From: Marinococcus luteus
Lineage (GTDB): Bacteria > Bacillota > Bacilli > Bacillales > Marinococcaceae
Length of the DNA: 64,000 nt
Direction of reading: 5' to 3'
Assembly: GCF_900106595.1 (NCBI RefSeq)
Contig: NZ_FNNC01000005.1
Span: 124,001 to 188,000, forward strand
The notes beneath the pieces were generated by a model. The model was not told the origin of the DNA. It saw only the letters and a program-made list of their open reading frames with translations, and did not search any database. The position numbers and the translations under genes are program-made. Of the stretch, positions 1 through 64,000 are shown one piece after another. The stretch's first letter is position 1. Every line of letters starts with the position of its first letter.

Positions 1-218
1 CGAAAGAAAGCCAGCACCGTATTTTTGACCGGTTTTACCGGGTGGATAAAGCGAGAGCGAGAAATCTCGGCGGCACTGGGCTCGGGCTTGCGATTGCCAA
101 GGAATTTATCCATGCGCATGGCGGAAAGATTGCGGCTGACAGTGAATGGAAAAAAGGAACCACTATATTAATTACGCTGCCATATTCAGTGATTAATAAA
201 GCGGAGGCTGGATCATGA
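1..218 (+). CDS. walK: WalK (YycG) sensor histidine kinase, C-terminal end only
   Basis: Only the last 71 codons are in the window, read in frame from base 3. They carry the end of a HATPase_c domain: the F-box region ([12 protein letters not shown]) and the G2 box ([13 protein letters not shown]), then the usual C-terminal beta strand. The kinase phosphorylates WalR to control cell-wall hydrolase genes. The identity comes mainly from context: walH, walI and walJ follow directly, and the stop codon overlaps the walH start (ATGA). The catalytic histidine and sensor domains lie upstream, outside the window. Confidence 0.9.
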
Positions 219-1579
219 AAGAAACAATCAAATCCTGGACATTATCGATTTTAGTGATAGGCAGCCTGCTGCTTACCTGGCAGAACTGGTCGTTTCAGCC
301 TGAATACGAAAATGTCAATTCCTCTGAAAGCGTACAGGAAACGACAGAAATAGCAGAAACAAGAGAAGCAGGAGAGGTCGTACGCCCCACTCAGGGAGTA
401 GTGCGCTCAAATGGAAGCAGTTCTCTTATGACAGAAGATCAGGCTGCTTCTGATTTGGATAAAGTTTACCATCAGCTTGGAGAAGCTGATATTACCGAGA
501 CATCAGTAACTGATCTGGATCACGATGAGCTCTATCAGAACGCTTCTTCAGCAGAATATTCGGTGGAGCTTGTATTTCCTTCGGCGGTCTCCTGGTCAAT
601 GGTGAATGAGCTGTTTAGCTTTGAAGATGAAAGTAATGAAGTGGAAGAAGCGCTGGACGGGTCAATTGACCGGATCTTACTAACGGCTTCACCAGGGAGT
701 GAAGAACTGAACGCTGTGTTTGTTTCTTATGATGAGGGAGTTGTCGTAAACAGCAATACGAACCTTGATAAAAATGAAATAGAATACGAGCAATATCTTG
801 CAGAGCATGAAAGTATGCTTACCCATGATACCGATCAGGAAGGATACGAAAAGCATATTTATCTTCCGCAAGATCCGGGGGCACGTACTAATTACACCTA
901 TGCTTCTACAGATTTATCTACAAATGAATTTCAGCAGGTATTGATAGCCGATGAAAATGCACAGAATCTCCAAACCTATACAAGTGATTCCACTGAAGTT
1001 ATTACAGACGGAACGAGAGAGCTGCGGATTAATAATGTCGGGGATTACTTGCGCTATGCAAATCCTACCTACTCTGAACAGACAGATGGAAATGATACAA
1101 GCAGTCTCATTTCTTCCTTTGAATTTGTAAACAACCATGCCGGATGGTCGGATGAATACCGGTATTATTCTTCGAGCACAGTAGACGGAGAAACCACGGA
1201 TACTTTTCGTATGAATAAAGGAGGGCTGCCGGTGTTCCGGGACTCCAACGGCAGTGATTTTGCCTCTATCCAGGTGTCGAATGTAGGCACGCAGACGACT
1301 GGGTATTCACGTCCACTGTTTGATTTGGAAAACAATCCGGTCAGAACGGGGGATGCCGGTGTTTCCACCGATCTTCCCACTGGGGAAGAAACGCTCGATG
1401 CTGTACAGGAGCAGTGCAGTTCTTCGCTGATTGAAGATATACAAATCGGCTACAGCATTTCAAGAAACGGGGAAAATTCCGGCTATTATGATATGGAGCC
1501 CGGTTGGTTTGTCCGCTGTGACGGCAGCTGGTCTCCAGTGGAATTTGGCGGAGACGATAACGAAGAAGGAGGAGAATAA
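215..1579 (+). CDS. walH: WalH (YycH), membrane-anchored regulator of WalK
   Basis: This 454-residue protein has one N-terminal membrane anchor (about residues 8-24, [14 protein letters not shown]) and a long, strongly acidic extracytoplasmic part, as in YycH. In Bacillus subtilis YycH acts with YycI at the membrane to restrain the WalK kinase. The start overlaps the walK stop by 4 bases, and walI begins 1 base after its stop, so translation is probably coupled. The high Asp/Glu content of the exported part fits a salt- or alkali-adapted surface protein. Confidence 0.92.
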
Positions 1580-1580
1580 G

Positions 1581-2516
1581 ATGGACTGGGCGAGAACAAA
1601 GACCATTTTTATTATTGTTTTCCTGCTTCTTAATACGTTTCTGTGTTACAGCTATTTAGAACAGCAGATTGAATACCAGGAAAGCTCTGCTTCTCAAACG
1701 GATGGGGAAGAAGCAGAGCAGCGCCTTTATGGTTTTAATGAAGACGATTTACCGGAACAGATTGAGCAGCTTCACCTTGAAGCAAGCTATGTGGATTTTG
1801 AAAGCGGCGGCCGCTCCCAAAAGGTAGAAGACAACTCAAATATTAATGATATTACGTATATATCCAACGAACGACTGATCGGAATGAGCGCCACGCTCGA
1901 GGAACCGGTGGAAATATCTGAGGATAACCGGAACGAGGATCTGGCTGCCTTTTTAAATGATTATGTCTGGAGTGCAGATGACTATGAGCAGGGCCAGATG
2001 GATGAAGAATTAAACAGGCAGTACTATTACCAGACATTTGATGATAAACAAATTTATAAACCGGAAACATCCTCCCAGCTTGAGCTGGTGTTTAACGATC
2101 AGAACGAAATTGTCGGCTTCCGCCAGTCATATTTTGAGCTCGACGCCACTCCGGCAGAAAGCACCATTCCGGCAGAGGATGCTATCGAAGCCCTGGGGAA
2201 CCCGAGCAACGGTATTCTGCAGACAAATGACACGGTGAGCGATGTGAGTGTTGGTTACTTCAACCAGGTGACGCCTCAGGGAGAAAACGTTTATTTATAT
2301 ACACCGATGTATATTGTGGAAGTGAACGGAGAATCAAGGTACTTGGTGAATGCCAGAACCCAGCGCGTTCAATCATGGGAGCAGGTAATGGAGGATAACG
2401 GCGAAGAGGACATCATGGTCGAACCGGAAGTGCCGGAAAATGACTCTGACCCGGAAGAAGATGCTGAAGAAAATGGATCAGCGGAAAACGGGGAAGAAGC
2501 GCCGGCTAATGAATAG
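1581..2516 (+). CDS. walI: WalI (YycI), membrane-anchored regulator of WalK
   Basis: The 311-residue protein starts MDWARTKTIFIIVFLLLNTFL, typical of YycI: a short cytosolic end followed by one transmembrane helix and an external two-lobed domain. I chose the ATG at 1581, right after the AAGGAGGAGA ribosome site and the walH stop, rather than an in-frame start 150 bases upstream inside walH. The last 40 or so residues are a very acidic Glu/Asp tail that is probably disordered. It works with WalH as a complex that modulates WalK. Confidence 0.92.
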   Translation: MDWARTKTIFIIVFLLLNTFLCYSYLEQQIEYQESSASQTDGEEAEQRLYGFNEDDLPEQIEQLHLEASYVDFESGGRSQKVEDNSNINDITYISNERLIGMSATLEEPVEISEDNRNEDLAAFLNDYVWSADDYEQGQMDEELNRQYYYQTFDDKQIYKPETSSQLELVFNDQNEIVGFRQSYFELDATPAESTIPAEDAIEALGNPSNGILQTNDTVSDVSVGYFNQVTPQGENVYLYTPMYIVEVNGESRYLVNARTQRVQSWEQVMEDNGEEDIMVEPEVPENDSDPEEDAEENGSAENGEEAPANE

Positions 2517-2534
2517 GGAAAGCAGGAGGATAGA

Positions 2535-3329
2535 ATGACACTGCAGTTCAGCGTACTTGCCAGCGGCAGTACAGGCAATGCTATATACGTACAGACCGGG
2601 GAGCAGCGTCTGTTGATTGATGCAGGCTTGAGCGGCAAAAAAATAGTGGAAAATTTACATGCGATCGGCGTGGACCCGGCAGCGCTGGACGCGCTGATAG
2701 TTACCCACGAACACAGTGACCATATTAAAAGCGTCGGGGTCTTAAGCCGGAAATACCAGCTGCCGGTTTATGCCAATTTAAAAACATGGCAGGCCATGGA
2801 AGGACTTATCGGCAAGGTGCCTCTTGAACAGAAATTTCACCTTGACCGAAACCGTCCGGAAGCATTTGGCAATATAGAGCTTGAGCCGTTCCACGTTTCG
2901 CACGATGCAGCGGATCCCATGTTTTTTGTGTTTCACCATGAAGGCAAAAAGCTGGCGCTTGCCACAGATATGGGCTACGTCAGCGACCAGATCAAAGGCA
3001 CGGTAAAAAATGCCGATGCGTACATTTTTGAATCAAACCATGACATTAACCTGCTGCGTATGGGCCGCTATCCCTGGAATGTTAAAAAACGAATCCTGGG
3101 CGATTCCGGGCACGTGTCGAATGAAGATTCCGCTTATGCGCTCGCTGATATTGTCGGAGAACGGACGAGCAGAATCTATCTCGCGCATTTGAGCCGGGAC
3201 AATAACATGAAGGACCTGGCACGGATGACAGTAAAGCAGGTACTCGAAGAAGAGGAAACAGGAATAGGCCATACGTTTCATCTTTACGATACGGATCCGT
3301 TCCTTCCAACAAGCCTGCACGCGCTTTGA
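2535..3329 (+). CDS. walJ: WalJ (YycJ) metallo-beta-lactamase-fold exonuclease-like protein
   Basis: This 264-residue protein has the metallo-beta-lactamase metal motif THEHSDH near residue 60 and further metal-ligand regions (FHVSHDA, ATDMGY, ESNHD). It belongs to the YycJ/WalJ group of the Wal operon; homologues have been linked to DNA repair and to coordinating division with replication. It starts 18 bases after walI with an AGCAGGAGG-type site. A weak hairpin terminator follows at 3384, so it is the likely last gene of the wal transcript. Confidence 0.92.
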   Translation: MTLQFSVLASGSTGNAIYVQTGEQRLLIDAGLSGKKIVENLHAIGVDPAALDALIVTHEHSDHIKSVGVLSRKYQLPVYANLKTWQAMEGLIGKVPLEQKFHLDRNRPEAFGNIELEPFHVSHDAADPMFFVFHHEGKKLALATDMGYVSDQIKGTVKNADAYIFESNHDINLLRMGRYPWNVKKRILGDSGHVSNEDSAYALADIVGERTSRIYLAHLSRDNNMKDLARMTVKQVLEEEETGIGHTFHLYDTDPFLPTSLHAL

Positions 3330-3383
3330 ACAAAAATATTTGGTACACCTGCGGGGTATTCTCTATAAACGTAAAAAATTATC

Positions 3384-3421
3384 AAAAGCACGCCCTTTTA
3401 CTAGACGGGTTGTGCTTTTTC
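3384..3421 (+). terminator. Imperfect hairpin terminator after walJ
   Basis: AAAGCACGCCC pairs with GGGTTGTGCTTT, with one G-T pair and one bulge, and ends in a T run. It sits between walJ and htrC. Confidence 0.55.
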
Positions 3422-3543
3422 TTCGTACAATAAACATACATCCCGGCACCCGAGACGGGTATGATAAAGGGTCTTTATTTCAATATGTGTCAAAAGCACT
3501 GGAGAAAGCCCCGGTATCTTATGAAAAAAGGAAGTGTCGGAAC

Positions 3544-4785
3544 ATGGGTTATTATGATGATCATGCAAGAAAGGAAAGTCAAAAGCATAAGAAAAGTCGC
3601 AGAAACGTAGGTATTGCAGGCTTTGTGGGGGCAATTATCGGTGCGGGGGTAATGACAGTGTCGGCACCGTTTATATATGATTCGGTTTTAGGAGAAAATA
3701 ATGAAACGATTGACGGGACGGCGGATTTATCGGACAACGGTTCCGACGTCTCCACGGAAGAAGTCAGTGCAGAAGCTGGTACGGTGACAGCAGCGGCAAA
3801 CGAAGTTTCCGGAGCTGTAGTCGGAGTGTTTAATCAGGTTCAGGCAGAAAACACCGGCATTCAGGGCAACGGGGAGCAGGACGGAGAATCCGTCGAACAG
3901 GGAACCGGCTCCGGCGTCATTTATAAAAAAGAAAACGGCTCAGCGTTTATTGTTACCAACAACCACGTGGTGGAAGGGGCAAACTCTGTGGAAATCAGCT
4001 TAGAGGACGATACCCGGCTTGAAGCAGAGATTGTCGGTACTGATCCTTACACCGATCTGGCCGTGTTAAAAGTAGACGGCGGACCGGTGGAGACCGTAGC
4101 TGATTTTGGCAGCTCCGATGACCTGCAGGTAGGCGATCAGGCAATCGCTATCGGGAATCCGCTCGGCACCGATCTGTCACGAACGGTGACAGAAGGAATC
4201 ATTAGTGCGAAGGACCGTAGTATTCCGGTGGATTACGACGGAGACGGACAGGATGACTGGGAAGCAGATGTCATGCAGACAGATGCAGCGATTAACCCGG
4301 GCAACAGTGGCGGGCCTTTAGTTAATAGTTCCGGTCAGGTAATTGGAATTAATTCCATGAAAATTGCCCAGTCTTCGGTGGAAGGCATCGGGTTTTCGAT
4401 TCCCACATCAGTGGCAGTGCCGATCATTGAAGATTTAGAAGAAGACGGTGAAGTAGAACGTCCGCAGCTTGGTGTAGCTATTCAATCTATTTCTGAACTA
4501 TCGAGTTATAACTGGACAGAGGAACTGGGACTGCCTGAAGACGTGGATCACGGAGTATACGTAACCCAGGTCCAGCCAAATTCTGATGCGCAGGAGGCAG
4601 GACTTGAACAAAACGATGTGATCACTCAAATTGACGGCGAAGAAGTGCAGGGAGGCAGTGACCTCAGGAATTATCTCTATAACAGTACTGAGATCGGAGA
4701 TACAGTTACTATAACGTATTACCGGAACGGGGAAGAACAGACAACGGAGATAGAATTAACACAGACGGCATCTACAGGTGAATAA
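3544..4785 (+). CDS. htrC: HtrA/DegP-family serine protease (HtrC/YycK-like)
   Basis: A 413-residue membrane-anchored serine protease. An N-terminal cytosolic segment and one transmembrane helix (about residues 22-42) precede a trypsin-like domain with His (NNHVVEG), Asp (DPYTDLAVLKV) and Ser (NPGNSGGPLV) of the triad, then one PDZ domain (about residues 310-400). It probably degrades misfolded proteins on the outer side of the membrane. I chose the ATG at 3544 with AAGGAAG upstream; a longer in-frame reading from 3340 would run through the walJ terminator. The linker after the helix is rich in Asp, Glu and Ser. Confidence 0.9.
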   Translation: MGYYDDHARKESQKHKKSRRNVGIAGFVGAIIGAGVMTVSAPFIYDSVLGENNETIDGTADLSDNGSDVSTEEVSAEAGTVTAAANEVSGAVVGVFNQVQAENTGIQGNGEQDGESVEQGTGSGVIYKKENGSAFIVTNNHVVEGANSVEISLEDDTRLEAEIVGTDPYTDLAVLKVDGGPVETVADFGSSDDLQVGDQAIAIGNPLGTDLSRTVTEGIISAKDRSIPVDYDGDGQDDWEADVMQTDAAINPGNSGGPLVNSSGQVIGINSMKIAQSSVEGIGFSIPTSVAVPIIEDLEEDGEVERPQLGVAIQSISELSSYNWTEELGLPEDVDHGVYVTQVQPNSDAQEAGLEQNDVITQIDGEEVQGGSDLRNYLYNSTEIGDTVTITYYRNGEEQTTEIELTQTASTGE

Positions 4786-4792
4786 ATCAATT

Positions 4793-4820
4793 AAGGGCCT
4801 TCCATTGAAGGTCCTTTTTT
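4793..4820 (+). terminator. Terminator after htrC
   Basis: AAGGGCCTTC and GAAGGTCCTT form a stem with a CATT loop, followed by six Ts. Confidence 0.8.
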
Positions 4821-5114
4821 GTGGATAAATATAGAGATAATCGAAGTGAAGAAAATATATGCTACAATAGACGCTGAAAAAATTGTATACAGGAAGAAGG
4901 ACAAACCCTTGATATACTGCTGTAAAGAACATATAGAAGAAGCGTTGGATGACGCAGTGGAAAATGGAGAAGGCAAAGCTCCGGATGTGGATAAGTTTGT
5001 GGATGAAAACCAAAAAATATCCACACCCTGTGAGTGTTGCTCAAAGGAAGCAGAATGTACCGTATCAATTTAGGCTCGTTCACTTGTGAATATGTGGATA
5101 ATTTCTGTGGAAAA
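4820..5114 (+). other. DnaA-box cluster around the small gene before rlmH
   Basis: Three exact copies of TGTGGATAA (reverse complement TTATCCACA, the consensus DnaA box) occur at 4820-4828, 4986-4994 and 5093-5101, all in the same orientation. One-mismatch copies lie at 4998-5006 (TGTGGATGA), 5017-5025 (ATATCCACA, opposite strand) and 5106-5114 (TGTGGAAAA). Such density in under 300 bases is far from random. Oriented clusters near oriC are known in B. subtilis to titrate DnaA. Confidence 0.65.
4909..5073 (+). CDS. CxxH/CxxC small protein (TIGR04129-like)
   Basis: A 54-residue protein with an N-terminal CCKEH motif and a C-terminal CECCSKEAEC motif, the two halves of a likely zinc site. This family is regularly found just upstream of rlmH in Bacillaceae; its function is unknown. 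I chose the TTG at 4909, placed 8 bases after AGGAAGAAGG, because it starts two codons before the conserved Tyr-Cys-Cys. A TACAAT -10 element lies at 4863. The gene sits inside the DnaA-box cluster, so its DNA may have two roles. Confidence 0.8.
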   Translation: MIYCCKEHIEEALDDAVENGEGKAPDVDKFVDENQKISTPCECCSKEAECTVSI

Positions 5115-5136
5115 ATAAGCTGGAGGGAAAAGACCT

Positions 5137-5616
5137 GTGAATATATTAATTATTGCTGTTGGTAAATGCAAAGAAACTTTTATCAATGAAGGAATCGCAG
5201 AATATAAAAAAAGACTGACCAGACAGGGCTCATTGGAAATTGTTGAAGTAAAGGATGAAAAAACACCGGATCAGGCCAGTGAGAAGGAAAATGAGCAGGT
5301 AAAGAATACAGAGGGTGAACGCATTCTCAAAAAGGTTCCCGAACGGGGATACGTTATTGCGCTCGATCCGGGAGGCAGAATGATTTCTTCTGAACAGCTT
5401 GCTGCAACCTTCCAGGAGCTGGCCGTCCAGGGAACGAGTACAATCGTTTTTGTCATTGGTGGCTCGCTCGGTCTGTCAGGGGAAGTATTAAAACGGGCTG
5501 ATTTTAAATGGTCATTTTCCGCATTAACCTTTCCCCACCAATTAATACGCCTGATGCTTGCAGAGCAGATCTACCGTGCCGTACAGATTAATGCGGGGAG
5601 TCCGTATCATAAATAA
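5137..5616 (+). CDS. rlmH: RlmH, 23S rRNA pseudouridine-1915 N3-methyltransferase
   Basis: This 159-residue SPOUT-class enzyme methylates pseudouridine 1915 in helix 69 of 23S rRNA using S-adenosylmethionine. The knotted SAM site is visible (VIALDPGGRM, FVIGGSLG) and so is the conserved C-terminus (FPHQLIRLMLAEQIYRA). The start is GTG with TGGAGGGA upstream. Length and position downstream of the wal operon match Bacillus yydA/rlmH. Confidence 0.96.
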   Translation: MNILIIAVGKCKETFINEGIAEYKKRLTRQGSLEIVEVKDEKTPDQASEKENEQVKNTEGERILKKVPERGYVIALDPGGRMISSEQLAATFQELAVQGTSTIVFVIGGSLGLSGEVLKRADFKWSFSALTFPHQLIRLMLAEQIYRAVQINAGSPYHK

Positions 5617-5626
5617 AAGGAATGTA

Positions 5627-5662
5627 AAAAGCGCTCTTAGGGTTTTTACACCTAAAAGCGCC
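5627..5662 (-). terminator. Terminator between converging rlmH and small membrane gene
   Basis: AGCGCTCTTAGG pairs with CCTAAAAGCGC. The T run is on the minus-strand side, so it serves mainly the gene at 5673-5945, though the hairpin could act in both directions. Confidence 0.7.
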
Positions 5663-5672
5663 GAGACTTTTC

Positions 5673-5945
5673 TCACAGTACAAATACATTTAACGTAATA
5701 ATAGCTCCTACTATGATTCCGATTAAGCTGAAAATGACTCCAGCCAAAGCTGCTTTTCTGCCGCGGTAATGATAGTTCTTAATGTCCTTTAGTGCTTTAA
5801 GACCGGTCCACAGCCCAATAATGCCGAAAATCAGGCTGAAAGGAAAAAGAATTACAAGAAAAATGAATGCATCAAAACCGAGTACTAAAGAAATGATGGC
5901 TTTAAGGCTTCTTCGCTGTGTTGCCGGTGTATCAGTTTCATTCAT
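5673..5945 (-). CDS. Small two-helix membrane protein, DUF4190-like
   Basis: A 90-residue protein with two hydrophobic segments around a glycine-rich turn (LVLGFDAFIFLVI, IFGIIGLWTGLKALK) and a third near the C-terminus. The pattern of helix, short soluble loop with GRKAALAGVIFSLIG, then helix is typical of DUF4190 proteins of unknown function. I chose the ATG at 5945, 9 bases after AAGGAG, rather than the GTG six codons upstream that overlaps this site. Confidence 0.75.
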   Translation of the reverse strand: MNETDTPATQRRSLKAIISLVLGFDAFIFLVILFPFSLIFGIIGLWTGLKALKDIKNYHYRGRKAALAGVIFSLIGIIVGAIITLNVFVL

Positions 5946-6145
5946 GGGCTGCCGCTCCTTCACTATGCCAAATCACATTTTCGTCTTTTTCATCGTAACG
6001 CGGCCATGAAGCAAAAACAATGAACAGGAGTGGCATTCTGTTGACAATTCCCGGGCTGCTTACGTTTGATCTTTCTAAAAAAAGGATATTAAGGATTTAG
6101 AGCATACAGTAAAAGAAATCAGCAGGCGAAGGAGTCGACGCGGCT

Positions 6146-6835
6146 ATGGAAATTCTGCAGAATGACTGGGCTCCTGTGCTCGAAAAGGAATTCGATAAAG
6201 AGTATTACCAGGAGCTGCGGGAATTTTTAAAAAAGGAATACCAGGAAAAGACCGTATATCCTGATATGCACGACATTTTTAACGCGCTGCATTATACAGG
6301 ATACGAGAATACAAAAGTCGTGATTCTCGGTCAGGACCCCTACCACGGGCCAAAGCAGGCCCATGGATTAAGTTTTTCAGTAAACCCGGATGTTTCCATG
6401 CCACCATCGCTGAAAAACATTCACGCAGAGCTGGAAGAAGATCTGGGCTGTGAAAAACCGAGTCACGGGTCTCTGGTTTCCTGGGCAAAGCAGGGAGTGC
6501 TTCTGCTGAATACGGTACTTACGGTGCGAAAAGGGGAAGCGAATTCGCACAAAGGAAAAGGATGGGAAACCTTCACAAATGAAGTAATCCGGCAGACAAA
6601 CGAAAAAGAGTATCCAGTTGTCTTTATTTTGTGGGGGCGCCATGCTCAGGCAAAAGAAGAGCTTATTACAAATGAACACCATCTAGTTATTAAATCACCA
6701 CACCCGAGTCCGTTTTCGGCCAATAAAGGATTCTTCGGAAGCCGCCCGTTTTCAAAAACAAACCAGTTTTTAAAAGAAGCCGGGCGTCCGGAAATTGACT
6801 GGTGTATTCCAACAGAGGAGGAAGATCATACATGA
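6146..6835 (+). CDS. ung: Uracil-DNA glycosylase, family 1
   Basis: A 229-residue enzyme that removes uracil from DNA to begin base-excision repair. It has the water-activating motif GQDPYHG (Asp near residue 65), the Phe/Asn uracil pocket ([15 protein letters not shown]) and the DNA-intercalation loop HPSPFS. Its stop overlaps the start of the aldo/keto reductase gene (ATGA), so the two are co-translated. The AAGGAG site lies 11 bases before the ATG. Confidence 0.96.
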
Positions 6836-7674
6836 GTATCCAAACATCTGTAACAACCTTAGCAAACGGAGTAAAAATGCCATGGCTGGGCCTTGGCGTC
6901 TATCAGGCAGAAAAAGGCGAAGAAGTAAAAAATGCCGTTTTAACTGCCGTGCAGGCAGGTTACCGTTCCATCGACACCGCTTCTTTTTATGACAACGAAG
7001 AAAGCGTCGGTGAAGCGATTCAGGAAAGCGGTGTGCCGCGTGATGAATTGTTTATTACCACAAAGCTGTGGAACAATGAACACGGATTCGACGAAGCGCT
7101 GGAAGCCTTTGAACGCTCCCGTAAAAAACTCGGCGTCGATGTAGTGGATCTTTATTTAATTCATTGGCCGGTTCCCGGAAAGTTCAAGGAAACCTGGGGA
7201 GCCCTCGAGAAGCTGTATAAAGACGGCAAAGTGCGTGCAATAGGTGTCAGTAACTTTACCGACCAGCACCTCGAAGAACTGTTGAAAACAGCAGAAATTA
7301 CGCCGATGGTGAACCAGGTGGAGTTTCATCCGCGTCTTTTCCAAAAAGCCCTGTTAGAATACTGCCAAAGCCATGATATTCAGCTTGAAGGCTGGAGACC
7401 GCTTGGCAAGGGCGACCTTCTTGACCACGATGCGGTGAAAGAAATTGCTGACAAGCACGGCAAAACGCCGGCACAGGTTCTGGTGCGGTGGGCACTTCAA
7501 AACAAGGTTGTATCTATTCCTAAGTCTGTTACAGCCGAACGGATCCGCTCCAATGCAGAAGTGTTCGATTTTGAACTCGATACGAAAGATATGGATACGA
7601 TCAACGGCATGAATGAAAACGCCCGTTACGGTCTGCACCCGGATGAGTTCGATTATGCGTCAACGACAAAATAA
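6832..7674 (+). CDS. Aldo/keto reductase (AKR5-like, YvgN/YtbE type)
   Basis: A 280-residue NADPH-dependent reductase of aldehydes and ketones with a TIM-barrel fold. Catalytic residues can be placed: Asp and Tyr in [11 protein letters not shown], Lys in TTKLW, His in LIHWP. The NADP site is seen at IPKSV near residue 230. I chose the ATG at 6832 with AGAGGAGGAA just upstream, which gives a 4-base overlap with ung. The motif usually read as AWSPL is GWRPLG here, an unusual Ser to Arg change. The likely role is detoxifying reactive carbonyls such as methylglyoxal. Confidence 0.92.
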
Positions 7675-7680
7675 CGAAAT

Positions 7681-7719
7681 AAAGCAGCCGGCATATTCGC
7701 TATGCCGGCTGCTTTTTTA
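7681..7719 (+). terminator. Strong bidirectional terminator
   Basis: AAAGCAGCCGGCAT and ATGCCGGCTGCTTT form a near-perfect stem ending in a T run, between converging genes. Confidence 0.9.
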
Positions 7720-7735
7720 TGTTTACCCACCTTCT

Positions 7736-8224
7736 TTAAGATTGTTGAAGGCCTGTTTCAATCATGCCCGTTATTTGCGGATCGGTTGGCTTTGTGCTGC
7801 TTTTGAAGCTGCCGAGAACTTCGCCGCGGCGGGAAACAAGAAACTTTTCAAAATTCCATTCGATCTCACGACCCGGGTTGCTCTGCTCCAGGAGCCAGTC
7901 AAACAGCGGATGCTTTTCGTTCCCTTTGGCATGGACCTTATCAAAAATATCGAAGCTGACCCCGTAATTGGTTTCGCAGAATTCCGTGATATTTTCAATA
8001 GTGTCCGGTTCCTGGCCGCCAAAGTCATTCGAAGGAAAGCCCAGCACCTGAAAGCCGCGGTTTTTGTAGCGTTGATACAGCTCCTCCAATTCTTCGTACT
8101 GCGGAGTGAAGCCGCATTCTGAAGCAGTGTTGACAATCAGCAGGACTTCTCCATGGTACTCGTTCAGCGTTTTTTCTGTGCCATCGGCCTGAACGGCCTC
8201 GATGTTGTAAATGCCGGCAGTCAT
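7736..8224 (-). CDS. Glutathione peroxidase family protein (thiol peroxidase, BsaA-like)
   Basis: A 162-residue thioredoxin-fold peroxidase. The active-site segment NTASECGFTPQY carries the peroxidatic Cys, with Gln (GGQEP) and Trp/Asn (EWNFEKFLV) completing the tetrad. In bacilli these enzymes reduce lipid or organic peroxides, probably using thioredoxin. The usual FPCNQF motif is FPSNDF here, so that second cysteine is missing. AGGAGG sits just upstream of the ATG. It is divergent from the AbrB-type membrane gene. Confidence 0.93.
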   Translation of the reverse strand: MTAGIYNIEAVQADGTEKTLNEYHGEVLLIVNTASECGFTPQYEELEELYQRYKNRGFQVLGFPSNDFGGQEPDTIENITEFCETNYGVSFDIFDKVHAKGNEKHPLFDWLLEQSNPGREIEWNFEKFLVSRRGEVLGSFKSSTKPTDPQITGMIETGLQQS

Positions 8225-8396
8225 ATGTTTCCTCCTTTGAGCAAATGATACTTTTCGTATAACCTTCGCAATTTCTGCTTAAACACTCATGCTGTGAATA
8301 AAATGCAATTAATGCAGGAAATAGCGGGAAGGTTTTTCAATTTCATCAGGATGCTATAATAATAACCGATATGGATGAATGAGGAAAGAAGGCATT

Positions 8397-9449
8397 ATGA
8401 TGAAGCGGACAAAACTTCTCTTATTGGCAGCTGCCGTATTAACAGGCAGTTTATTTTCCTATTTACAGCTCCCGGCTGGATGGCTGCTCGGCGGGCTCGT
8501 GACAGGGATTGTCTGCGGGATGGCATACAAACGGCTCGTCTTTGATGGCTGGCCATTCCGCACCGTTCTTGCCCTGATTGGCTGCAACATTGGTTTTATG
8601 ATGGAACCCGGCATCTTTGCTCTTCTGGGACAGTATATTTTTCCGCTGATCCTTACGCTCAGCTTAACGATGGCACTCGGTGCTGGTCTCGGCTGGCTGA
8701 TGAACCGCTGGACGGACCTGGATCCGCTGACGGCTTATTTTTGCTGTGTGCCGGGTGGGGCTTCGGAGGTGATCGGCTTAAGCAGCGATTACGGAGCGGA
8801 TAACCGTATGGTTGCCGCATTTCACACTACGCGAATAACGCTGTTTGTGTTAACAGTACCAATTTTTATCGGTCTAACGACACCGGCAGACATTGGCTCG
8901 ATAGGAAGTGCCGGACCGGCGGTGTCCGAAGTCTCCCCTGCCGTAATGGGAGTGTTCGGCATTTGCGTTGTAGTGACGGTCCTGCTTTATTATTTGTATA
9001 AAGTGCCGGCGGGAACGTTATTTTATGGGTTAATTATTGGATTTATAGCTGGCCACTGGGTGGTGACAATAGACAATGGACTCCCGTCTGTCATCGGTGG
9101 AAGCGGCCAGGCGCTGCTCGGGGCGATGGTCGGTATTCGCTTCGACCGTCCGACATTTTACAAATTGAAAGAGATCGGACGGCCGAGTGCGGTGCTTCTT
9201 GGGTTTTACTTCATTTTCAGCCTGCTGCTCGCTCTGATGTTTCACGCCGCGACAGGTCTTTCATATGTAACGAGTCTGCTTAGCACAGTTCCGGCAGGAG
9301 CGGCGGAAATGAGCAGTACAGCAATTGCCTTAAATCTTGAACCGACTCTTGTGTCGAGTCTTCATATTATAAGGGTGCTCGTTTTATTTATCTGCCTGCC
9401 ATTTTTTGTGCGCCTGCTGCAGAAGCTGATTCAAAAACAGTCGGTGTAG
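8397..9449 (+). CDS. AbrB-family polytopic membrane protein
   Basis: A roughly 350-residue protein with about ten transmembrane helices in two similar halves, each starting with a helix pair and a Pro-Gly-Gly loop (CCVPGGASEVIGL; STVPAGAAEMSST). This is the AbrB membrane family (PF05145, often misnamed ammonia monooxygenase), thought to be a regulator or transporter and not related to the AbrB transcription factor. I chose the ATG at 8397 after AGAAGG; an ATG six codons upstream overlaps that site. It has its own terminator, so it is probably monocistronic. Confidence 0.85.
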   Translation: MMKRTKLLLLAAAVLTGSLFSYLQLPAGWLLGGLVTGIVCGMAYKRLVFDGWPFRTVLALIGCNIGFMMEPGIFALLGQYIFPLILTLSLTMALGAGLGWLMNRWTDLDPLTAYFCCVPGGASEVIGLSSDYGADNRMVAAFHTTRITLFVLTVPIFIGLTTPADIGSIGSAGPAVSEVSPAVMGVFGICVVVTVLLYYLYKVPAGTLFYGLIIGFIAGHWVVTIDNGLPSVIGGSGQALLGAMVGIRFDRPTFYKLKEIGRPSAVLLGFYFIFSLLLALMFHAATGLSYVTSLLSTVPAGAAEMSSTAIALNLEPTLVSSLHIIRVLVLFICLPFFVRLLQKLIQKQSV

Positions 9450-9476
9450 CAGAACTGAATAGAAATAAACAGTTGG

Positions 9477-9509
9477 GACGATAATTGATTTTATCGTCTT
9501 TTTTTTGAG
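9477..9509 (+). terminator. Terminator after the AbrB-family gene
   Basis: GACGATAA and TTATCGTC form a stem followed by eight Ts. Confidence 0.85.
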
Positions 9510-9664
9510 CGGGAAAACGCTGGAGCAAGAATAAAAAAGGCTTCCATTTTACGATAACGCTTTCAAAAATTGGAGGAACAAAAATAATTCGTAAAAAAGT
9601 AAATCTTTTGAACCCCTTATATATCACTGGTCTTTCGAATTTTTAATACATAAAGAGGATATTT

Positions 9665-9687
9665 TTGTGTTAGATTATCTTACACAA
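9665..9687 (+). promoter_or_regulatory. GlnR/TnrA box upstream of amtB
   Basis: Bases 9668-9684 read TGTTAGATTATCTTACA, a full match to the Bacillus GlnR/TnrA consensus TGTNANAWWWTMTNACA. The dyad extends outward to TTGTGT...ACACAA. A TAAAAT -10 element at 9713-9718 would put the transcript start near 9725, placing the box centre at about -49, the position from which TnrA activates promoters in B. subtilis. The rest of 9510-9787 shows no other recognisable element apart from the second box at 9735. Confidence 0.8.
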
Positions 9688-9734
9688 TACTAGATTCTGA
9701 AAATTTAAACGGTAAAATACTATTTAACGCAAGA

Positions 9735-9751
9735 TGTTAACTAAGTTCACA
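9735..9751 (+). promoter_or_regulatory. Second, weaker GlnR/TnrA-type box
   Basis: TGTTAACTAAGTTCACA keeps the core TGTNA-N7-TNACA but misses three consensus positions in the middle. It would lie just downstream of the predicted start site (about +18), a position suited to repression. Confidence 0.5.
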
Positions 9752-9787
9752 TGAGTCTTGCACGATAATAACAGAGGGGGAAAAAAC

Positions 9788-11068
9788 GTGGATCCGATAG
9801 TATTGCTTGATAACCTTTGGGTTATGATTGGATTTATTTTAGTTATTCTTATGCAGGGTGGATTTATTCTATTGGAAGCAGGTTCGACCCGGATGAAAAA
9901 CGCGGGTCACATTGCAGGAAAGACGATCTTTACACTGGGAATTTCCTCACTTGTCTTCTGGGCTGTCGGGTACGGTTTTATCTATGGTAACGATGTCGGA
10001 GGCATTATTGGACTTTCGAACTTCTTTTACGGGGATGCCAGCACTGCAGACGGTTTAACGCCTGCCATCGACTTTATCTTCCAGCTGGCGTTTGCAGCGA
10101 TTGCCCTTACGATTGCTTTTGGCGGCTTCGCTGAACGTGCAAAGCTTGCTGCTTACGTAGTATTCGCCATTTTATTCTCTGCTATTGTATACCCGCTAGT
10201 TGCACACTGGATCTGGGGCGGCGGCTGGATTTCCGGTCTTGGCAAACAGGACTTTGCCGGTTCCACAGTAGTCCACCTCACTGGTGCAATGGGTGCTCTT
10301 GCGGCAACGATTTTACTTAAACCGCGTATTGGGAAATACAATAAAGACGGTTCGGTCAACAATCTTCCAGGTCACAACCAGGTATTCACTGCTTTAGGTG
10401 TGCTTCTGCTGTGGGTCGGCTGGTTCGGCTTTAACGGTGCCAGTACATTTGGTGTAGCAGACGGATTCTTTGGTTACGTTTCTATGAACACGCAGCTTGC
10501 AGCTGCAGCGGGTGCTTTTGCAGCACTTCTGATTGCCTGGGCAGTGCTTGGGAAAGCAGACGTACCAAGCATGCTTAACGGAGCACTTGCAGGGCTTGTA
10601 GCAATTACCGCTTCCTGCGCATTTGTAGCTCCTTGGGCTTCTGTAGTTATCGGCGCAATCGGCGGTATGATCTGCTTCTTCAGCGTTCGTTTCTTCGAAA
10701 AACGCAACATCGACGATCCGATTTTCGCCCTTTCAGTGCACGGTATGGCGGGTGCCTGGGGAACAATTTCAACCGGCTTCTTTGCCACACCACAGCTTGC
10801 TGAAATGAACGGCGGCCGTGCCGGGTTGTTCTACGGCGGCGGATTAACCCAGCTTGGTGTACAAATTATCAGTGTAGTAGCGTGCGGGCTGTTTGCATTT
10901 ATTGCTTCGTACATTCTGCTCTTAATTACGAAATCGATTATCGGCGGACTTCGCGTATCGGAAGAAGAAGAAATCATGGGTCTTGATATGAGTGAGCACG
11001 GTGCATACGGCTATCCGGAAAACGTGCAGCCTACCAATGGCAATTCTTCAGAAAGAACAGGAGCATAA
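9788..11068 (+). CDS. amtB: Ammonium channel Amt
   Basis: A 426-residue Amt/MEP/Rh channel with 11 predicted helices. Family signatures are present: QGGFILLEAG in helix 1, AFGGFAERAK, FAGSTVVHLTGA with one pore-lining His, and the twin-His partner in ALSVHGMAGAWG. The GTG at 9788 follows AGAGGGGG. It imports ammonium in nitrogen limitation, which agrees with the upstream GlnR/TnrA box. Unlike B. subtilis nrgAB, no GlnK/PII gene follows; a nucleotidyltransferase gene starts 3 bases after its stop. Confidence 0.96.
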   Translation: MDPIVLLDNLWVMIGFILVILMQGGFILLEAGSTRMKNAGHIAGKTIFTLGISSLVFWAVGYGFIYGNDVGGIIGLSNFFYGDASTADGLTPAIDFIFQLAFAAIALTIAFGGFAERAKLAAYVVFAILFSAIVYPLVAHWIWGGGWISGLGKQDFAGSTVVHLTGAMGALAATILLKPRIGKYNKDGSVNNLPGHNQVFTALGVLLLWVGWFGFNGASTFGVADGFFGYVSMNTQLAAAAGAFAALLIAWAVLGKADVPSMLNGALAGLVAITASCAFVAPWASVVIGAIGGMICFFSVRFFEKRNIDDPIFALSVHGMAGAWGTISTGFFATPQLAEMNGGRAGLFYGGGLTQLGVQIISVVACGLFAFIASYILLLITKSIIGGLRVSEEEEIMGLDMSEHGAYGYPENVQPTNGNSSERTGA

Positions 11069-11071
11069 AAT

Positions 11072-12085
11072 ATGTCGAATTCTTCATTCTCACAAACACA
11101 GGGATTTTCAGCAGAACCTTCCTTTAAGAGCTATGAAGAAATAAAAAAAGACAAAGAAGAGAAGATGGACGATTTGGCGGGAGAGCCAGTAAAGCTTAAT
11201 GAAGCCCACGATACGTGGATTTCAGAAACGGTTACTCTTGCTGTTCATCATCATCAGAGTGAGCGGGGAGATCTTCCTGCTCACTTTGCTTTTTTTCTTA
11301 TGGGAAGCGCAGGAAGACAGGAACAGGCGAAGTTCAGTGATCAGGATCACGGTATTGTTTTTGAAGGGACAGACGACGAACATCAGGATTATTTTCTCGG
11401 CCTGGGAGCGGAAATACGTGAAGGAATGGCGATCGTTGGATACCCGCGCTGTGAAGGGCTGGTCATGGCTTCGCATAAACGCTGGTGCCACGGAGTGGAA
11501 GGGTGGAAAAAGCAGGTGGACGGCTGGATTGAAGCCGATGAATGGGGGCCGTTCCGCCACCTGCTCACCTTTATCGATGCCAGGACGCTTGTGGGAGAAG
11601 ATGAGCTGCTTGAGGAAGTAAAGGAGCATGTATTCGAGCAGGCCGGCCGGGGCGATGTGCTAAAACGATTATCAGAAAATACCGCATATCTGCATAAAGG
11701 GCTCAACGCTTTCGGCCAGCTTCTCCCGGAAGAAAAAGGGCAGTACGCAGGCTCGATGCACATTAAAGATGTTGGATTTTTTCCATACGTTCATGCCCTG
11801 CGCCTGCTCGCCATCTATGAAGGAATCCATGCTTCCTCCACGATAGAACGCATCCGGCAGGTGTCGGAAAAACACTCCTATGTGAAGGGCAAGGACGTGC
11901 ATTTTAAAAATCTGCTGGAGCTGCGGGCTTCATTTTCCAAAAAACAGCATGCCTATGAAGACGTTCACTATGTGCCGGTGCAGCAGCTTTCGAAAACACA
12001 GAAGTCCGAGCTGAAATCTGCATTAAAAGAAGGAAAGCACTTGTTTCAGCATACAAAAAAAATCATGGAGTCGGGTGATTTTTAA
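11072..12085 (+). CDS. DUF294-type nucleotidyltransferase (GlnD-like catalytic domain)
   Basis: A 337-residue protein. Residues about 55-150 form a nucleotidyltransferase domain with GSAGRQEQ followed by SDQDHGI, the Gly-Ser and Asp-x-Asp metal motif shared with GlnD and DUF294 proteins. The C-terminal half fits the helical DUF294 substrate-binding domain (LRLLAIYEG, LLELRASFSKKQ). There are no CBS domains, which many homologues have at the N-terminus, and no HD domain. It is sandwiched between amtB (3-base gap) and an exonuclease gene (no gap). The target is unknown; by analogy with GlnD it may attach a nucleotide to a protein, possibly to tune ammonium uptake. Confidence 0.85.
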   Translation: MSNSSFSQTQGFSAEPSFKSYEEIKKDKEEKMDDLAGEPVKLNEAHDTWISETVTLAVHHHQSERGDLPAHFAFFLMGSAGRQEQAKFSDQDHGIVFEGTDDEHQDYFLGLGAEIREGMAIVGYPRCEGLVMASHKRWCHGVEGWKKQVDGWIEADEWGPFRHLLTFIDARTLVGEDELLEEVKEHVFEQAGRGDVLKRLSENTAYLHKGLNAFGQLLPEEKGQYAGSMHIKDVGFFPYVHALRLLAIYEGIHASSTIERIRQVSEKHSYVKGKDVHFKNLLELRASFSKKQHAYEDVHYVPVQQLSKTQKSELKSALKEGKHLFQHTKKIMESGDF

Positions 12086-12793
12086 ATGTTCCAATGGATG
12101 CGCAGTATTTCGAGTCGATTTGGCGGTCTGGACTCCACGAATCCCCAGCATCAGTCTTTTATGCGTCAGCTGCAAAAAGACGTAAAGGCAGAACAGCCTC
12201 TGCAGAAATCGCTGTCTTCGCTGAACGTCACCGTCCTTGATCTGGAAACCTCGGGCTTTAACGCGGACGCCGGAGATAAGATATTGTCGATGGGAGCTAT
12301 TAAAATTAAACACAACCGGCTGGTTCGGGACGATGCCTTTTATACGCTTGTTCATGAACCGGAGGCTGTGTCTCCGGAGGTAAGCGAAGTCACCGGCTTA
12401 ACAGCGGAAGAATTGGAAGCAGACGGTCAGTCGATCAGCGAGGCGCTCGAGCAGTTCTATCAGTTTGCCCAGGCAGATATACTCGTAGCCCATCACGCCT
12501 CCCACGAACGAAAGTTTCTGCAGAAGTATACGTACCGGACGATGGGGACAAACCTTCAGCATCGCCTGCTCGATACTTCGTTTGTGTTCAGTATTGCTGC
12601 GCCGGACTTTGAATTTCGTTCGCTCGATGACTGCTGCAACTATTACGACATTCCGATAAAAGGCAGACACAATGCCCTCGGCGATGCCATTATGGCCGCT
12701 GAGCTCTGGACACGCTCCATCCAGACGGTACAGGAGCTTGGCTATGAGACGCTTCAGGACGTATATGCACATCTCAGCCACCGCCGGAGGTAA
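12086..12793 (+). CDS. DEDDh-type 3'-5' exonuclease domain protein (DnaQ-like)
   Basis: A 235-residue protein with an RNase T/DnaQ fold: ExoI motif VLDLETSGF (first Asp and Glu), ExoIII motif RHNALGDA (His and last Asp). In ExoII the usual HNAxFD is [10 protein letters not shown], so the second Asp is replaced by Glu. It starts directly after the stop of the nucleotidyltransferase gene, which implies coupled translation. It may remove nucleotides added by its neighbour, or act on nucleic acid; both are inference. It is not the polymerase III proofreading subunit, judging by this context. Confidence 0.85.
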
Positions 12794-12837
12794 CCCCTTA
12801 CGGCAGGCTGAAAAAATTTATAAAGGAGGAGGGCGCG

Positions 12838-13095
12838 GTGAAAGGTAATATTCCTCGTAACGCTGCTTGTTTTCCCATTAGCGTGGTACAAGAAATCACA
12901 TCATTGTCAGCTCGCCAAATCCGTTACTACGAAGAACAGGGGTTGATCAATCCAGAGCGAAACCAGGGGAACCAGCGCCTGTTTTCGATGAATGATATTG
13001 ATCGGTGTCAGGAAATCAAAGAGCTTATCGACCAGGGGTTAAATATTGCCGGCATCAAAGCCGTGCTCTCCGTCCGTGATAAGAATTCAAGTTGA
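12838..13095 (+). CDS. Short GlnR/TnrA-family MerR-type regulator lacking the C-terminal domain
   Basis: An 85-residue protein whose winged-helix domain closely follows Gln[23 protein letters not shown], then [12 protein letters not shown] and [12 protein letters not shown]. GlnR is about 135 residues; this one stops right after the DNA-binding domain and lacks the tail that senses feedback-inhibited glutamine synthetase. The bases after the stop do not look like a frameshifted remainder. The GTG follows AAAGGAGGAGG. It lies 44 bases after the exonuclease gene with no terminator between, so it is probably the last gene of the amtB operon. Confidence 0.85.
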
Positions 13096-13158
13096 CAAAT
13101 TACGACCGGGATACGGATTAATAAAAAAGTCCCTTTTTAAAAAAAATTCTTTATATCT

Positions 13159-13184
13159 GTTTGAATAAAGAAGTGAACGGGAAC
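13159..13184 (+). promoter_or_regulatory. SigmaB-like promoter for the 61-residue protein
   Basis: GTTTGA, 14 bases, GGGAAC: close to the SigmaB consensus GTTTAA-N13/14-GGGWAW. It ends 29 bases before the downstream ATG. No good SigmaA promoter is apparent at this place. Confidence 0.55.
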
Positions 13185-13213
13185 ACTTTCGAAACAACGG
13201 AGGTGTTTTATTC

Positions 13214-13399
13214 ATGTCATTTATCATAGTAGAAGATATTCAAGTGCCGGCGAAAAAATTCGACGAGCTTGAAAACGCCCGTGAAGACGCATCGGAAAAG
13301 GAAGTCATTGTCCGCAATAACGATGGCCAGTACTGGGTGATTGACGAAGAAGACTACGCGAAGATCGAAGCCTACGGCTATGAGCTTGTAGAGAAGTAA
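13214..13399 (+). CDS. Small acidic protein of unknown function
   Basis: A 61-residue soluble protein with many Asp and Glu residues and no membrane segment or metal motif. It has an excellent ribosome site (ACGGAGGTG) and its own terminator, so it is probably translated. The pattern of FIIVEDIQVP, then VRNNDGQYWVI and DEEDYAKI suggests a small alpha/beta fold. I do not recognise the family. The upstream SigmaB-like promoter suggests a general stress role. Confidence 0.75.
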   Translation: MSFIIVEDIQVPAKKFDELENAREDASEKEVIVRNNDGQYWVIDEEDYAKIEAYGYELVEK

Positions 13400-13415
13400 A
13401 CGCAGACAGACGTAT

Positions 13416-13452
13416 AAGAGTCCGCACCTGATTTAGGGCGGGCTCTTTTTTA
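13416..13452 (+). terminator. Terminator after the small acidic protein
   Basis: AAGAGTCCGC pairs with GCGGGCTCTT (one G-T pair), followed by a T run. Confidence 0.8.
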
Positions 13453-13582
13453 AATGTATATGGACGCGGGATACGACCGGGGTGGAAACGGGTTTCAATG
13501 GAAAGAAGAAGTGAAAAAGTACAGGTAGTGCAAAAACGGATCAAGGAATTATAGACAACAGGATTTTAAAGGGGGGACTGGA

Positions 13583-15052
13583 ATGACACGCTATGAAGAT
13601 GACAGTTTATCGCTCCATACGGATTTGTATCAGGTGAATATGGTGGAAACGTATTGGCGGAGCGGCATGCATACCCGGAAAGCTGTATTTGATCTCTATT
13701 TTCGGAATCTCCCGTTTGGCAATGGGTTTGGCGTATTTGCCGGGCTGGAAAGAGTTGTCCATTTTTTGGCAAACTTCCGGATGACAGAAGAAGACCTTAC
13801 TTATTTGCGGGAAGAAGCAGGCTACGGAGAAGATTTTCTTTCCTATTTGGCCGAACTCCGGTTTACCGGCAGCGTTTATGCGATGAAAGAAGGCGAGCTT
13901 GTCTTTGGCAATGAGCCGATGATCAAAGTGGAAGCCCCGCTCGGAGAAGCACAGCTGATTGAAACTGCGCTGTTAAACATGGTGAACTACCAGACACTGA
14001 TTGCTACAAAAGCAGCCCGTATCAAACAGGTGACGGGTGGAAATGGGCGCGCAATGGATTTCGGCCTGCGCCGGGCTCAGGAGCTTGACGCCGGGCTGTG
14101 GGGGAGCAGAGCAGCCTTTGTGGGCGGCTTTGAAGTAACAAGCAACGTCAGGGCCGGAAAAGTATTCGGGCTTCCTACAGCGGGCACACATGCGCATTCC
14201 ATGGTACAGGCATGTGAAACAGAATATGAAGCCTTTAAAATGTATGCCGAGCATCACACCGATTGTGTGTTTTTAGTGGATACTTACGACACTCTCCGCT
14301 CCGGAGTACCTAATGCTATCAAGGTCGCAAAAGAAATGGGTGACAATATTCGTTTCAAAGGCGTGCGTCTTGATAGCGGGGATCTGGCCTATCTCTCCAA
14401 AGAAGCAAGAAGAATGCTCGATGAGGCTGGCTTTACGGACACCCAGATTATCGCCTCCGGGGACCTGGATGAATATACGATCACCAACTTAAAATCCCAG
14501 GGAGCAGAAATTGATACATGGGGCATCGGCACAAAGCTTATCACCGGATATGACCAGCCTGCTCTCGGAGCTGTATACAAGCTTGTAGCGATTGAGAACA
14601 ATAACGGCGAAATGCGCGACACGATGAAAATCGGAGCAAAAAAATCCGGTAACCTGGAGAAAATGACTACGCCGGGCATGAAAAATGTTTATCGGATAAT
14701 AAATACCGAAAACAAACGATCGGAAGGGGATTATATTACGCTTTCCGATGAAGAGCCAAACGAGCAGGAGGAGCTGCATATGTTTCATCCTGTGCATACG
14801 TACATCAGCAAAAAAGTGCAGAATTTCAAAGCGGTGAACCTTCATGAAACAGTATTTAAAGACGGGAAACTGGTATACAGTCTGCCATCCGTAGCAGATA
14901 TCCAGGCCTATATGCAGTCAAATCTGCCGCTTTTATGGGAAGAGTATAAACGGTCTTTAAATCCTGAAGAATACCCGGTTGATTTAAGCCCGAAATGCTG
15001 GGAAAATAAAGTGCAGAAGATGCATGAAATTCAAAATGAGTTTAGTCAGTAA
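13583..15052 (+). CDS. pncB: Nicotinate phosphoribosyltransferase
   Basis: A 489-residue enzyme that joins nicotinate and PRPP in the NAD salvage pathway. Family features: DLYQVNMVETYW at the N-terminus, GTHAHSMV with the catalytic His, VRLDSGDL and ASGDLDEY phosphate-binding loops, and GIGTKL. Length fits the longer bacterial type (B. subtilis YueK). The ribosome site is AAAGGGGGG. Terminators on both sides make it a single-gene unit. Confidence 0.96.
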   Translation: MTRYEDDSLSLHTDLYQVNMVETYWRSGMHTRKAVFDLYFRNLPFGNGFGVFAGLERVVHFLANFRMTEEDLTYLREEAGYGEDFLSYLAELRFTGSVYAMKEGELVFGNEPMIKVEAPLGEAQLIETALLNMVNYQTLIATKAARIKQVTGGNGRAMDFGLRRAQELDAGLWGSRAAFVGGFEVTSNVRAGKVFGLPTAGTHAHSMVQACETEYEAFKMYAEHHTDCVFLVDTYDTLRSGVPNAIKVAKEMGDNIRFKGVRLDSGDLAYLSKEARRMLDEAGFTDTQIIASGDLDEYTITNLKSQGAEIDTWGIGTKLITGYDQPALGAVYKLVAIENNNGEMRDTMKIGAKKSGNLEKMTTPGMKNVYRIINTENKRSEGDYITLSDEEPNEQEELHMFHPVHTYISKKVQNFKAVNLHETVFKDGKLVYSLPSVADIQAYMQSNLPLLWEEYKRSLNPEEYPVDLSPKCWENKVQKMHEIQNEFSQ

Positions 15053-15061
15053 AAGAGCTGC

Positions 15062-15098
15062 CTGCCGTGCCGGATTGTTCGGTTCGGCAGTTTTTTTG
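15062..15098 (+). terminator. Terminator after pncB
   Basis: CTGCCG and CGGCAG close a stem that also contains the inner pair CCGG/TTCGG, followed by seven Ts. Confidence 0.8.
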
Positions 15099-15232
15099 TG
15101 TTTCGCGCCGGCAAATTGCGAACGTCTCGTGACAATAAAGGGAAACGTAGGGCTGCGGGCTGTACATATGATATAATTTGACAGGACTCTAATTGTGAAT
15201 GCTTTGAAGCAGAGAAAGGGAGGGCAGAGCCT

Positions 15233-15532
15233 ATGCAGATATCTGTTCAGACCGTGATTGAAAAAATGGAAGAGGAACTGCTCCAGCTCGCAGAGCAAGG
15301 GGAGAAGGGCGACGAACGGGCGCTGCAGGAGCATGCAAGAACGCTTCGAAACTACTGTGATATTCTGCTTTCTTCAAAGGCCGGGGAAGCGAAGCGCCCG
15401 GCTGCAGAACCTCCGCAGCCTAAAGCAGCGGCTCCTGCTTCAAAAACACCTGCAGCACCAGGGCCGCGCCGGGAAACAGCTGAGGAGGAAAAAGAAATTC
15501 CGTCAACGGAAGGTAATTTACTGGATTTTTAA
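15233..15532 (+). CDS. YwdI-like protein (DUF5327)
   Basis: A 99-residue protein with a helical N-terminal half (VIEKMEEELLQLAEQ, ALQEHARTLRNYCDILL) and a Pro/Ala/Lys-rich flexible C-terminal half ending EGNLLDF. Size, layout and its position just before a DUF423 gene match ywdI in B. subtilis, where ung also lies in the same neighbourhood. Function unknown. It is preceded by AAAGGGAGGG. Confidence 0.75.
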   Translation: MQISVQTVIEKMEEELLQLAEQGEKGDERALQEHARTLRNYCDILLSSKAGEAKRPAAEPPQPKAAAPASKTPAAPGPRRETAEEEKEIPSTEGNLLDF

Positions 15533-15551
15533 TTAAGAAGGAGACTTAGGC

Positions 15552-15929
15552 ATGCTGTGGAAAGTACTCGTTGTGTTAGGTGCAGTGAACGCTGCTTTGG
15601 CAGTGGGAATTGGGGCGTTCGGCGCTCACGGCCTGGAGAGCCGGCTGTCGAACCGGATGCTTGAAACGTATCACACCGGAGCGCAGTATCATATGTATCA
15701 TTCCCTGGGGCTGATCGCTATCGGCGCTGTAGCAGCTTATACCGGCGGAGGATCAGCACTGGTGGGATGGGCCGGATGGCTTTTGTTTGCGGGAATCGTT
15801 TTATTTTCCGGAAGCCTGTATGTGCTGTCGCTGTCTGGCATCTCCTGGCTTGGGGCTGTAACTCCTTTAGGCGGAGTGGCTTTTATTGCCGGGTGGATTT
15901 GTTTAATTATTTATGTGCTGAAAGCCTAA
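15552..15929 (+). CDS. DUF423 membrane protein (YwdK-like)
   Basis: A 125-residue protein with four transmembrane helices and the DUF423 signatures IGAFGAHGLE and YHMYHSLGL, plus GGVAFIAGW near the end. Function unknown. It follows the YwdI-like gene by 19 bases with AAGGAG upstream, the same pairing as in B. subtilis. Confidence 0.9.
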   Translation: MLWKVLVVLGAVNAALAVGIGAFGAHGLESRLSNRMLETYHTGAQYHMYHSLGLIAIGAVAAYTGGGSALVGWAGWLLFAGIVLFSGSLYVLSLSGISWLGAVTPLGGVAFIAGWICLIIYVLKA

Positions 15930-15930
15930 A

Positions 15931-15967
15931 AAAGGCCGGCTGCGGAATTTTACCGCGGCCGGCCTTT
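15931..15967 (+). terminator. Bidirectional terminator between DUF423 and popT
   Basis: AAAGGCCGGCTGCGG and CCGCGGCCGGCCTTT form a strong stem flanked by A and T runs. Confidence 0.9.
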
Positions 15968-15987
15968 CTCTTTTTTATTTGTAGGAA

Positions 15988-16821
15988 TTACACTGCTCTG
16001 GTACGATCAATCCGGCCGAGGAAAAGTGCCAGAAAGAGGCCTGTGGCAAACATCACCAGACTGATGATAAAAGCGATCACGCCGTCATTTAAGCCGGGGA
16101 ATATAACGTAAAGCGACCCAAGAAGCAGGCCGGTAATCACTGCATACGTTCCGACAGTATGAGCACGCAGCAGGTAACGCAGCAGCTTACTCATAATGGA
16201 AATCCCTACGAGTACGCCAACGCCGAAGGTGAAAAGGACCGGCAGGTTCAGCTCTGTTAAAGCGTTAATCACGGTCTGATAAACTCCGATTATTACGAGC
16301 ACAAACGAACCGCTGATGCCGGGAAGAATCATCGCTGTGCTCGCAAGCCATCCTGAGAAAAATAAGGTTGCAAAGCTTCCTGCGCTGCCAGTGGCAATTA
16401 CGGCTGCCTCCTCATCCCCCTGGAAAAGACCCGAGAGCAGAACAATCACAGCTGCGATCAGCAATATGGCGTAATGATGCTTTTTAAAATTCGTTTTGTA
16501 ATTCACTTTGTACAAAATAAAAGGAATCGTTCCGAGAATTAATCCAAAAAAGAAGAAAAATGTCGGCTGTGGGTGTTCGGCAAGCAGCCATTCAAGCAGA
16601 TGGGCGAGTGACAGTATAGCTGTCCCCATCCCTAAACCGAGAGGGATTAAAAAGCCGAGCTGCTGCTTCCACTGGCGTGAAAAAAGCAGGCTTATAGCAG
16701 ACAACAGCCGGTAGTAAATACCAAGGATTAACGCCAGAGTGCCGCCGCTTACGCCCGGGATAACGTCACTTGCTCCCATGGCCATGCCGCGTAAAATATT
16801 TTTCCATTCAATCATGTACAT
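15988..16821 (-). CDS. popT: DUF368 membrane protein, undecaprenyl-phosphate translocase PopT-like
   Basis: A 277-residue protein with about eight to nine helices. DUF368 signatures: MGASDVIPGVSGGTLALILG at the N-terminus and the related repeat ILPGISGSFVLVIIG in the middle. Members of this family were shown to return undecaprenyl phosphate across the membrane for cell-wall synthesis, and become important at alkaline pH. That suits the habitat suggested by the rest of the window. The first ATG has GAGGAG 5 bases upstream; a second ATG two codons later is also possible. Confidence 0.9.
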   Translation of the reverse strand: MYMIEWKNILRGMAMGASDVIPGVSGGTLALILGIYYRLLSAISLLFSRQWKQQLGFLIPLGLGMGTAILSLAHLLEWLLAEHPQPTFFFFFGLILGTIPFILYKVNYKTNFKKHHYAILLIAAVIVLLSGLFQGDEEAAVIATGSAGSFATLFFSGWLASTAMILPGISGSFVLVIIGVYQTVINALTELNLPVLFTFGVGVLVGISIMSKLLRYLLRAHTVGTYAVITGLLLGSLYVIFPGLNDGVIAFIISLVMFATGLFLALFLGRIDRTRAV

Positions 16822-16933
16822 CGAGACTCCTCGTTCATCAAAATTGGTTTATGTAAAAGCTGCAAATTTTTCACAGCATCAATTCTTTATATCATGTTTT
16901 GAAAGAAATTACTATAAGCCGTCAGCGGCCCAT

Positions 16934-16966
16934 GAAAAAAACCGAACGAAAGGTTCGGTTTAAAAA
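16934..16966 (-). terminator. Bidirectional terminator overlapping the end of the DUF3817 gene
   Basis: AAACCGAAC and GTTCGGTTT with a GAAAG-type loop, A and T runs on the two sides. The stop codon of the gene lies in its stem. Confidence 0.8.
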
Positions 16967-17274
16967 ACGGCGCCGGGCTCAAGCTCTTCATTTTCTTCAC
17001 GCCGCAGGCTGCGTTCAAACACAAACGGGCCAAACGGGATGACGGATACAATGACGGCAATAAGCATACGAAGAAACGGCCAGCGTTTCTGTACCCAGAC
17101 AAACAAAGCAATAGCTACATACAGGACGAACAATCCGCCGTGGGCAGCGCCAACGACGGTGACAGCCATGTCAAAGCCCGCCCCGTATTTTAACGGCATA
17201 GCAATAAAGAGCAGAAGCAAAAATGAGACTCCTTCTATGATACCGGCCCATCTAAGCGATTGGAGAGAATTCAT
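16960..17274 (-). CDS. DUF3817 small membrane protein
   Basis: A 104-residue protein with three hydrophobic helices. The start LRWAGIIEGVSFLLLL, the GAAHGGLFVLY motif and the C-terminal FGPFVFERSL are typical of DUF3817 (YdzA-like), whose function is unknown. The ATG follows GGAAGG. The last ten residues are acidic. Confidence 0.88.
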   Translation of the reverse strand: MNSLQSLRWAGIIEGVSFLLLLFIAMPLKYGAGFDMAVTVVGAAHGGLFVLYVAIALFVWVQKRWPFLRMLIAVIVSVIPFGPFVFERSLRREENEELEPGAVF

Positions 17275-17373
17275 GCACGGCCTTCCTTTCTAATGTCAAA
17301 ATCACGATAAGAATATATCGTTAACATAGCATAGGGTAAGATCCGGTACAATGGACGAATTGTGACAGTTGAG

Positions 17374-17880
17374 TCACGGGCGGGCCGCAGCATATAAGCT
17401 GAAAGAACGGTTCCACCGTTTTACAGGACGCTGATAAGTCATCCCGATATTTTCCGCTACTTTAATGGAAGGCGTGTTTTCAGGATCAATGATCGATATA
17501 AGCGTTGGGATAGCGAGTGAATAAAACGCGAAATCCCTGACCACAGCAGCGGATTCGGACGCATAACCGTACCCCCAGTTCTCCGGTGTGAACAGGTATC
17601 CAAGTTCAATAGAAACGCTGCCTTCTATTTTTTCGGGCACAAGTCCGCACTGGCCGATAAAGCGTTGGGTTTGCCGGTCTTCCACCATCCACATCCCGAC
17701 CCCGTACGATAGATAGTAACTTTTATTCCAGTGGATCCACTCGTCGATTTCTTTTTCGGATTTTAACGCGGCGTAATAGCGCATGACGTCTTTATCCTGG
17801 AAAATGTTTTTCAGCAGCCTATGGTCTGTATGCTGCATAGAACGAAATGAAAGACGTTCTGTGGAGCGGGGGAGTCGCAA
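17374..17880 (-). CDS. GNAT acetyltransferase, RimJ/RimL type
   Basis: A 168-residue N-acetyltransferase. It starts with the typical RSTERLSFRSM strand, has ELGYLFTPENWGYGYASE as the acetyl-CoA-binding motif A and ends with the NTPSIKVAENIGM segment. Such proteins acetylate ribosomal proteins, amines or other small substrates; the target here is unknown. I chose the TTG at 17880 with AGAGGTG 6 bases upstream; an ATG at 17931 is in frame but has no ribosome site. Confidence 0.82.
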   Translation of the reverse strand: MRLPRSTERLSFRSMQHTDHRLLKNIFQDKDVMRYYAALKSEKEIDEWIHWNKSYYLSYGVGMWMVEDRQTQRFIGQCGLVPEKIEGSVSIELGYLFTPENWGYGYASESAAVVRDFAFYSLAIPTLISIIDPENTPSIKVAENIGMTYQRPVKRWNRSFSLYAAARP

Positions 17881-17943
17881 CGCTTTCACCTCTTTGATTA
17901 ATTGATGGCTGTCATTGTTTCCATAAAGCATTCAAACGGCCGT

Positions 17944-18993
17944 TTACAGCTGTTTAGAAAGAAGGTTCTTTTGAATTTCCTGATTTTTTTCCGCAAACCG
18001 CTCGTTGTGGGAAGAGACCATAGCCTTTGCCCCGGCACCGGGCTCAAGAAACTGCTTGACGCTGTTCGCAGCCGAAGCACCTTCCACAAACGCGCCGGCA
18101 ATCAAATGGACTTTTCCCTGGTGATTGGTGATATCACCGGCAGCAAATAAACCTTCAATATTTGTTCTCATCTGCTCGTTTACGAGGATTTTATTTTCTT
18201 CTGTCTGCAGCTGCAGGTTTTCGAGAAGCTCGAACTCCATCTGGAAACCGTGATTCACGATGACAGCATCCACTTCTTTCTCCATACTTTCGTTCGTCTC
18301 AAGGTTTGTGCAGAGCACCCTTTCGATAGCAGTGCCTTCGTCGTTGCCGTGAAGCCCCGAAAGAGCAAAAGGCGTCTGTACATTTACTTCAGATTCTTTC
18401 ATTTCCTGAACGTGCCGTTCATGACCGCCGAACTCATCGCGCCGGTGCACGACGGTGACTTCGCTTGCGATCGGGCAGAGAGCGTTAGCCCAATCGACGG
18501 CAGAGTTGCCGCCTCCGGAAATCATGACCTTCTGATCACGGAAGCGCTCAAGCTGCTGAACGGTATAGTGCAGGTTCGAGAGCTCAAATTTTTCTGCACC
18601 TTCGATGTCGAGCTTTTGGGCATGAAGAATGCCGTGGCCGACAGCGATTATAACAGCACGGGAATAATAGATGCCGCCTGTCTCTGCTTCAAGGCGAAAT
18701 AGTCCGGTTTCGTCTTTTTCCACGTGAATAATTTTTTCATTTGTAGTAATGGCTGGATGGAAGGTTTCTGCCTGTGCCACCAGCTGATCCATCAGCTGCT
18801 TCCCGGAGGAAGGAGGCAGGCCGCCGACATCCCAAACAATTTTTTCAGGGTAGGCGTGAATTTTTCCGCCCAGATCAGGCTGCGCTTCGATTATATGGGT
18901 GTCGAGCGCCCGCATCCCGCAGTAAAAAGCAGTGTATAAACCAGCAGGACCGCCGCCGATAATAGTAACATCATGTATGTGAAAGTCAGACAA
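17944..18993 (-). CDS. Ferredoxin/flavodoxin--NADP reductase, thioredoxin-reductase type (YcgT/YumC-like)
   Basis: A 349-residue flavoprotein with an FAD site (IIGGGPAGLYTAFY), an NADPH site (ISGGGNSAVDWA) and the late FAD motif GLFAAGDI. No redox-active CxxC is present between them, which separates it from thioredoxin reductase. It moves electrons between NADPH and ferredoxin or flavodoxin. The TTG start at 18993 follows AAAGGAG. The Fur box just upstream suggests induction by iron shortage, as for YcgT in B. subtilis. Confidence 0.9.
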   Translation of the reverse strand: MSDFHIHDVTIIGGGPAGLYTAFYCGMRALDTHIIEAQPDLGGKIHAYPEKIVWDVGGLPPSSGKQLMDQLVAQAETFHPAITTNEKIIHVEKDETGLFRLEAETGGIYYSRAVIIAVGHGILHAQKLDIEGAEKFELSNLHYTVQQLERFRDQKVMISGGGNSAVDWANALCPIASEVTVVHRRDEFGGHERHVQEMKESEVNVQTPFALSGLHGNDEGTAIERVLCTNLETNESMEKEVDAVIVNHGFQMEFELLENLQLQTEENKILVNEQMRTNIEGLFAAGDITNHQGKVHLIAGAFVEGASAANSVKQFLEPGAGAKAMVSSHNERFAEKNQEIQKNLLSKQL

Positions 18994-19011
18994 GGTGTCC
19001 AGCTCCTTTAG

Positions 19012-19026
19012 TGATAATCGTTATCA
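19012..19026 (-). promoter_or_regulatory. Fur box upstream of the ferredoxin-NADP reductase gene
   Basis: TGATAATCGTTATCA matches the 7-1-7 Fur consensus TGATAATNATTATCA except one base. It lies 19-33 bases before the start codon, where bound Fur would block transcription or the start of the transcript. Confidence 0.8.
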
Positions 19027-19093
19027 ATTACATTGTACGCTCTTTTTGTACAAAAGTAAAAGGAAGATGGTAAATACTTTCGCAAACAAAAAA

Positions 19094-19109
19094 TGTTCCA
19101 CGTGGAACA
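19094..19109. other. parS-like site 1
   Basis: TGTTCCACGTGGAACA is a perfect 16-base palindrome, differing from the parS consensus TGTTTCACGTGAAACA at two symmetric positions. It lies between genes, just past the stop of the small membrane gene. Confidence 0.6.
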
Positions 19110-19110
19110 T

Positions 19111-19287
19111 TTAGGACTTCGGGGGAGAGAGCTTATAATACGTGCCCGCCGCTGTACTCAATAAAACGAGTAAGAAAATTAAATAATTAAAGAATTTCCA
19201 TTCTCCGGTTCGAATTCCGGCTGCTACAAAAAGACCTGTAAGCAGTATAAATAATGCCCATAAAAAACGAAGCATATTTTTTCTCAT
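19111..19287 (-). CDS. Small two-helix membrane protein, unknown
   Basis: A 58-residue protein with two hydrophobic helices (LRFLWALFILLTGLFVAAG and FFNYLIFLLVLLSTAAGTYY). The ATG at 19287 follows AGAAGGGATG; the longer in-frame reading to 19380 has no ribosome site and an implausible N-terminus. I do not recognise a family. Confidence 0.6.
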   Translation of the reverse strand: MRKNMLRFLWALFILLTGLFVAAGIRTGEWKFFNYLIFLLVLLSTAAGTYYKLSPPKS

Positions 19288-19420
19288 CCAATCATCCCTT
19301 CTGGCAAAGCAACAGTACAGAAAAAAGAGAAATGGAAAAAGGTTCTTTAATTGATGCGTATTTTGAGAAAAGGATAACATAAAATAAGTAAGCGGTTCAT
19401 ATCAGATGTTCTTAAGTATA

Positions 19421-19457
19421 AAAAAGCCCTGCAGCAGTTGCCGCAGGGCTTTTCTTT
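19421..19457 (-). terminator. Terminator after clpE
   Basis: AAAAGCCCTGC and GCAGGGCTTTT form a strong stem, with a T run on the minus strand. Confidence 0.88.
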
Positions 19458-19465
19458 TATGAGAA

Positions 19466-21649
19466 TTATTCTTTAGCGGAGGCGGATGTTTGTGCACTGG
19501 CTACCTGGATATCATTGTCATTCACCGTGATAGTAATGCTTTGCACATCTTCTTCTTCAAGCATGAGATCAGCAATGCCGTCCTCTACTTTTTCTTCGAT
19601 TACCCGGCGAAGAGGGCGGGCACCGAACGAAGGATCGTAGCCCTGATCGGCCAGCATGCGTTTTGCATCTTCAGACACGGTAACATTCAGTCCCTGTTCA
19701 CCGGCTGCTTCTAAAATGTCTTTGAGCATGAGATCTACAATGGTGACAAGGTCTTCGCGAGCGAGTTCTTTGAAGCTTACAATGCTGTCGAAACGGTTCA
19801 GGAATTCCGGACGGAAATACTCACTGAGGGATTCCATGATTTTTGGTTCTACCTGGTCTTTGTCTCCAAAGCCTACCGTCACGCGCTTCATTTGTGAGCC
19901 GGCGTTTGAAGTCATAATGATGACTGTATCCTTAAAGCTGACCGTGCGTCCCTGGCTGTCAGTCAGGCGGCCGTCTTCCATGATCTGCAGGAACATATGC
20001 TGCACATCAGGATGCGCTTTTTCAATTTCGTCCAAAAGAATGATGCTGTAAGGCTTCCGGCGCACTTTTTCTGTCAGCTGGCCGGCTTCATCGTGTCCAA
20101 CATATCCTGGTGGTGAACCGATAAGCTTGGACACAGAATGTTTTTCCATATACTCACTCATGTCGAGGCGGATCATTGCTTCAGGATCGCCAAACATTTC
20201 AGAAGCGAGTGTTTTGGACAGCTCTGTTTTCCCGACACCGGTCGGTCCGACAAACAGGAAGGAACCAATTGGGCGACTGCCGCGGCGAAGGCCGGCACGA
20301 TTTCTGCGAATCGAGCGGGCAACTTTGCTTACCGCTTCTTCCTGTCCGATAACATTTGCATTCAGACGTTCAGGCAGGTCGCGCATTTTCTTTTGTTCAT
20401 CGCGCTGGAGGCGGCGAACCGGGATACCAGTTTTATTTTCTACAATCATCTGGATCGTCTCTACGTCAACGGTTGGCGTTTCTTTTTTTATATTGCCGTT
20501 TTGTTCGGCTTCCTTAACCTGCTCATGCAGCTTGGCCTCTTCATCACGAAGCTTAGCTGCTTGTTCATAATCCTCCTGCTGAGTAGCACGCTCTTTTTCT
20601 GCAGCAATCTGCTCGAGGCGGCTTTGCAGGGATTCGCTGTCATCATCGCTGTGAGCGAGATTTATTTTAGAGCCTGCTTCATCCATTAAATCGATTGCTT
20701 TGTCCGGCAGGAACCGGTCCTGTACATAGCGGTTGGATAGATTAACGCAGGCTTCAAGTGCTTCATCGGTAAAAGCAACGTGATGGAATTTTTCATAGTT
20801 CGCCTGCAGACCCTTTAAGATCGCTACGCTGTCTTCGAGGTTTGGTTCGTTAACCATGACCGGCTGAAAGCGGCGTTCAAGCGCTGCATCTTTTTCAATT
20901 TTGCGGTATTCCGCGAGCGTAGTCGCACCAATCAGTTGAATTTCTCCGCGGGCGAGCGCCGGTTTCATGATATTGCCGGCGTCCGAAGAACCTTCTGCCG
21001 AACCTGCGCCAACGATTTGGTGAACCTCATCAATAAAGACGATGACGTCCTGGCGCTCCTGCAGCTCTTTCAGCAGTTGTTTCATGCGTTCTTCAAATTG
21101 GCCGCGCACCCCGGTATTTGCTACGAGGGAGGTAACGTCCAACAGGTAGATGCTTTTGTTTTTCAGCTTGTTTGGCACTTCGCCTTCTGAAATACGGAGG
21201 GCGAGGCCTTCAGCAATGGCTGTCTTGCCGACACCAGCTTCACCGATAAGAACCGGATTATTTTTATTGCGGCGGTTCAATGTTTCGATGACTCGTTCAA
21301 CTTCTTTATCGCGGCCGATGACTGGGTCAATGAGTCCGGCACGTGCAACATCAGACAGGTTTTTACCTAAATCGTCAAGAAGGCCGCCGCCCTGGCCGCC
21401 GCCAGACTGAGCCTGTTCCTGTTCCTGATTGGAGCCTTGTTCTGCTCCGCTGCCCATCATGTTGTTGAAGAATTGGTCAAATGGGGACTGGGAGCCGCCG
21501 AAGCCGCCCTGGCCGGATGGCTGATTCATGTTTTGACGGATTTCTCTATAGCACCGTTCGCACAGGTGCATTTTTTGATGACTTCCATTAACATTCATGT
21601 TCAGTTCAATGCGTGCTGGACGCTGTTCGCAATGTTCACATCTCATCAT
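19466..21649 (-). CDS. clpE: ClpE, Clp protease ATPase subunit
   Basis: A 727-residue Hsp100 chaperone that unfolds proteins for ClpP. The N-terminus has the ClpE zinc finger (CEHC ... CERC), then two AAA+ domains with Walker [10 protein letters not shown] (near residue 140) and GPTGVGKTE (near 470), a UVR-like coiled linker ([14 protein letters not shown]) and the C-terminal D2 small domain ([15 protein letters not shown]). A glycine/glutamine-rich linker follows the zinc finger. Expression is probably heat- and stress-induced through CtsR, see the operator upstream. Confidence 0.97.
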
Positions 21650-21739
21650 ACTGAACCGAACCTCCTTATTTTAAAGTAATATTATTGACGTGTGCATCGT
21701 TCATTTTCATCTTCGTAAGGTCAGAATTATTGCATTGAC

Positions 21740-21756
21740 TTTGACTATCTTTGACC
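21740..21756 (-). promoter_or_regulatory. CtsR operator of clpE
   Basis: On the minus strand GGTCAAAGATAGTCAAA fits the CtsR heptad repeat RGTCAAANANRGTCAAA exactly. It starts about 10 bases downstream of the predicted -10, covering the transcription start. Confidence 0.88.
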
Positions 21757-21766
21757 TTGTAACAGT

Positions 21767-21795
21767 ATTATATACCCGCTTCCTGTATAATGCAA
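21767..21795 (-). promoter_or_regulatory. clpE promoter
   Basis: Minus-strand -10 TATAAT at 21772-21767 and a weak -35 TTGCAT at 21795-21790, 17 bases apart. The rest of 21657-22046 shows no other recognisable element. Confidence 0.65.
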
Positions 21796-22046
21796 GAGAT
21801 AAGTTTGATTTTCTCTGACCAATTGATTTACACCTACATAGTAGGAAATGGAGAAGAGAAATTCAAGAAATATGCTCGGATAATATGTGTGAAAAACGGT
21901 AAAGAATGTATTAACATTTTTGCGAAAGTCTAAACATTTCTGACCAATAAAACATATCGAATTAGGGGAAGATAAAAGCAGTGAAAAGTTTGCAGGGAAA
22001 AAGGGAAAGGAAAAGAAACAGAGCTGTTCAGAAAGGACGGAGCCAA

Positions 22047-22313
22047 ATGAGAAACAATGAAAAGCGTTCATCCGCAAAGACGTACAGGTTATCAGAACCT
22101 CGTCATTTGTTTGGAGAAAGCCGGCCGGTGCCAAGAAGAACGTTTCCTGTCGGAAACGTGCACCCGGTGGAGGTAAAGCGAAAAATTGAAAATGGGAATC
22201 CGGTGGAAGCAGTGACCGTGGCCGGAGAGTTAAAGGTAAAACTGTTCCGGTGGACACTGCTCCGCGTGGACATCCCTTCGCTGACAGTTCATCTGCACCG
22301 GCCGAAAAAATGA
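22047..22313 (+). CDS. Hypothetical basic protein
   Basis: An open frame for 88 residues, rich in Arg and Lys, with no membrane segment or known motif. The ATG at 22047 follows GGACGGAG; a GTG at 21981 preceded by AGGGGAA would add 22 residues. The C-terminal part (VKLFRWTLLRVDIPSLTVHL) has an amphipathic pattern that suggests real coding. I do not recognise it, and it may be spurious. Confidence 0.4.
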   Translation: MRNNEKRSSAKTYRLSEPRHLFGESRPVPRRTFPVGNVHPVEVKRKIENGNPVEAVTVAGELKVKLFRWTLLRVDIPSLTVHLHRPKK

Positions 22314-22340
22314 GTGGATAATGATTCGAAGGCACGGGGA

Positions 22341-23393
22341 TCAAGAAGCATAAGCTTTCCCGCTTTTTTTAAATGGAAGGCAGAGCCGGTAGCTGATAAA
22401 GCCGACAGCGCCCAGGAGAATGAACAGTGTCGACATTCCTGCAGCAGGAATGACGGCACTTGCTGTAAGCATAAAACTGCTGAGAAGAAGAGCGGTATTA
22501 TACATCATTGACTCCATTGCCATATAAGAACCGCGGGAATCATCGTGAACGATGCCGGCGAGTATCGTCTGGCGGACAGGAATATAAATGATCTCCCCCA
22601 GGGTGAAGGCTGCAGCAGCCAGTATAAGGACTAAAAATGAAGTGCTGAACCCAAAAAAGCCGAAGGCAAGGGTGTAAATGCCGAGGCCGACAGCCAGTAC
22701 TTTTTTATAGTTCAAGGACGAAACCCGTGCGGAAACCGGCAAAGTAAAAAATACGACGCCGAGGGTATTAATAAACATAATAAGGCTGAACATTCGTACT
22801 CCTGTAAGTTCAAACCCGCCCAGCATCATATGAAATTGTTCGTCCAGACGCACGGCCACGTATTTATCCAGTTGAAATTCCAGGCTGGCAATACATACGG
22901 TCCCTATTAAAAAGAAAAGAAAGCGGCGGTCTTTCATTACGGCTGCGTACCTCTTCCATATAGTGAGCGGCACCTGGCCCTGCCGGGGGCGTTCTGCTTC
23001 AGAACTGTAGTCGATAATCATCGCTTCGGATGGCGGGTCGGCGGCGTTAAAACAAGCGTTAGCGATAAGAAAAGCTGCAAATGTAAGCCAGACAGATTCA
23101 AATACGGGAGAGCTTGCCACTGCCATTACACCGAGGCTCAATACCTGCAGCCCCTGAGCAGTAACGATAATACGCTTTCGGCCGATGACGTCCGATAAAT
23201 GTCCGGTCCATAAACCAATTCCAATGCCTGCGGCCATAGTGAATGCGAGCAAAAGGCCGGCGGTACCGGCTCCGAGGTGGCTGCTGAAATATACCGCCAT
23301 AAACGGAAGAATGGCCATCAATACAAATTCCATAGAAAAATCAGTAATAAGACGTATTTTAATGTTTTTGTGCAGTCCCTGGAATTTAGTCAA
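22341..23393 (-). CDS. MFS transporter lacking helices 5-6 (in-frame deletion)
   Basis: A 350-residue Major Facilitator protein of the multidrug type. Helices 1-4 are clear, with the loop 2-3 motif GHLSDVIGRKR, and helix 4 ends in AADPPSEAMIIDY. The next residues (SEAERPRQGQ) pass straight to the central cytosolic linker, so the usual helices 5 and 6 are absent; helices 7-12 are present. Typical relatives have about 400 residues. The frame is open throughout, but the protein may be inactive. The TTG start has only a weak ribosome site. Confidence 0.75.
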   Translation of the reverse strand: MTKFQGLHKNIKIRLITDFSMEFVLMAILPFMAVYFSSHLGAGTAGLLLAFTMAAGIGIGLWTGHLSDVIGRKRIIVTAQGLQVLSLGVMAVASSPVFESVWLTFAAFLIANACFNAADPPSEAMIIDYSSEAERPRQGQVPLTIWKRYAAVMKDRRFLFFLIGTVCIASLEFQLDKYVAVRLDEQFHMMLGGFELTGVRMFSLIMFINTLGVVFFTLPVSARVSSLNYKKVLAVGLGIYTLAFGFFGFSTSFLVLILAAAAFTLGEIIYIPVRQTILAGIVHDDSRGSYMAMESMMYNTALLLSSFMLTASAVIPAAGMSTLFILLGAVGFISYRLCLPFKKSGKAYAS

Positions 23394-23614
23394 CGCAGCT
23401 CTCTCTTTTCCAATAATAATGAAGTATAAAAATGATAATACCTAAATATGGAAATATTATCAACGTGTTTCCTGCAGCTTTTAAATCATGAATATCAAGG
23501 ACTCTGACTACAAACTCCCTTCCGCTAAGTCTTTTCTTTTGACGGCCGACGTGAGAAGATCACAATAGACAGCATTTTGTATGCGCTGACATTTTAAGGG
23601 AAAGGGTGACTGTG

Positions 23615-24970
23615 ATGACTTGGGAACCGGAAGAGATGAAGAAAAGAGATGAGGAAAGCATTTGGCATGCCATGAGACCTTACAGTCCGGGGGGAGGCAT
23701 GGTTATAGAGAAGGCGGACGGTTCGTGGGTGACAGACGTGGACGGCAAGGAGTACCTTGATGGCATGTCCGGTCTCTGGTGCGTAAATGTCGGATACGGG
23801 CGAAAAGAAATTGCCGACGCTGCCTATGAACAGATGCTGAAGCTTCCATTCTATCCTTTAACGCAGAGCCACACTCCGGCCGTGCAATTGACAGCAAAGC
23901 TTGATGAATGGCTCGGCGACGGCTATATGTACTTTTTTTCCAACAGTGGATCGGAAGCAAATGAAACTGCTTTGAAGCTGGTGCGTCAATATTTTCAACA
24001 AATTGGTGAAGCCAGCCGTTATAAAACCATTTCCCGCTACCGCACCTACCACGGGAGCACACTCGCCACAATGGCAGCAGGGGGCCAGACACAGCGGAAA
24101 TACCGGTACGAGCCGCTGCCGCCGGGGTTTGTGCATGTAACGCCGCCGGATCCGTACCGGAAGCCGGAAGGCCAGAGCGATGAGGAGTACAGCCTGGCTT
24201 GTGCAGATGAAATTGAACAGGCGATTTTATGGGAGGCGGAAGAATCTGTCGCGGCGGTTATTATGGAACCAATCATTACCGGCGGCGGGGTGCTGATTCC
24301 CGAAGCTTCCTATATGAAAAGGGTCCGGGACATCTGTGACCGCTACGGCGTTCTTTTAATCAGCGATGAAGTTATTTGTGGTTTTGGACGGACCGGGAAG
24401 CGCTTTGGATTTATGCACGCAGACGTGAAGCCGGATATTGTAACGATGGCGAAGGGAATAACGAGCGGATATATGCCTTTGTCTGTAACCGCAGTGCGAA
24501 AGGATATGTATCAGGCATTTACTGGAAGTGAAGCCTACGACCATTTCCGCCACGTGAATACTTTCGGGGGCCATCCAGCTGCCTGCGCAGCCGCTGTGAA
24601 AAACCTGGAAGTAATGGAGCGGGAAAAGCTGGTGGAACGATCGGAGAAAAAAGGCAGGGAGCTCCTGGAGGCATTAAAGGAGCTGGAAGAGCTTTCCCAC
24701 GTAGGTCAGGTACGGGGGCGCGGGCTTCTGGCCGGCATTGAATTTGTTGAAGACAAAACGACTAAAAAGGCAGCACCGGAAAAGCTCGTGAAGCAAATTC
24801 TTGCAAACTGCAAGAAAGACGGAGTCATTGTCGGCAAAACATCCGATATTGCCAAGCACCATAACAATGTTTTAACCCTTTCCCCGCCGCTGAACATCGA
24901 AGATAAAGATCTTCAGCTGCTCATTACGACCCTGAAAAAGCATGTAAAAGCTGCAGTACACCCGGCATAA
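23615..24970 (+). CDS. Class III aminotransferase (omega-amino acid:pyruvate type, YhxA-like)
   Basis: A 451-residue PLP enzyme. Visible features are the SNSGSEANETALKL phosphate-cup segment, YHGSTLATMAAGG, the Asp of LISDEVICGFGRTG that binds the pyridine nitrogen, and the Schiff-base Lys in TMAKGITSGY. The sequence fits the aspartate-aminotransferase-like group that moves an amino group from beta-alanine, taurine or similar donors to pyruvate. The ATG at 23615 follows AAAGGG by 8 bases. It stands alone between MFS and bdhA units. Confidence 0.9.
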   Translation: MTWEPEEMKKRDEESIWHAMRPYSPGGGMVIEKADGSWVTDVDGKEYLDGMSGLWCVNVGYGRKEIADAAYEQMLKLPFYPLTQSHTPAVQLTAKLDEWLGDGYMYFFSNSGSEANETALKLVRQYFQQIGEASRYKTISRYRTYHGSTLATMAAGGQTQRKYRYEPLPPGFVHVTPPDPYRKPEGQSDEEYSLACADEIEQAILWEAEESVAAVIMEPIITGGGVLIPEASYMKRVRDICDRYGVLLISDEVICGFGRTGKRFGFMHADVKPDIVTMAKGITSGYMPLSVTAVRKDMYQAFTGSEAYDHFRHVNTFGGHPAACAAAVKNLEVMEREKLVERSEKKGRELLEALKELEELSHVGQVRGRGLLAGIEFVEDKTTKKAAPEKLVKQILANCKKDGVIVGKTSDIAKHHNNVLTLSPPLNIEDKDLQLLITTLKKHVKAAVHPA

Positions 24971-24981
24971 AATAAAGACTT

Positions 24982-25003
24982 GCCCCTGCCTCGAGGCAGG
25001 GGC
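24982..25003 (+). terminator. Hairpin after the aminotransferase gene
   Basis: GCCCCTGCCTC and GAGGCAGGGGC form a perfect 11-pair stem, but only a short AATTTC follows, so termination may be weak. Confidence 0.55.
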
Positions 25004-25038
25004 AATTTCATGGAAAGATTTTCATTTTGCAGCCTAAA

Positions 25039-25052
25039 TGAAAGCGCTTTCT
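25039..25052 (+). promoter_or_regulatory. cre site in the bdhA promoter
   Basis: TGAAAGCGCTTTCT matches the CcpA cre consensus TGWAARCGYTWNCW. It lies just upstream of the -10 TATAAT at 25055-25060, so CcpA binding would block the promoter when glucose is present. Confidence 0.75.
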
Positions 25053-25082
25053 GTTATAATTAATACAGGAGGTGTATGCTCA

Positions 25083-26135
25083 ATGAAGGCAGCACGCTGG
25101 TACGGGGCACGGGACATTCGCGTCGAAAACGTGAAAGAGCCTGAAGTATTGGGAGACAAAGACGTCAAAATTAAAGTGAAATGGTGCGGGCTTTGCGGAA
25201 GCGACTTGCACGAATATTTGGATGGGCCTATTTTTATTCCCGCAGACTCTCCCCATCCTCTGAGCGGGGAAAAAGCTCCTATTGTAATGGGACATGAATT
25301 TGCCGGAGAAGTCGTGGAGACTGGAGCGGGAGTGAACCGGGTGCAGGTGGGAGACCGGGTGGCGGTGGAACCGATTCTCTCCTGCGGGACGTGTAAGGCC
25401 TGCCTGGAGAATAAATACAACCTTTGTGAAAAGCTTGGCTTTCACGGTTTGGCCGGAGGTGGTGGAGGTTTTTCCGAGTATACAGTCGTAGCTGAACATA
25501 TGGCCCACTCGATGCCTGCGGAGCTTTCCTATGAGCAGGGGGCATTTGTAGAGCCGGCTGCCGTCGCTCTGCATGCTGTACGGCAAAGCACACTGCGGGC
25601 CGGAGACAAGGCTGCTGTGTTTGGCACCGGTCCTATTGGCTTACTGGTTATTGAAGCTTTAAAGGCAGCTGGTGCCGCTGCAATTTATGCGGTGGAGGTT
25701 TCGGAAGTCCGGAAACAGAAAGCAGAAAATTTGGGGGCCGTGGTTGTCGACCCCTCTGAAGCTGACGTGGCTGAAAAACTCCGTCATTTGAGCGGTGGCG
25801 GCGTAGATGTCGCTTTTGAAGTCACCGGCGTGCCAAAAGTACTTCCTCAGGCCATAAACAGTACTTCATTTGAAGGAGAAACAGTGATCGTCAGCATTTG
25901 GGAAAATGAAGCGGCGATACAGCCGAATACGATTTTGCTGCAGGAGCGAACAGTGACTGGAATTATTGCTTACCGGCACATTTATCCTGCCGTTATGGAT
26001 TTGATGAAGCAGGGATATTTTCAGGCTGAGCAGTTTGTTACACAAAAAATACCGCTGGATAATGTAGTAACCGACGGGTTTGAAGCACTATCCAAAGAAA
26101 AAAGTCAGATTAAAATACTGGTGTCACCAGAATAA
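25083..26135 (+). CDS. bdhA: (R,R)-butanediol dehydrogenase / acetoin reductase
   Basis: A 350-residue zinc medium-chain dehydrogenase that interconverts acetoin and 2,3-butanediol with NAD(H). Catalytic zinc ligands lie in WCGLCGSDLHEY and MGHEFAGEV; structural zinc cysteines are in SCGTCKACLENKYNLC; the nucleotide fold has GTGPIGLLV. The ATG at 25083 follows AGGAGGTG, and an in-frame start at 25038 lies inside the promoter. Overflow metabolism under CcpA control is consistent with the cre site. Confidence 0.92.
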   Translation: MKAARWYGARDIRVENVKEPEVLGDKDVKIKVKWCGLCGSDLHEYLDGPIFIPADSPHPLSGEKAPIVMGHEFAGEVVETGAGVNRVQVGDRVAVEPILSCGTCKACLENKYNLCEKLGFHGLAGGGGGFSEYTVVAEHMAHSMPAELSYEQGAFVEPAAVALHAVRQSTLRAGDKAAVFGTGPIGLLVIEALKAAGAAAIYAVEVSEVRKQKAENLGAVVVDPSEADVAEKLRHLSGGGVDVAFEVTGVPKVLPQAINSTSFEGETVIVSIWENEAAIQPNTILLQERTVTGIIAYRHIYPAVMDLMKQGYFQAEQFVTQKIPLDNVVTDGFEALSKEKSQIKILVSPE

Positions 26136-26136
26136 C

Positions 26137-26187
26137 GAAAAAGAGTCCCTGCCGCCTGAGCCTATGCATGCGGCAGGGGCTTTTTCG
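26137..26187 (+). terminator. Terminator after bdhA
   Basis: GAAAAAG...CCCTGCCGC pairs with GCGGCAGGGGCTTTTTC. Confidence 0.88.
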
Positions 26188-26263
26188 TAAATAATGTAAT
26201 CTATGAAAAGCTCAACGCACACGAGTGTGTTCAGTAACAATTTTCAGGGCGGGAGGCTGGGTG

Positions 26264-27064
26264 ATGGAACACTCATATTTGCCGTCTGTTCATGACGCCA
26301 TTACGTACATGCATGAACATCTTCACGAACCAATGGATCTTGCCGGCCTGGCCGCGCAGGCTGCCTATAGTCCGTATCATTTTTCGCGTCTGTTTAAAAA
26401 GAGTGTCGGGGTGCCGCCGCTGTATTACCTGTCTGCTCTACGGCTTCAATGGGCGAAGGAGCTGCTGCTTGAAACAGCTCTTCCTATACGGGACATCGGG
26501 ATGGAGATCGGCCAGCAGAGCGTAGGAACGTTCACAACAAGCTTTGCTTCGAGGGTAGGAATGACGCCGGGAGTTTTTCGTGCATCAGCTGCTGCCACGG
26601 AGGAATCTTTGTCCTCGTTAAGAAAGGCCCGCCATTGGGCAGAGCCGGTTTTTCCTTCGACGGAAACATGTGTCAAAGGCCGTATCTACAGTGAAGCGCC
26701 TTTTGAAGGGTTTGTGTTAATCGGACTCTTTCCCCGGCCGATGCCGGAGGGGGTGCCATTGTACGGCACCCTGTGCGAGGCGTCGGATGAATACTGTATC
26801 CGGGGGGTGAAGCCGGGAGTATATTTCATGATGGCTACATCGGTCGCCTGGAAAATGAAGGCGGCCGATATTCTCATCCCTCATCGCACACTTCGCACAC
26901 GCTCAAAAGAGCCGTGTCACGTAGACGGAGCCCTTGCAGAAGAAAATAGAGACGTTTATTTATACCCGCCGCGCCTCGATGATCCTCCCATCCTCATATC
27001 ATTGTCGCTGTTGATGAATAATTTTCTAAAACGCCAGGCTGAGACCGCAATCGGGAAGAAATAG
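26264..27064 (+). CDS. AraC-family regulator with C-terminal effector domain
   Basis: A 266-residue protein with the AraC double helix-turn-helix at the N-terminus (DLAGLAAQAAYSPYHFSRLFKKSVG ... in two halves, residues about 20-110) and a C-terminal half that looks like a GyrI/SOUL-like small-molecule-binding domain (GFVLIGLFPRP, GVKPGVYFMM). This is the Rob/SoxS-like order. It is followed 57 bases later by two VOC-family genes, which it may control. The ATG at 26264 follows GGGAGG. Confidence 0.85.
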   Translation: MEHSYLPSVHDAITYMHEHLHEPMDLAGLAAQAAYSPYHFSRLFKKSVGVPPLYYLSALRLQWAKELLLETALPIRDIGMEIGQQSVGTFTTSFASRVGMTPGVFRASAAATEESLSSLRKARHWAEPVFPSTETCVKGRIYSEAPFEGFVLIGLFPRPMPEGVPLYGTLCEASDEYCIRGVKPGVYFMMATSVAWKMKAADILIPHRTLRTRSKEPCHVDGALAEENRDVYLYPPRLDDPPILISLSLLMNNFLKRQAETAIGKK

Positions 27065-27121
27065 GGTGAAAGCGACCGTGCTATAGTGAAGGTAATCATT
27101 AATAAGAGGAGGGTGTGTACG

Positions 27122-27547
27122 ATGATTACCGGAATGACTCCGTACCTCACTTTTACCGGAAAAGCTCGGGAGGCGGCTGTTTTTTACGAAAAAGCCCTGG
27201 GGGCAAGAGTTATCGAAAGCCAGACCTATGCAGAGGTCGAAGGCATGGAAATACCACCCGGAGCCGAAGAACTCATTATGCATGCTTATTTAAAAATCGG
27301 TGATACGGAGCTGATGCTCTCAGATACGTTTTCAGAAAGCTCTGATCTGGAAGCTCCGGGAAGTCTGGTGTCGATCGCACTTAGCATGAGTGACGCTTCC
27401 TCGGCAGCAGAAACGTTTCACGCTCTTGAAGCAGGCGGAGAAGTAATCATGCCTATGGCAGAAACGTTTTTCAGTCCGGCTTACGGACAGTTGAAGGACC
27501 AGTTTGGTGTGCTGTGGCATGTGGTTGCTTACGAAAAAGAAAAATGA
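27122..27547 (+). CDS. VOC-family protein (PhnB/glyoxalase-like)
   Basis: A 141-residue vicinal-oxygen-chelate protein with a paired beta-alpha-beta-beta-beta fold: PYLTFTGKAREAAVFYEKAL at the start, MHAYLKIGDTELMLSD in the middle and QLKDQFGVLWHVV at the end. This is the PhnB-like (DUF1428/3-demethylubiquinone-like) group, often annotated as glyoxalase or antibiotic resistance. The substrate is unknown. The ATG follows GAGGAGGG. Confidence 0.85.
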   Translation: MITGMTPYLTFTGKAREAAVFYEKALGARVIESQTYAEVEGMEIPPGAEELIMHAYLKIGDTELMLSDTFSESSDLEAPGSLVSIALSMSDASSAAETFHALEAGGEVIMPMAETFFSPAYGQLKDQFGVLWHVVAYEKEK

Positions 27548-27569
27548 CAAAGAGGGAGGTGCAGATGCA

Positions 27570-27977
27570 ATGAGTCTGCAGACAAAGCAAATATTTGTAA
27601 ATATTCCGGTTAAAAACCTTGAGGCTTCGATGGAGTTTTTCCAGACTATCGGGTTTTCATTCGATCAGCGCTTCACGGATGAAAATGCTGCGTGCATGAT
27701 ACTGGGAAGCGGTATGTATGTCATGCTGCTCCAGGAAGCGTTTTTTCAAACCTTTACCAATAAAGATATGGTCGATACCAGCAGAGAGGCGGAATCGATT
27801 CTAGCCATTTCTGCAGACAGCAAAGAAGAAGTCAATGAGATTGTCCAAAAGGCGCTGGAGGCAGGCGGCCGTCCATCCAACGAACCGATGGACGGAGGCT
27901 TTATGTATGGTTGGAGCTTTCAGGATATTGACGGTCATCTCTGGGAAGTAATGTATATGGATGAAAACGCAGTGTAG
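27570..27977 (+). CDS. VOC-family protein, second
   Basis: A 135-residue protein of the same fold family as its neighbour but a different subgroup: IFVNIPVKNLEASMEFFQTIGF at the start, MYVMLLQEAFFQTF, and FQDIDGHLWEVMYMD at the end. This pattern is typical of the YfiE/lactoylglutathione lyase-like VOC proteins. It begins 22 bases after the first VOC gene with GGGAGGTG, so they form an operon. Confidence 0.88.
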   Translation: MSLQTKQIFVNIPVKNLEASMEFFQTIGFSFDQRFTDENAACMILGSGMYVMLLQEAFFQTFTNKDMVDTSREAESILAISADSKEEVNEIVQKALEAGGRPSNEPMDGGFMYGWSFQDIDGHLWEVMYMDENAV

Positions 27978-28033
27978 CAGAAAGGCATCAATAAACAACA
28001 GCAGCTTCCTCCGAAAGAAAGGAGCAGTATTTA

Positions 28034-28933
28034 ATGGAAATTATATCTTTTCAGGAATGGAAGGAAACAAAACTAACCCTTCAGCTTCTCTCCCAGATTC
28101 TCGGAAAAATAAGGCTTGAAACAGCGCCGCAGGAGCCACAGTGGGAGCATGTGATGCTTGAAGTTACCCGGAATGGATTCTCTACAGGTATGCTGCTTAA
28201 GGACCGCAAAGCATTTGAGCTCGAAATAGACATTCGGCACAGCCGGCTTTTAGTGGCAGTCGAAGGTGATGCTGAAACCAGAAAGCTGGAAGACGGCACG
28301 TCCATTCAAACATATTACGAATGGATCTTCAGCTGTCTTCACCAGGCCGGAGTTCATGTGCACATTCATCCCAGGCCACAGGAAATGCCGGTGACGATAT
28401 GGTTCCCGGAAGACCAGGTGCATAAACGGTACGATGCAGAGGTAGCTATGAAGGGGCTCAAAATGATGCAGGCAGCGTATCAGGAGGAATTGGCTTTTAT
28501 CGGGCCGCTTAGGTGCCGTAAAATCAAACCGGGTTTATTCTGGGGCACCTTCGACGTTTCGACGCTTATCGTGGAAAGTATTCCGGAGCCTTTTCCAGAG
28601 GATAAAACGATTGAAAAGGCTGCTTTTGACGAGCAGTTTATCGAATTTGGATTTTGGCCCGGTGATGATAATACAGCCAGGCCCGCTTTTTTCGTTCTGC
28701 CATATCCTTTTCGGCAAAAGGATTTAAACAGCCCGGCGCTTGAGCCTGAAGAGGCTTATTATGATCAAAACGCGAGCGAGTACTTTCTGCCTCTTACCAA
28801 TGACTTTGACGAAAAGGCAATACAGAGGTTTTTCCATTCGACGTTTGCTTTACTGCATGCAGAACTTGAATGGAGGGACCGGGAATACTTTTACCGTCCG
28901 CTTTTAATGAAAAAGCCTCCAACCATTAAATAG
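28034..28933 (+). CDS. DUF5996 family protein
   Basis: A 299-residue soluble protein that begins with a helix like other DUF5996 members (TLQLLSQILGKIRLETAP, then EVTRNGFSTGML). The middle has PVTIWFPE and a long amphipathic helix; the second half has repeated aromatic-acidic segments (FIEFGFWPGDD, FFVLPYPF). Function unknown. It lies 56 bases after the second VOC gene with GAAAGGAGC, so it may belong to that operon. Confidence 0.85.
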   Translation: MEIISFQEWKETKLTLQLLSQILGKIRLETAPQEPQWEHVMLEVTRNGFSTGMLLKDRKAFELEIDIRHSRLLVAVEGDAETRKLEDGTSIQTYYEWIFSCLHQAGVHVHIHPRPQEMPVTIWFPEDQVHKRYDAEVAMKGLKMMQAAYQEELAFIGPLRCRKIKPGLFWGTFDVSTLIVESIPEPFPEDKTIEKAAFDEQFIEFGFWPGDDNTARPAFFVLPYPFRQKDLNSPALEPEEAYYDQNASEYFLPLTNDFDEKAIQRFFHSTFALLHAELEWRDREYFYRPLLMKKPPTIK

Positions 28934-28935
28934 AG

Positions 28936-28967
28936 AAACCCCGTGCAGCTCCTGCTGCACGGGGTTG
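28936..28967 (+). terminator. Hairpin between converging genes
   Basis: AACCCCGTGCAG and CTGCACGGGGTT form a strong stem; weak T run on either side. Confidence 0.7.
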
Positions 28968-28971
28968 ATGT

Positions 28972-29292
28972 TTATACGGCGAGAACGCGTCCGTCTTCAT
29001 ACACGTGGTACGTTTGGAGCAGTCCGTCGTCGCCCTGTTCAATAAGGGAAAGGTCCAGTGCCTGCACCTGGTAATAAGCCTGGCCGCTTTCGCTGATCGA
29101 AGGATATTGATCGATTTTTAACTCCGCATCTGTTCCTTCCTGATCGCGTACTGTCTGGAGTGCTTCATAAGGGGTGAATTCCTGCTTCTGTTCCTGTTGA
29201 ACAGTCGTTGGGGTTTCAGAAGCCTGCGCCGGGACAGCCGATCCTGTCACAAATAAAGCTGCGAGCCCGACGATAGAAAAGAATTTTTTCAT
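28972..29292 (-). CDS. Secreted small protein, unknown
   Basis: A 106-residue protein with a standard signal peptide (KKFFSIVGLAALFVTGSAVPAQA, cut after AQA-S) and an acidic mature part of about 80 residues. The last 60 residues (AYYQVQALDLSLIE, LLQTYHVYEDGRVLAV) look like a small PepSY-like or beta-rich domain, but I cannot assign a family. Ribosome site AAAGGAG. Confidence 0.75.
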   Translation of the reverse strand: MKKFFSIVGLAALFVTGSAVPAQASETPTTVQQEQKQEFTPYEALQTVRDQEGTDAELKIDQYPSISESGQAYYQVQALDLSLIEQGDDGLLQTYHVYEDGRVLAV

Positions 29293-29462
29293 AGATGATC
29301 TCCTTTCAGTTGAAGGTACAATTCTACATTCCCTCCATGAGATGAAACGTAACCAACAGCAGCAAATTCAAATCGAAAGTCGGACCCTGCAGCTGAATAG
29401 CTGTGAAGCATCAGCCCGGCAGAAGAGGTATCCATTGCTGCAGTTTCCGGATCCTGGACCGG

Positions 29463-29999
29463 TTAATAGGAAACCGCCTGCTGAATATATTTTTCGTAAG
29501 AGGCAGCATCTTTATCACTAAATAGCACAAACCGGATATGCTGAATAGAAGCAGCATGAGAAAGCTGATCCAAAAAGGCAGGCATAAAATCCACAAGCGC
29601 CTGCTCGAGAGGGTAGCCAAAAGCCCCGGTGGAAAGGGCAGGGAACCCAATGCTTGTAATGCCTTTGTCTTCGGCCAGCTGCAGGGCGTTAAGGTAGCAG
29701 GCACGAAGGAGTTCATCAGAAGGCTTGTCAACTCCGTAAACGGGGCCGAGGCAGTGAATGATATAATCGTTTGGCATTTGCAACCCTTCCGTGATCACTG
29801 CTTCCCCGGGAGAAATAGGGGCGAGTGGTTTGCAGACCTCCTCGAGCTCCGGACCGGCAGCCCGGTGAATAGCACCGGCAACCCCTCCGCCGATTAAAAG
29901 CTGGGCATTGGCGGCATTGACTACAGCTTCGAGATCGTCCTGCTTGGTAATATCGCCTTTGACAGATTCGATGGTGATACCCTGATATTCTGTCTGCAT
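29463..29999 (-). CDS. Macro-domain protein (O-acetyl-ADP-ribose deacetylase type)
   Basis: A 178-residue macro domain: the start ITIESVKGDITKQDDLEAVVNAANAQLLIGGGVAGAIHRAAG contains the ADP-ribose-binding Asn and the GGGVAGAIH loop, and SIGFPALSTGAFGYP is the second loop. It resembles MacroD-type YmdB, which removes the acetyl group from O-acetyl-ADP-ribose or ADP-ribose from proteins. The ATG at 29999 follows GGAGG; an in-frame TTG six codons upstream overlaps that site. Confidence 0.9.
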   Translation of the reverse strand: MQTEYQGITIESVKGDITKQDDLEAVVNAANAQLLIGGGVAGAIHRAAGPELEEVCKPLAPISPGEAVITEGLQMPNDYIIHCLGPVYGVDKPSDELLRACYLNALQLAEDKGITSIGFPALSTGAFGYPLEQALVDFMPAFLDQLSHAASIQHIRFVLFSDKDAASYEKYIQQAVSY

Positions 30000-30087
30000 A
30001 AAAGCTTTCGCCTCCAATACATCATTTGTAGAGGCTTTTCCCTTATCTTTGTCTTTCTATGCGGAGAGGCTTTTGTTTATTATTTTT

Positions 30088-30105
30088 TATACTGGGGTAG
30101 GGTAT
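30088..30105 (+). promoter_or_regulatory. copB -10 element with CsoR/CstR-like operator
   Basis: TATACT (30088-30093) is followed directly by GGGGTAGGGTAT. The 17 bases ATACTGGGGTAGGGTAT have the outer dyad ATAC...GTAT and the G-rich half common to CsoR-family operators, though the left half is imperfect. Confidence 0.45.
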
Positions 30106-30136
30106 TTACAGGAATCATATTAAAGGAGGTGGGCCA

Positions 30137-32158
30137 ATGGCACACGAACACGGAGAGCACGGACAAGAGCATCATGAAGAACACGAAGATCATGGCGGCG
30201 GACATGATCATCATGAACACCACAGCGCTATGATTGCTGACTTTAAAAGAAGATTTTTTGTATCAATCATTTTAACCGTTCCTATTTTGCTTTTGACCCC
30301 GATGATTCAGGGATTCCTCGGTCTTGACTGGGCTTTCCCTTATGATCAGTGGGTGCTTTTCGGACTTGCAACGGTCGTATTCTTCTACGGCGGCTGGCCG
30401 TTTTTAACCGGAGCAGCAGACGAACTGAAGCAAAAAAGTCCGGGAATGATGACACTGATCGGGCTGGCTGTCGTCGTAGCTTACGGATACAGCACTATGG
30501 TAGTGTTTGGCTGGGAAGGCACCCAGTTTTTCTGGGAGCTCGCTACGTTAATTGATATTATGCTCCTCGGGCACTGGATCGAAATGCGCTCGATAATGGG
30601 GGCTTCAAACGCCCTGCAGGAGCTGATTAAGCTCATGCCTCATGAAGCCCGCCGGGTGAAAGCAGACGGGGAGACAGAAGAAGTTAGCGTGGACGATCTT
30701 CAACAGGGAGACCACGTTCTTATTAAACCAGGGGAAAAAGTGCCGGTGGACGGAACGATTATAAAAGGAAGGTCCTCAGTGGATGAATCCATGCTCACCG
30801 GGGAATCGCTTCCAGTAGAAAAGAACGAGCAGGACGAGGCAATTGGAGGAGCAGTCAACCAGGACGGAAGCTTAACAATTGAAGTAACAAAAACCGGCGA
30901 TCAGACGTATCTTTCGCAGGTAGTTACGCTTGTACAGGAAGCCCAGGAATCCAAGTCACGGGCTCAGGATCTGGCAAACCGGGCAGCTAAATGGCTGTTT
31001 TATGCTGCGCTTGGGTCGGGCATTGTGACGTTTATTATCTGGTGGATGGTAAGCGGTTCGACAGACAGTGCAGTAGAACGGGCCGTTACTGTAATGGTTA
31101 TCAGCTGTCCGCACGCTCTCGGACTCGCAGCTCCTCTCGTCGTGTCTGTCTCTACGGCATTATCCGCAAAACAGGGGCTGTTAATCCGTAACCGGCCGCC
31201 GTTTGAAAGTGCCCGGAAGCTTGACGCAGTCATTTTTGATAAAACCGGGACTCTGACCCAGGGGAGCTTCGGTGTAACTAACGTTGTCCCAAGCGGCAGT
31301 TATTCTGAAGAGCAGGTGCTTGAATTTGCCGGCTCCGTGGAACAGGAATCGGAGCATCCGCTGGCGGAAGGAATCGTTAATGAAGCTAAAGCGCGCAATA
31401 TCAAGCTGCATGAGGTAGAAGACTTTCAAACGATGACCGGCCAGGGACTTGAAGGATCTGTGAACGGGTCAGCGGTGAAAATTGTCAGCCCCGGCTACAT
31501 GAAAGATCATCAGCTGACGTATGATGAGAAAACCTTCGAAGAGAAGGCAGAAGAAGGAAAAACGGTTGTATTTGTACTGGTTGATGGAGAGCTGATCGGA
31601 ATGGTGGCGCTCGCTGATATGGTGAGAGAATCCGCCAAAGAAGCCGTGGAGCGCTTAAACGAACAGGGAATCAAACCGATTATGCTTACGGGGGACAATC
31701 AGCGCGTGGCAGATTGGGTAGCAGCCCAGCTTGGCATTGAAGAAGTGTACGCGGAGGTGCTGCCGGACCATAAAGCAGAGCAGGTAAAGAAAGTCCAGCA
31801 GTCCGGCAGAAAGGTTGCGATGACGGGCGACGGTATCAATGATGCGCCCGCGCTCGCGACAGCGGATGTTGGTATTGCGATTGGCAGCGGCACTGATGTT
31901 GCAATGGAAACTGCTGACATTGTACTTGTGCAGAGCAATCCGCTCGATGTGCTTTCCGTTATTGATCTGTCCCGGAAAACGTACCGGAAAATGGTTCAGA
32001 ACCTCTGGTGGGCTGCCGGTTACAACATCGCTGCTATACCACTTGCAGCCGGTGTACTGGCGCCTGTCGGTATTCTGCTGAGTCCGGCTGTCGGAGCGCT
32101 GTTGATGAGTATCAGTACGGTAGTAGTAGCTATAAACGCCCAGCTGCTGCGAACGTAG
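30137..32158 (+). CDS. copB: Copper-exporting P1B-type ATPase, CopB type
   Basis: A 673-residue heavy-metal ATPase. The metal site in helix 6 is CPH ([14 protein letters not shown]), which marks the P1B-3/CopB group rather than CPC (CopA). The N-terminus is a His-rich segment (about 12 His in 30 residues) in place of a CxxC domain. Also visible: TGES phosphatase loop, DKTGTLT phosphorylation site, SEHPLAEG for ATP binding, and [10 protein letters not shown]. It probably exports copper from the cytosol. The ribosome site is AAAGGAGGTG. Confidence 0.93.
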
Positions 32159-32160
32159 GA

Positions 32161-32196
32161 AAAACCCGGAAGGCTTTCTGCCTCCCGGGTTTTTTA
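32161..32196 (+). terminator. Terminator after copB
   Basis: AAAACCCGG pairs with CCGGGTTTT, followed by a T run; converging with rpiA. Confidence 0.82.
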
Positions 32197-32206
32197 ATGG
32201 TTGGTT

Positions 32207-32890
32207 TCACCGTTTATTTTCGAACGTTTCAGCTCCGCTGTCTGTACCTGCAATGATGATATCTGCCATATCAGCAAATAAACCTGTTTCCACAACGCCG
32301 ATCAGCTGAATCAGTTGGTGGTGCAGCTCGTCCGGCCGCTCGATCAGCTGAAAATCACAATCGATCACGTAGTTGCCGTTATCTGTTTCAAATGGGTCAC
32401 CGCGGTCGCGGCGAAGGACGGGGTCACAGCCCAGCGATTGAATATCGCGTGCTGTTTTCTGCCATCCAAATGGCGTGATTTCGACCGGCAGTGGAAAGGA
32501 GCCGAGCTGTTGCACAATTTTACTTTGATCCACAGCAATAATCAGCTTATCTGCTGCGTCGGCAATAATTTTTTCCCTTAACAGGGAACCGCCACCTCCC
32601 TTGGTCATATGAAAGTCAGGATCGACCTCGTCTGCACCGTCAATGGCCACATCAGCTTTCGTCATGTCGCTCGAGAAGTAGACCAGCGGCACGTGAAATT
32701 CCTTTGCCCACTGCTCTGTAGCAGGGGAGGAAGGAATGCCCTGGACGTGCATCCCTTGCCGGACAAGTTCTCCAAGCTTCTGCATGACCCAGTACATAGT
32801 GGATCCGGAGCCCAGTCCGACAATAGAATTATCTGGAATATACTCGACAGCCTTTGCTGCTGCGTCTTGTTTTTGCTGTTCCCTGGACAT
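32207..32890 (-). CDS. rpiA: Ribose-5-phosphate isomerase A
   Basis: A 227-residue enzyme that converts ribose-5-phosphate and ribulose-5-phosphate. Family motifs: VGLGSGST (phosphate binding), DGADEVD (catalytic Asp), KGGGGSLLREKI and an IVETGLF segment near the C-terminus. It follows AAAGGAGC and stands alone. Confidence 0.95.
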   Translation of the reverse strand: MSREQQKQDAAAKAVEYIPDNSIVGLGSGSTMYWVMQKLGELVRQGMHVQGIPSSPATEQWAKEFHVPLVYFSSDMTKADVAIDGADEVDPDFHMTKGGGGSLLREKIIADAADKLIIAVDQSKIVQQLGSFPLPVEITPFGWQKTARDIQSLGCDPVLRRDRGDPFETDNGNYVIDCDFQLIERPDELHHQLIQLIGVVETGLFADMADIIIAGTDSGAETFENKR

Positions 32891-32959
32891 AAAAAAAGCT
32901 CCTTTAGGATGTATTTAAGCAGGCTATTTCCTTTTCTGCTTCTGGTCAAACCTGCGGCT

Positions 32960-33574
32960 TCAGCTGCTGGTCCTGGCAGAAATGAGCTTCACCCCGTTTG
33001 GGTCGACAGTCTCTTCAAAAGCAGGATGTGATATCAGGGCTGAATGAAGAGCATGACGGTGAGTGATAAGAGATTGTACGCCGGAAGAATAAGGGTGAAG
33101 CAGTTGGTTGATTTCCTGCTCAAGGCCGTCCGTAGTGGTTTCGATGTTGAGACTCTGGAGCCGGAAGGGGCTGTCAATCTCGTCAACAGCCTCCTGATGC
33201 GTCTGAAGCTCTACCCGGAACGAATGACTGGTGGAAATAAACGTTCTTTTTTCTCCTCGTTGAACACGCAGCCCCGCCGTCTCAGCCTGCTGGCAAATAA
33301 TCCCGAGCCGGCGTTCATTTGTCAGGTAGCCGATATGGTCAAACATGACCCGCTTTCCCTGGCCGAATGTAATATTTACAGAACCTCTGCGCATTTCAAT
33401 AATGCGGAATGTGATTGGTCTGCCGCGGAAGTCATCCCAATCCAGCGGAGGGTCAAAGGACTGATAGCTGCCATTGTATTTTCCAATACGCTGGGAGACG
33501 CGAAATCCCAGTCGGGCATAAAAGGCTTCGGTTTGTTCTATGTAGGGCGTCCAGTGATGATAATGGAAAAGCAT
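32960..33574 (-). CDS. Two-domain VOC-like protein
   Basis: A 204-residue protein that begins FHYHHWTPYIEQTEAFYARLGF, an N-terminal VOC half, and continues with a less clear second half (LISHRHALHSALISHPAFEETVDPNGVKLI). The middle segment MFDHIGYLTNERRLGIIC is a second VOC-like start. The metal-ligand pattern is not complete by eye. Function unknown. The ATG at 33574 follows AGGAGG by 7 bases. Confidence 0.78.
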   Translation of the reverse strand: MLFHYHHWTPYIEQTEAFYARLGFRVSQRIGKYNGSYQSFDPPLDWDDFRGRPITFRIIEMRRGSVNITFGQGKRVMFDHIGYLTNERRLGIICQQAETAGLRVQRGEKRTFISTSHSFRVELQTHQEAVDEIDSPFRLQSLNIETTTDGLEQEINQLLHPYSSGVQSLITHRHALHSALISHPAFEETVDPNGVKLISARTSS

Positions 33575-33703
33575 ATGATGGCCTCCTATTTCCATTTCCT
33601 GCTATTGTACCAAAATAACCCAAAAGAAAGACCGGTCGTCATAATTATGGTAAAAGAGGGTAGAGAAAAAGTGAATGGATCACGATAAAAAGGAGTGTTT
33701 TCA

Positions 33704-34762
33704 ATGACGGAGCCAGTATTTATTATTTCTACCGGGAGAAGCGGATCAACAGCTGTGTCCAACTGCATTCATCTTCATCCTAAACTTGTAAGCCTGTCTG
33801 AAATGATTCTTTCTCTTCATTATAATTTCGGTATCAGCGGTGAAGAATGGAAGCAATTCGATAACCAAACGTGGACAGGCAGTGAATTCTGGGAGCTGCT
33901 CGCCCAAAAAGAGCCGATACGACTGGCTCCGTACGAAAAGAAAGGGCTGTACAATAAAGAAGTGCTTTATGAGAGAACGGAAAATACTTTGTTTAACGAG
34001 AAAACGGGCTTGCCGGCTATTGCGTCCATCACCCTTCCTCACTTAACCGATGAACCGGATAAGCTGTACCGGGAGCTTGAAGAAGTTGTTCCTGCGTTTC
34101 CGCAAGGCTCGCTGCCGGACCAGTACCGCCGCCTGTTTGAGTGGATGCAGCAGCGATTTGATGGTGACACTTGTGTAGAGCGTTCCGGATTTTCTACAGA
34201 CGCAGTCGAATACTTAATAGACATGTTCCCGAACGCGAAATATGTTTTTTTATACCGGGATCCCCGGGAAATTGCCGTAGCTTTTAACCGCTTCCAGACG
34301 ATGAAAATGGGAAAAGCTATTTTAAAGGCGATGGAAGAAACAGGGGCTGATCCCTCGGATCCGTCGACGGAGGCTGAAAAGCTTGGCTTCTACCAGTGGC
34401 TGCACCCGGATTATTTTGAACTTGAACAACTGCACCAGATGGACATCCCGTACAAGGAACTCGGGTCCTGGATTTCAAGGTCACTGCTGCACGCAGGCCG
34501 TGTGATCGAAGGTCTGCCGGAGACTCAGCAGCACTGGCTTCGGTATGAAGATCTGCTGGAAACACCGGAAAGAGAGCTCGATCGTCTGATTACTTTTATA
34601 AATCCGCCCTCTGCGTCAAAAGAAACAAACGAACAATGGATAAAAAAAGGCACCGGACACATCGATCCCAAGCCGGATACGTGGCCGGAGCTGCCGGAAG
34701 AGAAAAGAACTGTGCTGGAAGAAGCGGTAGGGCCGGCACTTCGCTATTTAGACTACGAGTAA
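33704..34762 (+). CDS. Sulfotransferase-family protein
   Basis: A 352-residue protein with the PAPS-binding P-loop ISTGRSGSTAVSN near residue 10 and the 3'-phosphate motif FLYRDPREIAVAFNRF near residue 180. The sequence between has the usual helical insertions. In bacteria such enzymes sulfate small molecules or carbohydrates using PAPS; the substrate cannot be read. The ATG at 33704 follows AAGGAG. No PAPS-synthesis gene lies nearby. Confidence 0.88.
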   Translation: MTEPVFIISTGRSGSTAVSNCIHLHPKLVSLSEMILSLHYNFGISGEEWKQFDNQTWTGSEFWELLAQKEPIRLAPYEKKGLYNKEVLYERTENTLFNEKTGLPAIASITLPHLTDEPDKLYRELEEVVPAFPQGSLPDQYRRLFEWMQQRFDGDTCVERSGFSTDAVEYLIDMFPNAKYVFLYRDPREIAVAFNRFQTMKMGKAILKAMEETGADPSDPSTEAEKLGFYQWLHPDYFELEQLHQMDIPYKELGSWISRSLLHAGRVIEGLPETQQHWLRYEDLLETPERELDRLITFINPPSASKETNEQWIKKGTGHIDPKPDTWPELPEEKRTVLEEAVGPALRYLDYE

Positions 34763-34854
34763 CCAAGTGTTTACAAATTATCATAATCGGAAAGAGTATT
34801 TAAAACCAGTAACTCCAGACACAGATTAAATAACAGAAAGGCTGGTCTAAAATA

Positions 34855-35988
34855 ATGAAGGCAGTAACGATTCAAGGCAAAGAACACATGGAAGTCAAAG
34901 AAGTTGCAGACCCGAAAATTGAACGCAGCGATGACATGATTGTACGCATTACAGCCAGTGGTATTTGTGGATCGGACTTGCATTTATATAAAGGTGGTAT
35001 TCCGACGCCGGAGGATTATGTTGTCGGTCATGAGCCGATGGGAATCGTAGAAGAAGTCGGGCCCGATGTAAAAACGCTGAAAAAAGGAGACCGCGTTGTT
35101 ATTCCATTTAACATTGGATGCGGGGAATGCTATTACTGCACCCATCAAATGGAAAGCCAGTGCGACAATTCCAACCCGCACGCGGAAATGGGTGGATTGT
35201 TCGGCTTCTCTGAGGATTTCGGGAACTTCCCGGGCGGTCAGGCGGAGTACCTGCGTGTACCGTATGCTGACTTTACTTCTTTTAAAGTGCCGGAAGATAG
35301 TGAACTGAAGGACGAAAGCGTGTTGTTCCTTTCAGACGTCGTACCTACTGCATTCTGGAGCATTGAAAACAGTGGAGCGACTTATGGGGATACGATCATT
35401 ATTTTAGGCTGCGGGCCGATCGGGTTAATGGCCCAGAAATTTGCATGGATGAAAGGGGCTTCCCGCGTCATAGCGGTGGATCAGGTGCCGCACCGTCTCG
35501 AGCATGCGAGAAGAACAAACAACGTGGAAACGTACAATTTCAGTGAAACAAAAGAAATAGGCAAACTGCTTCATCAAGATACAAAAGGCGGGGCAGACGT
35601 AGTCGTTGACTGTGTAGGCATGGATGGCACCGTACCACCGGATACAACGTTCGGTTCCGAAAGCGACAACCAGTTTGGGACCATCAGCCCGATTGTGACA
35701 GCTTCTCAGTCCGTGAAGAAAAACGGAGTCGTGCAGTTGACTGGTGTTTACGGCACCGAAGCCAACAATTTCCCAATTGGTGACTTCTTTACAAGAAACG
35801 TTGCGCTTACGATGGGACAGGCACCGGTCATTCATATGATGCCGAGCCTCTACCGGATGATTGAAAACAAACTGTTCGATCCGACGGATATTATTACTCA
35901 CCCAATTCCATTGGAGGATGCAGCTGAAGGCTACCGCATCTTTGACGAAAAAGAAGATGGCAATATTAAAGTGATTTTGAAGCCATAA
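34855..35988 (+). CDS. Zinc-dependent alcohol dehydrogenase, glutathione-independent formaldehyde dehydrogenase-like
   Basis: A 377-residue medium-chain dehydrogenase. The catalytic zinc motif ASGICGSDLHLYKG and GHEPMG, structural zinc cysteines in GCGECYYCTHQMESQC, and the long insertion FGFSEDFGNFPGGQAEYLRVP are typical of the FDH/PDH-like branch, which can use formaldehyde or other alcohols without glutathione. The nucleotide fold has LGCGPIGLMA. Ribosome site AGAAAGG. It is followed by a strong terminator. Confidence 0.9.
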   Translation: MKAVTIQGKEHMEVKEVADPKIERSDDMIVRITASGICGSDLHLYKGGIPTPEDYVVGHEPMGIVEEVGPDVKTLKKGDRVVIPFNIGCGECYYCTHQMESQCDNSNPHAEMGGLFGFSEDFGNFPGGQAEYLRVPYADFTSFKVPEDSELKDESVLFLSDVVPTAFWSIENSGATYGDTIIILGCGPIGLMAQKFAWMKGASRVIAVDQVPHRLEHARRTNNVETYNFSETKEIGKLLHQDTKGGADVVVDCVGMDGTVPPDTTFGSESDNQFGTISPIVTASQSVKKNGVVQLTGVYGTEANNFPIGDFFTRNVALTMGQAPVIHMMPSLYRMIENKLFDPTDIITHPIPLEDAAEGYRIFDEKEDGNIKVILKP

Positions 35989-36005
35989 AATAATTCTAAT
36001 ATAGT

Positions 36006-36045
36006 AAATGCGGAACCTTATAATTTTATAAAGGTTCCGCATTTA
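36006..36045 (+). terminator. Terminator after the formaldehyde dehydrogenase-like gene
   Basis: AAATGCGGAACCTT and AAGGTTCCGCATTT form a perfect stem. Confidence 0.88.
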
Positions 36046-36103
36046 TTATGTTAAAAAAGTGATCTTTAGCTTGATTGGAACTGCCGGCAGGCCAAAAATA
36101 AAA

Positions 36104-36119
36104 TGTTCCACGTGAAACA
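36104..36119. other. parS-like site 2
   Basis: TGTTCCACGTGAAACA matches the parS consensus TGTTTCACGTGAAACA at 15 of 16 bases. It lies between genes, just past the end of the frameshifted acetyltransferase. Confidence 0.7.
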
Positions 36120-36124
36120 CTGTA

Positions 36125-36669
36125 TTAAGCATTTTTATAGTAGATAAGGTTATCTTTCCACGCATCGTTTTCGTAAATGAATCTCCGGCGCAGGCATTCA
36201 TATTCCATTCCGGCTTTTTCTGCAAGAGAGATGGATGGGTGATTATCGACATTAATGTGAGCTTCTATCCGGTGAAAATACAGATCATCAAAAGAAGCGC
36301 ATAGAACCTCCTGGACGGCTTCTTTCCCAAACCCCCGATTCCAGTGCTGGTTATGAATCATATAGCCGAGCATGCCCCATTGAAATTCTTCACGTATTAA
36401 CGTAGTAATATCAGCATGTCCCAGATGATTTCCGTCTTTATGAAAAATATCGTATACATAGGTACTATCCTGCTCTTTCATCGCTTTTCTCTGCTGAATC
36501 ATATCCATGAATTTTGCTTTAGTTAAACGGCTGATTTCCGGACGACCGGGGTCGTATAAATGCTGGGATGGTTTTCGTTCCGAGAATGCCTGTAGCTATC
36601 AAAGTCATCCGGCTGCAGCGGACGCAGAATTAAACGCTCTGTTTCTCTCTTTCTTTGTTGAAGCTTCAT
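36125..36669 (-). pseudogene. GNAT acetyltransferase broken by a frameshift
   Basis: The gene starts at an ATG at 36669 with a perfect AGGAGG site, and reads RETERLILRPLQPDDFDSY, the typical RimJ/RimL start. After SIY (near 36555) the frame ends early in a TAA. The rest (DPGRPEISRL ... GYMIHNQHWNRGFGKEAV, then DNHPSISLAEKAGM) continues in another frame to 36125. A 2-base insertion, probably a repeated TA in TTTATACGAC, explains the shift. The ORF from 36508 alone would lack about 55 residues of the fold. It is likely inactive unless this is a sequencing error. Confidence 0.8.
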
Positions 36670-36806
36670 TCTATACCTCCTGTTGCTCATGCAGAGATAA
36701 CATATTTCCTACAGAATTTATGGTTGAAAGGAAGATTCAAGTATGAAGAAAATATTCAGATTTTATTATATTGATATATTTTAATTTCCATACTTTTTCT
36801 GGAATG

Positions 36807-36840
36807 AAAAAGCCCCGTCTCTTTGAGCAAAGAGAGGAGC
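36807..36840 (-). terminator. Terminator after the YwbE-like gene
   Basis: On the minus strand CTCTCTTT...AAAGAGA sits within a GCTCC/GGGGC stem, followed by a T run. Confidence 0.78.
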
Positions 36841-36857
36841 TTAAGGATGCTGTGAAT

Positions 36858-37049
36858 TTAATGAATATGTTTGACGCGTCCTACCTGGCCGTCTTCAAGC
36901 CGGACTTTAATACCGTGCGGATGGCTCGGGGAATTGGTAAGTAAATCTTTAACGATTCCCCGGGTCAGCGCGCCGCTCCGCTGATCTTTTTTTAATACAA
37001 TATCCACTTCTGTTCCCGGGGTAATATCTTTACGCTTTGTGCCGTCCAT
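36858..37049 (-). CDS. YwbE-family small protein
   Basis: A 63-residue protein that fits YwbE (DUF2196): it has PGTEVDIVLKKDQRSGALTRGIVKDLLT and a C-terminal PHGIKVRLEDGQVGRV segment. The fold is a small beta-barrel; function unknown. Ribosome site GGAAGGA. It has its own terminator. Confidence 0.9.
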   Translation of the reverse strand: MDGTKRKDITPGTEVDIVLKKDQRSGALTRGIVKDLLTNSPSHPHGIKVRLEDGQVGRVKHIH

Positions 37050-37145
37050 AACATGTCCTTCCTTTCAAAGGTGATGCTTTATTTTAGCAGACAACCGAAA
37101 AGAGAAAACAATAAATTCTCTTTCCTGAATCGCTGCACCACCGGT

Positions 37146-38072
37146 TTAAATAAAAATACCGAGCCATCCGGCATTTAGCATGGCGATTAGCAAAAGGGTT
37201 TTTTCTACAGCTGATACGTGCTCGGGGTTGGAGTTATCCATCCGGCTGACAAGAATAAGAGATACTGCCATAAGTACGGCCAGCCCTGCTGCCGCCCACA
37301 GGCGGTCACTGCCAAGCCAAAAAATAGTGAGCCCCGAAATCACTAAATAACATACAGCAGGCATATGAGCGTAAGGGGAGCCAAATTCACGGGTGAACCA
37401 GACTACAGTGGTACGCTTTTCGGGAGAGGCCTGCATGTCCGCTTCCCGGTCCGGAATATGATGGACCATCACCCAGGCCAGACAGATCATGGCATTTATA
37501 AATGCATTCTGCCAAGCCCATTCCGGAATGTTTCCAAGCGCCAGCCATGCTCCGCCGAGACCGAGCAAAAATATGGATGGAAACAGGCTGAGCCATTCTC
37601 CGAGAAATGGCTTATAGCTGAGGCTGAACGGCGGCAGGGAATAAGAAGCCGCTGCCCAGACGCCGACAAGAAGAAGTACGCCGACTTTAATATAGCCAAA
37701 GATAAAACAAAGTACGGCAATGCCAAGCAATGCGATAGCGAGCCATTTTCCGACCAGCCATAATGATTTTAACGACATGGCATTGGTCTGCAGAACGCGG
37801 CTGCCTCCGGACAGAATAGCAGGGCTGTGTTCATCCGTGCCTGAAAGATAGTCAGCATAATCATTAAAAGCGTGAGTGAGAAGCCCGTGAATAAGAAAAG
37901 CGCCAATGGCCAGAAGAATAAAAACGGCTGTTAAATAAGAAGCAGAGAGAGACGAGTATAAAAAAAGCGGCAGCATGGTAGAGACGATCGTGGCAATACT
38001 CGAAGATATAACAGCAATGGCACGAACAAGCATCCACGCACTGCGCAGCGTCCCGGCTAATTGATTGGCCAT
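37146..38072 (-). CDS. UbiA-family prenyltransferase
   Basis: A 308-residue membrane protein with eight to nine helices. The two Asp-rich motifs are HAFNDYADYLSGTD (NDxxDxxxGTD) and PDREADMQASP. These bind Mg2+ and the prenyl diphosphate. The sequence looks most like MenA-type enzymes but the aromatic acceptor cannot be read. The ATG at 38072 follows AAAGGAAAG; a longer in-frame reading runs over the chrA terminator and lacks a ribosome site. Confidence 0.88.
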   Translation of the reverse strand: MANQLAGTLRSAWMLVRAIAVISSSIATIVSTMLPLFLYSSLSASYLTAVFILLAIGAFLIHGLLTHAFNDYADYLSGTDEHSPAILSGGSRVLQTNAMSLKSLWLVGKWLAIALLGIAVLCFIFGYIKVGVLLLVGVWAAASYSLPPFSLSYKPFLGEWLSLFPSIFLLGLGGAWLALGNIPEWAWQNAFINAMICLAWVMVHHIPDREADMQASPEKRTTVVWFTREFGSPYAHMPAVCYLVISGLTIFWLGSDRLWAAAGLAVLMAVSLILVSRMDNSNPEHVSAVEKTLLLIAMLNAGWLGIFI

Positions 38073-38185
38073 CCACATCTTTCCTTTCTGGTTCCTGATA
38101 ATTTCAATTTTTCTGGTACTAGTATCCCATTTATTGGCGGTTTCGTACAGTATCCAGGGGAGAAGAGCCGGCATAGAACAGTAAA

Positions 38186-38213
38186 AAAGACGCTGTTCTA
38201 TAAAAGAACAGCG
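38186..38213 (-). terminator. Terminator overlapping the end of chrA
   Basis: GCGCTGTTCT and AGAACAGCG form the stem, with TTTTTT after it on the minus strand; the chrA stop lies in the loop. Confidence 0.82.
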
Positions 38214-39373
38214 CCTGCGGCTGCACCGCTGACGACGATTACCCACGGCGGAAGCTTCCAGAAGGCAAGCATCGTGAATAGAAAAGCAGCCAGTATAAAA
38301 TCCAGTGAGGAGGTAATGGATGACGTCCAGATTGGATTATAAAAGGCAGCTAAAAGGATACCTACAACAGCAGCATTTACACCGGTCAAAACGCCTTTCA
38401 TATGAGTGTTTTTACGAAGCAGAGACCAAAACGGCAGCGCTCCGATAATTAAAAGAAAGGCTGGTAAAAAGATGCCTGCAGAGGCGACCAGGGCTCCCTG
38501 CCAGCCGGAGAGGACAGTGCCCAGGTAGGAAGCAAAGGTAAATAAAGGCCCCGGTACAGCCTGGGCTGCCCCGTAGCCCGCTAGAAACGTTTCTTCACTC
38601 ATCCATCCGGTCGGGACAAACTCCCGTTCCAGCAGAGGAAGAACAACGTGACCACCGCCGAACACAAGTGACCCGGCCCGGTAGAAGCTGTCAAACATGG
38701 CTACGAAGGTAGACCCGGTCCAGTCCCGTAAAAGCGGCAGTGCAGCGAGCAGAACAAAAAAGAGTGTCAGGCAGAAAGCACCTGTTTTGCGCGAAACGGT
38801 TTCGATGACCTCCGTATTATCTGCCTCCTGGACCGAGCGGTACAGCACCCAGCCGGCCCCGCCCGCTGCGAGTATGACGAGTACCTGTGCAAGAGAGGTC
38901 TGCCATAAAAGAGTACCGCTCATGGCGAGCAGGGCAATGGTGCGGCGCTGAAGATCAGGTGTGAGCTTCTGGGCCATGCCCCATATCGCATGGGCAACAA
39001 CTGCCACAGCGACGATTTTCAGTCCCTGGAGCCAGCCGGCATCGCTGACGTCGAGGCCCTCAAGTGCGAGGGCGAAGATCACTAAAGCAATAACGGAAGG
39101 AAGGGTGAATCCCAGAAAGGAAATAAACCCTCCAACGAGACCTCCCCGGACAATGCCTATTCCTATGCCGACCTGACTGCTGGCAGGGCCGGGAAGAAAC
39201 TGACATAAGGCGACAAGATCCGCATAACTCTTTTCGTCGAGCCACTTTCTGCGTCGTACGTATTCTTCATGAAAATAGCCTAAATGGGCGATAGGGCCGC
39301 CAAAAGAGGTCAGTCCCAGCCGCGTGGAAATCAAAAATATCTCCAGCCATTTTTGGCCCAATGTTTTTCCCAT
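38198..39373 (-). CDS. chrA: Chromate transporter, two-domain CHR family
   Basis: A 391-residue protein with two similar CHR halves. The first has GLTSFGGPIAHLGYFHEEYV and CQFLPGPASSQVGI; the second has GSLVFGGGHVVLPLLEREFV and AQAVPGPLFTFASYLG. ChrA exports chromate from the cell. The padR gene lies 17 bases upstream, and both are transcribed leftward from one promoter, so PadR probably controls chrA. Confidence 0.93.
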   Translation of the reverse strand: MGKTLGQKWLEIFLISTRLGLTSFGGPIAHLGYFHEEYVRRRKWLDEKSYADLVALCQFLPGPASSQVGIGIGIVRGGLVGGFISFLGFTLPSVIALVIFALALEGLDVSDAGWLQGLKIVAVAVVAHAIWGMAQKLTPDLQRRTIALLAMSGTLLWQTSLAQVLVILAAGGAGWVLYRSVQEADNTEVIETVSRKTGAFCLTLFFVLLAALPLLRDWTGSTFVAMFDSFYRAGSLVFGGGHVVLPLLEREFVPTGWMSEETFLAGYGAAQAVPGPLFTFASYLGTVLSGWQGALVASAGIFLPAFLLIIGALPFWSLLRKNTHMKGVLTGVNAAVVGILLAAFYNPIWTSSITSSLDFILAAFLFTMLAFWKLPPWVIVVSGAAAGAVLL

Positions 39374-39390
39374 GGCGTTCTCTCCTGTCT

Positions 39391-39696
39391 TTACTTGATT
39401 TCTTTAAACAATTCATAGGCTTTTGCGCGGGCTTCCTGCAAAATTCCGGCTCCTTTATCTGTGGTGGTATAATATTTACGGATTTTTCCGTTCACGTTTT
39501 TATTTTCTTTGTGTAAAAGGCCGTCATTTTCCATAGCATGAAGAATCGGGTAAAGAGTGCCCGCACTCATTGAATAACCGTGTTCCTGCAGTTCCTCAAG
39601 CATCCATTGCCCGTATACGGGATGCTCGGAGGCATGATGTAGAATGTGAATGTGAATAAAGCCTAAAAAAAGCTTGCGAAGTGTTTTATCTTCCAT
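39391..39696 (-). CDS. PadR-family repressor
   Basis: A 101-residue winged-helix protein of the PadR group: FIHIHILHHASEHPVYGQWMLEEL, SAGTLYPILHAMENDGLL and GKIRKYYTTTDKG. No C-terminal dimerisation extension beyond one helix, as in the short PadR-s1 type. It lies directly downstream of its probable operator (39712-39743) and ahead of chrA. Confidence 0.93.
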   Translation of the reverse strand: MEDKTLRKLFLGFIHIHILHHASEHPVYGQWMLEELQEHGYSMSAGTLYPILHAMENDGLLHKENKNVNGKIRKYYTTTDKGAGILQEARAKAYELFKEIK

Positions 39697-39711
39697 GATC
39701 GATCATCCTTT

Positions 39712-39743
39712 CGGATTTCGATATCGAAATCCGATATCGAAAG
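39712..39743 (-). promoter_or_regulatory. PadR operator: 22-base perfect palindrome plus a partial repeat
   Basis: Bases 39712-39733 form a perfect palindrome with half-sites CGGATTTCGAT and ATCGAAATCCG. A second copy of the core, CGATATCGAAAG, follows at 39732-39743, giving two overlapping sites. The -10 element TATAAT is at 39766-39761 on the minus strand with a weak -35 (TTCAAA), so the operator lies just downstream of the transcript start. Confidence 0.75.
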
Positions 39744-39810
39744 AATAACAATTAATTTTTATTATAGCAAGAGGGGAAAACAAATTTGAAACATTGCCGG
39801 AAAAATGAAA

Positions 39811-39846
39811 AAACGGCTCCGCTGGCTGGCCGTCGGAGCCGTTTTG
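39811..39846 (-). terminator. Terminator after srtD
   Basis: AAACGGCTCCG and CGGAGCCGTTT form a strong stem with A and T runs on both sides. Confidence 0.85.
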
Positions 39847-39851
39847 GGTGC

Positions 39852-40598
39852 TTAAAGACTGTTCGTCTGTTCGAGTTCTGCCTCTACAATGTAACGATCA
39901 GGAGCACTGCCGATATAGTCAAAAGGATAGCAGGTGGTGAGCGTAAGCGTTGGTTCGTCTTTGTCTACAATGACAGAGCGGTCCTCGGCGTCCGTCACCC
40001 ATGTTTCCTGCAGCCGGTAAACGTACTGGGTGTTTTCATACTCGACAATAAGAGAGTCCCCGTCTTCAAGTTCGTCAAGCCCGGTGAAGACTGTGTCCCG
40101 GTGGCCGCTGAGCACCGTGTGGCGGGACTCTTCCGGGGTGGTTGTCCATTCGCTGACGTACATACCAACGCCCTGGTCAAGCGATTCATCATCTGTGCCC
40201 CAGTAGATGGAATAAGAGTTTCCAAGCTCCGGAATTTTTAATTTGGCTACATTTTCGCCTTTATCCCATTGATCTATTTCATCGCTCATCACCGCCGAAT
40301 CTCTGCTGTTGTCGGAGGAGGAAGAGGAAGCTTCGTCGGGGCTCGTGTCTGTATTGTTTCCTTCAGGCAGCGTATAGGCTTCTGGTTCCCCGGCAGCTTC
40401 CACGCTGGAAGAATCGTTTTGCTCTTCGGAGTTATTATCGTCCGGAGCTTCCGCTGATTCATTCGCAGAATCAGTGATAACGTCTTCTTCGTTGGTGGAA
40501 ATTTTATCTACTCCTGCTCTGGCATCAAACCACTGATATCCGAAGTATCCGGTAATACTAAGGCCGATAACAATCATCGCAATAAATATTTTTTCCAT
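39852..40598 (-). CDS. srtD: Class D sortase
   Basis: A 248-residue membrane-anchored transpeptidase. An N-terminal helix (FIAMIVIGLSITGYFGYQW) is followed by a 90-residue low-complexity acidic and Ser-rich linker, then the sortase domain with His in LSGHRDTVF, Cys223 in LTLTTCYPF and an Arg in APDRYIVEA. The domain pattern fits class D (YhcS-like). It joins surface proteins to the cell wall. The neighbouring gene at 40727 carries a matching sorting signal. Confidence 0.9.
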   Translation of the reverse strand: MEKIFIAMIVIGLSITGYFGYQWFDARAGVDKISTNEEDVITDSANESAEAPDDNNSEEQNDSSSVEAAGEPEAYTLPEGNNTDTSPDEASSSSSDNSRDSAVMSDEIDQWDKGENVAKLKIPELGNSYSIYWGTDDESLDQGVGMYVSEWTTTPEESRHTVLSGHRDTVFTGLDELEDGDSLIVEYENTQYVYRLQETWVTDAEDRSVIVDKDEPTLTLTTCYPFDYIGSAPDRYIVEAELEQTNSL

Positions 40599-40680
40599 AT
40601 ATGCTCACTCCAGTAAAAGGACGTAACAGACCACAATACACATTACTATTATTTCCATAATACACGGTCAATGGAGAAAA

Positions 40681-40709
40681 AAACAACCTTCACCAGAGAG
40701 GTGAAGGCT
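40681..40709 (-). terminator. Terminator after the sorting-signal protein gene
   Basis: CCTTCACC and GGTGAAGG form the stem with AGAG loop, followed by TTGTTTTTTT on the minus strand. Confidence 0.8.
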
Positions 40710-40726
40710 GCGTGATCGAAAGGTTA

Positions 40727-41758
40727 TTATACCTGCTGGCGGCGTCTTGTCCAGAACAGGGCTCCGCCGGCCAGGCCGGCAAGGGCCAGACCGCCAGCCA
40801 TATAGGCAGGCTGGGCGCTTGCTGTTTCAGGCATTTCTCCGCCTTCAGCGCCTTCTTCCGTTGAAGCCTCGTCTTCGGCCATGCCTTCTTCAGGCATGTC
40901 TTCTTCAGGCATGTCTTCCATACCGTTCATTCCGTCCATGCCTTCCATTTCATCCATCGGTACAGCCTCATTCATGACTTCCTCCGGAACAGTAATATCA
41001 CCGACGCTGTTGAAGTTGGAGTAGGTGGAATCAGCTGTCAGGTTCATGTCTGTGGTGATTTCTTCCATCTCATAAGAAGCATCCAGATTAATGGTGCTCG
41101 CTGTCATGTAATGAGTTTCCTTATCCACGGTCAGGCTCATGGATACGTCCTGAATATCGATCATACTCCAGGTCTCTTCCATCATTTCCTCATCAGCCAT
41201 ACCGCTGCCCATATCCGACTGCATCATTTGACTGGCTGCTTCTTCTATCTCTTCACCGCTTCCTTCGTATGTGAGTACGTAGGAGTTTTCGGTCTCTTCT
41301 ACGTCCATTTCGTCAGCAAAGGACTCTGAAGCTCCCATATGCATGCCTGGATTTGTGGTCATCTCTTCCATGCCACCCATCATGTCGCCGGGCATCATAG
41401 TCCAGCTGCCATCGGGCATTTCTACATAGTAGCCGTCTTCTGTCCAGTACATTTCTGTGGATACTTCTTCACCGCTGACCGGATCGACTGTATTAGTTGT
41501 CTGGTGGAGAGCGAAAGGATCCATCGTAATGTCCTGTTCCGAAGTGGAACTGTTCGTCATTGTTTCCCCTTCACCGGCGGCATTTGTAATTTCCTGTGAA
41601 ATTTCGGTGGTGGCAGAATAGCTGTCGAGCTCAGCCATAGTTTCATTTGACTGCTGCAGAACGTCCCCTGCATTCATTTCTTCTGCCTGGGCGGGTAAGG
41701 CGATTACACCGAGAGCTAAAAAACCGGCACTGCTTCCTGTGATCCATTTTTTCATCAT
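40727..41758 (-). CDS. Cell-wall-anchored DUF6612-like protein with an MPETA sorting signal
   Basis: A 343-residue exported protein. A signal peptide ends at PAQA-EE; residues about 30-235 fit a LolA/LppX-like beta-cradle domain (DUF6612: TMAELDSYSATTEISQE, MYWTEDGYYVEMPDGSW, ETHYMTASTINLDA). A Met- and Glu-rich linker (repeats such as EDMPEEDMPEEGM) leads to the C-terminal sorting signal: MPETAS, a hydrophobic helix and RRRQQV. The sorting motif has Met in place of Leu and ends in Ala, not Gly. The ATG at 41758 follows AAAGGA. It is probably attached by the sortase next door. Confidence 0.88.
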   Translation of the reverse strand: MMKKWITGSSAGFLALGVIALPAQAEEMNAGDVLQQSNETMAELDSYSATTEISQEITNAAGEGETMTNSSTSEQDITMDPFALHQTTNTVDPVSGEEVSTEMYWTEDGYYVEMPDGSWTMMPGDMMGGMEEMTTNPGMHMGASESFADEMDVEETENSYVLTYEGSGEEIEEAASQMMQSDMGSGMADEEMMEETWSMIDIQDVSMSLTVDKETHYMTASTINLDASYEMEEITTDMNLTADSTYSNFNSVGDITVPEEVMNEAVPMDEMEGMDGMNGMEDMPEEDMPEEGMAEDEASTEEGAEGGEMPETASAQPAYMAGGLALAGLAGGALFWTRRRQQV

Positions 41759-41898
41759 TTTTCGTCCTTTCTTTTCTTTCATTTATTCGGCAAAAGCTTA
41801 TGTGGTAAACCACTGGCTTCTGGTATTCTATGGTAATTTTACCTTATAAATGTCGGAAATAAACGCACTTTTTAAAAATTTGTGAAAAAATGTGAGAA

Positions 41899-41937
41899 AA
41901 AAAGCCCGTATAGCCATATTTTATAGGGGCTTCGGGA
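41899..41937 (-). terminator. Terminator after the SMR gene pair
   Basis: AGCCCCTATA pairs with TATACGGGCT, then TTTTTTT on the minus strand. Confidence 0.75.
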
Positions 41938-41958
41938 TTCAAAAAACTGGAGGGGAGC

Positions 41959-42324
41959 TTAAGCATGCCGGGCACGGTGGAAATATCTGCTTTTTTTCGT
42001 GCGGCGGCTATTTTTCACATGAAGAAGAATAAGCCCGGAAATGACCAAAAATAAGCCGGCAGCTTTCATCCATCCAAATGATTCCTGAAAAAGCAAAATG
42101 CCCGCGACGGCTGTTAAAGCCGTACCAAGACCTGCCCATACAGCATAAGCAACAGATAACGGGATCGATTTTAAGGCGAGGCTCAGGAAGAAAAAAGCCC
42201 CGATAAATGCTATAAAAACGGTCAGAGAGGGAATAAGGTTGGTAAAACCTTCTGAAAGTTTCAAGGACGTAGATGCAGTAACCTCAAATAAAATCGCAGC
42301 AAATAGCAGAAGAACAGCACGCAT
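41959..42324 (-). CDS. Small multidrug resistance (SMR) protein, second subunit
   Basis: A 121-residue four-helix transporter with the SMR Glu in helix 1 (AILFEVTASTSLKLSEGF) and AYAVWAGLGTALTAVAG in helix 3. A longer basic C-terminal tail (RRTKKSRYFHRARH) is unlike the partner subunit; such asymmetry is typical of heteromeric pairs such as YvdRS. It lies 16 bases after the first SMR gene. Confidence 0.88.
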   Translation of the reverse strand: MRAVLLLFAAILFEVTASTSLKLSEGFTNLIPSLTVFIAFIGAFFFLSLALKSIPLSVAYAVWAGLGTALTAVAGILLFQESFGWMKAAGLFLVISGLILLHVKNSRRTKKSRYFHRARHA

Positions 42325-42340
42325 AAATTATTCCTTCCTT

Positions 42341-42652
42341 TCATCCTAAATTCATCATAAGAAGACCAATTACCAGGCATACAATACCTAAAATGTTCAT
42401 TTTATTCATTTTTTCCCTGAAATAAAAAACGCCGATGCAGGCAGTCAAAATGGTGCCAAGTCCGCTCCACGTAGCATAAACGACACCGAGCGGAAGGGTT
42501 TGGAGAACGAGAGCCAGCAGGTAAAAAGCAATGCCCATGCCGGCTGCAAAACCAAGAGACGGGAGCAGCCTGGTAAAACCATATGAAAGCTTGAGCATGG
42601 AGGAAGCAAATACTTCGCATACGACAGAAATGATTATGAGCACATAAACCAT
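42341..42652 (-). CDS. Small multidrug resistance (SMR) protein, first subunit
   Basis: A 103-residue four-helix protein with SVVCEVFASSMLKLSYGF in helix 1 (the proton-coupled Glu) and VVYATWSGLGTILTACIG in helix 3. It exports cationic drugs or guanidinium-type compounds as a dimer, probably a heterodimer with the product of the next gene. Its ATG overlaps the stop of the TetR gene by one base. The TetR-SMR-SMR order equals B. subtilis yvdT-yvdS-yvdR. Confidence 0.9.
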   Translation of the reverse strand: MVYVLIIISVVCEVFASSMLKLSYGFTRLLPSLGFAAGMGIAFYLLALVLQTLPLGVVYATWSGLGTILTACIGVFYFREKMNKMNILGIVCLVIGLLMMNLG

Positions 42653-43182
42653 TACACTTCTCCTTGTTCAAAGCGCCCCAAAAGTTTTTGAAGCAGACGT
42701 TCAGACTGTGAAAGGGGCATGGTATTAATCTCAAAAATATGTGAAAACCAGATGCCGTCACTTAACAGCCGGATCATAGAAGCTTCATCAGTGTGAAAAG
42801 CGTCTGAAGCAAAAAGTTTCTGCCAGCGTTCGTTGTATTCCTTCCAAAGATCGAGCACCTCTTTGTGATCAGCAAGGGTGGCAAGCAGGCTCGCATTTAT
42901 TAAAAAATTGCTTCCCGATCGAAGCTCTTCAAGTGTTGCTTCCGCGTAAGCTTTAATATAGCTGCCAGCAGTGCTTCGTTTTTCTTCGATTAATTCATGA
43001 AACCGGGCAAGCGCATAAGCATTCATTTCATATACGAGCCGTTCTTTATTTGGAAAATGATAAAGCAGCCCGCCTTTACTCACTTCTGCTTCATTTGCCA
43101 CAGCGTGAAGAGTAAGGCGGTTAAAGCCGTCCCTGCGGATGATGCGGGCGGCAGAATGCATAATTTCTACTCGTTTACTCAT
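42652..43182 (-). CDS. TetR-family regulator of the SMR pair (YvdT-like)
   Basis: A 176-residue repressor. N-terminal helix-turn-helix: IMHSAARIIRRDGFNRLTLHAVANEAEVSKGGLLYHFPNKERL, closely following the TetR pattern, with a ligand-binding C-terminal half. The ATG at 43182 follows AAAGGAG; a longer in-frame reading from 43278 lacks a ribosome site. It probably represses its own operon with the two efflux genes. Confidence 0.9.
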   Translation of the reverse strand: MSKRVEIMHSAARIIRRDGFNRLTLHAVANEAEVSKGGLLYHFPNKERLVYEMNAYALARFHELIEEKRSTAGSYIKAYAEATLEELRSGSNFLINASLLATLADHKEVLDLWKEYNERWQKLFASDAFHTDEASMIRLLSDGIWFSHIFEINTMPLSQSERLLQKLLGRFEQGEV

Positions 43183-43365
43183 TGTTGATTCTCCTTTATT
43201 AGTCAACAGTCTGGACGGTATAGTAAAAAGTGTAGCAGAGGAACGGATAAAAAGCGAAGAAGAAGTCAGCTTATCCATAACCGGTGTAAAGGTCTGTACA
43301 AAAAAAGATTGAACCGCGGAGCGCAGAAGCGTGGACGGGGCCTGAATGGTGGGAGGAGGGCCGTT

Positions 43366-44457
43366 GTGTTTAGTCAGCTTTTTGTTAATTTAACCATCTT
43401 AGTGACGTTCCTTTTTTTTTATTACCAGGTATTCCGGGAGCATTCCTTTTCACGTGTCACCCCTATACCGGTGAGGCTGTTTACCGGCATACTGTTTGGA
43501 TTACTCGGCATGGTGTTAATCGGATTTGGCATCAGGGTTAATGAGTACACCCTGATCGACCTTCGTCATATCCCAATTATGCTCAGCGCTTTGTTTGGCG
43601 GATGGATACCTGCAGTAGCGGCTGCGGTCATTATTTCGTTTTCACGTATCGCCATCGGTGGTGGGGTAATTGTTTTATACCCGCTCAGCATGATTATTTT
43701 CAGCACGGCGGTGTATGTTTTTATCGCCCGGATGGTGCGAAATCCGTGGCTTGCAGCATTCTATATGCTTCTATGCTCCAACATTTACTTTCTCATTATT
43801 ATGATGTACCAGCTGAATACTGTGGATCTTTATACGGAAGTGGCACTCAGCTATTGGTTTGTGTCGTTTGCCGGAGCGTTTGCAGCAGTATATATGGTGA
43901 AGCGGCTGACTTATTCCAATCAGCTTCTTCATAAGTATCGGGCTGAGTCTTTAAAAGATCCGCTCACGGGCCTTGATAATCCGAGGAGCTTTGCCTATTC
44001 GTTAACAAAAAATCTCGAGCAGGCTTCGAAAATGAAGCAGTCGGTGTCACTGCTCATGATCGATATCGATCATTTTAAAGATATTAATGACTGTCATGGG
44101 CATACAGCCGGAGATGATATTTTAAGGCAGCTTGGCACGGTGCTTCTTGAAATGGTCCGGCCGGAGGATTCTGTGTACCGAAAAGGTGGAGAAGAATTTA
44201 CAATTATATTGTCCAACTGTCCAGCGCCCAAAGCAGTCGATATCGCTGAACGAATAAGGGAGCGGGTGGAAAAATATCCTTTCCTCACGGATCATCAGAC
44301 ACTGTATATTACTGTGTCGACCGGGGTTTCTATATTTCCTGGGACAGCTGTGGAGGAAAGAGAGCTGTTCAAGCAGGCAGATGATGCTTTGTATCAGGCA
44401 AAAAACCAGGGTCGTAACCAGACTTGCATGTATTCTAAAAAAGACCTTATAAAATAG
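43366..44457 (+). CDS. Membrane diguanylate cyclase (5TMR-LYT-GGDEF)
   Basis: A 363-residue protein with about six N-terminal helices of the 5TM-5TMR-LYT sensor type (NEYTLIDLRHIPIMLSALFGGW), a short coil and a GGDEF domain from about residue 200 (DPLTGLDNPRSF). The active loop is KGGEEF, and the inhibitory RxxD site (RPED) lies five residues before it, so product feedback is likely. It makes cyclic di-GMP. The GTG at 43366 follows GGGAGGAGGG; a TTG start 57 bases upstream lacks one. An EAL-domain remnant at 54.5 kb suggests this signalling network is shrinking. Confidence 0.88.
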   Translation: MFSQLFVNLTILVTFLFFYYQVFREHSFSRVTPIPVRLFTGILFGLLGMVLIGFGIRVNEYTLIDLRHIPIMLSALFGGWIPAVAAAVIISFSRIAIGGGVIVLYPLSMIIFSTAVYVFIARMVRNPWLAAFYMLLCSNIYFLIIMMYQLNTVDLYTEVALSYWFVSFAGAFAAVYMVKRLTYSNQLLHKYRAESLKDPLTGLDNPRSFAYSLTKNLEQASKMKQSVSLLMIDIDHFKDINDCHGHTAGDDILRQLGTVLLEMVRPEDSVYRKGGEEFTIILSNCPAPKAVDIAERIRERVEKYPFLTDHQTLYITVSTGVSIFPGTAVEERELFKQADDALYQAKNQGRNQTCMYSKKDLIK

Positions 44458-44467
44458 GTCTTTTTTA
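44437..44467 (+). terminator. Terminator after the diguanylate cyclase gene
   Basis: AAAAAAGACCT and AGGTCTTTTTT form the stem; it overlaps the end of the gene. Confidence 0.82.
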
Positions 44468-44588
44468 TTGTTTATAAATAATTGAGTCTTTTTTATAAAT
44501 ATGTATTAGAAAAAGTGTTTTTAAAATAGGTTATTGGGTATAAAGTATTAATATTATATAATAAAAAAGAACTAGAGAGGTATTCACC

Positions 44589-45232
44589 ATGAAAAAACAA
44601 AAAATAACGATCAGGTTTTAGACGCGTCCCAGGTTTTACGTGCGCTGGAACAGTCGCTCGCCATCATTGAGTTCGATCTCAATGGGAGGGTGCTGTGGGC
44701 AAACCACCATTTTGCTGCGGCGATGGAGTATCATGAAGAAGACATGGCAGGGATGCATTACCGGCAGTTCTGCACCCCGGATTTTGCTTCGAGCCGGGAT
44801 TATGAAAGATTTTGGCAGGATCTGCGAGCGGGAAAATCCTTTCAGGATAAAATACAGCGGATGACGCGAAGCGGTAAGCTGGTAAGGCTTGAAGCTACGT
44901 ACATGCCGGTGCTTGATGATGCGGGGAATGTACACGCGGTGTTGAAGGCAGCGACAGATATTACCCGCCGGGAAGACGAAATGACAAAGTTATCAGATTC
45001 TGTGCAGAACATGTCTGAGGACCTCTTAAAGAGGGCGGAGGACGGTATGACAAAAAGTCGTGAGATTACTGAAAACTCCCAGCAGGTAGTGACAGAGGCA
45101 AATAACAATCTTGCGATTCTGGAGTCATTGGAGCAGCAGCGAGAGGCCTGGAAGAAAGGGCAAAGCAGTTCCGGGATATTTTATAAAAAAGCAGCGGATC
45201 AGTATCCCTGCTTTTTTATTTGCGAAAAATAA
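44589..45232 (+). pseudogene. PAS-domain chemotaxis-type transducer, decayed
   Basis: An ATG at 44589 with AGAGAGG opens only ten codons. One missing base in the following A run would join it to a long frame encoding LDASQVLRALEQSLAIIEFD, a PAS domain (VLWANHHFAAAMEY ... VHAVLKAATDITRR) and a start of an MCP-like helix (ITENSQQVVTEANNNLAIL). The methyl-accepting signalling domain that should follow is missing; the frame runs instead into a terminator at 45185-45218. Both ends are damaged, so the gene is probably dead. Relatives are PAS-MCP proteins such as BdlA. Confidence 0.75.
45185..45218 (+). terminator. Terminator inside the PAS/MCP remnant
   Basis: AAAAAAGCAG and CTGCTTTTTT form the stem. 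It may be the original terminator, brought close by deletion of the signalling domain. Confidence 0.75.
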
Positions 45233-45343
45233 GTGTAAAACTTTAGATTTAGTTCAAAAGAATTATATTCGATATATGCCATGCTATAATAAATACATTT
45301 CCAATTAATTGTATTAAATATTGTAGTAAAGGAGAGAGCACAT

Positions 45344-46411
45344 ATGGCGGTACGTCCTGAATTACTTATGCGTCTTCGACTCGAACAGCCCATTATTCAA
45401 GCCGGCATGGCCGGTGGGGTCACTACTCCGGAGTTAGTGGCAGAAGTTACAAGAGCAGGCGGGCTCGGGACTATAGGGGCCGGATATATGACCGCAGAGA
45501 ACCTTCGCTCTGCCATTCAACTTGTGAAAAAGCAGACCTCGGGGCCGTTTGCGGTAAATGTCTTCGTGCCGGAAACTCCGGAAGTGGTCGCTGAAGATGT
45601 TCAGTCAGCCAATGAAAAGCTCTCTCTGATTCATAAAGAATTAAAATTGGCCGCTCAACCGATGCCGGAAAAGCTGCCTTTTTTCTTTGAAGAACAGCTT
45701 GAAGTTATTATAGAAGAAAAAATTTCAGTTTGCAGCTTTACCTTCGGCATCCCTTCCGCCTCCCAGGTTGAGCGGTTGAAAGCCCACGGCGTCTTTTTGA
45801 TCGGCACCGCCACCACAGTTGAAGAAGCCGTTCAAAATGAACAGGCAGGCATGGACGCGGTAGTGGCCCAGGGGAGTGAAGCCGGCGGGCACCGTGGAAC
45901 CTTTGCAGAGTCCTTCGGGAAAGCGATGATCGGAACGATGGCTTTAGTGCCCCAGGTCGTGGACGAGGTCGACATTCCTGTAATTGCAGCTGGGGGGATT
46001 ATGGATGGACGCGGTATTTTGGCTGCACACGCCCTGGGCGCGGGAGCGGTACAGATGGGGACTGCTTTTTTAACAAGCAGGGAAAGCGGCGCCCCGCAGG
46101 CCCATCAGGAGGCGGTATTAATGAGTAAAGAAACGGACACCGCTGTTACTTCCATATTCAGCGGCAAGCCGGCTAGAGGAATTGCAAATAAAATGATGAT
46201 ATGGATGGAGGCGCTCGAGCACAATTGGCCGCCGTACCCCATTCAAAATATGCTTACGCAGCCGATTCGCAAAGAAGCGGCCAGACAAAACGAGCCTGCA
46301 TTTATGTCTCTCTGGAGTGGCCAGGGAACACGTCTGAGCGTACAGGAGCCGGCAGGTGTCATGATTAAGCGTCTGATGGAAGAGGCGGAAGAAACATGGG
46401 AAAGCCTTTAG
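45344..46411 (+). CDS. Nitronate monooxygenase / NAD(P)H-dependent flavin oxidoreductase
   Basis: A 355-residue FMN-binding TIM-barrel of the NMO family: QPIIQAGMAGGVTTPELV, GGLGTIGAGY, AQGSEAGGHRG and VIAAGGIMDGRGILAAHALGAGAVQMGTAF, the phosphate-binding loops of FMN. Members oxidise nitronates such as propionate-3-nitronate; some are quinone reductases. Ribosome site AAAGGAGAG. Confidence 0.9.
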   Translation: MAVRPELLMRLRLEQPIIQAGMAGGVTTPELVAEVTRAGGLGTIGAGYMTAENLRSAIQLVKKQTSGPFAVNVFVPETPEVVAEDVQSANEKLSLIHKELKLAAQPMPEKLPFFFEEQLEVIIEEKISVCSFTFGIPSASQVERLKAHGVFLIGTATTVEEAVQNEQAGMDAVVAQGSEAGGHRGTFAESFGKAMIGTMALVPQVVDEVDIPVIAAGGIMDGRGILAAHALGAGAVQMGTAFLTSRESGAPQAHQEAVLMSKETDTAVTSIFSGKPARGIANKMMIWMEALEHNWPPYPIQNMLTQPIRKEAARQNEPAFMSLWSGQGTRLSVQEPAGVMIKRLMEEAEETWESL

Positions 46412-46474
46412 AAAGATTCTCGCATGCTCTGTTTGTTAAAATGAAAATATCAAAAAAGCAAAGGGGCATAACGA

Positions 46475-46894
46475 ATGGCGTTATCGAAGGAATACAACGA
46501 GAGGCTCGCCGGTGAAAAAGAAGGACTAATGTACCGCGACCCTGTTGGTGAATTGATTCGGGAGCACGAAAAGAAGGGCGGCTTTGACCATCTGCGGGGA
46601 CGCGGCAAGCCGCTGCCAAAGGAGTACCTGCAAAGCGACACCTTCGACACTCTTTTAAAACGAAACGGATTTGTGCCTTCGTGGGTCCGGCTGCAGCGGG
46701 AAATCCGGGAGGACCTCGGGCAGGTACTAAAGCAGCAGGCGGATGAAGCACTCTCTGACCGCCGTATAAAAAAAGAAATCAGTAAAATCAATAAAAAAGT
46801 CCGACGGTACAATCAGCTTTGCCCAACACCGAGTCTGCAAAGGTGTTTAATAGAGAAAGAAAGCCTGCACAGCCAGTATGAGCGGTGGCGTTAA
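46475..46894 (+). CDS. DUF1992 (DnaJ-C28-like) protein
   Basis: A 139-residue soluble basic protein with the DUF1992 core: IREHEKKGGFDHLRGRGKPLP, then FVPSWVRLQREI. Function unknown; the domain is shared with eukaryotic DNAJC28 but no J domain is present. The C-terminal half is helical (KKEISKINKKVRRYNQL). It follows the monooxygenase by 63 bases. Confidence 0.85.
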   Translation: MALSKEYNERLAGEKEGLMYRDPVGELIREHEKKGGFDHLRGRGKPLPKEYLQSDTFDTLLKRNGFVPSWVRLQREIREDLGQVLKQQADEALSDRRIKKEISKINKKVRRYNQLCPTPSLQRCLIEKESLHSQYERWR

Positions 46895-46931
46895 ACCGGT
46901 TGAAAGACACCGGTTTAAAATCAACCCTTTA

Positions 46932-46975
46932 TGAAATATTTATTTCAATATATAATATAAATGAAATAAATATTT
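46932..46975 (+). promoter_or_regulatory. Promoter and long inverted repeat, probable RpiR-type operator
   Basis: Two perfect 14-base arms, AAATATTTATTTCA (46934-46947) and TGAAATAAATATTT (46962-46975), are separated by 14 bases that contain a -10 element TATAAT (46951-46956). The left arm with two preceding bases is itself a TGAAA-N6-TTTCA dyad, like sites bound by RpiR-family regulators. The repressor gene lies in the same unit at 48420. Confidence 0.65.
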
Positions 46976-46990
46976 ATGGAGGTTCTGAAT

Positions 46991-48337
46991 GTGAAAGAAA
47001 CAAGCGTTTCCCGTGAAACTACACAATCAAGAAATCTTTACGAAAAAGCGAAGAAGGTAATGCCTGGGGGTGTTACTGCAAATATTAAATATTTTTCTCC
47101 GTATCCTATTGTGATGAAAAAGGGGGCGGGGAGTAAGCTATATGATGTAGATGGGAATGAATACATTGATTACCTGCTTTGTTACGGTGCTTTAATGACT
47201 GGACACGGGCATCCAAGGGTTATAGAAAAAGTAACAGAACAGCTTCATGACGCGGGGACGCCTATTTTTGGCACTCCACACGAGCTGGAGGTTACAATGG
47301 CAGAGAAATTAGTCTCCTTGTATAAATCTATTGATACAGTCCGCTATACTAATTCGGGTATGGAAGCAACTTTACTTGCTATGCGGATAGCTGCTGCTTA
47401 CACTGGAAAAAATCGACTGGCAAAATGTGAAGGCCATTATCACGGGGGCTACAGTCAAGTACTGTATAGCGTGAACCCTGAACAAAATGAAGGAGGTCCT
47501 GAAGAAAAGCCGGAAGCAGTACCGGATTCTTCAGGCATGAGTTCTGAAGAAAAGCCGCTTATACTGCCGTTTAATAACGCCGGTGCAGCAGAATATCTTC
47601 TTAGAGCCAATGCTTCCACTATTTCTGCAGTCATTCTTGAACCAGTTCAGGGAGGATTTATTCCCGCTGATCCCGGCTTCCTTCAAATGCTCCGGAGAGT
47701 GACAAAGGAGCTTGGAATAGTGCTTATATTTGATGAAGTGAAGACTGGCTTTCGACTTGGACTCGGAGGAGCTCAGGAGGAGTACGGGATTACGCCTGAC
47801 CTTACAACTTTAGGTAAAGTTCTGGGGGGAGGATTCCCGGTTGGGGCTGTAGGAGGAAGTAAAGATATCATGGAAGTCAGTTCCCCGGACGGGGGTAAAG
47901 ATATTCTGGCCGGCAATTCCTCAGAAGAAGGCAAAGCTCTGTTTCACAGCGGGACTTATAACGGGCATCCCACGGTGTTGGCAGCCGGATTGGAAACGAT
48001 AGCGCTTTTAGAGGAGCCAGGGGCTTTAAAAGGAATTTTTCAAAAAACCATGGCGCTTCGCAAAGGCATCGAATCACTTTACAGCGAAGCAGGTATTCCC
48101 GTTCAAACAATAGGAAAAGGGAGCATCTTCAACTTTCTTTTTACCAAATCGCCTATTCACAGTCACCGGGATTTAAAGCGTGTGAACATGGATTTTCGAA
48201 AACAAATCGATTGCAAACTGTTGGAATTAGGAATTTATACGAAGCCCCTCAATCGTTATTCCATGTCGATCGCCCATACAGAAGAGGATATTGAACGAAC
48301 TTTACAGGCACATAAGCAGGCCCTCGCTGATATTTAA
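46991..48337 (+). CDS. Class III aminotransferase, glutamate-1-semialdehyde aminomutase-like
   Basis: A 448-residue PLP enzyme close to the HemL branch: AKKVMPGGVTANIKYFSPYPIV at the N-terminus, RYTNSGMEATLLAMRIA, CEGHYHGGYSQ, LIFDEVKTGFRLG and the Schiff-base Lys in TTLGKVLGGGFPVG. The location with an RpiR-type regulator and not with heme genes suggests a catabolic role on an amino acid or amino sugar, not heme synthesis. The GTG at 46991 follows GGAGG by 8 bases; an in-frame ATG at 46976 overlaps that site. Confidence 0.88.
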   Translation: MKETSVSRETTQSRNLYEKAKKVMPGGVTANIKYFSPYPIVMKKGAGSKLYDVDGNEYIDYLLCYGALMTGHGHPRVIEKVTEQLHDAGTPIFGTPHELEVTMAEKLVSLYKSIDTVRYTNSGMEATLLAMRIAAAYTGKNRLAKCEGHYHGGYSQVLYSVNPEQNEGGPEEKPEAVPDSSGMSSEEKPLILPFNNAGAAEYLLRANASTISAVILEPVQGGFIPADPGFLQMLRRVTKELGIVLIFDEVKTGFRLGLGGAQEEYGITPDLTTLGKVLGGGFPVGAVGGSKDIMEVSSPDGGKDILAGNSSEEGKALFHSGTYNGHPTVLAAGLETIALLEEPGALKGIFQKTMALRKGIESLYSEAGIPVQTIGKGSIFNFLFTKSPIHSHRDLKRVNMDFRKQIDCKLLELGIYTKPLNRYSMSIAHTEEDIERTLQAHKQALADI

Positions 48338-48419
48338 GAGCAGGTAATGATTGAAGCGTAATCAAAAATGAAAAATGTTAAGCTGAAGGGAAAGTCATCT
48401 GGTAAAAAGGAAGAGAATA

Positions 48420-49271
48420 ATGAAGGATATAAACGTATATAAATTGATTGCAGAAAAAATGTCCTCGATGACAAAGGCTCAACAAAAACTGGGAAGGTAC
48501 ATCTTACAGCATCCGAATCAAGTCACGTTTCTAAAAGTCGGTGAACTGGCAGAGGAGGTGGGAGTGGGAGATGCTACTGTGGTTAGATTTGCAGTGCAAT
48601 TAGGATTCTCCGGCTACCCAGCCCTCCAGGAACGGATGCAGGTTTCTTTACAGCAGCAGCTCTCTACCGCAGAAAAAATGTATTTAAGTGAAGAAGTATA
48701 TAAAGATGAAGCCCAGGGTATTCAACAAATCTTCCACGGAGAGCAGGCCAATATCCAGGCTACGATGAAACAGCTTGATATGAACGCTTTCCATCAAGTA
48801 GTCCAGGACATTGTCGGCGCAGGGCGTGTATATATCATTGCTAATAGGAGCGCGAAGGCGCTGGGAATTTTTATGCACTACTACCTGGCAATGATGATTG
48901 ATAAAGTAGAAATGATTGAGTTGATAGAAGAACAGGCGGACACTCTATATGGGTTAAACGAAAAGGACCTCGTCATTGGCATCAGCTACGCCAGATACAC
49001 GAAGCGCACGACTGAGGTATTTTCATACGCAAAGGACAAGGGAGCTAAAACGGCAGCACTTACTGATAACTGGGCTTCGCCTTTAGTACCGCATGCTGAC
49101 AGCGTGCTAACCGCTGAAAGCCAAATGCCTGCTCTAATTAATTCATTTGTGGGGCCTCTTAGTGTTATTAACGCTTTATTAATTTATACGGGCCGGGAGA
49201 AGCAAAGCGGCTTTGAGAAAAAACTTCAGGACCTTGAAGAAGTGTGGGATACTTTTGGGGTGTTTGAGTGA
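48420..49271 (+). CDS. MurR/RpiR-family regulator
   Basis: A 283-residue regulator with an N-terminal HTH_6 domain (MTKAQQKLGRYILQHPNQVTFLKVGELAEEVGVGDATVVRFAVQLGFSGYPALQ) and a C-terminal SIS domain (about residues 125-255: VYIIANRSAKALG, DLVIGISYARYTKRTTEV) for a phosphosugar-like ligand. It follows the aminotransferase gene and probably controls it through the inverted repeat at 46932. Ribosome site AAAGGAAGAG. Confidence 0.92.
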   Translation: MKDINVYKLIAEKMSSMTKAQQKLGRYILQHPNQVTFLKVGELAEEVGVGDATVVRFAVQLGFSGYPALQERMQVSLQQQLSTAEKMYLSEEVYKDEAQGIQQIFHGEQANIQATMKQLDMNAFHQVVQDIVGAGRVYIIANRSAKALGIFMHYYLAMMIDKVEMIELIEEQADTLYGLNEKDLVIGISYARYTKRTTEVFSYAKDKGAKTAALTDNWASPLVPHADSVLTAESQMPALINSFVGPLSVINALLIYTGREKQSGFEKKLQDLEEVWDTFGVFE

Positions 49272-49313
49272 AAAGCAGATCAGGAAGGTAAAATCGTGAT
49301 GCGGCAGACTGTC

Positions 49314-49342
49314 GGCCTTTACCTGTTGGGTAAAGGCTTTTT
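49314..49342 (+). terminator. Terminator after the RpiR gene
   Basis: GCCTTTACC and GGTAAAGGC form the stem, followed by five Ts. Confidence 0.85.
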
Positions 49343-49549
49343 AATGGGCTGAAGCACAAAACCACCGGTATTCAAAAATTTTTGAGAAGAGGAAAAGAAG
49401 GTTACTGTTATACTCGAGAGGGTAAAACGGGAAAGAGTTCTTAAATATTGAAGGTTCCAGGTCATGGGTCGTGAACAGACGGAAGGAGTCAATGCTTTAT
49501 TACCGCTACTCTATCAATTGTTGCATTTATAATCTCTGCCGCAGTTTCA

Positions 49550-50497
49550 GTGTTTTCAGCTGTGAAATTGTCAGGCTATGCAGATATCATCAGTAGAAAT
49601 ACGAAGATTGGCGGGCTGCTGGCGGGCACTATTCTGCTGGCCGTTGCTACCTCTCTTCCTGAATTAACCGCAACTATTTCGGCGAGTGTGATCGGCAATG
49701 CCGATATTGCCGTAGGCAATGGACTCGGAAGTATTATTTTTAATATTTTCTTTTTGTTTTTATTGGATATTTACTTTCGAAACAAACGGTTGTTTCTTAA
49801 AGTATCAGACGATCATCTCTATACAGCTGTTATCGCGCTTCTGCTCTGTATAGTCACAGCTGGCGGACTAATGCTTCACTACCCACTCTCCTTTTTTGGC
49901 ATAAGTGTTATCAGCGTGCTGGTGGTTGCTATTTACACGGGCGGGATGCTTTATATATCTAAAAAGCAGAAGGATACTGCTGACGAGGGGAAAAAAGCTT
50001 CGCCGGATCAGAATGTAAATATCAGGGGAACCGTTATTAAATTTATCACATTCGCTGCGATTATCTTTGTATCCGGAAGTGCGCTGTCTATATCCGGAGA
50101 CCTGATGTCGAGCACTACAGGTATCAGTGCTACGGCGGTCGGCAGTATTCTGGTCGCGACTGCCACCTCCCTGCCGGACGCTGTCAGCGTATTTGTAGCG
50201 CTCCGGCTGGCCAATGTGAATATGGCGATTGGTACGATTCTTGGAAGTAACATCTTTAACGTACTTGTAACAGCCATCGGGGACGTATTCTACCGCGGCG
50301 GCAGTATTTGGATGGATACAAGCGATCAGACAACCATAATAGCCGTTGCAGGGTTTGTGCTCACAGGACTTGTGATGATTATTGTGAAAAGGGATCGGAC
50401 CAAAAATGCTTTCACCTACATGATGCCCTCGCTTGTAGTCGTGATCGGTTATATGGTTATGATTGCTTCCATTTTATTTTATAACGGAAGCACGTAA
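49550..50497 (+). CDS. CaCA-family cation (Na+/Ca2+ or H+) antiporter, start doubtful
   Basis: A protein of 315 or more residues with the two alpha-repeats of the family: LLAVATSLPELTATISASVIGNADIAVGNGLGSIIFN and ILVATATSLPDAVSVFVALRLANVNMAIGTILGSNIFN, and about nine to ten helices. The reading frame stays open upstream to about 49475 and there encodes the missing helix 1 (FITATLSIVAFIISAAVSVF). No ATG, GTG or TTG lies in that part: the only ATG (49492, after GGAAGGAG) is in another frame. Either a small indel has cut off the start, or it starts at ATT 49499. See findings. Confidence 0.75.
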   Translation: MFSAVKLSGYADIISRNTKIGGLLAGTILLAVATSLPELTATISASVIGNADIAVGNGLGSIIFNIFFLFLLDIYFRNKRLFLKVSDDHLYTAVIALLLCIVTAGGLMLHYPLSFFGISVISVLVVAIYTGGMLYISKKQKDTADEGKKASPDQNVNIRGTVIKFITFAAIIFVSGSALSISGDLMSSTTGISATAVGSILVATATSLPDAVSVFVALRLANVNMAIGTILGSNIFNVLVTAIGDVFYRGGSIWMDTSDQTTIIAVAGFVLTGLVMIIVKRDRTKNAFTYMMPSLVVVIGYMVMIASILFYNGST

Positions 50498-50522
50498 AAG
50501 CAGGCAGCCGCCTGCTTTTTTT
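50496..50522 (+). terminator. Terminator after the cation antiporter gene
   Basis: AAAGCAGGC and GCCTGCTTT form the stem, followed by a T run. Confidence 0.88.
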
Positions 50523-50548
50523 AGTGGCAGGAGAATATAGCCGGGCAT

Positions 50549-50570
50549 ATTAGTTGCATTAACAACTAAT
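50549..50570 (+). promoter_or_regulatory. MarR-type operator in the MFS-marR promoter
   Basis: ATTAGTTG and CAACTAAT are perfect 8-base arms separated by 6 bases. They overlap a -35 (TTGCAT, 50554-50559) with a -10 TATGGT at 50577-50582, 17 bases apart. Such dyads are typical MarR-family binding sites, and a marR gene is in the operon. Confidence 0.72.
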
Positions 50571-50617
50571 TATTTATATGGTGGCTAGAGTGAAATACAG
50601 ACAAAGGAGTAATCAGA

Positions 50618-51787
50618 GTGTCTCAAAAGCTGGCTATTCTATCCATTTCATTAATCACCGTTATGGCGGGAGCCACTATTTCTCCGGCGCTCGGTGCTAT
50701 TTCTGAAGCTTTTCCGGACGCCAATGAAACCTCAATCAAATTAATCAATACCCTGCATGCATTATTCATCATTCCATTTACTTTTATATCAAGCCGGCTC
50801 ACGAAACGAGTGTCCAAAAAATCTGTTTTAACAGCCGGACTCACCCTGTACGTCATTGGAGGTTTGGGAGGAGCTTTTGCTCCAACGCTTTGGCTGCTAC
50901 TCGTTTCAAGAGCGGTGCTCGGTATTGCCGTCGGATTGATCATGCCGATATCCACGAGCCTGATCCCGGATTTTTATGAAGGTAAAGAAAAAACAATCAT
51001 GATGGGAAAAGTGAGCGCCTCCAATCAACTGGGCGGTATTATTTCCATTGTGCTTGCGGGCATATTGGCAGGTATTTTGTGGAGGCTGACATTTGCTGTT
51101 TACGGCCTGGCCCTGCTGGTGCTTGTGCTTGTATTCTTTTTTCTTCCGAAACAGAAGCCGGAAGCGGTATCGGCGTCAGATGGCAGCACATCAAGGGGAG
51201 TGGAAAAGCCTATTTTTGCTCTTGCCGGTGGTATGTTTATTGTCTTCTTATTCTTTTATTCCATTCCGACGAACATGGCAATCTTTCTGCAGGAGAATAA
51301 CATTGCGTCCGCTTCCCTTACCGGCGTGATGATTGCTTCTTTAAACGTAGGAGGCTTTGCAGCAGGATCGATGCTTGGCAGCATCACAGGCCGGATGGGG
51401 AGATGGACAGTACCCCTGCAGCTGGCTGTAACCGGTGTTGGTTTTGTTCTCATCGCGTTTGGCGGCCGGGCTGCATTAATTACGATAGGTATCGTTTTGA
51501 TAGGTATTGGGCTTGGCACAGTTATTCCGCTGATTTTTGACCGTGTGACGAAGGTGTCAAGCGCCGCCCAAATGTCTTTGGCAATGGCAGTAGTGCAGAG
51601 CTTTATGTATTTCGGGCAGTTTATATCACCGCTCGTGCTGGATGTTGTCGGTCGTCTGGCGGGTAGTTCGATCGGCGCCAATCAGTTCATTTATGCTTTT
51701 TCCGGCATCACGGCCCTTGTAGTGGCAGCAATGGTTTTTCTGTTTAAAGCTTTCGGGAAACGCAAAACCCCGGAGGAGGAGAAATAG
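50618..51787 (+). CDS. MFS drug-type transporter
   Basis: A 389-residue protein with 12 predicted helices. N-terminal part: LSISLITVMAGATISPALGAI, loop SSRLTKRVSKKSVLTAG (motif A), SRAVLGIAVGLIMPISTSLI (motif B), QLGGIISIVLAGIL (motif C, of export type). The sequence fits the DHA1 family of drug exporters. The GTG at 50618 follows AAAGGAG. A marR gene begins one base after its stop, so efflux is probably induced by a ligand of that repressor. Confidence 0.9.
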   Translation: MSQKLAILSISLITVMAGATISPALGAISEAFPDANETSIKLINTLHALFIIPFTFISSRLTKRVSKKSVLTAGLTLYVIGGLGGAFAPTLWLLLVSRAVLGIAVGLIMPISTSLIPDFYEGKEKTIMMGKVSASNQLGGIISIVLAGILAGILWRLTFAVYGLALLVLVLVFFFLPKQKPEAVSASDGSTSRGVEKPIFALAGGMFIVFLFFYSIPTNMAIFLQENNIASASLTGVMIASLNVGGFAAGSMLGSITGRMGRWTVPLQLAVTGVGFVLIAFGGRAALITIGIVLIGIGLGTVIPLIFDRVTKVSSAAQMSLAMAVVQSFMYFGQFISPLVLDVVGRLAGSSIGANQFIYAFSGITALVVAAMVFLFKAFGKRKTPEEEK

Positions 51788-51788
51788 T

Positions 51789-52223
51789 ATGACTGTTTAT
51801 TCTGTTGGTAAATGGGCGGCTGTTATTCAGCGTTACACTCATCAATATATTGATAAACGGTTCAATCATTTTGGTTTAGGGAATACAGAAGTGCTTGTAC
51901 TTTTAACGTTATACGATCAGGAAAATGTCCCTCAGGAATACATTACGAGGCAAATAGTGATGGATAAGGCTACAATTACGCGCGCTATAAAACGCCTTGA
52001 AGAAAAAGGGTATCTTTACCGAAAAGAGAGCGTTTCGGATCGGAGAGAAAAGATCGTTTTTCTTACTGAAGCGGCCTGGAAAATAGAAAAAGAAATTTCA
52101 GAAGCGATGCGGGAATGGACAGATATTATGACAAAAGAGTTTACAGAGGAAGAAAAGCAGACGCTTCTCAGACTCATGAAAAAAGCGGCGGACGGGGCTG
52201 GAGCCGAAGTGGAGCCCAGGTAG
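51789..52223 (+). CDS. MarR-family regulator
   Basis: A 144-residue protein with the MarR winged-helix domain: FNHFGLGNTEVLVLLTLY, ITRQIVMDKATITRAIKRLEEKGYLYRKE and SDRREKIVFLTEAAW. It starts 1 base after the transporter gene (ribosome site GGAGGAG) and probably binds the dyad at 50549 to control the operon. Confidence 0.93.
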   Translation: MTVYSVGKWAAVIQRYTHQYIDKRFNHFGLGNTEVLVLLTLYDQENVPQEYITRQIVMDKATITRAIKRLEEKGYLYRKESVSDRREKIVFLTEAAWKIEKEISEAMREWTDIMTKEFTEEEKQTLLRLMKKAADGAGAEVEPR

Positions 52224-52372
52224 AGTATTTGTGACGGCAGGCAGCTCATGGTAGCATAAAGATATATACTTCGTATAATCCTATTATTTCCCCGGCGTTT
52301 ATTGCCCTTCATCGTTTTATTCTTATCAAAATCCATTCGTGTATATTCCATATATAGGAGGTGTATATTTAC

Positions 52373-52921
52373 TTGCGAAGAGAAACCAAATTTTTATTTT
52401 CTTTTATGCCTTTCACCACCTACGATAAAGAAAAAAACCGCTTAAAGGAGCAGCGCCAAAAAGGGTGGCAGGCTCAGGACTGCTCTCTGCTCGGCTATTC
52501 TTTGTCGGAAGTAAGGGAAGAGGAAAAGGAATATCAGTTCATCATGTCGAAAGATTATCAGGGATTGCGGAAAATTTCTGAAGATGAATGGACACTTCTG
52601 TGTTCCTCTCCGGTACTCCACATATTTGAAGGAGAGAAAGATGCTTCGTCCTTTCAGGACCACTGGACGCTTTATTTTCTGGAAGAGTACCGGAAAAAGT
52701 GCCGGAGGTGGGGGGTTACAGCTGCAGTAAGCGTCCTTTTGTTTATAGTATTTCTGTTTTTAGTGATAATTGATTTGAACCTGCCGGGTGTGGCGGTGAA
52801 TTTCGCCTTTTTTATGCTCTCATTGTTCACGGGGATAGTAGCCTTTACCGTGATCCGGTGGCTCCGGACGCTTGCTGTTATCATCCAGGCTAAACAGATT
52901 GTCAGTACCGGCACAGAATGA
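52373..52921 (+). CDS. DUF2812-like protein with C-terminal membrane helices
   Basis: A 182-residue protein whose first half has the DUF2812 look (KFLFSFMPFTTYDKEKNRLKEQRQKGWQ, then YQFIMSKDYQGL) and whose second half has two transmembrane helices (VTAAVSVLLFIVFLFLVII, FFMLSLFTGIVAFTVI). Function unknown. The TTG at 52373 sits 11 bases after AGGAGG; a GTG at 52361 is inside the ribosome site. It is not preceded by the PadR gene usual for DUF2812. Confidence 0.72.
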   Translation: MRRETKFLFSFMPFTTYDKEKNRLKEQRQKGWQAQDCSLLGYSLSEVREEEKEYQFIMSKDYQGLRKISEDEWTLLCSSPVLHIFEGEKDASSFQDHWTLYFLEEYRKKCRRWGVTAAVSVLLFIVFLFLVIIDLNLPGVAVNFAFFMLSLFTGIVAFTVIRWLRTLAVIIQAKQIVSTGTE

Positions 52922-52953
52922 TATTTTATCCTGTACATGAAAGGACGGCCTTC

Positions 52954-53121
52954 ATGGAAGAAGAGCTTCGTTATTTGAATGAAGAGGACAAAGAACGATT
53001 TGAAGAAATTCAATCAAAGCTTGAAGGAAACATCTCGTATGAAGACCAGAAAAAGCTCGTGACAGAGCTGGCGATACTGCGTGAAAGAAACGAACTCAGA
53101 AAAAGATCCCGGCCGGAATAG
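52954..53121 (+). CDS. Small charged helical protein
   Basis: A 55-residue protein made almost only of charged helix (EEELRYLNEEDKERFEEIQSK, then KKLVTELAILRERNELRKRSR). It probably forms a helical hairpin. I do not recognise a family. The ATG follows GAAAGGACGG; it lies 32 bases after the DUF2812-like gene. Confidence 0.65.
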   Translation: MEEELRYLNEEDKERFEEIQSKLEGNISYEDQKKLVTELAILRERNELRKRSRPE

Positions 53122-53140
53122 GCACGGGATCTTGCTTTAT

Positions 53141-53776
53141 TCATGCCTCTGGTTTAATACATACAGCAATGCCGAGAGGGTAGTGGACACCCGGACGGTC
53201 TGGACGTTCGAAAGCGACGCCCTGCTGATAGTACAGCTGCAGCTTCTCCCAGGGCCAGTCTTTTCTTGATAAGAGCTCCTCCCATTCCTCAGTCGTTAAC
53301 TGATGGTAATGAAAAGGGGAATTGCTGGGCATGTGCCTTCCCTGGCCGAAGGGCGTAGAAACGATGAGTGTACCTCCAGGGCGGAGCAGGGCGTACATGC
53401 GTTTCATAAAAATACGGTCATCGGGCACGTGTTCAATGGTTTCAAAGGAAACAATCGTATCGAACGTGCCTATCTGCATGGGCAGGTTCTCATCAAGAGC
53501 ATCTCCTGTCTGGAAAGAAAGCTGAGGATGATAATAGTGCTTTTGGGCAAATGTGATCGCTTCAGAATCAATGTCGACGCCGAGCACATGGTCTACTTCC
53601 CGTTTCTTTCCTTTAGCTGTCATCTGGGCCCCGTAGCCGACCCCGCAGGCAATATCAAGCACGCGGCCCCTGGCGTACGGCATGGCAAAATAATAGCGGG
53701 CCAGATGCTCAAGCAGCATACCGTTGGTCGGTTTCATTTCTGAAGGGATGATTCGTTCTCCTGTGTCTTTTAACAC
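53141..53776 (-). CDS. Class I SAM-dependent methyltransferase
   Basis: A 211-residue protein with the SAM-binding motif RVLDIACGVGYGAQM, the acidic end of strand 2 (VLGVDIDSEAI), FQTGDALDE and the Methyltransf_11 pattern TFDTIVSFETIEHV and LLRPGGTLIVSTP. The substrate is unknown. The GTG start has only a weak ribosome site, so the true start may be downstream. It converges on the small charged-protein gene with a few bases between. Confidence 0.88.
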   Translation of the reverse strand: MLKDTGERIIPSEMKPTNGMLLEHLARYYFAMPYARGRVLDIACGVGYGAQMTAKGKKREVDHVLGVDIDSEAITFAQKHYYHPQLSFQTGDALDENLPMQIGTFDTIVSFETIEHVPDDRIFMKRMYALLRPGGTLIVSTPFGQGRHMPSNSPFHYHQLTTEEWEELLSRKDWPWEKLQLYYQQGVAFERPDRPGVHYPLGIAVCIKPEA

Positions 53777-53898
53777 GAATAGTCACCGCTATCTGTATAG
53801 TTTAGTCTTCTCATCATATAGAAAGAAGGAAGGGAATTGCAAGGCTGAAGGAGTTCACGGGAGGCAATGGCTGCCGGGGCGCAGCATATGATACACAT

Positions 53899-53948
53899 TT
53901 GACAAACAGGAAAGCATCGTTTATATTTTTCATATACCCACGCGGGTA
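53899..53948 (+). promoter_or_regulatory. cstR promoter with palindromic operator
   Basis: TTGACA (53899-53904), 17 bases, TATATT (53922-53927), then TACCCACGCGGGTA (53935-53948) across the start site. The dyad TACCC-N4-GGGTA is the type bound by CsoR/CstR proteins, so autoregulation is likely. Confidence 0.78.
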
Positions 53949-54004
53949 ATATAAAAAATGAAGGAAAAATAAATAAATACTCTTCTTGAAAGGAGGAGCC
54001 TTTC

Positions 54005-54265
54005 ATGGAATACAATGATCAAATGAAAAACCGGGTAAAAAGGGTAGAAGGGCAGGTCCGCGGCATTCTTCGGATGATGGAAGAAGAAAAAGACTGTAAA
54101 GAGCTTGTTTCCCAGATGAATGCTGCACGTACAGCGCTTGATCGTGCGATCGGTCTGGTAGTGAGTACGAATCTCGAGGAATGCGTGCGTGAACAGATAG
54201 AAAAAGGTGAAGACAGCGAAGAGCTGATCCAGGAAGCTGTTAATCTGCTGGTTAAAAGCAGATAA
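54005..54265 (+). CDS. cstR: CstR-type persulfide-sensing repressor (CsoR family)
   Basis: An 86-residue all-helical repressor: MKNRVKRVEGQVRGILRMMEE, then KDCKELVSQMNAARTALDRAIGL and STNLEECV. CsoR binds copper with Cys-His-Cys; here the His is replaced by Asn while both Cys remain, which matches CstR, where the two Cys form a di- or trisulfide. It would derepress its genes under persulfide stress. No sulfurtransferase or rhodanese gene follows; a terminator comes right after, so it is an orphan copy. Confidence 0.85.
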   Translation: MEYNDQMKNRVKRVEGQVRGILRMMEEEKDCKELVSQMNAARTALDRAIGLVVSTNLEECVREQIEKGEDSEELIQEAVNLLVKSR

Positions 54266-54295
54266 TAAACAGTGTTAATGAAATTTTAAATGACT

Positions 54296-54332
54296 AAAAT
54301 CCGCGTTCTTCCATGTAGAGCGCGGATTTTTT
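54296..54332 (+). terminator. Terminator after cstR
   Basis: AAAATCCGCG and CGCGGATTTT form the stem with inner TCT/AGA pairs, followed by Ts. Confidence 0.88.
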
Positions 54333-54740
54333 AGTATGAAATATTGTCGTTTTTCTTAGACATTTTAAATAAATCATCCCTGGTAACAGGCGGACTGTAT
54401 AAGTACCCTTGATATTCATGACATTTTTTCTGCCGTAAAAGGTTTAATTGCAGCGGGGTTTTCAATATTTTACGCGATAACGTGGAAATGCAAATGTGAC
54501 GCCAGGTGCAGGATACTTTCTACAATAGCTGTTTCACGTGAAACGCCATTCATGCCCGAATAAATGTTTTATCAATTTTGAGCGTATCGAAAGGAAAATC
54601 CTTTAAATATCCAAGGACGAATAACCGATACTGAGATCATCCAGGGAAGCTTCACCTCAAAATTTTTTAATTAGTGGAGAACAGGAGCAGCTTCCCTGGC
54701 ATACTGGATAATATTTTCCATCAGAAGAGTTAGTCCAGGC
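54331..54740 (-). pseudogene. EAL-domain (c-di-GMP phosphodiesterase) remnant
   Basis: No long open frame exists, yet the minus strand carries the C-terminal half of an EAL domain in pieces: LLMENIIQYAREAAPVLH, LKNFEVKL, SLDDLSIGYSSLD, then in another frame YLKDFPFDTLKIDKTFIRA, then RETAIVESILHLASHLHFHVIA, ENPAAIKPF, and CHEYQGYLYSPPVTRDDLFKM. They are in the right order (the DFG-x-GYSSL, KIDxxFI and QGYLFSxP motifs are recognisable) but need at least four frame changes and several stops. The N-terminal half is missing or unrecognisable upstream to 54944. Confidence 0.75.
54530..54545. other. parS-like site 3
   Basis: TGTTTCACGTGAAACG matches the parS consensus at 15 of 16 bases, including the full GTTTCACGTGAAAC core. 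It lies within the EAL remnant, where it would once have encoded Val-Ser-Arg-Glu-Thr. Confidence 0.6.
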
Positions 54741-54944
54741 TCTGGGTGACACTATACAAATCAATCGAACTTATTTATACCATTATTATATTTTTAGCAT
54801 GTATATTAAGCACGGGATGTACCATCAAAATTTTAAAGAAATATTCCATTTTTCAAATTTACCGGATGATAACAGAATAAATAGGGTATAGATTTTAGGG
54901 CGATTGGCGTAAGTTAAACAAAAATTAATAAAGGTGGCTTCATA

Positions 54945-55397
54945 ATGCAGGGAGAGGACCGTGAAGTAGTATTTATCTCAGACAAGATCCATGCAATTAT
55001 TCTTTTTTTGGATGATATTATCATTCAGGAGAAATATCACATGAAAGATATTGAAAAGCTTCAGCCTGAAACGATGGAATCCCAAAAGCATAAATCAGCG
55101 ATTATTTTAAACATTATGGAACGTTCGGCAGAATTACTCCGTGGACGGTTTCCGGACTGCTGCGAGGCAGGCTCACAGGTTACTTACACCGTGAAAGACC
55201 TGGAGAAGGCGAGAGAAGATTTAAAAACAATTCACAATGACACATTTGAAGAATACGGAATTGTTAAATCCACGTACGAGCCCGGAGAGAAAAACGAAGA
55301 TTCTTTTATTACAAAAACAGTCGTAGGCCTGGTGAACTATAATGTGCATTTATTTGAAACGAAGTTTCTGGACTATATAGACCCGCATGCTCTCTAG
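54945..55397 (+). CDS. Conserved-looking hypothetical protein
   Basis: A 150-residue soluble, helical, acidic protein with two Cys (DCCEAG) and no membrane segment. The ribosome site is AAAGGTGG. The segment IHAIILFLDDIIIQEKYH looks like a core helix. I do not recognise a family. A SigmaB-like element just downstream belongs to the next gene. Confidence 0.7.
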   Translation: MQGEDREVVFISDKIHAIILFLDDIIIQEKYHMKDIEKLQPETMESQKHKSAIILNIMERSAELLRGRFPDCCEAGSQVTYTVKDLEKAREDLKTIHNDTFEEYGIVKSTYEPGEKNEDSFITKTVVGLVNYNVHLFETKFLDYIDPHAL

Positions 55398-55425
55398 ACG
55401 AAAAGAGGGAATTTGCCTGGATATG

Positions 55426-55450
55426 GTTTAAACAGAGAGAGAATGGTTTA
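55426..55450 (+). promoter_or_regulatory. SigmaB-like promoter for the YflT-type protein
   Basis: GTTTAA, 13 bases, GGTTTA. The -35 is exact, the -10 is weak compared with GGGWAW. YflT/GsiB-type general stress genes are usually SigmaB-dependent, which supports it. Confidence 0.4.
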
Positions 55451-55485
55451 TTAGGATAGCAGTAAACAATATAAGGGAGGTTTTT

Positions 55486-55833
55486 ATGAAACCGTTCGTT
55501 AGAGAATATACAAGTGACGAAGCACTGCAGCAGGACGTTCAGCGTTTAGCTGAAAAGGGCATTGATAAAAGTAACGTGTACGTTATGACCCACGATAACG
55601 ACCGTACCGGCCGTATCGCGGAGAATGCGAATGCGAACACTGTCGGCATGAAAGAAGAAGGATTAAAAAATGCGGTAGGAAATATGTTCAGCAAAAAAGG
55701 TGACGAGCTTCGGAACAAACTGCAGGAAATTGGATTATCCCAGGAAGAAGCCCATGAGTATGAGGATGAACTCGATGAAGGAAAAATCCTTCTCATTGTG
55801 ACAGATACTGAAGGCGTCAATACGATTATTTAA
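55486..55833 (+). CDS. YflT-family general stress protein (17M-like)
   Basis: A 115-residue protein with the YflT fold: REYTSDEALQQDVQRLAEKGIDKSNVYVMTHD at the start, LQEIGLSQEEAHEYEDELDEGKILLIV at the end. The family is part of the SigmaB general stress response in Bacillus; molecular role unknown. Ribosome site GGGAGG. Confidence 0.9.
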   Translation: MKPFVREYTSDEALQQDVQRLAEKGIDKSNVYVMTHDNDRTGRIAENANANTVGMKEEGLKNAVGNMFSKKGDELRNKLQEIGLSQEEAHEYEDELDEGKILLIVTDTEGVNTII

Positions 55834-55844
55834 CAGTAACAGAA

Positions 55845-55874
55845 TAAAGCCGCTCTCAAGCCGGGGGCGGCTTT
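55845..55874 (+). terminator. Hairpin after the YflT-type gene
   Basis: AAAGCCGC and GCGGCTTT form a short stem with a weak T run. Confidence 0.7.
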
Positions 55875-55885
55875 ACGTTTGTCGA

Positions 55886-55941
55886 TTGACAAGCTTTTAC
55901 AGTAAGGAATAGAATAGCGTTAGATTTTCCTTAGGGAAACT
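55886..55941 (+). promoter_or_regulatory. Promoter with MntR-type operator before the ZIP pseudogene
   Basis: TTGACA (55886-55891), 18 bases, TAGAAT (55910-55915), then TTTTCCTTAGGGAAACT at 55925-55941. The last element differs from the B. subtilis mntH-type MntR box (as I recall it, TTTGCCTTAAGGAAACT) at two positions. Confidence 0.6.
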
Positions 55942-55971
55942 TTTTTTAATAGAGTAAAAAGGGATTGTACT

Positions 55972-56794
55972 ATGGAGTGGTTTGCGGCCCTGCCTCCTAC
56001 GCTGCAGGCGCTGCGGTGGTGTTTTTTACGAACAGAAACAATCAGAAGCTGATGGATAGTATGCTTGCATTTGCCGGCGGGGTTATGATTGCTGCGAGCT
56101 TTTGATCGCTGCTTTCTCCCGGCATTGATATGGCGGAGGAGCAGGGACAGATACCCTATATTCCAGCTGTTATTGGTTTTTTACTCGGGGGTGTTTTTCT
56201 GTTGCTGCTCGACAGGGTCATTCCCGTGATGAATGAGAAGACACGTATTTTACGGAAATAACAGACAAGTATGCCAAGCACCGGACCATAATGCTCGTTT
56301 TTTCGATTACTCTGCACAATATTCCGTAGGGGTTCGCTGTAGGTGTAGCGTTCGGGGCACTGGCTTCGGAATTCAGCAGCTCCACGCTCGCCGGAGCAGT
56401 AGCGCTTGCTCTTGGCATTGGTATTCAAAATTTTCCGGAGGGAACAGCAGTATCAATGCCGCTTCGCCGGGACGGAGTATCGAAAAAGAAAAGCTTCTTT
56501 TACGGTCAGCTGTCCGGTTTTGTAGAGCCGGTGGCTGCAGTGATTGGTGCTGCTGCAGTCATCATCATTCAGCCGCTGCTTCTGTTTGCTCTCAGTTTTG
56601 CAGCAGGAGCGATGATATTTGTCGTTGCCAAGGAGGTCATCTCCGGTTCGCAGGAAAAGGTCAATGTCCGGCTCGCTACCTTCAGCCTGATGATCGGTTT
56701 CAGCGTCATGATGATACTGGATGTAGCTTTAGGATACAAAGGGTGGCTGAAGCAGAGAAGGTTTTTTCTGCTTCAGCTTTTTATGCTGCAATAA
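55972..56794 (+). pseudogene. ZIP-family metal transporter, decayed
   Basis: An ATG at 55972 opens EWFAALPPTLQAL, but the frame soon shifts, with a piece of helix 1 and 2 missing. The protein goes on in another frame (AAVVFFTNRNNQKLMDSMLAFAGGVMIAASF), hits TGA at 56103 where Trp is expected, continues through the IPAVIGFLLGGVFLLLLDRVIP helix, breaks again near 56260, then resumes in a third frame with LHNIP-TAG-GFAVGVAFGAL (Glu to stop at 56327) and IQNFPEGTAVSMPLRRDGVSKK. The HNIPEG and NFPEG metal motifs mark a ZupT/GufA-like ZIP protein. At least four lesions; the gene is dead. Confidence 0.88.
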
Positions 56795-56946
56795 AGGCTT
56801 TTTTTCATCCGGCAGGCTGTTTTTAACGAATTAGGGATAAAATTCATGTACCCTTTTGTGATAAAGTAGCATAGATGAGCACCCGGACCGGGAGGCTGAA
56901 TTTCATTAATAGTTTCTGGAGAAAATGCTGAAAAAGGAGCTTCGAC

Positions 56947-58200
56947 ATGTGGGCTGATAAACCAAAAAACGGGGCGGGTCCTATTTTTTACGGATGGGCA
57001 ATTGTAGCTCTATCCGCGTTAAGTATGTTTTTTTCCGGACCGGGCCAGACGTATTCGATTTCTATTTTTATTGATTATTATATTCAGGATTTTTCGTATT
57101 CACGTTCCTTTGTCTCTGGTATTTATTCTGTTGGTACTCTGGCTGCCGGTATTACTCTTTTTTTCGTCGGCCGCGCAATTGATCGCCTTGGCCAGCGCCT
57201 GGTAATGGGGGCCGCAGGAATTCTTTTGGCTCTGGCTTGTATTTGGAATGCCTTTCTAACAGGCGCTGTAATGATGTTTATTGGTTTTTTTGCTATTCGA
57301 TTGTTCGGCCAGGGGTCGCTGACCCTGGTTCCTAATACACTTGTGCCGCAGTGGTTTGTGCAGAAGCGTGGCCGGGCCTTAAGTGTCATGGCGATTGGCG
57401 GCTTCGTCGGTGCAGCTGCCCTGCCCCCATTGAATACATGGCTGATTCATATGGTCGGCTGGCGGGACACATGGTTAATTTGGGCTGGACTGTTACTTAT
57501 GGTTTTTGTGCCTCTGGCCTTCTTAGTGGTGCGGAATCAGCCGCAGGATGTTGGCGAGGAGCCCGATGGCAGAGGATCAAGAGCCCATGGGGAGACCCGG
57601 ACGCAGCGAAAAGCCATGCAGGAAAAAAGCTGGACCCTTCAGGAAGCACGCAAGACCAGAGCGTTCTGGCTTATTCTTTTTTGTGTCAGCGTTCCGGCAA
57701 TTGTAAACACAGGGGTCACCTTCCATTTAGTATCTATTGTAGAAGGCAAAGGTCTTTCGATTTCGCTTGCGGCATTGATTCTTTCATTAATGGCTTTTAT
57801 CGGTTTTCCGGTAACATTTGCTGTAGGATATTTGGTGGACCGCGTTGCTGTGCATTATGTGCTTGCAATGACATTTGGGGTACATATTGTTTCACTGTTG
57901 GTGCTTTTGGCGATTAATTCCTGGACAGGAGCTATCATTTTTGGAGTGCTGTGGGGGATAGCGCACGGCTTTGAGCGTATTGTGTTAAGCATTGTGTGGC
58001 CCAATTATTTCGGCCCAAGGCACTTAGGAAGTATTAAAAGCATTGCCCAGACTGTGATGGTTATTGGCTCTGCTCTTGGACCACTGCCGTTTGGCATTTT
58101 TTACGACTGGTTCAATAATTATACGGCAATATTATGGCTTATGATGCTTCTGCCGGCTACGGCTTTGGTTTTTGCTCTTTTATCGCCGAAACCCTCCTGA
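56947..58200 (+). CDS. MFS transporter, OFA/monocarboxylate type
   Basis: A 417-residue 12-helix protein. N-terminal FYGWAIVALSALSMFFSGPGQTYSISIFIDYYI and GRAIDRLGQRLVMGAAG, with VPNTLVPQWFVQKRGRALSV after helix 4, are typical of the oxalate/formate and monocarboxylate-like branch. The C-terminal half begins ARKTRAFWLILFCVS. The substrate is probably an organic anion. Ribosome site AAAGGAG. The ErcA-kinase-regulator genes follow after a terminator. Confidence 0.9.
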   Translation: MWADKPKNGAGPIFYGWAIVALSALSMFFSGPGQTYSISIFIDYYIQDFSYSRSFVSGIYSVGTLAAGITLFFVGRAIDRLGQRLVMGAAGILLALACIWNAFLTGAVMMFIGFFAIRLFGQGSLTLVPNTLVPQWFVQKRGRALSVMAIGGFVGAAALPPLNTWLIHMVGWRDTWLIWAGLLLMVFVPLAFLVVRNQPQDVGEEPDGRGSRAHGETRTQRKAMQEKSWTLQEARKTRAFWLILFCVSVPAIVNTGVTFHLVSIVEGKGLSISLAALILSLMAFIGFPVTFAVGYLVDRVAVHYVLAMTFGVHIVSLLVLLAINSWTGAIIFGVLWGIAHGFERIVLSIVWPNYFGPRHLGSIKSIAQTVMVIGSALGPLPFGIFYDWFNNYTAILWLMMLLPATALVFALLSPKPS

Positions 58201-58225
58201 CCGTTTTATTACTAAAATATTTTGT

Positions 58226-58254
58226 TCCGCGGGCCCATAAGCCCGCGGATTTTT
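58226..58254 (+). terminator. Terminator after the OFA-type MFS gene
   Basis: TCCGCGGGC and GCCCGCGGA form a strong stem, followed by TTTTT. Confidence 0.9.
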
Positions 58255-58374
58255 ACGTTAAAACAGGAGCAGGAAGTCTTTGCACATTAAACAAGGGTGA
58301 GAGATAATAAAGACATATTAAGTAAACGTTTTCAATCTCATAAAGAGCTTCCAATTAAATACGGTGGTGAGGAT

Positions 58375-59520
58375 ATGATTTCAAAATTTATGGCTCCCGA
58401 AATCATTTTCGGGGATCATTCGATTCAGCAGACGGGTGAGAGCTTTTTACGCCTGGGAGCGCAGCGTGTACTGGTAGTAAGTGATCCGGGCGTCAAAGAA
58501 GCCGGCTGGACAGCCGAGGCTGTAGAAAGTATACAGACTTCCGGCCTTGATTATCATCTGTTTTCAAATATCAGTACGAACCCTGACACAGCCCAGGTAG
58601 CAGAAGGTGCAGCGGCCTATCATAAAGCCCGGTGTGACGCTGTACTTGGCATTGGGGGAGGAAGTGCGCTGGATGTGGCTAAAGCGGTGGCTGTCATTGT
58701 GAGCAACGGTGGAAAAATCGAAAATTACGAAGGCGTAGATCATATCCACAGTCCCCTCCCGCCGGTCATTATGGTGCCGACAACTGCCGGGTCGGGCTCC
58801 GAGGTCTCACAATTTTCGATTATTGTCGATCCAGCTCGGAAAAAAAAGATGACGATCGTTTCCAAATCGCTCGTGCCGGATATTGCGATTGTCGATCCGT
58901 TTGTATTGATGACCAAAGATCATCTGCTTACAGCAGCTACCGGCCTTGATGCCATTACCCATGGCATAGAAGCATATGTAAGTGCGGCAGCGACGCCGCT
59001 GACCGATGTGCAGGCGGTTAATGCGATGAAACTGGCGGCTGAATTTCTGCGGCCGTCGGTGGCATCGCATACGAATGTGGAAGCCAAACGTGCGATGGCG
59101 ATGGCAAGCATGCAGGCGGGACTTGCGTTTTCCAATGCTATTTTGGGGGCGGTACACGCGATGTCCCACGCGATCGGTGGACGCTACGCTCTTCCACACG
59201 GAGAGATTAACAGCATTTTGCTTCCGCACGTCATGGAATTTAATCTTATTGCTTCTCCTTCCCGTTTTGCCGCCATTGGAGATATTTTCGGCGCTTCTGC
59301 GGGCGGGGAAGAAATGGTTCGTGCCAGACACGGCATTCAGGCCGTCCGGGCTCTTGCAGACGATATCGGTGCCCCGAAGACACTGCACTCTGTCGGTCTG
59401 AGAGACCCTGATTTTGAAAGCATGGCCCGCATTGCTCTTGAAGACGCATGCATGATCACCAATCCCCGGGACGTGGCTCTGAAGGATATCGAAATGCTGT
59501 TCAAAAAGGCTTACGAATAA
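58375..59520 (+). CDS. ercA: Iron-containing alcohol dehydrogenase, ErcA-like
   Basis: A 381-residue group III dehydrogenase: NAD site IGIGGGSALDVAKA, the metal ligands in LDAITHGIEAYVS, GAVHAMSHAIGGRYALPHG. The N-terminus (MISKFMAPEIIFG) is close to the ErcA group, whose members act in signalling together with a histidine kinase more than in bulk alcohol oxidation. Here a kinase gene starts 13 bases after its stop. The ATG at 58375 follows GGTGAGG. Confidence 0.85.
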   Translation: MISKFMAPEIIFGDHSIQQTGESFLRLGAQRVLVVSDPGVKEAGWTAEAVESIQTSGLDYHLFSNISTNPDTAQVAEGAAAYHKARCDAVLGIGGGSALDVAKAVAVIVSNGGKIENYEGVDHIHSPLPPVIMVPTTAGSGSEVSQFSIIVDPARKKKMTIVSKSLVPDIAIVDPFVLMTKDHLLTAATGLDAITHGIEAYVSAAATPLTDVQAVNAMKLAAEFLRPSVASHTNVEAKRAMAMASMQAGLAFSNAILGAVHAMSHAIGGRYALPHGEINSILLPHVMEFNLIASPSRFAAIGDIFGASAGGEEMVRARHGIQAVRALADDIGAPKTLHSVGLRDPDFESMARIALEDACMITNPRDVALKDIEMLFKKAYE

Positions 59521-59532
59521 AGGAGCATCTGT

Positions 59533-61212
59533 ATGTTTACAGAAAAGGAAATGGTGATTGAAAAATTAACCGGGGTCCGTGCCTCGAAAAAAAGCTATTA
59601 TACAGATTTGAAAGCGACGATTGCGGAGCTGGAAAAAAAGAATCGTAAGCTTGAAATTTTAAGCGAGGTGGCAAAAGGATTTCAGGTTACAGGTACAATG
59701 GAGATGTCGCTGCAGCATATTCTTGAAACCATTTATGAACTGTATCCGATCGACCGGGTAAGCTTATCGTTAATCGAGCAGGGAGCAATGTCGTTAAAAA
59801 GTGTCTATCCTCTCTATGAAGAGAATTCCGCAGTAGGTATGCATCTTCCGAAAAAAGAATCTTTGTACTGGAAGGCAATAGAGCATAATATGATTGTTCT
59901 CCATGAATGGAAATCTGCCGACACATATACATTTGTGGAAGAACAGACGCTTTCTGCTTTGAATTTTCATTATGCATGTGTCATACCGCTTCGGATAAAA
60001 ACATCGACCATCGGCGTGCTCACCTTTGCCGCCGCTGAACGGATTGAATGCGACCAGTCTGATATCAGCTTCTTCCGGCAGCTTTCGGATCATATTGCCG
60101 TCATGATGGAGAACGCGAGACTGTATCAGGAGGTGTACCAGGGCAAAAAAGAATGGGAGGAAACCTTTCAGGCCGTAGCGGATCTTCTGATATTAACCGA
60201 TAACGACCATCGGATCGTCCGCTGCAACCAGGCCTCCTACAGTTTTTTTAATGAATCACCGGAAGCGGTGACAGGCAGGCCCTGCCATGACCTGCTTTTT
60301 CATGATACGAATACATTCTGTCCAATTGAAGAAAGCTATCACGGTGAATCGATGAAAAACTACCAGATGACGTTAAAAAACGGCCGTGTGTGTGATATTC
60401 AGACGTATCCAGTCCGGGACGGGGACGGAGAGATGAAAGGGCTGCTTATTTACATTAAAGATGTAACAGCGCGAATTAAAACCGAAGCCCAGCTTCAGCA
60501 TTCCGGAAAGCTCGCAGCGATTGGGGAAATGGCTGCCGGGGTGGCGCATGAGTTAAACAGCCCGCTGACGGCGGTGATCGGCAACACCCAGATACTGCAG
60601 CGGAGTCTGACAGAGGAAGGGCCGTCGAAGGAGCTGGCTGCGGCGATTGAAAGAGGGGGCCGCCGTTGCCGGACGATCGTGCAAAACCTGCTTTCCTTCT
60701 CACGGCCGGAAAAAGAAGAAAGCACAGAATGCGACGTGAATATAGCAGTTGAAGATGTGCTGAGCCTGATTGGCTTTCAGATTGAAAAAGAGAATATCCT
60801 GATTGAAAAGCATTACACCCCCGGTCTGCCGTTTGTCCAGGCAGGACCTCATCAGGTCGGCCAGGTGGTTATCAACCTGCTTTTGAATGCAAAAGACGCG
60901 TTAAAGGACAGCGGAGAGACAGATAAAAAGATTCAGATTAAAACCAATGTTGTTCATTCAAGCGTCGTGCTTGAGGTCGAAGACAATGGATGCGGCATCT
61001 CCCAGAGTCAGAAACCGTCGGTGTTTGAACCTTTTTTCACCACAAAAAGAAAACAGAACGGGACCGGGCTGGGCTTGTCGGTAAGTAAAGATATTGCAGA
61101 GAAAAACGGGGGCCGGCTGATGTTCACAAGCGAAGAGGGAAAAGGAAGTGCCTTTCAATTGAAGCTGCCGGTTCATGGAGGAGGAGATGAGTATGAAGAT
61201 ATTAGTCATTGA
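59533..61212 (+). CDS. Cytosolic GAF-PAS sensor histidine kinase
   Basis: A 559-residue kinase with no membrane helix: N-terminal coiled coil (about 20-50), GAF domain (about 50-200), PAS domain (about 210-320), HisKA with His339 in GVAHELNSPLTAV, and HATPase_c with NLLLNAKDAL, DNGCGIS, FEPFFTTK and GTGLGLSVSKDI. The PAS part has four Cys (RCNQA, RPCHDL, NTFCPI, RVCDI), which could bind metal or a redox cofactor. It would sense a soluble signal, perhaps linked to ErcA. Ribosome site AAAGGAG; its end overlaps the regulator gene by 20 bases. Confidence 0.92.
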   Translation: MFTEKEMVIEKLTGVRASKKSYYTDLKATIAELEKKNRKLEILSEVAKGFQVTGTMEMSLQHILETIYELYPIDRVSLSLIEQGAMSLKSVYPLYEENSAVGMHLPKKESLYWKAIEHNMIVLHEWKSADTYTFVEEQTLSALNFHYACVIPLRIKTSTIGVLTFAAAERIECDQSDISFFRQLSDHIAVMMENARLYQEVYQGKKEWEETFQAVADLLILTDNDHRIVRCNQASYSFFNESPEAVTGRPCHDLLFHDTNTFCPIEESYHGESMKNYQMTLKNGRVCDIQTYPVRDGDGEMKGLLIYIKDVTARIKTEAQLQHSGKLAAIGEMAAGVAHELNSPLTAVIGNTQILQRSLTEEGPSKELAAAIERGGRRCRTIVQNLLSFSRPEKEESTECDVNIAVEDVLSLIGFQIEKENILIEKHYTPGLPFVQAGPHQVGQVVINLLLNAKDALKDSGETDKKIQIKTNVVHSSVVLEVEDNGCGISQSQKPSVFEPFFTTKRKQNGTGLGLSVSKDIAEKNGGRLMFTSEEGKGSAFQLKLPVHGGGDEYEDISH

Positions 61213-62572
61213 CGATGACTATGATATCGGCACGTTTTTTCGTTATCTGCTTGTAGAGCAGGGCCATCATATTGATCTTGCCCATGACGGGAAGGAATAT
61301 GAACGCCTTCGCGGCCAGAACCATTTGTACGAACTGGCATTTATAGACTTAAAGCTGCCAGATACAAATGGATTGAAGCTGCTCGCAGACTTGAAGCAGG
61401 CACAGCCCTCCTGCCGCTGTATTGTTATGACAGGATACAGCACGATCGATACCGCTGTGGAAGCAGTTAAGCTTGGGGCGGAGGACTATATTGAAAAACC
61501 ATTTGAAGATATCAGCATTATTGAAGAGAAAATACAGCAGCCGCGGCTGGACCAGGAGGCTTTAAACAACATTGAACAGACGGCTGCAAGAAGCGGCCTG
61601 ATAACCGGTGAAAGCAAAGTAATGAAAGAAGTCGTCCGGCTGGCTGCTCGTTTTGCGCCTAAACCATTAACGGTCTTAATCGACGGAGAGACCGGTACTG
61701 GAAAAGAGGTAGCCGCCCGATTCATTCATGAGCTTGCCGGGCCGGAGAAGCGTTCATTTCTTGGAGTGAACTGTGGAGCTCTGCCGGAGCAGATGCTTGA
61801 AAGTGAGTTGTTTGGCCATGAAGCAGGGGCGTTTACCGGGGCGGGCAAAATACGGAAGGGATATTTTGAATTGGCCTCGGAAGGGACGCTCTTACTCGAT
61901 GAAATTGGAGAAGCGTCGCTTTCAACCCAGGTGAAGCTGCTGCGGGTACTCGAAACGAAAGAGTTTTACCGGGTGGGGGGTGAACGCCCGATTAAAACAA
62001 AAGCCCGTATCATCGCTGCCACAAACCAGGATCTGCACCTTGCGGCAGAAGCAGGGAATTTTCGTGAGGATCTGCTGTACCGGCTTGAGGTCGTCCGGCT
62101 GACTATTCCGCCTCTGCGGGAACGAAAGGAAGATATCCCCGCGATGGTCCAGTCGATTCTTCGCAAAGAAGTTCCGGAAAACACAGCGCTCAGTCCGGAA
62201 GCTTTGGATGCGTTACAGGCTCACCACTGGCCGGGCAATATCCGGGAGCTTACAAACGTGCTGGTCCGGGCCGCCGCAGAATCAGACGGAAGGATTGAAC
62301 GCCGCCATTTAAACATGAGACTCTCAAGCCGGAAGACTGCGGCCAGTAACCGAATTGTATCCGGGGATTGGCTTAGAGAAAAAAAGCAGGAACTCGAAGA
62401 GACAAAATATTTATCGCTTGAAAGCACCGTTGAAGCTATACGGACTGAAGAAAAGAAAAGCATTCAGGACATTATCGACCATGCTTTAATGCTCACCCGT
62501 GGAAACCGCCGGGAGGCAGCAGAAATGCTCGGAGTGAATACGAGAAAGCTGCGCTACTGGCTGAATGAATAA
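61193..62572 (+). CDS. NtrC-type Sigma54-dependent response regulator
   Basis: A 459-residue activator: receiver domain with phospho-acceptor Asp52 (FIDLKLPD) and the VIDDD acidic pocket, AAA+ domain with Walker A GETGTGKE, the Sigma54-contact loop GAFTGA, Walker B LLLDEIG and the Arg finger region FREDLLYRL, then a Fis-type HTH (RREAAEMLGVNTRKLRYWL). The ATG at 61193 follows GGAGGAGG. It would activate RNA polymerase with SigL; the promoter at 63721 is its likely target. Confidence 0.94.
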   Translation: MKILVIDDDYDIGTFFRYLLVEQGHHIDLAHDGKEYERLRGQNHLYELAFIDLKLPDTNGLKLLADLKQAQPSCRCIVMTGYSTIDTAVEAVKLGAEDYIEKPFEDISIIEEKIQQPRLDQEALNNIEQTAARSGLITGESKVMKEVVRLAARFAPKPLTVLIDGETGTGKEVAARFIHELAGPEKRSFLGVNCGALPEQMLESELFGHEAGAFTGAGKIRKGYFELASEGTLLLDEIGEASLSTQVKLLRVLETKEFYRVGGERPIKTKARIIAATNQDLHLAAEAGNFREDLLYRLEVVRLTIPPLRERKEDIPAMVQSILRKEVPENTALSPEALDALQAHHWPGNIRELTNVLVRAAAESDGRIERRHLNMRLSSRKTAASNRIVSGDWLREKKQELEETKYLSLESTVEAIRTEEKKSIQDIIDHALMLTRGNRREAAEMLGVNTRKLRYWLNE

Positions 62573-62590
62573 ATTCCGGCAGAAAAACCA

Positions 62591-62633
62591 GCAAAACCCG
62601 GCGGGAAGAGGCGCCCGTCCGGGTTTTGCTTTG
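62591..62633 (+). terminator. Bidirectional terminator between the regulator and adhP
   Basis: GCAAAACCCGG and CCGGGTTTTGC form the stem. Confidence 0.82.
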
Positions 62634-62661
62634 TGTAAGCGTTTCGTAAGTTTACGGGAAT

Positions 62662-63678
62662 CTAGTCCTGGATTTTGAGGACAATCCTGCCGTTGATATC
62701 GCCTTTTTCCATCGAGTCAAACACGTCGTTAATATCCTCCAATTCCTTCGTTTCAATAATCGGGCGAATCTTGCGGTTAGCCGCAAGCTCGAGACACTCC
62801 TGCAGGTCTTTGCGTGTGCCGACAATGGAACCTTTTACGTTTACCGCGTTTAAAACCGTATCAAAAATTGGAATAGGAAGGTCGCCGACTGGAAGTCCGA
62901 CAATGACTAAATTTCCTCCCCGTTTAACTGTGGAATAGGCCTGTTCAAACGCTTTTGGGCTGACGGCTACGCTGATGGCTGCTTCTACGCCGTTTAATTT
63001 CTCCATCAGAACCTTGCCGGGGTCCTCATTCATACTATTGATCGTCATGTCTGCTCCCATTTCCTTTGCGAGTTCCAGTTTGTCGTCCCTTATGTCGACA
63101 GCTACAACGTTTAAGGCCATAGCTTTTGCATACTGGACGGCAACGTGCCCGAGTCCGCCGATACCGAAAATAGCGACCCAGTCCCCCGGTTTGGCTTCAG
63201 ATACTTTGAGCGCTTTGTAAGTTGTCACCCCGGCGCAGAAAAGTGGAGCCACTGTGTCAAAGTCCAGGCTGTCCGGAATTTTTGTCACATAGTGGGCAGG
63301 AGCTTTACAGTATTCCGCGTAGGCTCCGTCCACGGAATAACCGGCATTCAACTGCTGTTGGCAGAGCGTTTCTCTTCCAGAAAGACAGAATTCGCATTCA
63401 CCGCAGGCAGAGTAAAGCCACGGAATACCGACGCGGTCGCCGATTTTGATGGATTTGACGCCGTCTGCAACCTTTTCTACTGTACCTACGCCCTCGTGTC
63501 CCGGAACGAGAGGAAGCTTAGGTTTAACCGGCCAGTCACCGTGGGCCGCATGCAAATCGGTATGGCAGACCCCGCATGAATGAATTTTGACAAGCACTTC
63601 CCCGTAATCAAGTTCGGGCACCGGAATATCTTTAATCTCCAGTTTTTGATGAAATTCATTAACTACTGCTGCTTTCAT
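62662..63678 (-). CDS. adhP: Zinc alcohol dehydrogenase AdhP
   Basis: A 338-residue medium-chain dehydrogenase. Zinc ligands in [16 protein letters not shown] and PGHEGVG; structural zinc in [18 protein letters not shown]; nucleotide site [17 protein letters not shown]. It is close to the ethanol-active AdhP/AdhT enzymes of bacilli and E. coli. AAGGAGGG lies 8 bases before the ATG. Its promoter is of the Sigma54 type, so the NtrC-type regulator across the terminator is the likely activator. Confidence 0.93.
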
Positions 63679-63720
63679 GAGTGAACCCTCCTTATAATTT
63701 TGCAGGATGCACTCTATGTA

Positions 63721-63739
63721 TATGCAAGGAGCGTGCCAA
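63721..63739 (-). promoter_or_regulatory. Sigma54 (-24/-12) promoter of adhP
   Basis: On the minus strand TTGGCACGCTCCTTGCATA fits the consensus TGGCACG-N4-TTGCW perfectly, with GG at -24 and GC at -12. The start would be near 63712, some 33 bases before the ATG. An imperfect dyad (GCCGAAATTCCGGC, 63802-63815) about 90 bases upstream could be part of an activator site. Confidence 0.85.
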
Positions 63740-63849
63740 TATTGTAAATGCAGTAAAAAGCTGGTAAAAGCAGGCAGGTTATAAATAGTTAATGAAGCGA
63801 GCCGAAATTCCGGCCCAATGCGACAAAAAACGGCTCTAAAAACAAAAAA

Positions 63850-63882
63850 ACAGCTCTGCTGTTTAAGCAGAACTGTTTGGGG
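63850..63882 (-). terminator. Terminator of the gene at the right edge
   Basis: ACAGCTCTGCT and AGCAGAACTGT form the stem; TTTTTTTG follows on the minus strand. Confidence 0.82.
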
Positions 63883-63887
63883 GGTTG

Positions 63888-64000
63888 TTATTCAGCTTCA
63901 GGAAGGCCAGCCATGACGAGTTGTGTTTCGCCGTCTTCGTTTTCCTGCGTGTCGAGCGTAACGTCCTGCATTAAGTCTGTAACGCGGTTGTCCACTGCTA
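63888..64000 (-). CDS. Unknown protein, C-terminal end only
   Basis: The last 37 or so codons of a minus-strand gene that begins outside the window: an acidic end with [14 protein letters not shown] and [13 protein letters not shown]. Too short to identify. It is followed by its own terminator. Confidence 0.65.

Follow-up and report, generated by a model that had tools for sequence, protein, structure and literature searches.

A nucleotidyltransferase-exonuclease pair conserved behind one ammonium channel clade of Bacilli: a possible PII-independent control module

The ammonium channel gene of the Marinococcus luteus window (the whole 64 kb stretch of DNA that was analysed) is followed, head to tail, by genes for a short DUF294 nucleotidyltransferase, a DEDDh-type exonuclease and a short MerR/GlnR-type protein, all behind two exact GlnR/TnrA boxes (Table 1). 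Judged by sequence comparison, this gene set is of old origin in Bacilli and strongly conserved there. It may be a long-established device by which one Amt clade is controlled without PII, the enzyme pair switching uptake covalently; we give this reading slightly less than an even chance. The open reading frame coordinates and the exact boxes bear out the four-gene run described in an earlier note on this DNA, with gaps of 3 (amt/DUF294), 0 (DUF294/exonuclease) and 44 bases (exonuclease/MerR-type). The amt frame has a GTG start at 9788 and its stop at 11068, and a TTG at 9758 is an alternative start of the frame.

Table 1. Features of the amt locus in window coordinates.
Feature	Position	Strand	Evidence
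GlnR/TnrA-type box 1, TGTTAGATTATCTTACA	9668..9684	.	exact TGTNAN7TNACA
GlnR/TnrA-type box 2, TGTTAACTAAGTTCACA	9735..9751	.	exact TGTNAN7TNACA
amt, ammonium channel of the DUF294-linked clade	9788..11068	+	PF00909 (Ammonium_transp) 1e-114; TIGR00836 above cut-off; group support 100/98
Short DUF294 + DUF294_C nucleotidyltransferase, without sensor domains	11072..12085	+	PF03445 1.7e-29, PF10335 2.5e-20; AlphaFold2; Foldseek GlnE/DrrA; GSX10DXD
RNA hairpin within the DUF294 coding sequence, then CTTTTTTTCT (terminator-like)	11255..11288	+	fold energy, conservation, covariation
DEDDh-type 3'-5' exonuclease, Glu at the motif II Asp position	12086..12793	+	PF00929 (RNase_T) 3.5e-24; NF005836; Foldseek
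85-aa MerR protein, GlnR/TnrA type	12838..13095	+	PF13411 (MerR_1) 3.4e-19

Among 61 Amt matches from 61 genomes, DUF294 lies downstream in 28 and PII is adjacent in 21; no locus has both, and 12 have neither. All 28 Amt-linked DUF294 loci, the window locus included, carry the exonuclease after DUF294, and the 80 named loci have Amt upstream in every case and the full amt-DUF294-exonuclease order in 79. Because the order recurs in 28/28 and 79/80 loci it is not a chance arrangement, and a lack of neighbour conservation in related genomes, which the earlier note had named as grounds for rejecting its proposal, was not found. The Amts linked to DUF294 form a single clade, as do the short DUF294 proteins (group support 99/91). 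One of the 29 short DUF294 frames (G016) has no neighbouring Amt; it is a frame-interrupted long DUF294 in a symporter cluster. A 773-codon Amt frame that suggested an Amt-DUF294 fusion proved, in the fetched locus, to be separate amt and DUF294 frames. A table footnote (d) in PMC3412718 lists an amtB-DUF294-dnaQ operon, the same gene set as here, with Anoxybacillus and Geobacillus as the marked rows; the passages on it mention neither a function nor the exclusion of PII, and say nothing of the fold, the changed active site or the hairpin. A literature search found no functional study of the set. A frozen operon, in which the neighbours stay together for expression reasons and share no joint function, is very improbable: the order is kept across class Bacilli, the exonuclease carries a signature specific to the Amt-linked group (see below), and in two remnant loci (L345, L349) the DUF294 and exonuclease genes are damaged or missing together, although the pair has been lost from several Amt lineages and L183 has kept DUF294 with the exonuclease absent.

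The expectation that PII should stand at this position is correct for amtB-glnK operons generally, but for this Amt clade no adjacent PII was found. The PII profile detected no adjacent PII in 114 clade loci viewed on both sides (80 named, 6 pair-less and 28 from the 61-genome Amt survey; 19/19 control loci positive), and no downstream PII in 118 further clade loci viewed on the downstream side only. The Marinococcus-like genome itself, which has one Amt only, gave 0 matches to PF00543, a profile that was positive in 13 of 14 control genomes. Across 50 genomes with the set, taken from the 80 loci, PII was without any match in 24, represented only by matches of at most 56 bits in 16, and present as a strong glnK in 10, where it adjoins in all 10 a second Amt of 37-43% identity. 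The DUF294/exonuclease pair goes with this Amt clade, not with GlnK-linked Amts. The arrangement resembles the amtB-glnK (nrgAB) operon with its PII plug, in which a channel gene likewise stands beside a regulator gene under GlnR/TnrA-type control, but two enzymes take the place of PII, which is missing beside the clade loci examined and from the organism's own genome.

The AlphaFold2 model of the DUF294 protein (pLDDT 92.7) gave four Foldseek matches in the PDB at E<=0.001, namely two chains of the GlnE adenylylation domain, DrrA and the GlnE N-terminal domain, with TM values of 0.60-0.65. This predicted structure, together with a G-S ... D-x-D active site (GSX10DXD in 32/32 short, 49/49 long and 80/80 named DUF294 sequences), points to a protein nucleotidyltransferase of the GlnE/DrrA type. 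The protein is only 12-14% identical to GlnE and DrrA and consists of one transferase unit; no convincing sequence relative was found among solved structures, and a GH110 match at 0.002 was taken as chance. Since one of these matches, the GlnE N-terminal domain, has deadenylylase activity, the fold does not tell a writer from an eraser. GlnD has HD and ACT domains beside its transferase, whereas Pfam over cut-off gives only DUF294 and DUF294_C in the 337 residues here. By fold the transferase is GlnE/DrrA-like, not GlnD-like as in the earlier note. GlnD is also the wrong comparison in view of a 2015 review, whose relevant section states that reports of PII modification were lacking for Firmicutes (PMC4285133). 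MntA of the HEPN/MNT toxin-antitoxin system, which shares the GSX10DXD motif, adds three 3'-5' linked AMPs to tyrosine, as described in the corresponding part of PMC7641770; such a chain could be trimmed by a 3'-5' exonuclease. A section of PMC3710099 groups DUF294_C with HEPN domains. In the DUF294 protein, in contrast to MntA, the HEPN-like domain is fused to the transferase and an exonuclease is added.

Foldseek matches of the exonuclease are the exonuclease domains of DinG, DnaQ and PolC, and its NF005836 score is 261.8 bits against a cut-off of 261. The DxE and final H-x4-D motifs of the DEDDh type are present in 79/79 named loci. The motif II Asp of DEDDh exonucleases is absent from the window protein and from these 79 loci, which have Glu: motif II reads HE in 79/79 named loci and 23/25 aligned relatives, HD (Asp) in five divergent Amt-linked exonucleases, and FD in 20/20 exonucleases near long DUF294. 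At the level of sequence, the FD-to-HE/HD active-site change is a signature of the Amt-linked exonucleases, unseen in the 20 exonuclease paralogues paired with long DUF294. This deviation from the canonical Asp would suit a non-catalytic role of both enzymes, which might, for example, dock together and block the channel like GlnK; such a role has the slimmest chance of the readings weighed here, given that G78, S79, D90, D92, D169 and R171 of the transferase (42 aligned sequences) and D52, E54, E141, H195 and D200 of the exonuclease (41 aligned) are invariant. It is improbable, to a lesser degree, that the pair acts on a nucleic acid or small nucleotide, the transferase making or tailing an oligonucleotide that the exonuclease degrades and whose product binds the transporter. 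The nearest relatives of the exonuclease are genuine nucleases (PolC, DinG, DnaQ, RNase T) and cNMP and CBS nucleotide-binding domains were found in the two long DUF294 proteins that were scanned, both consistent with that scheme; however, neither RNA-tailing enzymes nor CD-NTases are among the PDB matches of the DUF294 model at E<=0.001, and the listed matches to TUTase, aminoglycoside-transferase and CD-NTase structures stay at E>=0.013 with TM (query) <=0.31.

The same two families were found beside Na+/solute symporters, confirming that transporter-DUF294-exonuclease sets also occur there, as the earlier note states; a symporter-type frame lies directly upstream at 14 of 21 long-DUF294 places inspected. 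These symporter - cNMP/CBS/DUF294 - exonuclease clusters also unite a transporter, DUF294 and mostly an exonuclease, but have another transporter, a long DUF294 with sensor domains and an FD exonuclease. The short DUF294 lacks a sensor domain, and the nitrogen signal is therefore unexplained by the switch model. Pseudomonas PA3232-PA3235 presumably includes DUF294 and a nuclease. The same cluster includes ActP, as stated in one part of PMC9765439. For pflu5625 of Pseudomonas fluorescens, a long relative, PMC5715377 records a mutant with no phenotype, which by analogy would count against the switch model.

Five exact matches to TGTNAN7TNACA, which we take to be the GlnR/TnrA box consensus, occur across the whole window. 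Between -350 and +60 of the amt start, 71/80 named loci have at least one exact box, compared with 1.4% of mononucleotide shuffles and 0/80 coding stretches. The MerR protein, at 85 aa, is shorter than its counterparts in most relatives; among relatives from other genera, 11 possess the gene, with products of 88-127 aa. The GlnR/TnrA-type assignment of the window protein comes from its MerR DNA-binding domain and from a 124-aa relative (locus L006) whose PDB search matches GlnR and TnrA structures. Its best NCBIfam match is HspR (67.3 bits, under the HspR cut-off), and with 62.1 bits it does not reach the TnrA cut-off of 140. A GlnR/TnrA-type gene lies downstream in 16/28 Amt-linked DUF294 loci and 32/80 named loci, and elsewhere in the genome a GlnR-type gene precedes glutamine synthetase. 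These gene positions, and a nearest fold that is the glutamine synthetase adenylyltransferase GlnE, would fit a transferase that nucleotidylates another protein (glutamine synthetase, a GlnR/TnrA-type regulator or some other), with amt co-expressed only from a shared need under nitrogen limitation. We consider this rather unlikely: Amt is adjacent in 80/80 named loci and the MerR gene in only 32, and paralogous pairs often stand beside symporters, which points to transport. The adenylylated type of glutamine synthetase has an NLYDLP loop; the organism's own enzyme reads NIYVMEKAE at that position, and glutamine synthetase is not favoured as the target.

The pair is missing from part of the clade. 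Six of the first 34 clade Amts are without DUF294, and 22 of 117 further assessable ones have no DUF294 gene within ~2 kb downstream, one more having a truncated DUF294; about a fifth of the clade is thus without the pair, and therefore the channel can live without it. The YGYPE tail motif occurs in 68/68 pair-linked and 0/21 PII-linked Amts, but it is clade-wide, with Y417 present in 163/163 linked and 31/32 unlinked Amts, and this retention in pair-less Amts removed it as substrate evidence. Residue 198 was G in 71/71 pair-linked Amts and R in 3/6 pair-less clade Amts of the first set; with 118 further loci the linked group had 158 G, 4 K and 1 R and the unlinked group 26 G, 3 R and 3 K, the latter including three loci with DUF294 further downstream (L312, L350, L351). 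G198R, weak in the larger set and not independent of descent, was dropped as a pair-tracking residue. Amt as the substrate, suggested in the earlier note, accordingly lacks support from the tail motif and loop residue tested, neither of which tracks the pair.

An RNA hairpin within the DUF294 gene was missed in the first reading of the sequence. The segment 11254-11290 has a folding energy of -23.3 kcal/mol (z -5.4), and its GC-rich stem of 15 pairs is followed by the T tract CTTTTTTTCT, which gives it the shape of an intrinsic terminator. The hairpin is conserved and covarying among relatives when pairs are counted in a fixed register picked on the window hairpin; RNAalifold over 154 hairpin sequences returned no structure, and an Rfam search gave no match up to E 1. 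A T tract beyond codon use across relatives is not favoured (Phe TTT 0.77 behind the stem vs 0.77 in the rest of the gene). The hairpin may lower transferase expression relative to Amt, via termination or mRNA processing.

The write/erase reading of the pair is plausible: the conserved operon, the PII-free neighbourhood, the nitrogen-type boxes and the protein-nucleotidyltransferase fold agree with the PII-free control proposed in the earlier note; the pair-less fifth of the clade and the tested Amt residues, which do not track the pair, speak against it. On a change in nitrogen status, the transferase would attach at least one nucleotide to some protein involved in uptake, with Amt itself or a partner as the most likely target. 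The exonuclease would trim the attached nucleotides from the 3' end, and uptake would thereby be switched covalently with no PII plug. In a more far-reaching and doubtful form, much of the class Bacilli would switch ammonium uptake by (oligo)nucleotidylating the channel or a partner reversibly, with a GlnE/DrrA-fold writer and, as eraser, a DEDDh-type 3'-5' exonuclease turned protein de-nucleotidylase. The Amt system would then be one branch of a module shared among transporters, Na+/solute symporters included, and the hairpin in the writer gene would set the channel-to-enzyme ratio.

The whole Amt clade was not found beside PII, and the organisms of the 24 checked genomes without any PII match must therefore either lack a shut-off or rely on some other device. 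Two proteins encoded in the operon are candidates for such a PII-free shut-off device, and the exonuclease is a candidate eraser, of nuclease type, for nucleotidylated proteins.

The four ORFs of the ammonium channel operon lie head to tail with intergenic spacings of 3, 0 and 44 bases, as the ORF listing confirms, and two exact TGTNAN7TNACA sequences precede amt, where the earlier note had placed GlnR/TnrA boxes; we take this motif to be the GlnR/TnrA consensus. Amt scores over the cut-off of the NCBIfam amt model and the exonuclease barely over that of PRK07740; for the DUF294 nucleotidyltransferase and the MerR-type protein no NCBIfam model reaches its cut-off. Among the matches listed, the closest named relative of the DUF294 protein is from Marinococcus halophilus (93% identity). 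The M. luteus genome holds one Amt and one DUF294 protein, and a search for PII (GlnK, the usual control protein of AmtB) returned no match in it. Elsewhere it carries a GlnR-type gene before glutamine synthetase. A small ORF separates the operon from a nicotinate phosphoribosyltransferase gene.

Coordinates of features in the operon region (window positions) and in loci of other genomes (L-numbers)
Feature	Coordinates	Strand	Assignment or source
TGTNAN7TNACA match	9668		before amt
TGTNAN7TNACA match	9735		before amt
amt	9788-11068	+	Pfam Ammonium_transp
DUF294 gene	11072-12085	+	Pfam DUF294 + DUF294_C
RNA hairpin, 15-pair stem + T tract	11255-11288		inside DUF294 coding sequence; terminator scan
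Exonuclease gene	12086-12793	+	Pfam RNase_T
MerR-type gene	12838-13095	+	Pfam MerR_1
61-aa ORF	13214-13396		0 Pfam or NCBIfam matches
Amt with long C-terminal part (G017)	L099:3135-5510		Pfam methyl-accepting chemotaxis signalling domain
Amt with long C-terminal part (G030)	L100:1957-4272		
335-aa membrane protein, then 109-aa PII-like protein	L050:457-1812		

DUF294, PII and Amt were searched in M. luteus and 60 relatives, and the coordinates were joined. Among the 61 Amt matches, 28 have a DUF294 gene of <400 codons (short DUF294) directly downstream, 21 adjoin PII, none does both and 12 do neither. Conservation of the neighbours in related genomes, which had been proposed as a test, was borne out: the exonuclease gene follows DUF294 in 28/28 cases here and in 79/80 of the best 80 of 578 confirmed named relatives. 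Six of the 12 Amts linked to neither gene belong to the DUF294-linked clade (L091-L095, L098), two have frames 778 and 793 codons long, the scanned one being an Amt with a fused chemoreceptor domain, and the remaining four are a fragment, a divergent Amt and two Amts of PII type that have no PII next to them. Counted per genome, the set occurs without PII in 19, with only unlinked PII-like matches in seven and with a second, PII-bearing Amt in two; 18 genomes have a PII-linked Amt alone, six have an Amt with neither neighbour linked and nine have no Amt. The Amts at L099 and L100 carry a long C-terminal part; that of L099 includes a methyl-accepting chemotaxis signalling domain in Pfam, and the protein is possibly an ammonium chemoreceptor. 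By eye, many PII-linked Bacilli Amts (e.g. L032-L044) have an additional C-terminal tail with a recurring L-x-x-RL[DN] motif, which the DUF294-linked Amts lack.

The best 80 of 578 named loci, which represent about 29 genera, have Amt upstream of DUF294 in 80/80 and a MerR gene downstream in 32/80; L183 is the one with DUF294 and no exonuclease. An order-wide sample of 249 genomes gave an Amt match at E<=1e-125 in 139, from which 118 new places were fetched, one fragment being left out. DUF294 lies directly downstream in 92 of these, with the exonuclease in 91, and about 1.1-1.3 kb downstream in three more; one place meets a contig end and 22 show no DUF294 within about 2 kb downstream. L345, among these 22, retains an exonuclease remnant after amt, and in L349, one of the 92, DUF294 is truncated and the exonuclease is missing. 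The 29th short DUF294 frame of the 61-genome set (L103 in G016) is a long form with an interrupted frame, flanked by symporter and exonuclease genes. L345, L349 and L103 are decaying copies. In a sample of 149 genomes from across the phylum, 32 have a DUF294 match; within this sample the short form occurs solely in M. luteus and three genomes of the same class, in which amt lies upstream and the exonuclease downstream.

No PII was found beside this Amt clade in the loci covered. An HMM built from 14 glnK proteins matched 19/19 control loci, including the 14 on which it was trained, and 0/232 clade loci, drawn from sets that share species. Both sides were covered at 114 loci (the 80 named, best of 578, 78/80 of which extend 1 kb or more ahead of amt; six pair-less loci, i.e. 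without DUF294 and exonuclease; and the first 28 through joined coordinates), and the downstream side at the 118 later loci, which hold <=98 bases upstream of amt. Direct PII search in 50 of the best 80 named genomes gave no match in 24, strong matches (70-101 bits) in 10 and weaker matches alone (<=56 bits) in 16; each of the ten strong matches adjoins a second Amt that is 37-43% identical. Weaker matches were characterised on nine loci of the 61-genome set. Six (L052, L053, L055-L058) are divergent proteins of PII-like type, in some cases arranged as tandem copies within a single frame, away from Amt and next to membrane proteins that we take to be DUF1538-type. The membrane protein and PII-like pair of L050 presumably resembles SbtA-SbtB. 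The L054 match lies among other membrane proteins, and that of L059 within a 373-aa protein, presumably Nif3-like.

In the DUF294 tree, 32 short Amt-linked rows split from 49 long ones (support 99/91; 100% of 200 bootstrap trees), and the Amt tree separates 29 DUF294-linked from 30 PII-linked rows (support 100/98). Because the six pair-less Amts nest at several places inside the DUF294-linked group, the pair reads as having been lost repeatedly. With single groups and nested losses, the association looks like a single ancient recruitment that most descendants have retained.

The claim that transporter-DUF294-exonuclease sets also occur with symporters agrees with 20 hand-picked stretches holding 21 of 30 long DUF294 genes: a symporter-type ORF lies directly upstream in 14/21 (12 called by marker string and two on inspection, L193 and L204, the latter with a split ORF) and is lacking in 7/21, and an exonuclease ORF follows immediately downstream in 19/21. 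One example reads DUF4212, SSF, cNMP + CBS + DUF294 + DUF294_C and RNase_T in Pfam. From the 61 matching plasmid records, four were hand-picked. Salinivibrio has sodium/sugar symporter, DUF294 and exonuclease near galK and galM; Skermanella has DUF4212, symporter and DUF294 followed by a gene annotated 'hypothetical'; Hymenobacter has exonuclease and DUF294 with no transporter adjoining; in Paracoccus DUF294 is preceded by an MFS gene, and a gene with an exonuclease domain lies further along. By eye, from ORF starts, L192, L196, L200, L202, L203 and L206 form a second long-DUF294/exonuclease group with no transporter directly upstream, some adjoining aspartokinase- or leucine-dehydrogenase-like genes.

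The AlphaFold2 model of the DUF294 protein (42 sequences; pLDDT 92.7, pTM 0.90) has four Foldseek matches in the PDB at E<=0.001: two chains of the E. coli GlnE adenylylation domain 3k7d (TM 0.64 and 0.65), DrrA 6yx5 (TM 0.60) and the GlnE N-terminal domain 1v4a (TM 0.61). The next is a TUTase (E 0.013, TM 0.18). Partly from their titles, we take all four to be enzymes that add nucleotides to proteins or remove them. The GSX10DXD motif is present in 32/32 short, 49/49 long and 80/80 named DUF294 proteins (best 80 of 578). An excerpt of PMC7641770 describes MntA, which with this motif transfers three AMPs, 3'-5' linked, to a HepT tyrosine, and a passage of PMC5715377 credits the prediction of protein nucleotidylation by the long form to Aravind and Koonin 1999. 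The modelled fold and the motif argue for a protein nucleotidyltransferase.

The exonuclease model (pLDDT 91.1) matches the exonuclease domains of DinG, DnaQ, PolC and RNase T. At the second catalytic position stands a Glu, within AHHxxHE, in 79/79 named loci (of the best 80 of 578) and in 23/25 aligned relatives, the near copies L002-L004 being excluded; HD is found instead in five Amt-linked exonucleases of greater divergence (L027, L028, L215, L224, L225). Since 20/20 exonucleases (180-300 aa) from long-DUF294 stretches have FD, the His before the acidic residue marks the Amt-linked exonucleases, and Glu their larger part.

The terminator scan of the region gave 6 matches vs 5.0 in shuffles, not above expectation; the stem inside the DUF294 gene has -23.3 kcal/mol (z -5.4). 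Across 154 distinct short DUF294 sequences, the hairpin region is more stable than synonymous recodings (mean -12.4 vs -7.9 kcal/mol; mean z -1.68, median -1.96), and ten anchorable long DUF294 genes show no excess there (mean z 0.05). Along the gene (39 of the 154), the single dip covers two neighbouring windows (z -1.94 and -1.61), the others lying between -0.61 and 0.65. Pairing of 74.3% exceeds 500/500 codon-column permutations (mean 72.1, highest 73.2). In a subset of 43 sequences, taken alternately from 86, pairing cells make up 77.1%, a value reached by 0/500 shuffles, and slid registers give <=57.4%; 32 sequences form 10-13 of 13 pairs and 11, including Neobacillus, Mesobacillus and Robertmurraya, form 2-7. 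Two-sided changes, counts that kinship among sequences can inflate, number 29 cells vs 15.4 expected (0/500 shuffles); two weaker measures, pairs with such change (six; as high in 210/500) and further pair types (21/500), do not stand out in this set. Judged by sequence comparison, the hairpin is a conserved, covarying and clade-specific candidate RNA element. A search of Rfam gave no match at E<=1. Because the T tract behind the stem is not favoured over codon use, termination, RNA processing and 3'-end protection are all candidate roles.

A table footnote (d) of PMC3412718 says of amtB that it 'Seems part of an operon that includes a gene with DUF294 domain and the gene dnaQ'; this paper alone combined DUF294 with 'ammonium transporter' in the open PMC literature searched, where most subscription papers are absent and no functional study of the set was found. 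Against a write/erase mechanism stand the pair-less Amts of the clade, the failure of both sequence correlates tested on Amt, the missing sensor domain of short DUF294 and a long-form mutant, pflu5625, described without phenotype in a passage of PMC5715377. The genes around the transferase argue that its target is related to transport, and for a 3'-5' exonuclease an oligonucleotide chain on tyrosine would make a natural substrate. We infer a mechanism in which the putative protein nucleotidyltransferase would modify a transport-related target and the exonuclease would trim the added chain.
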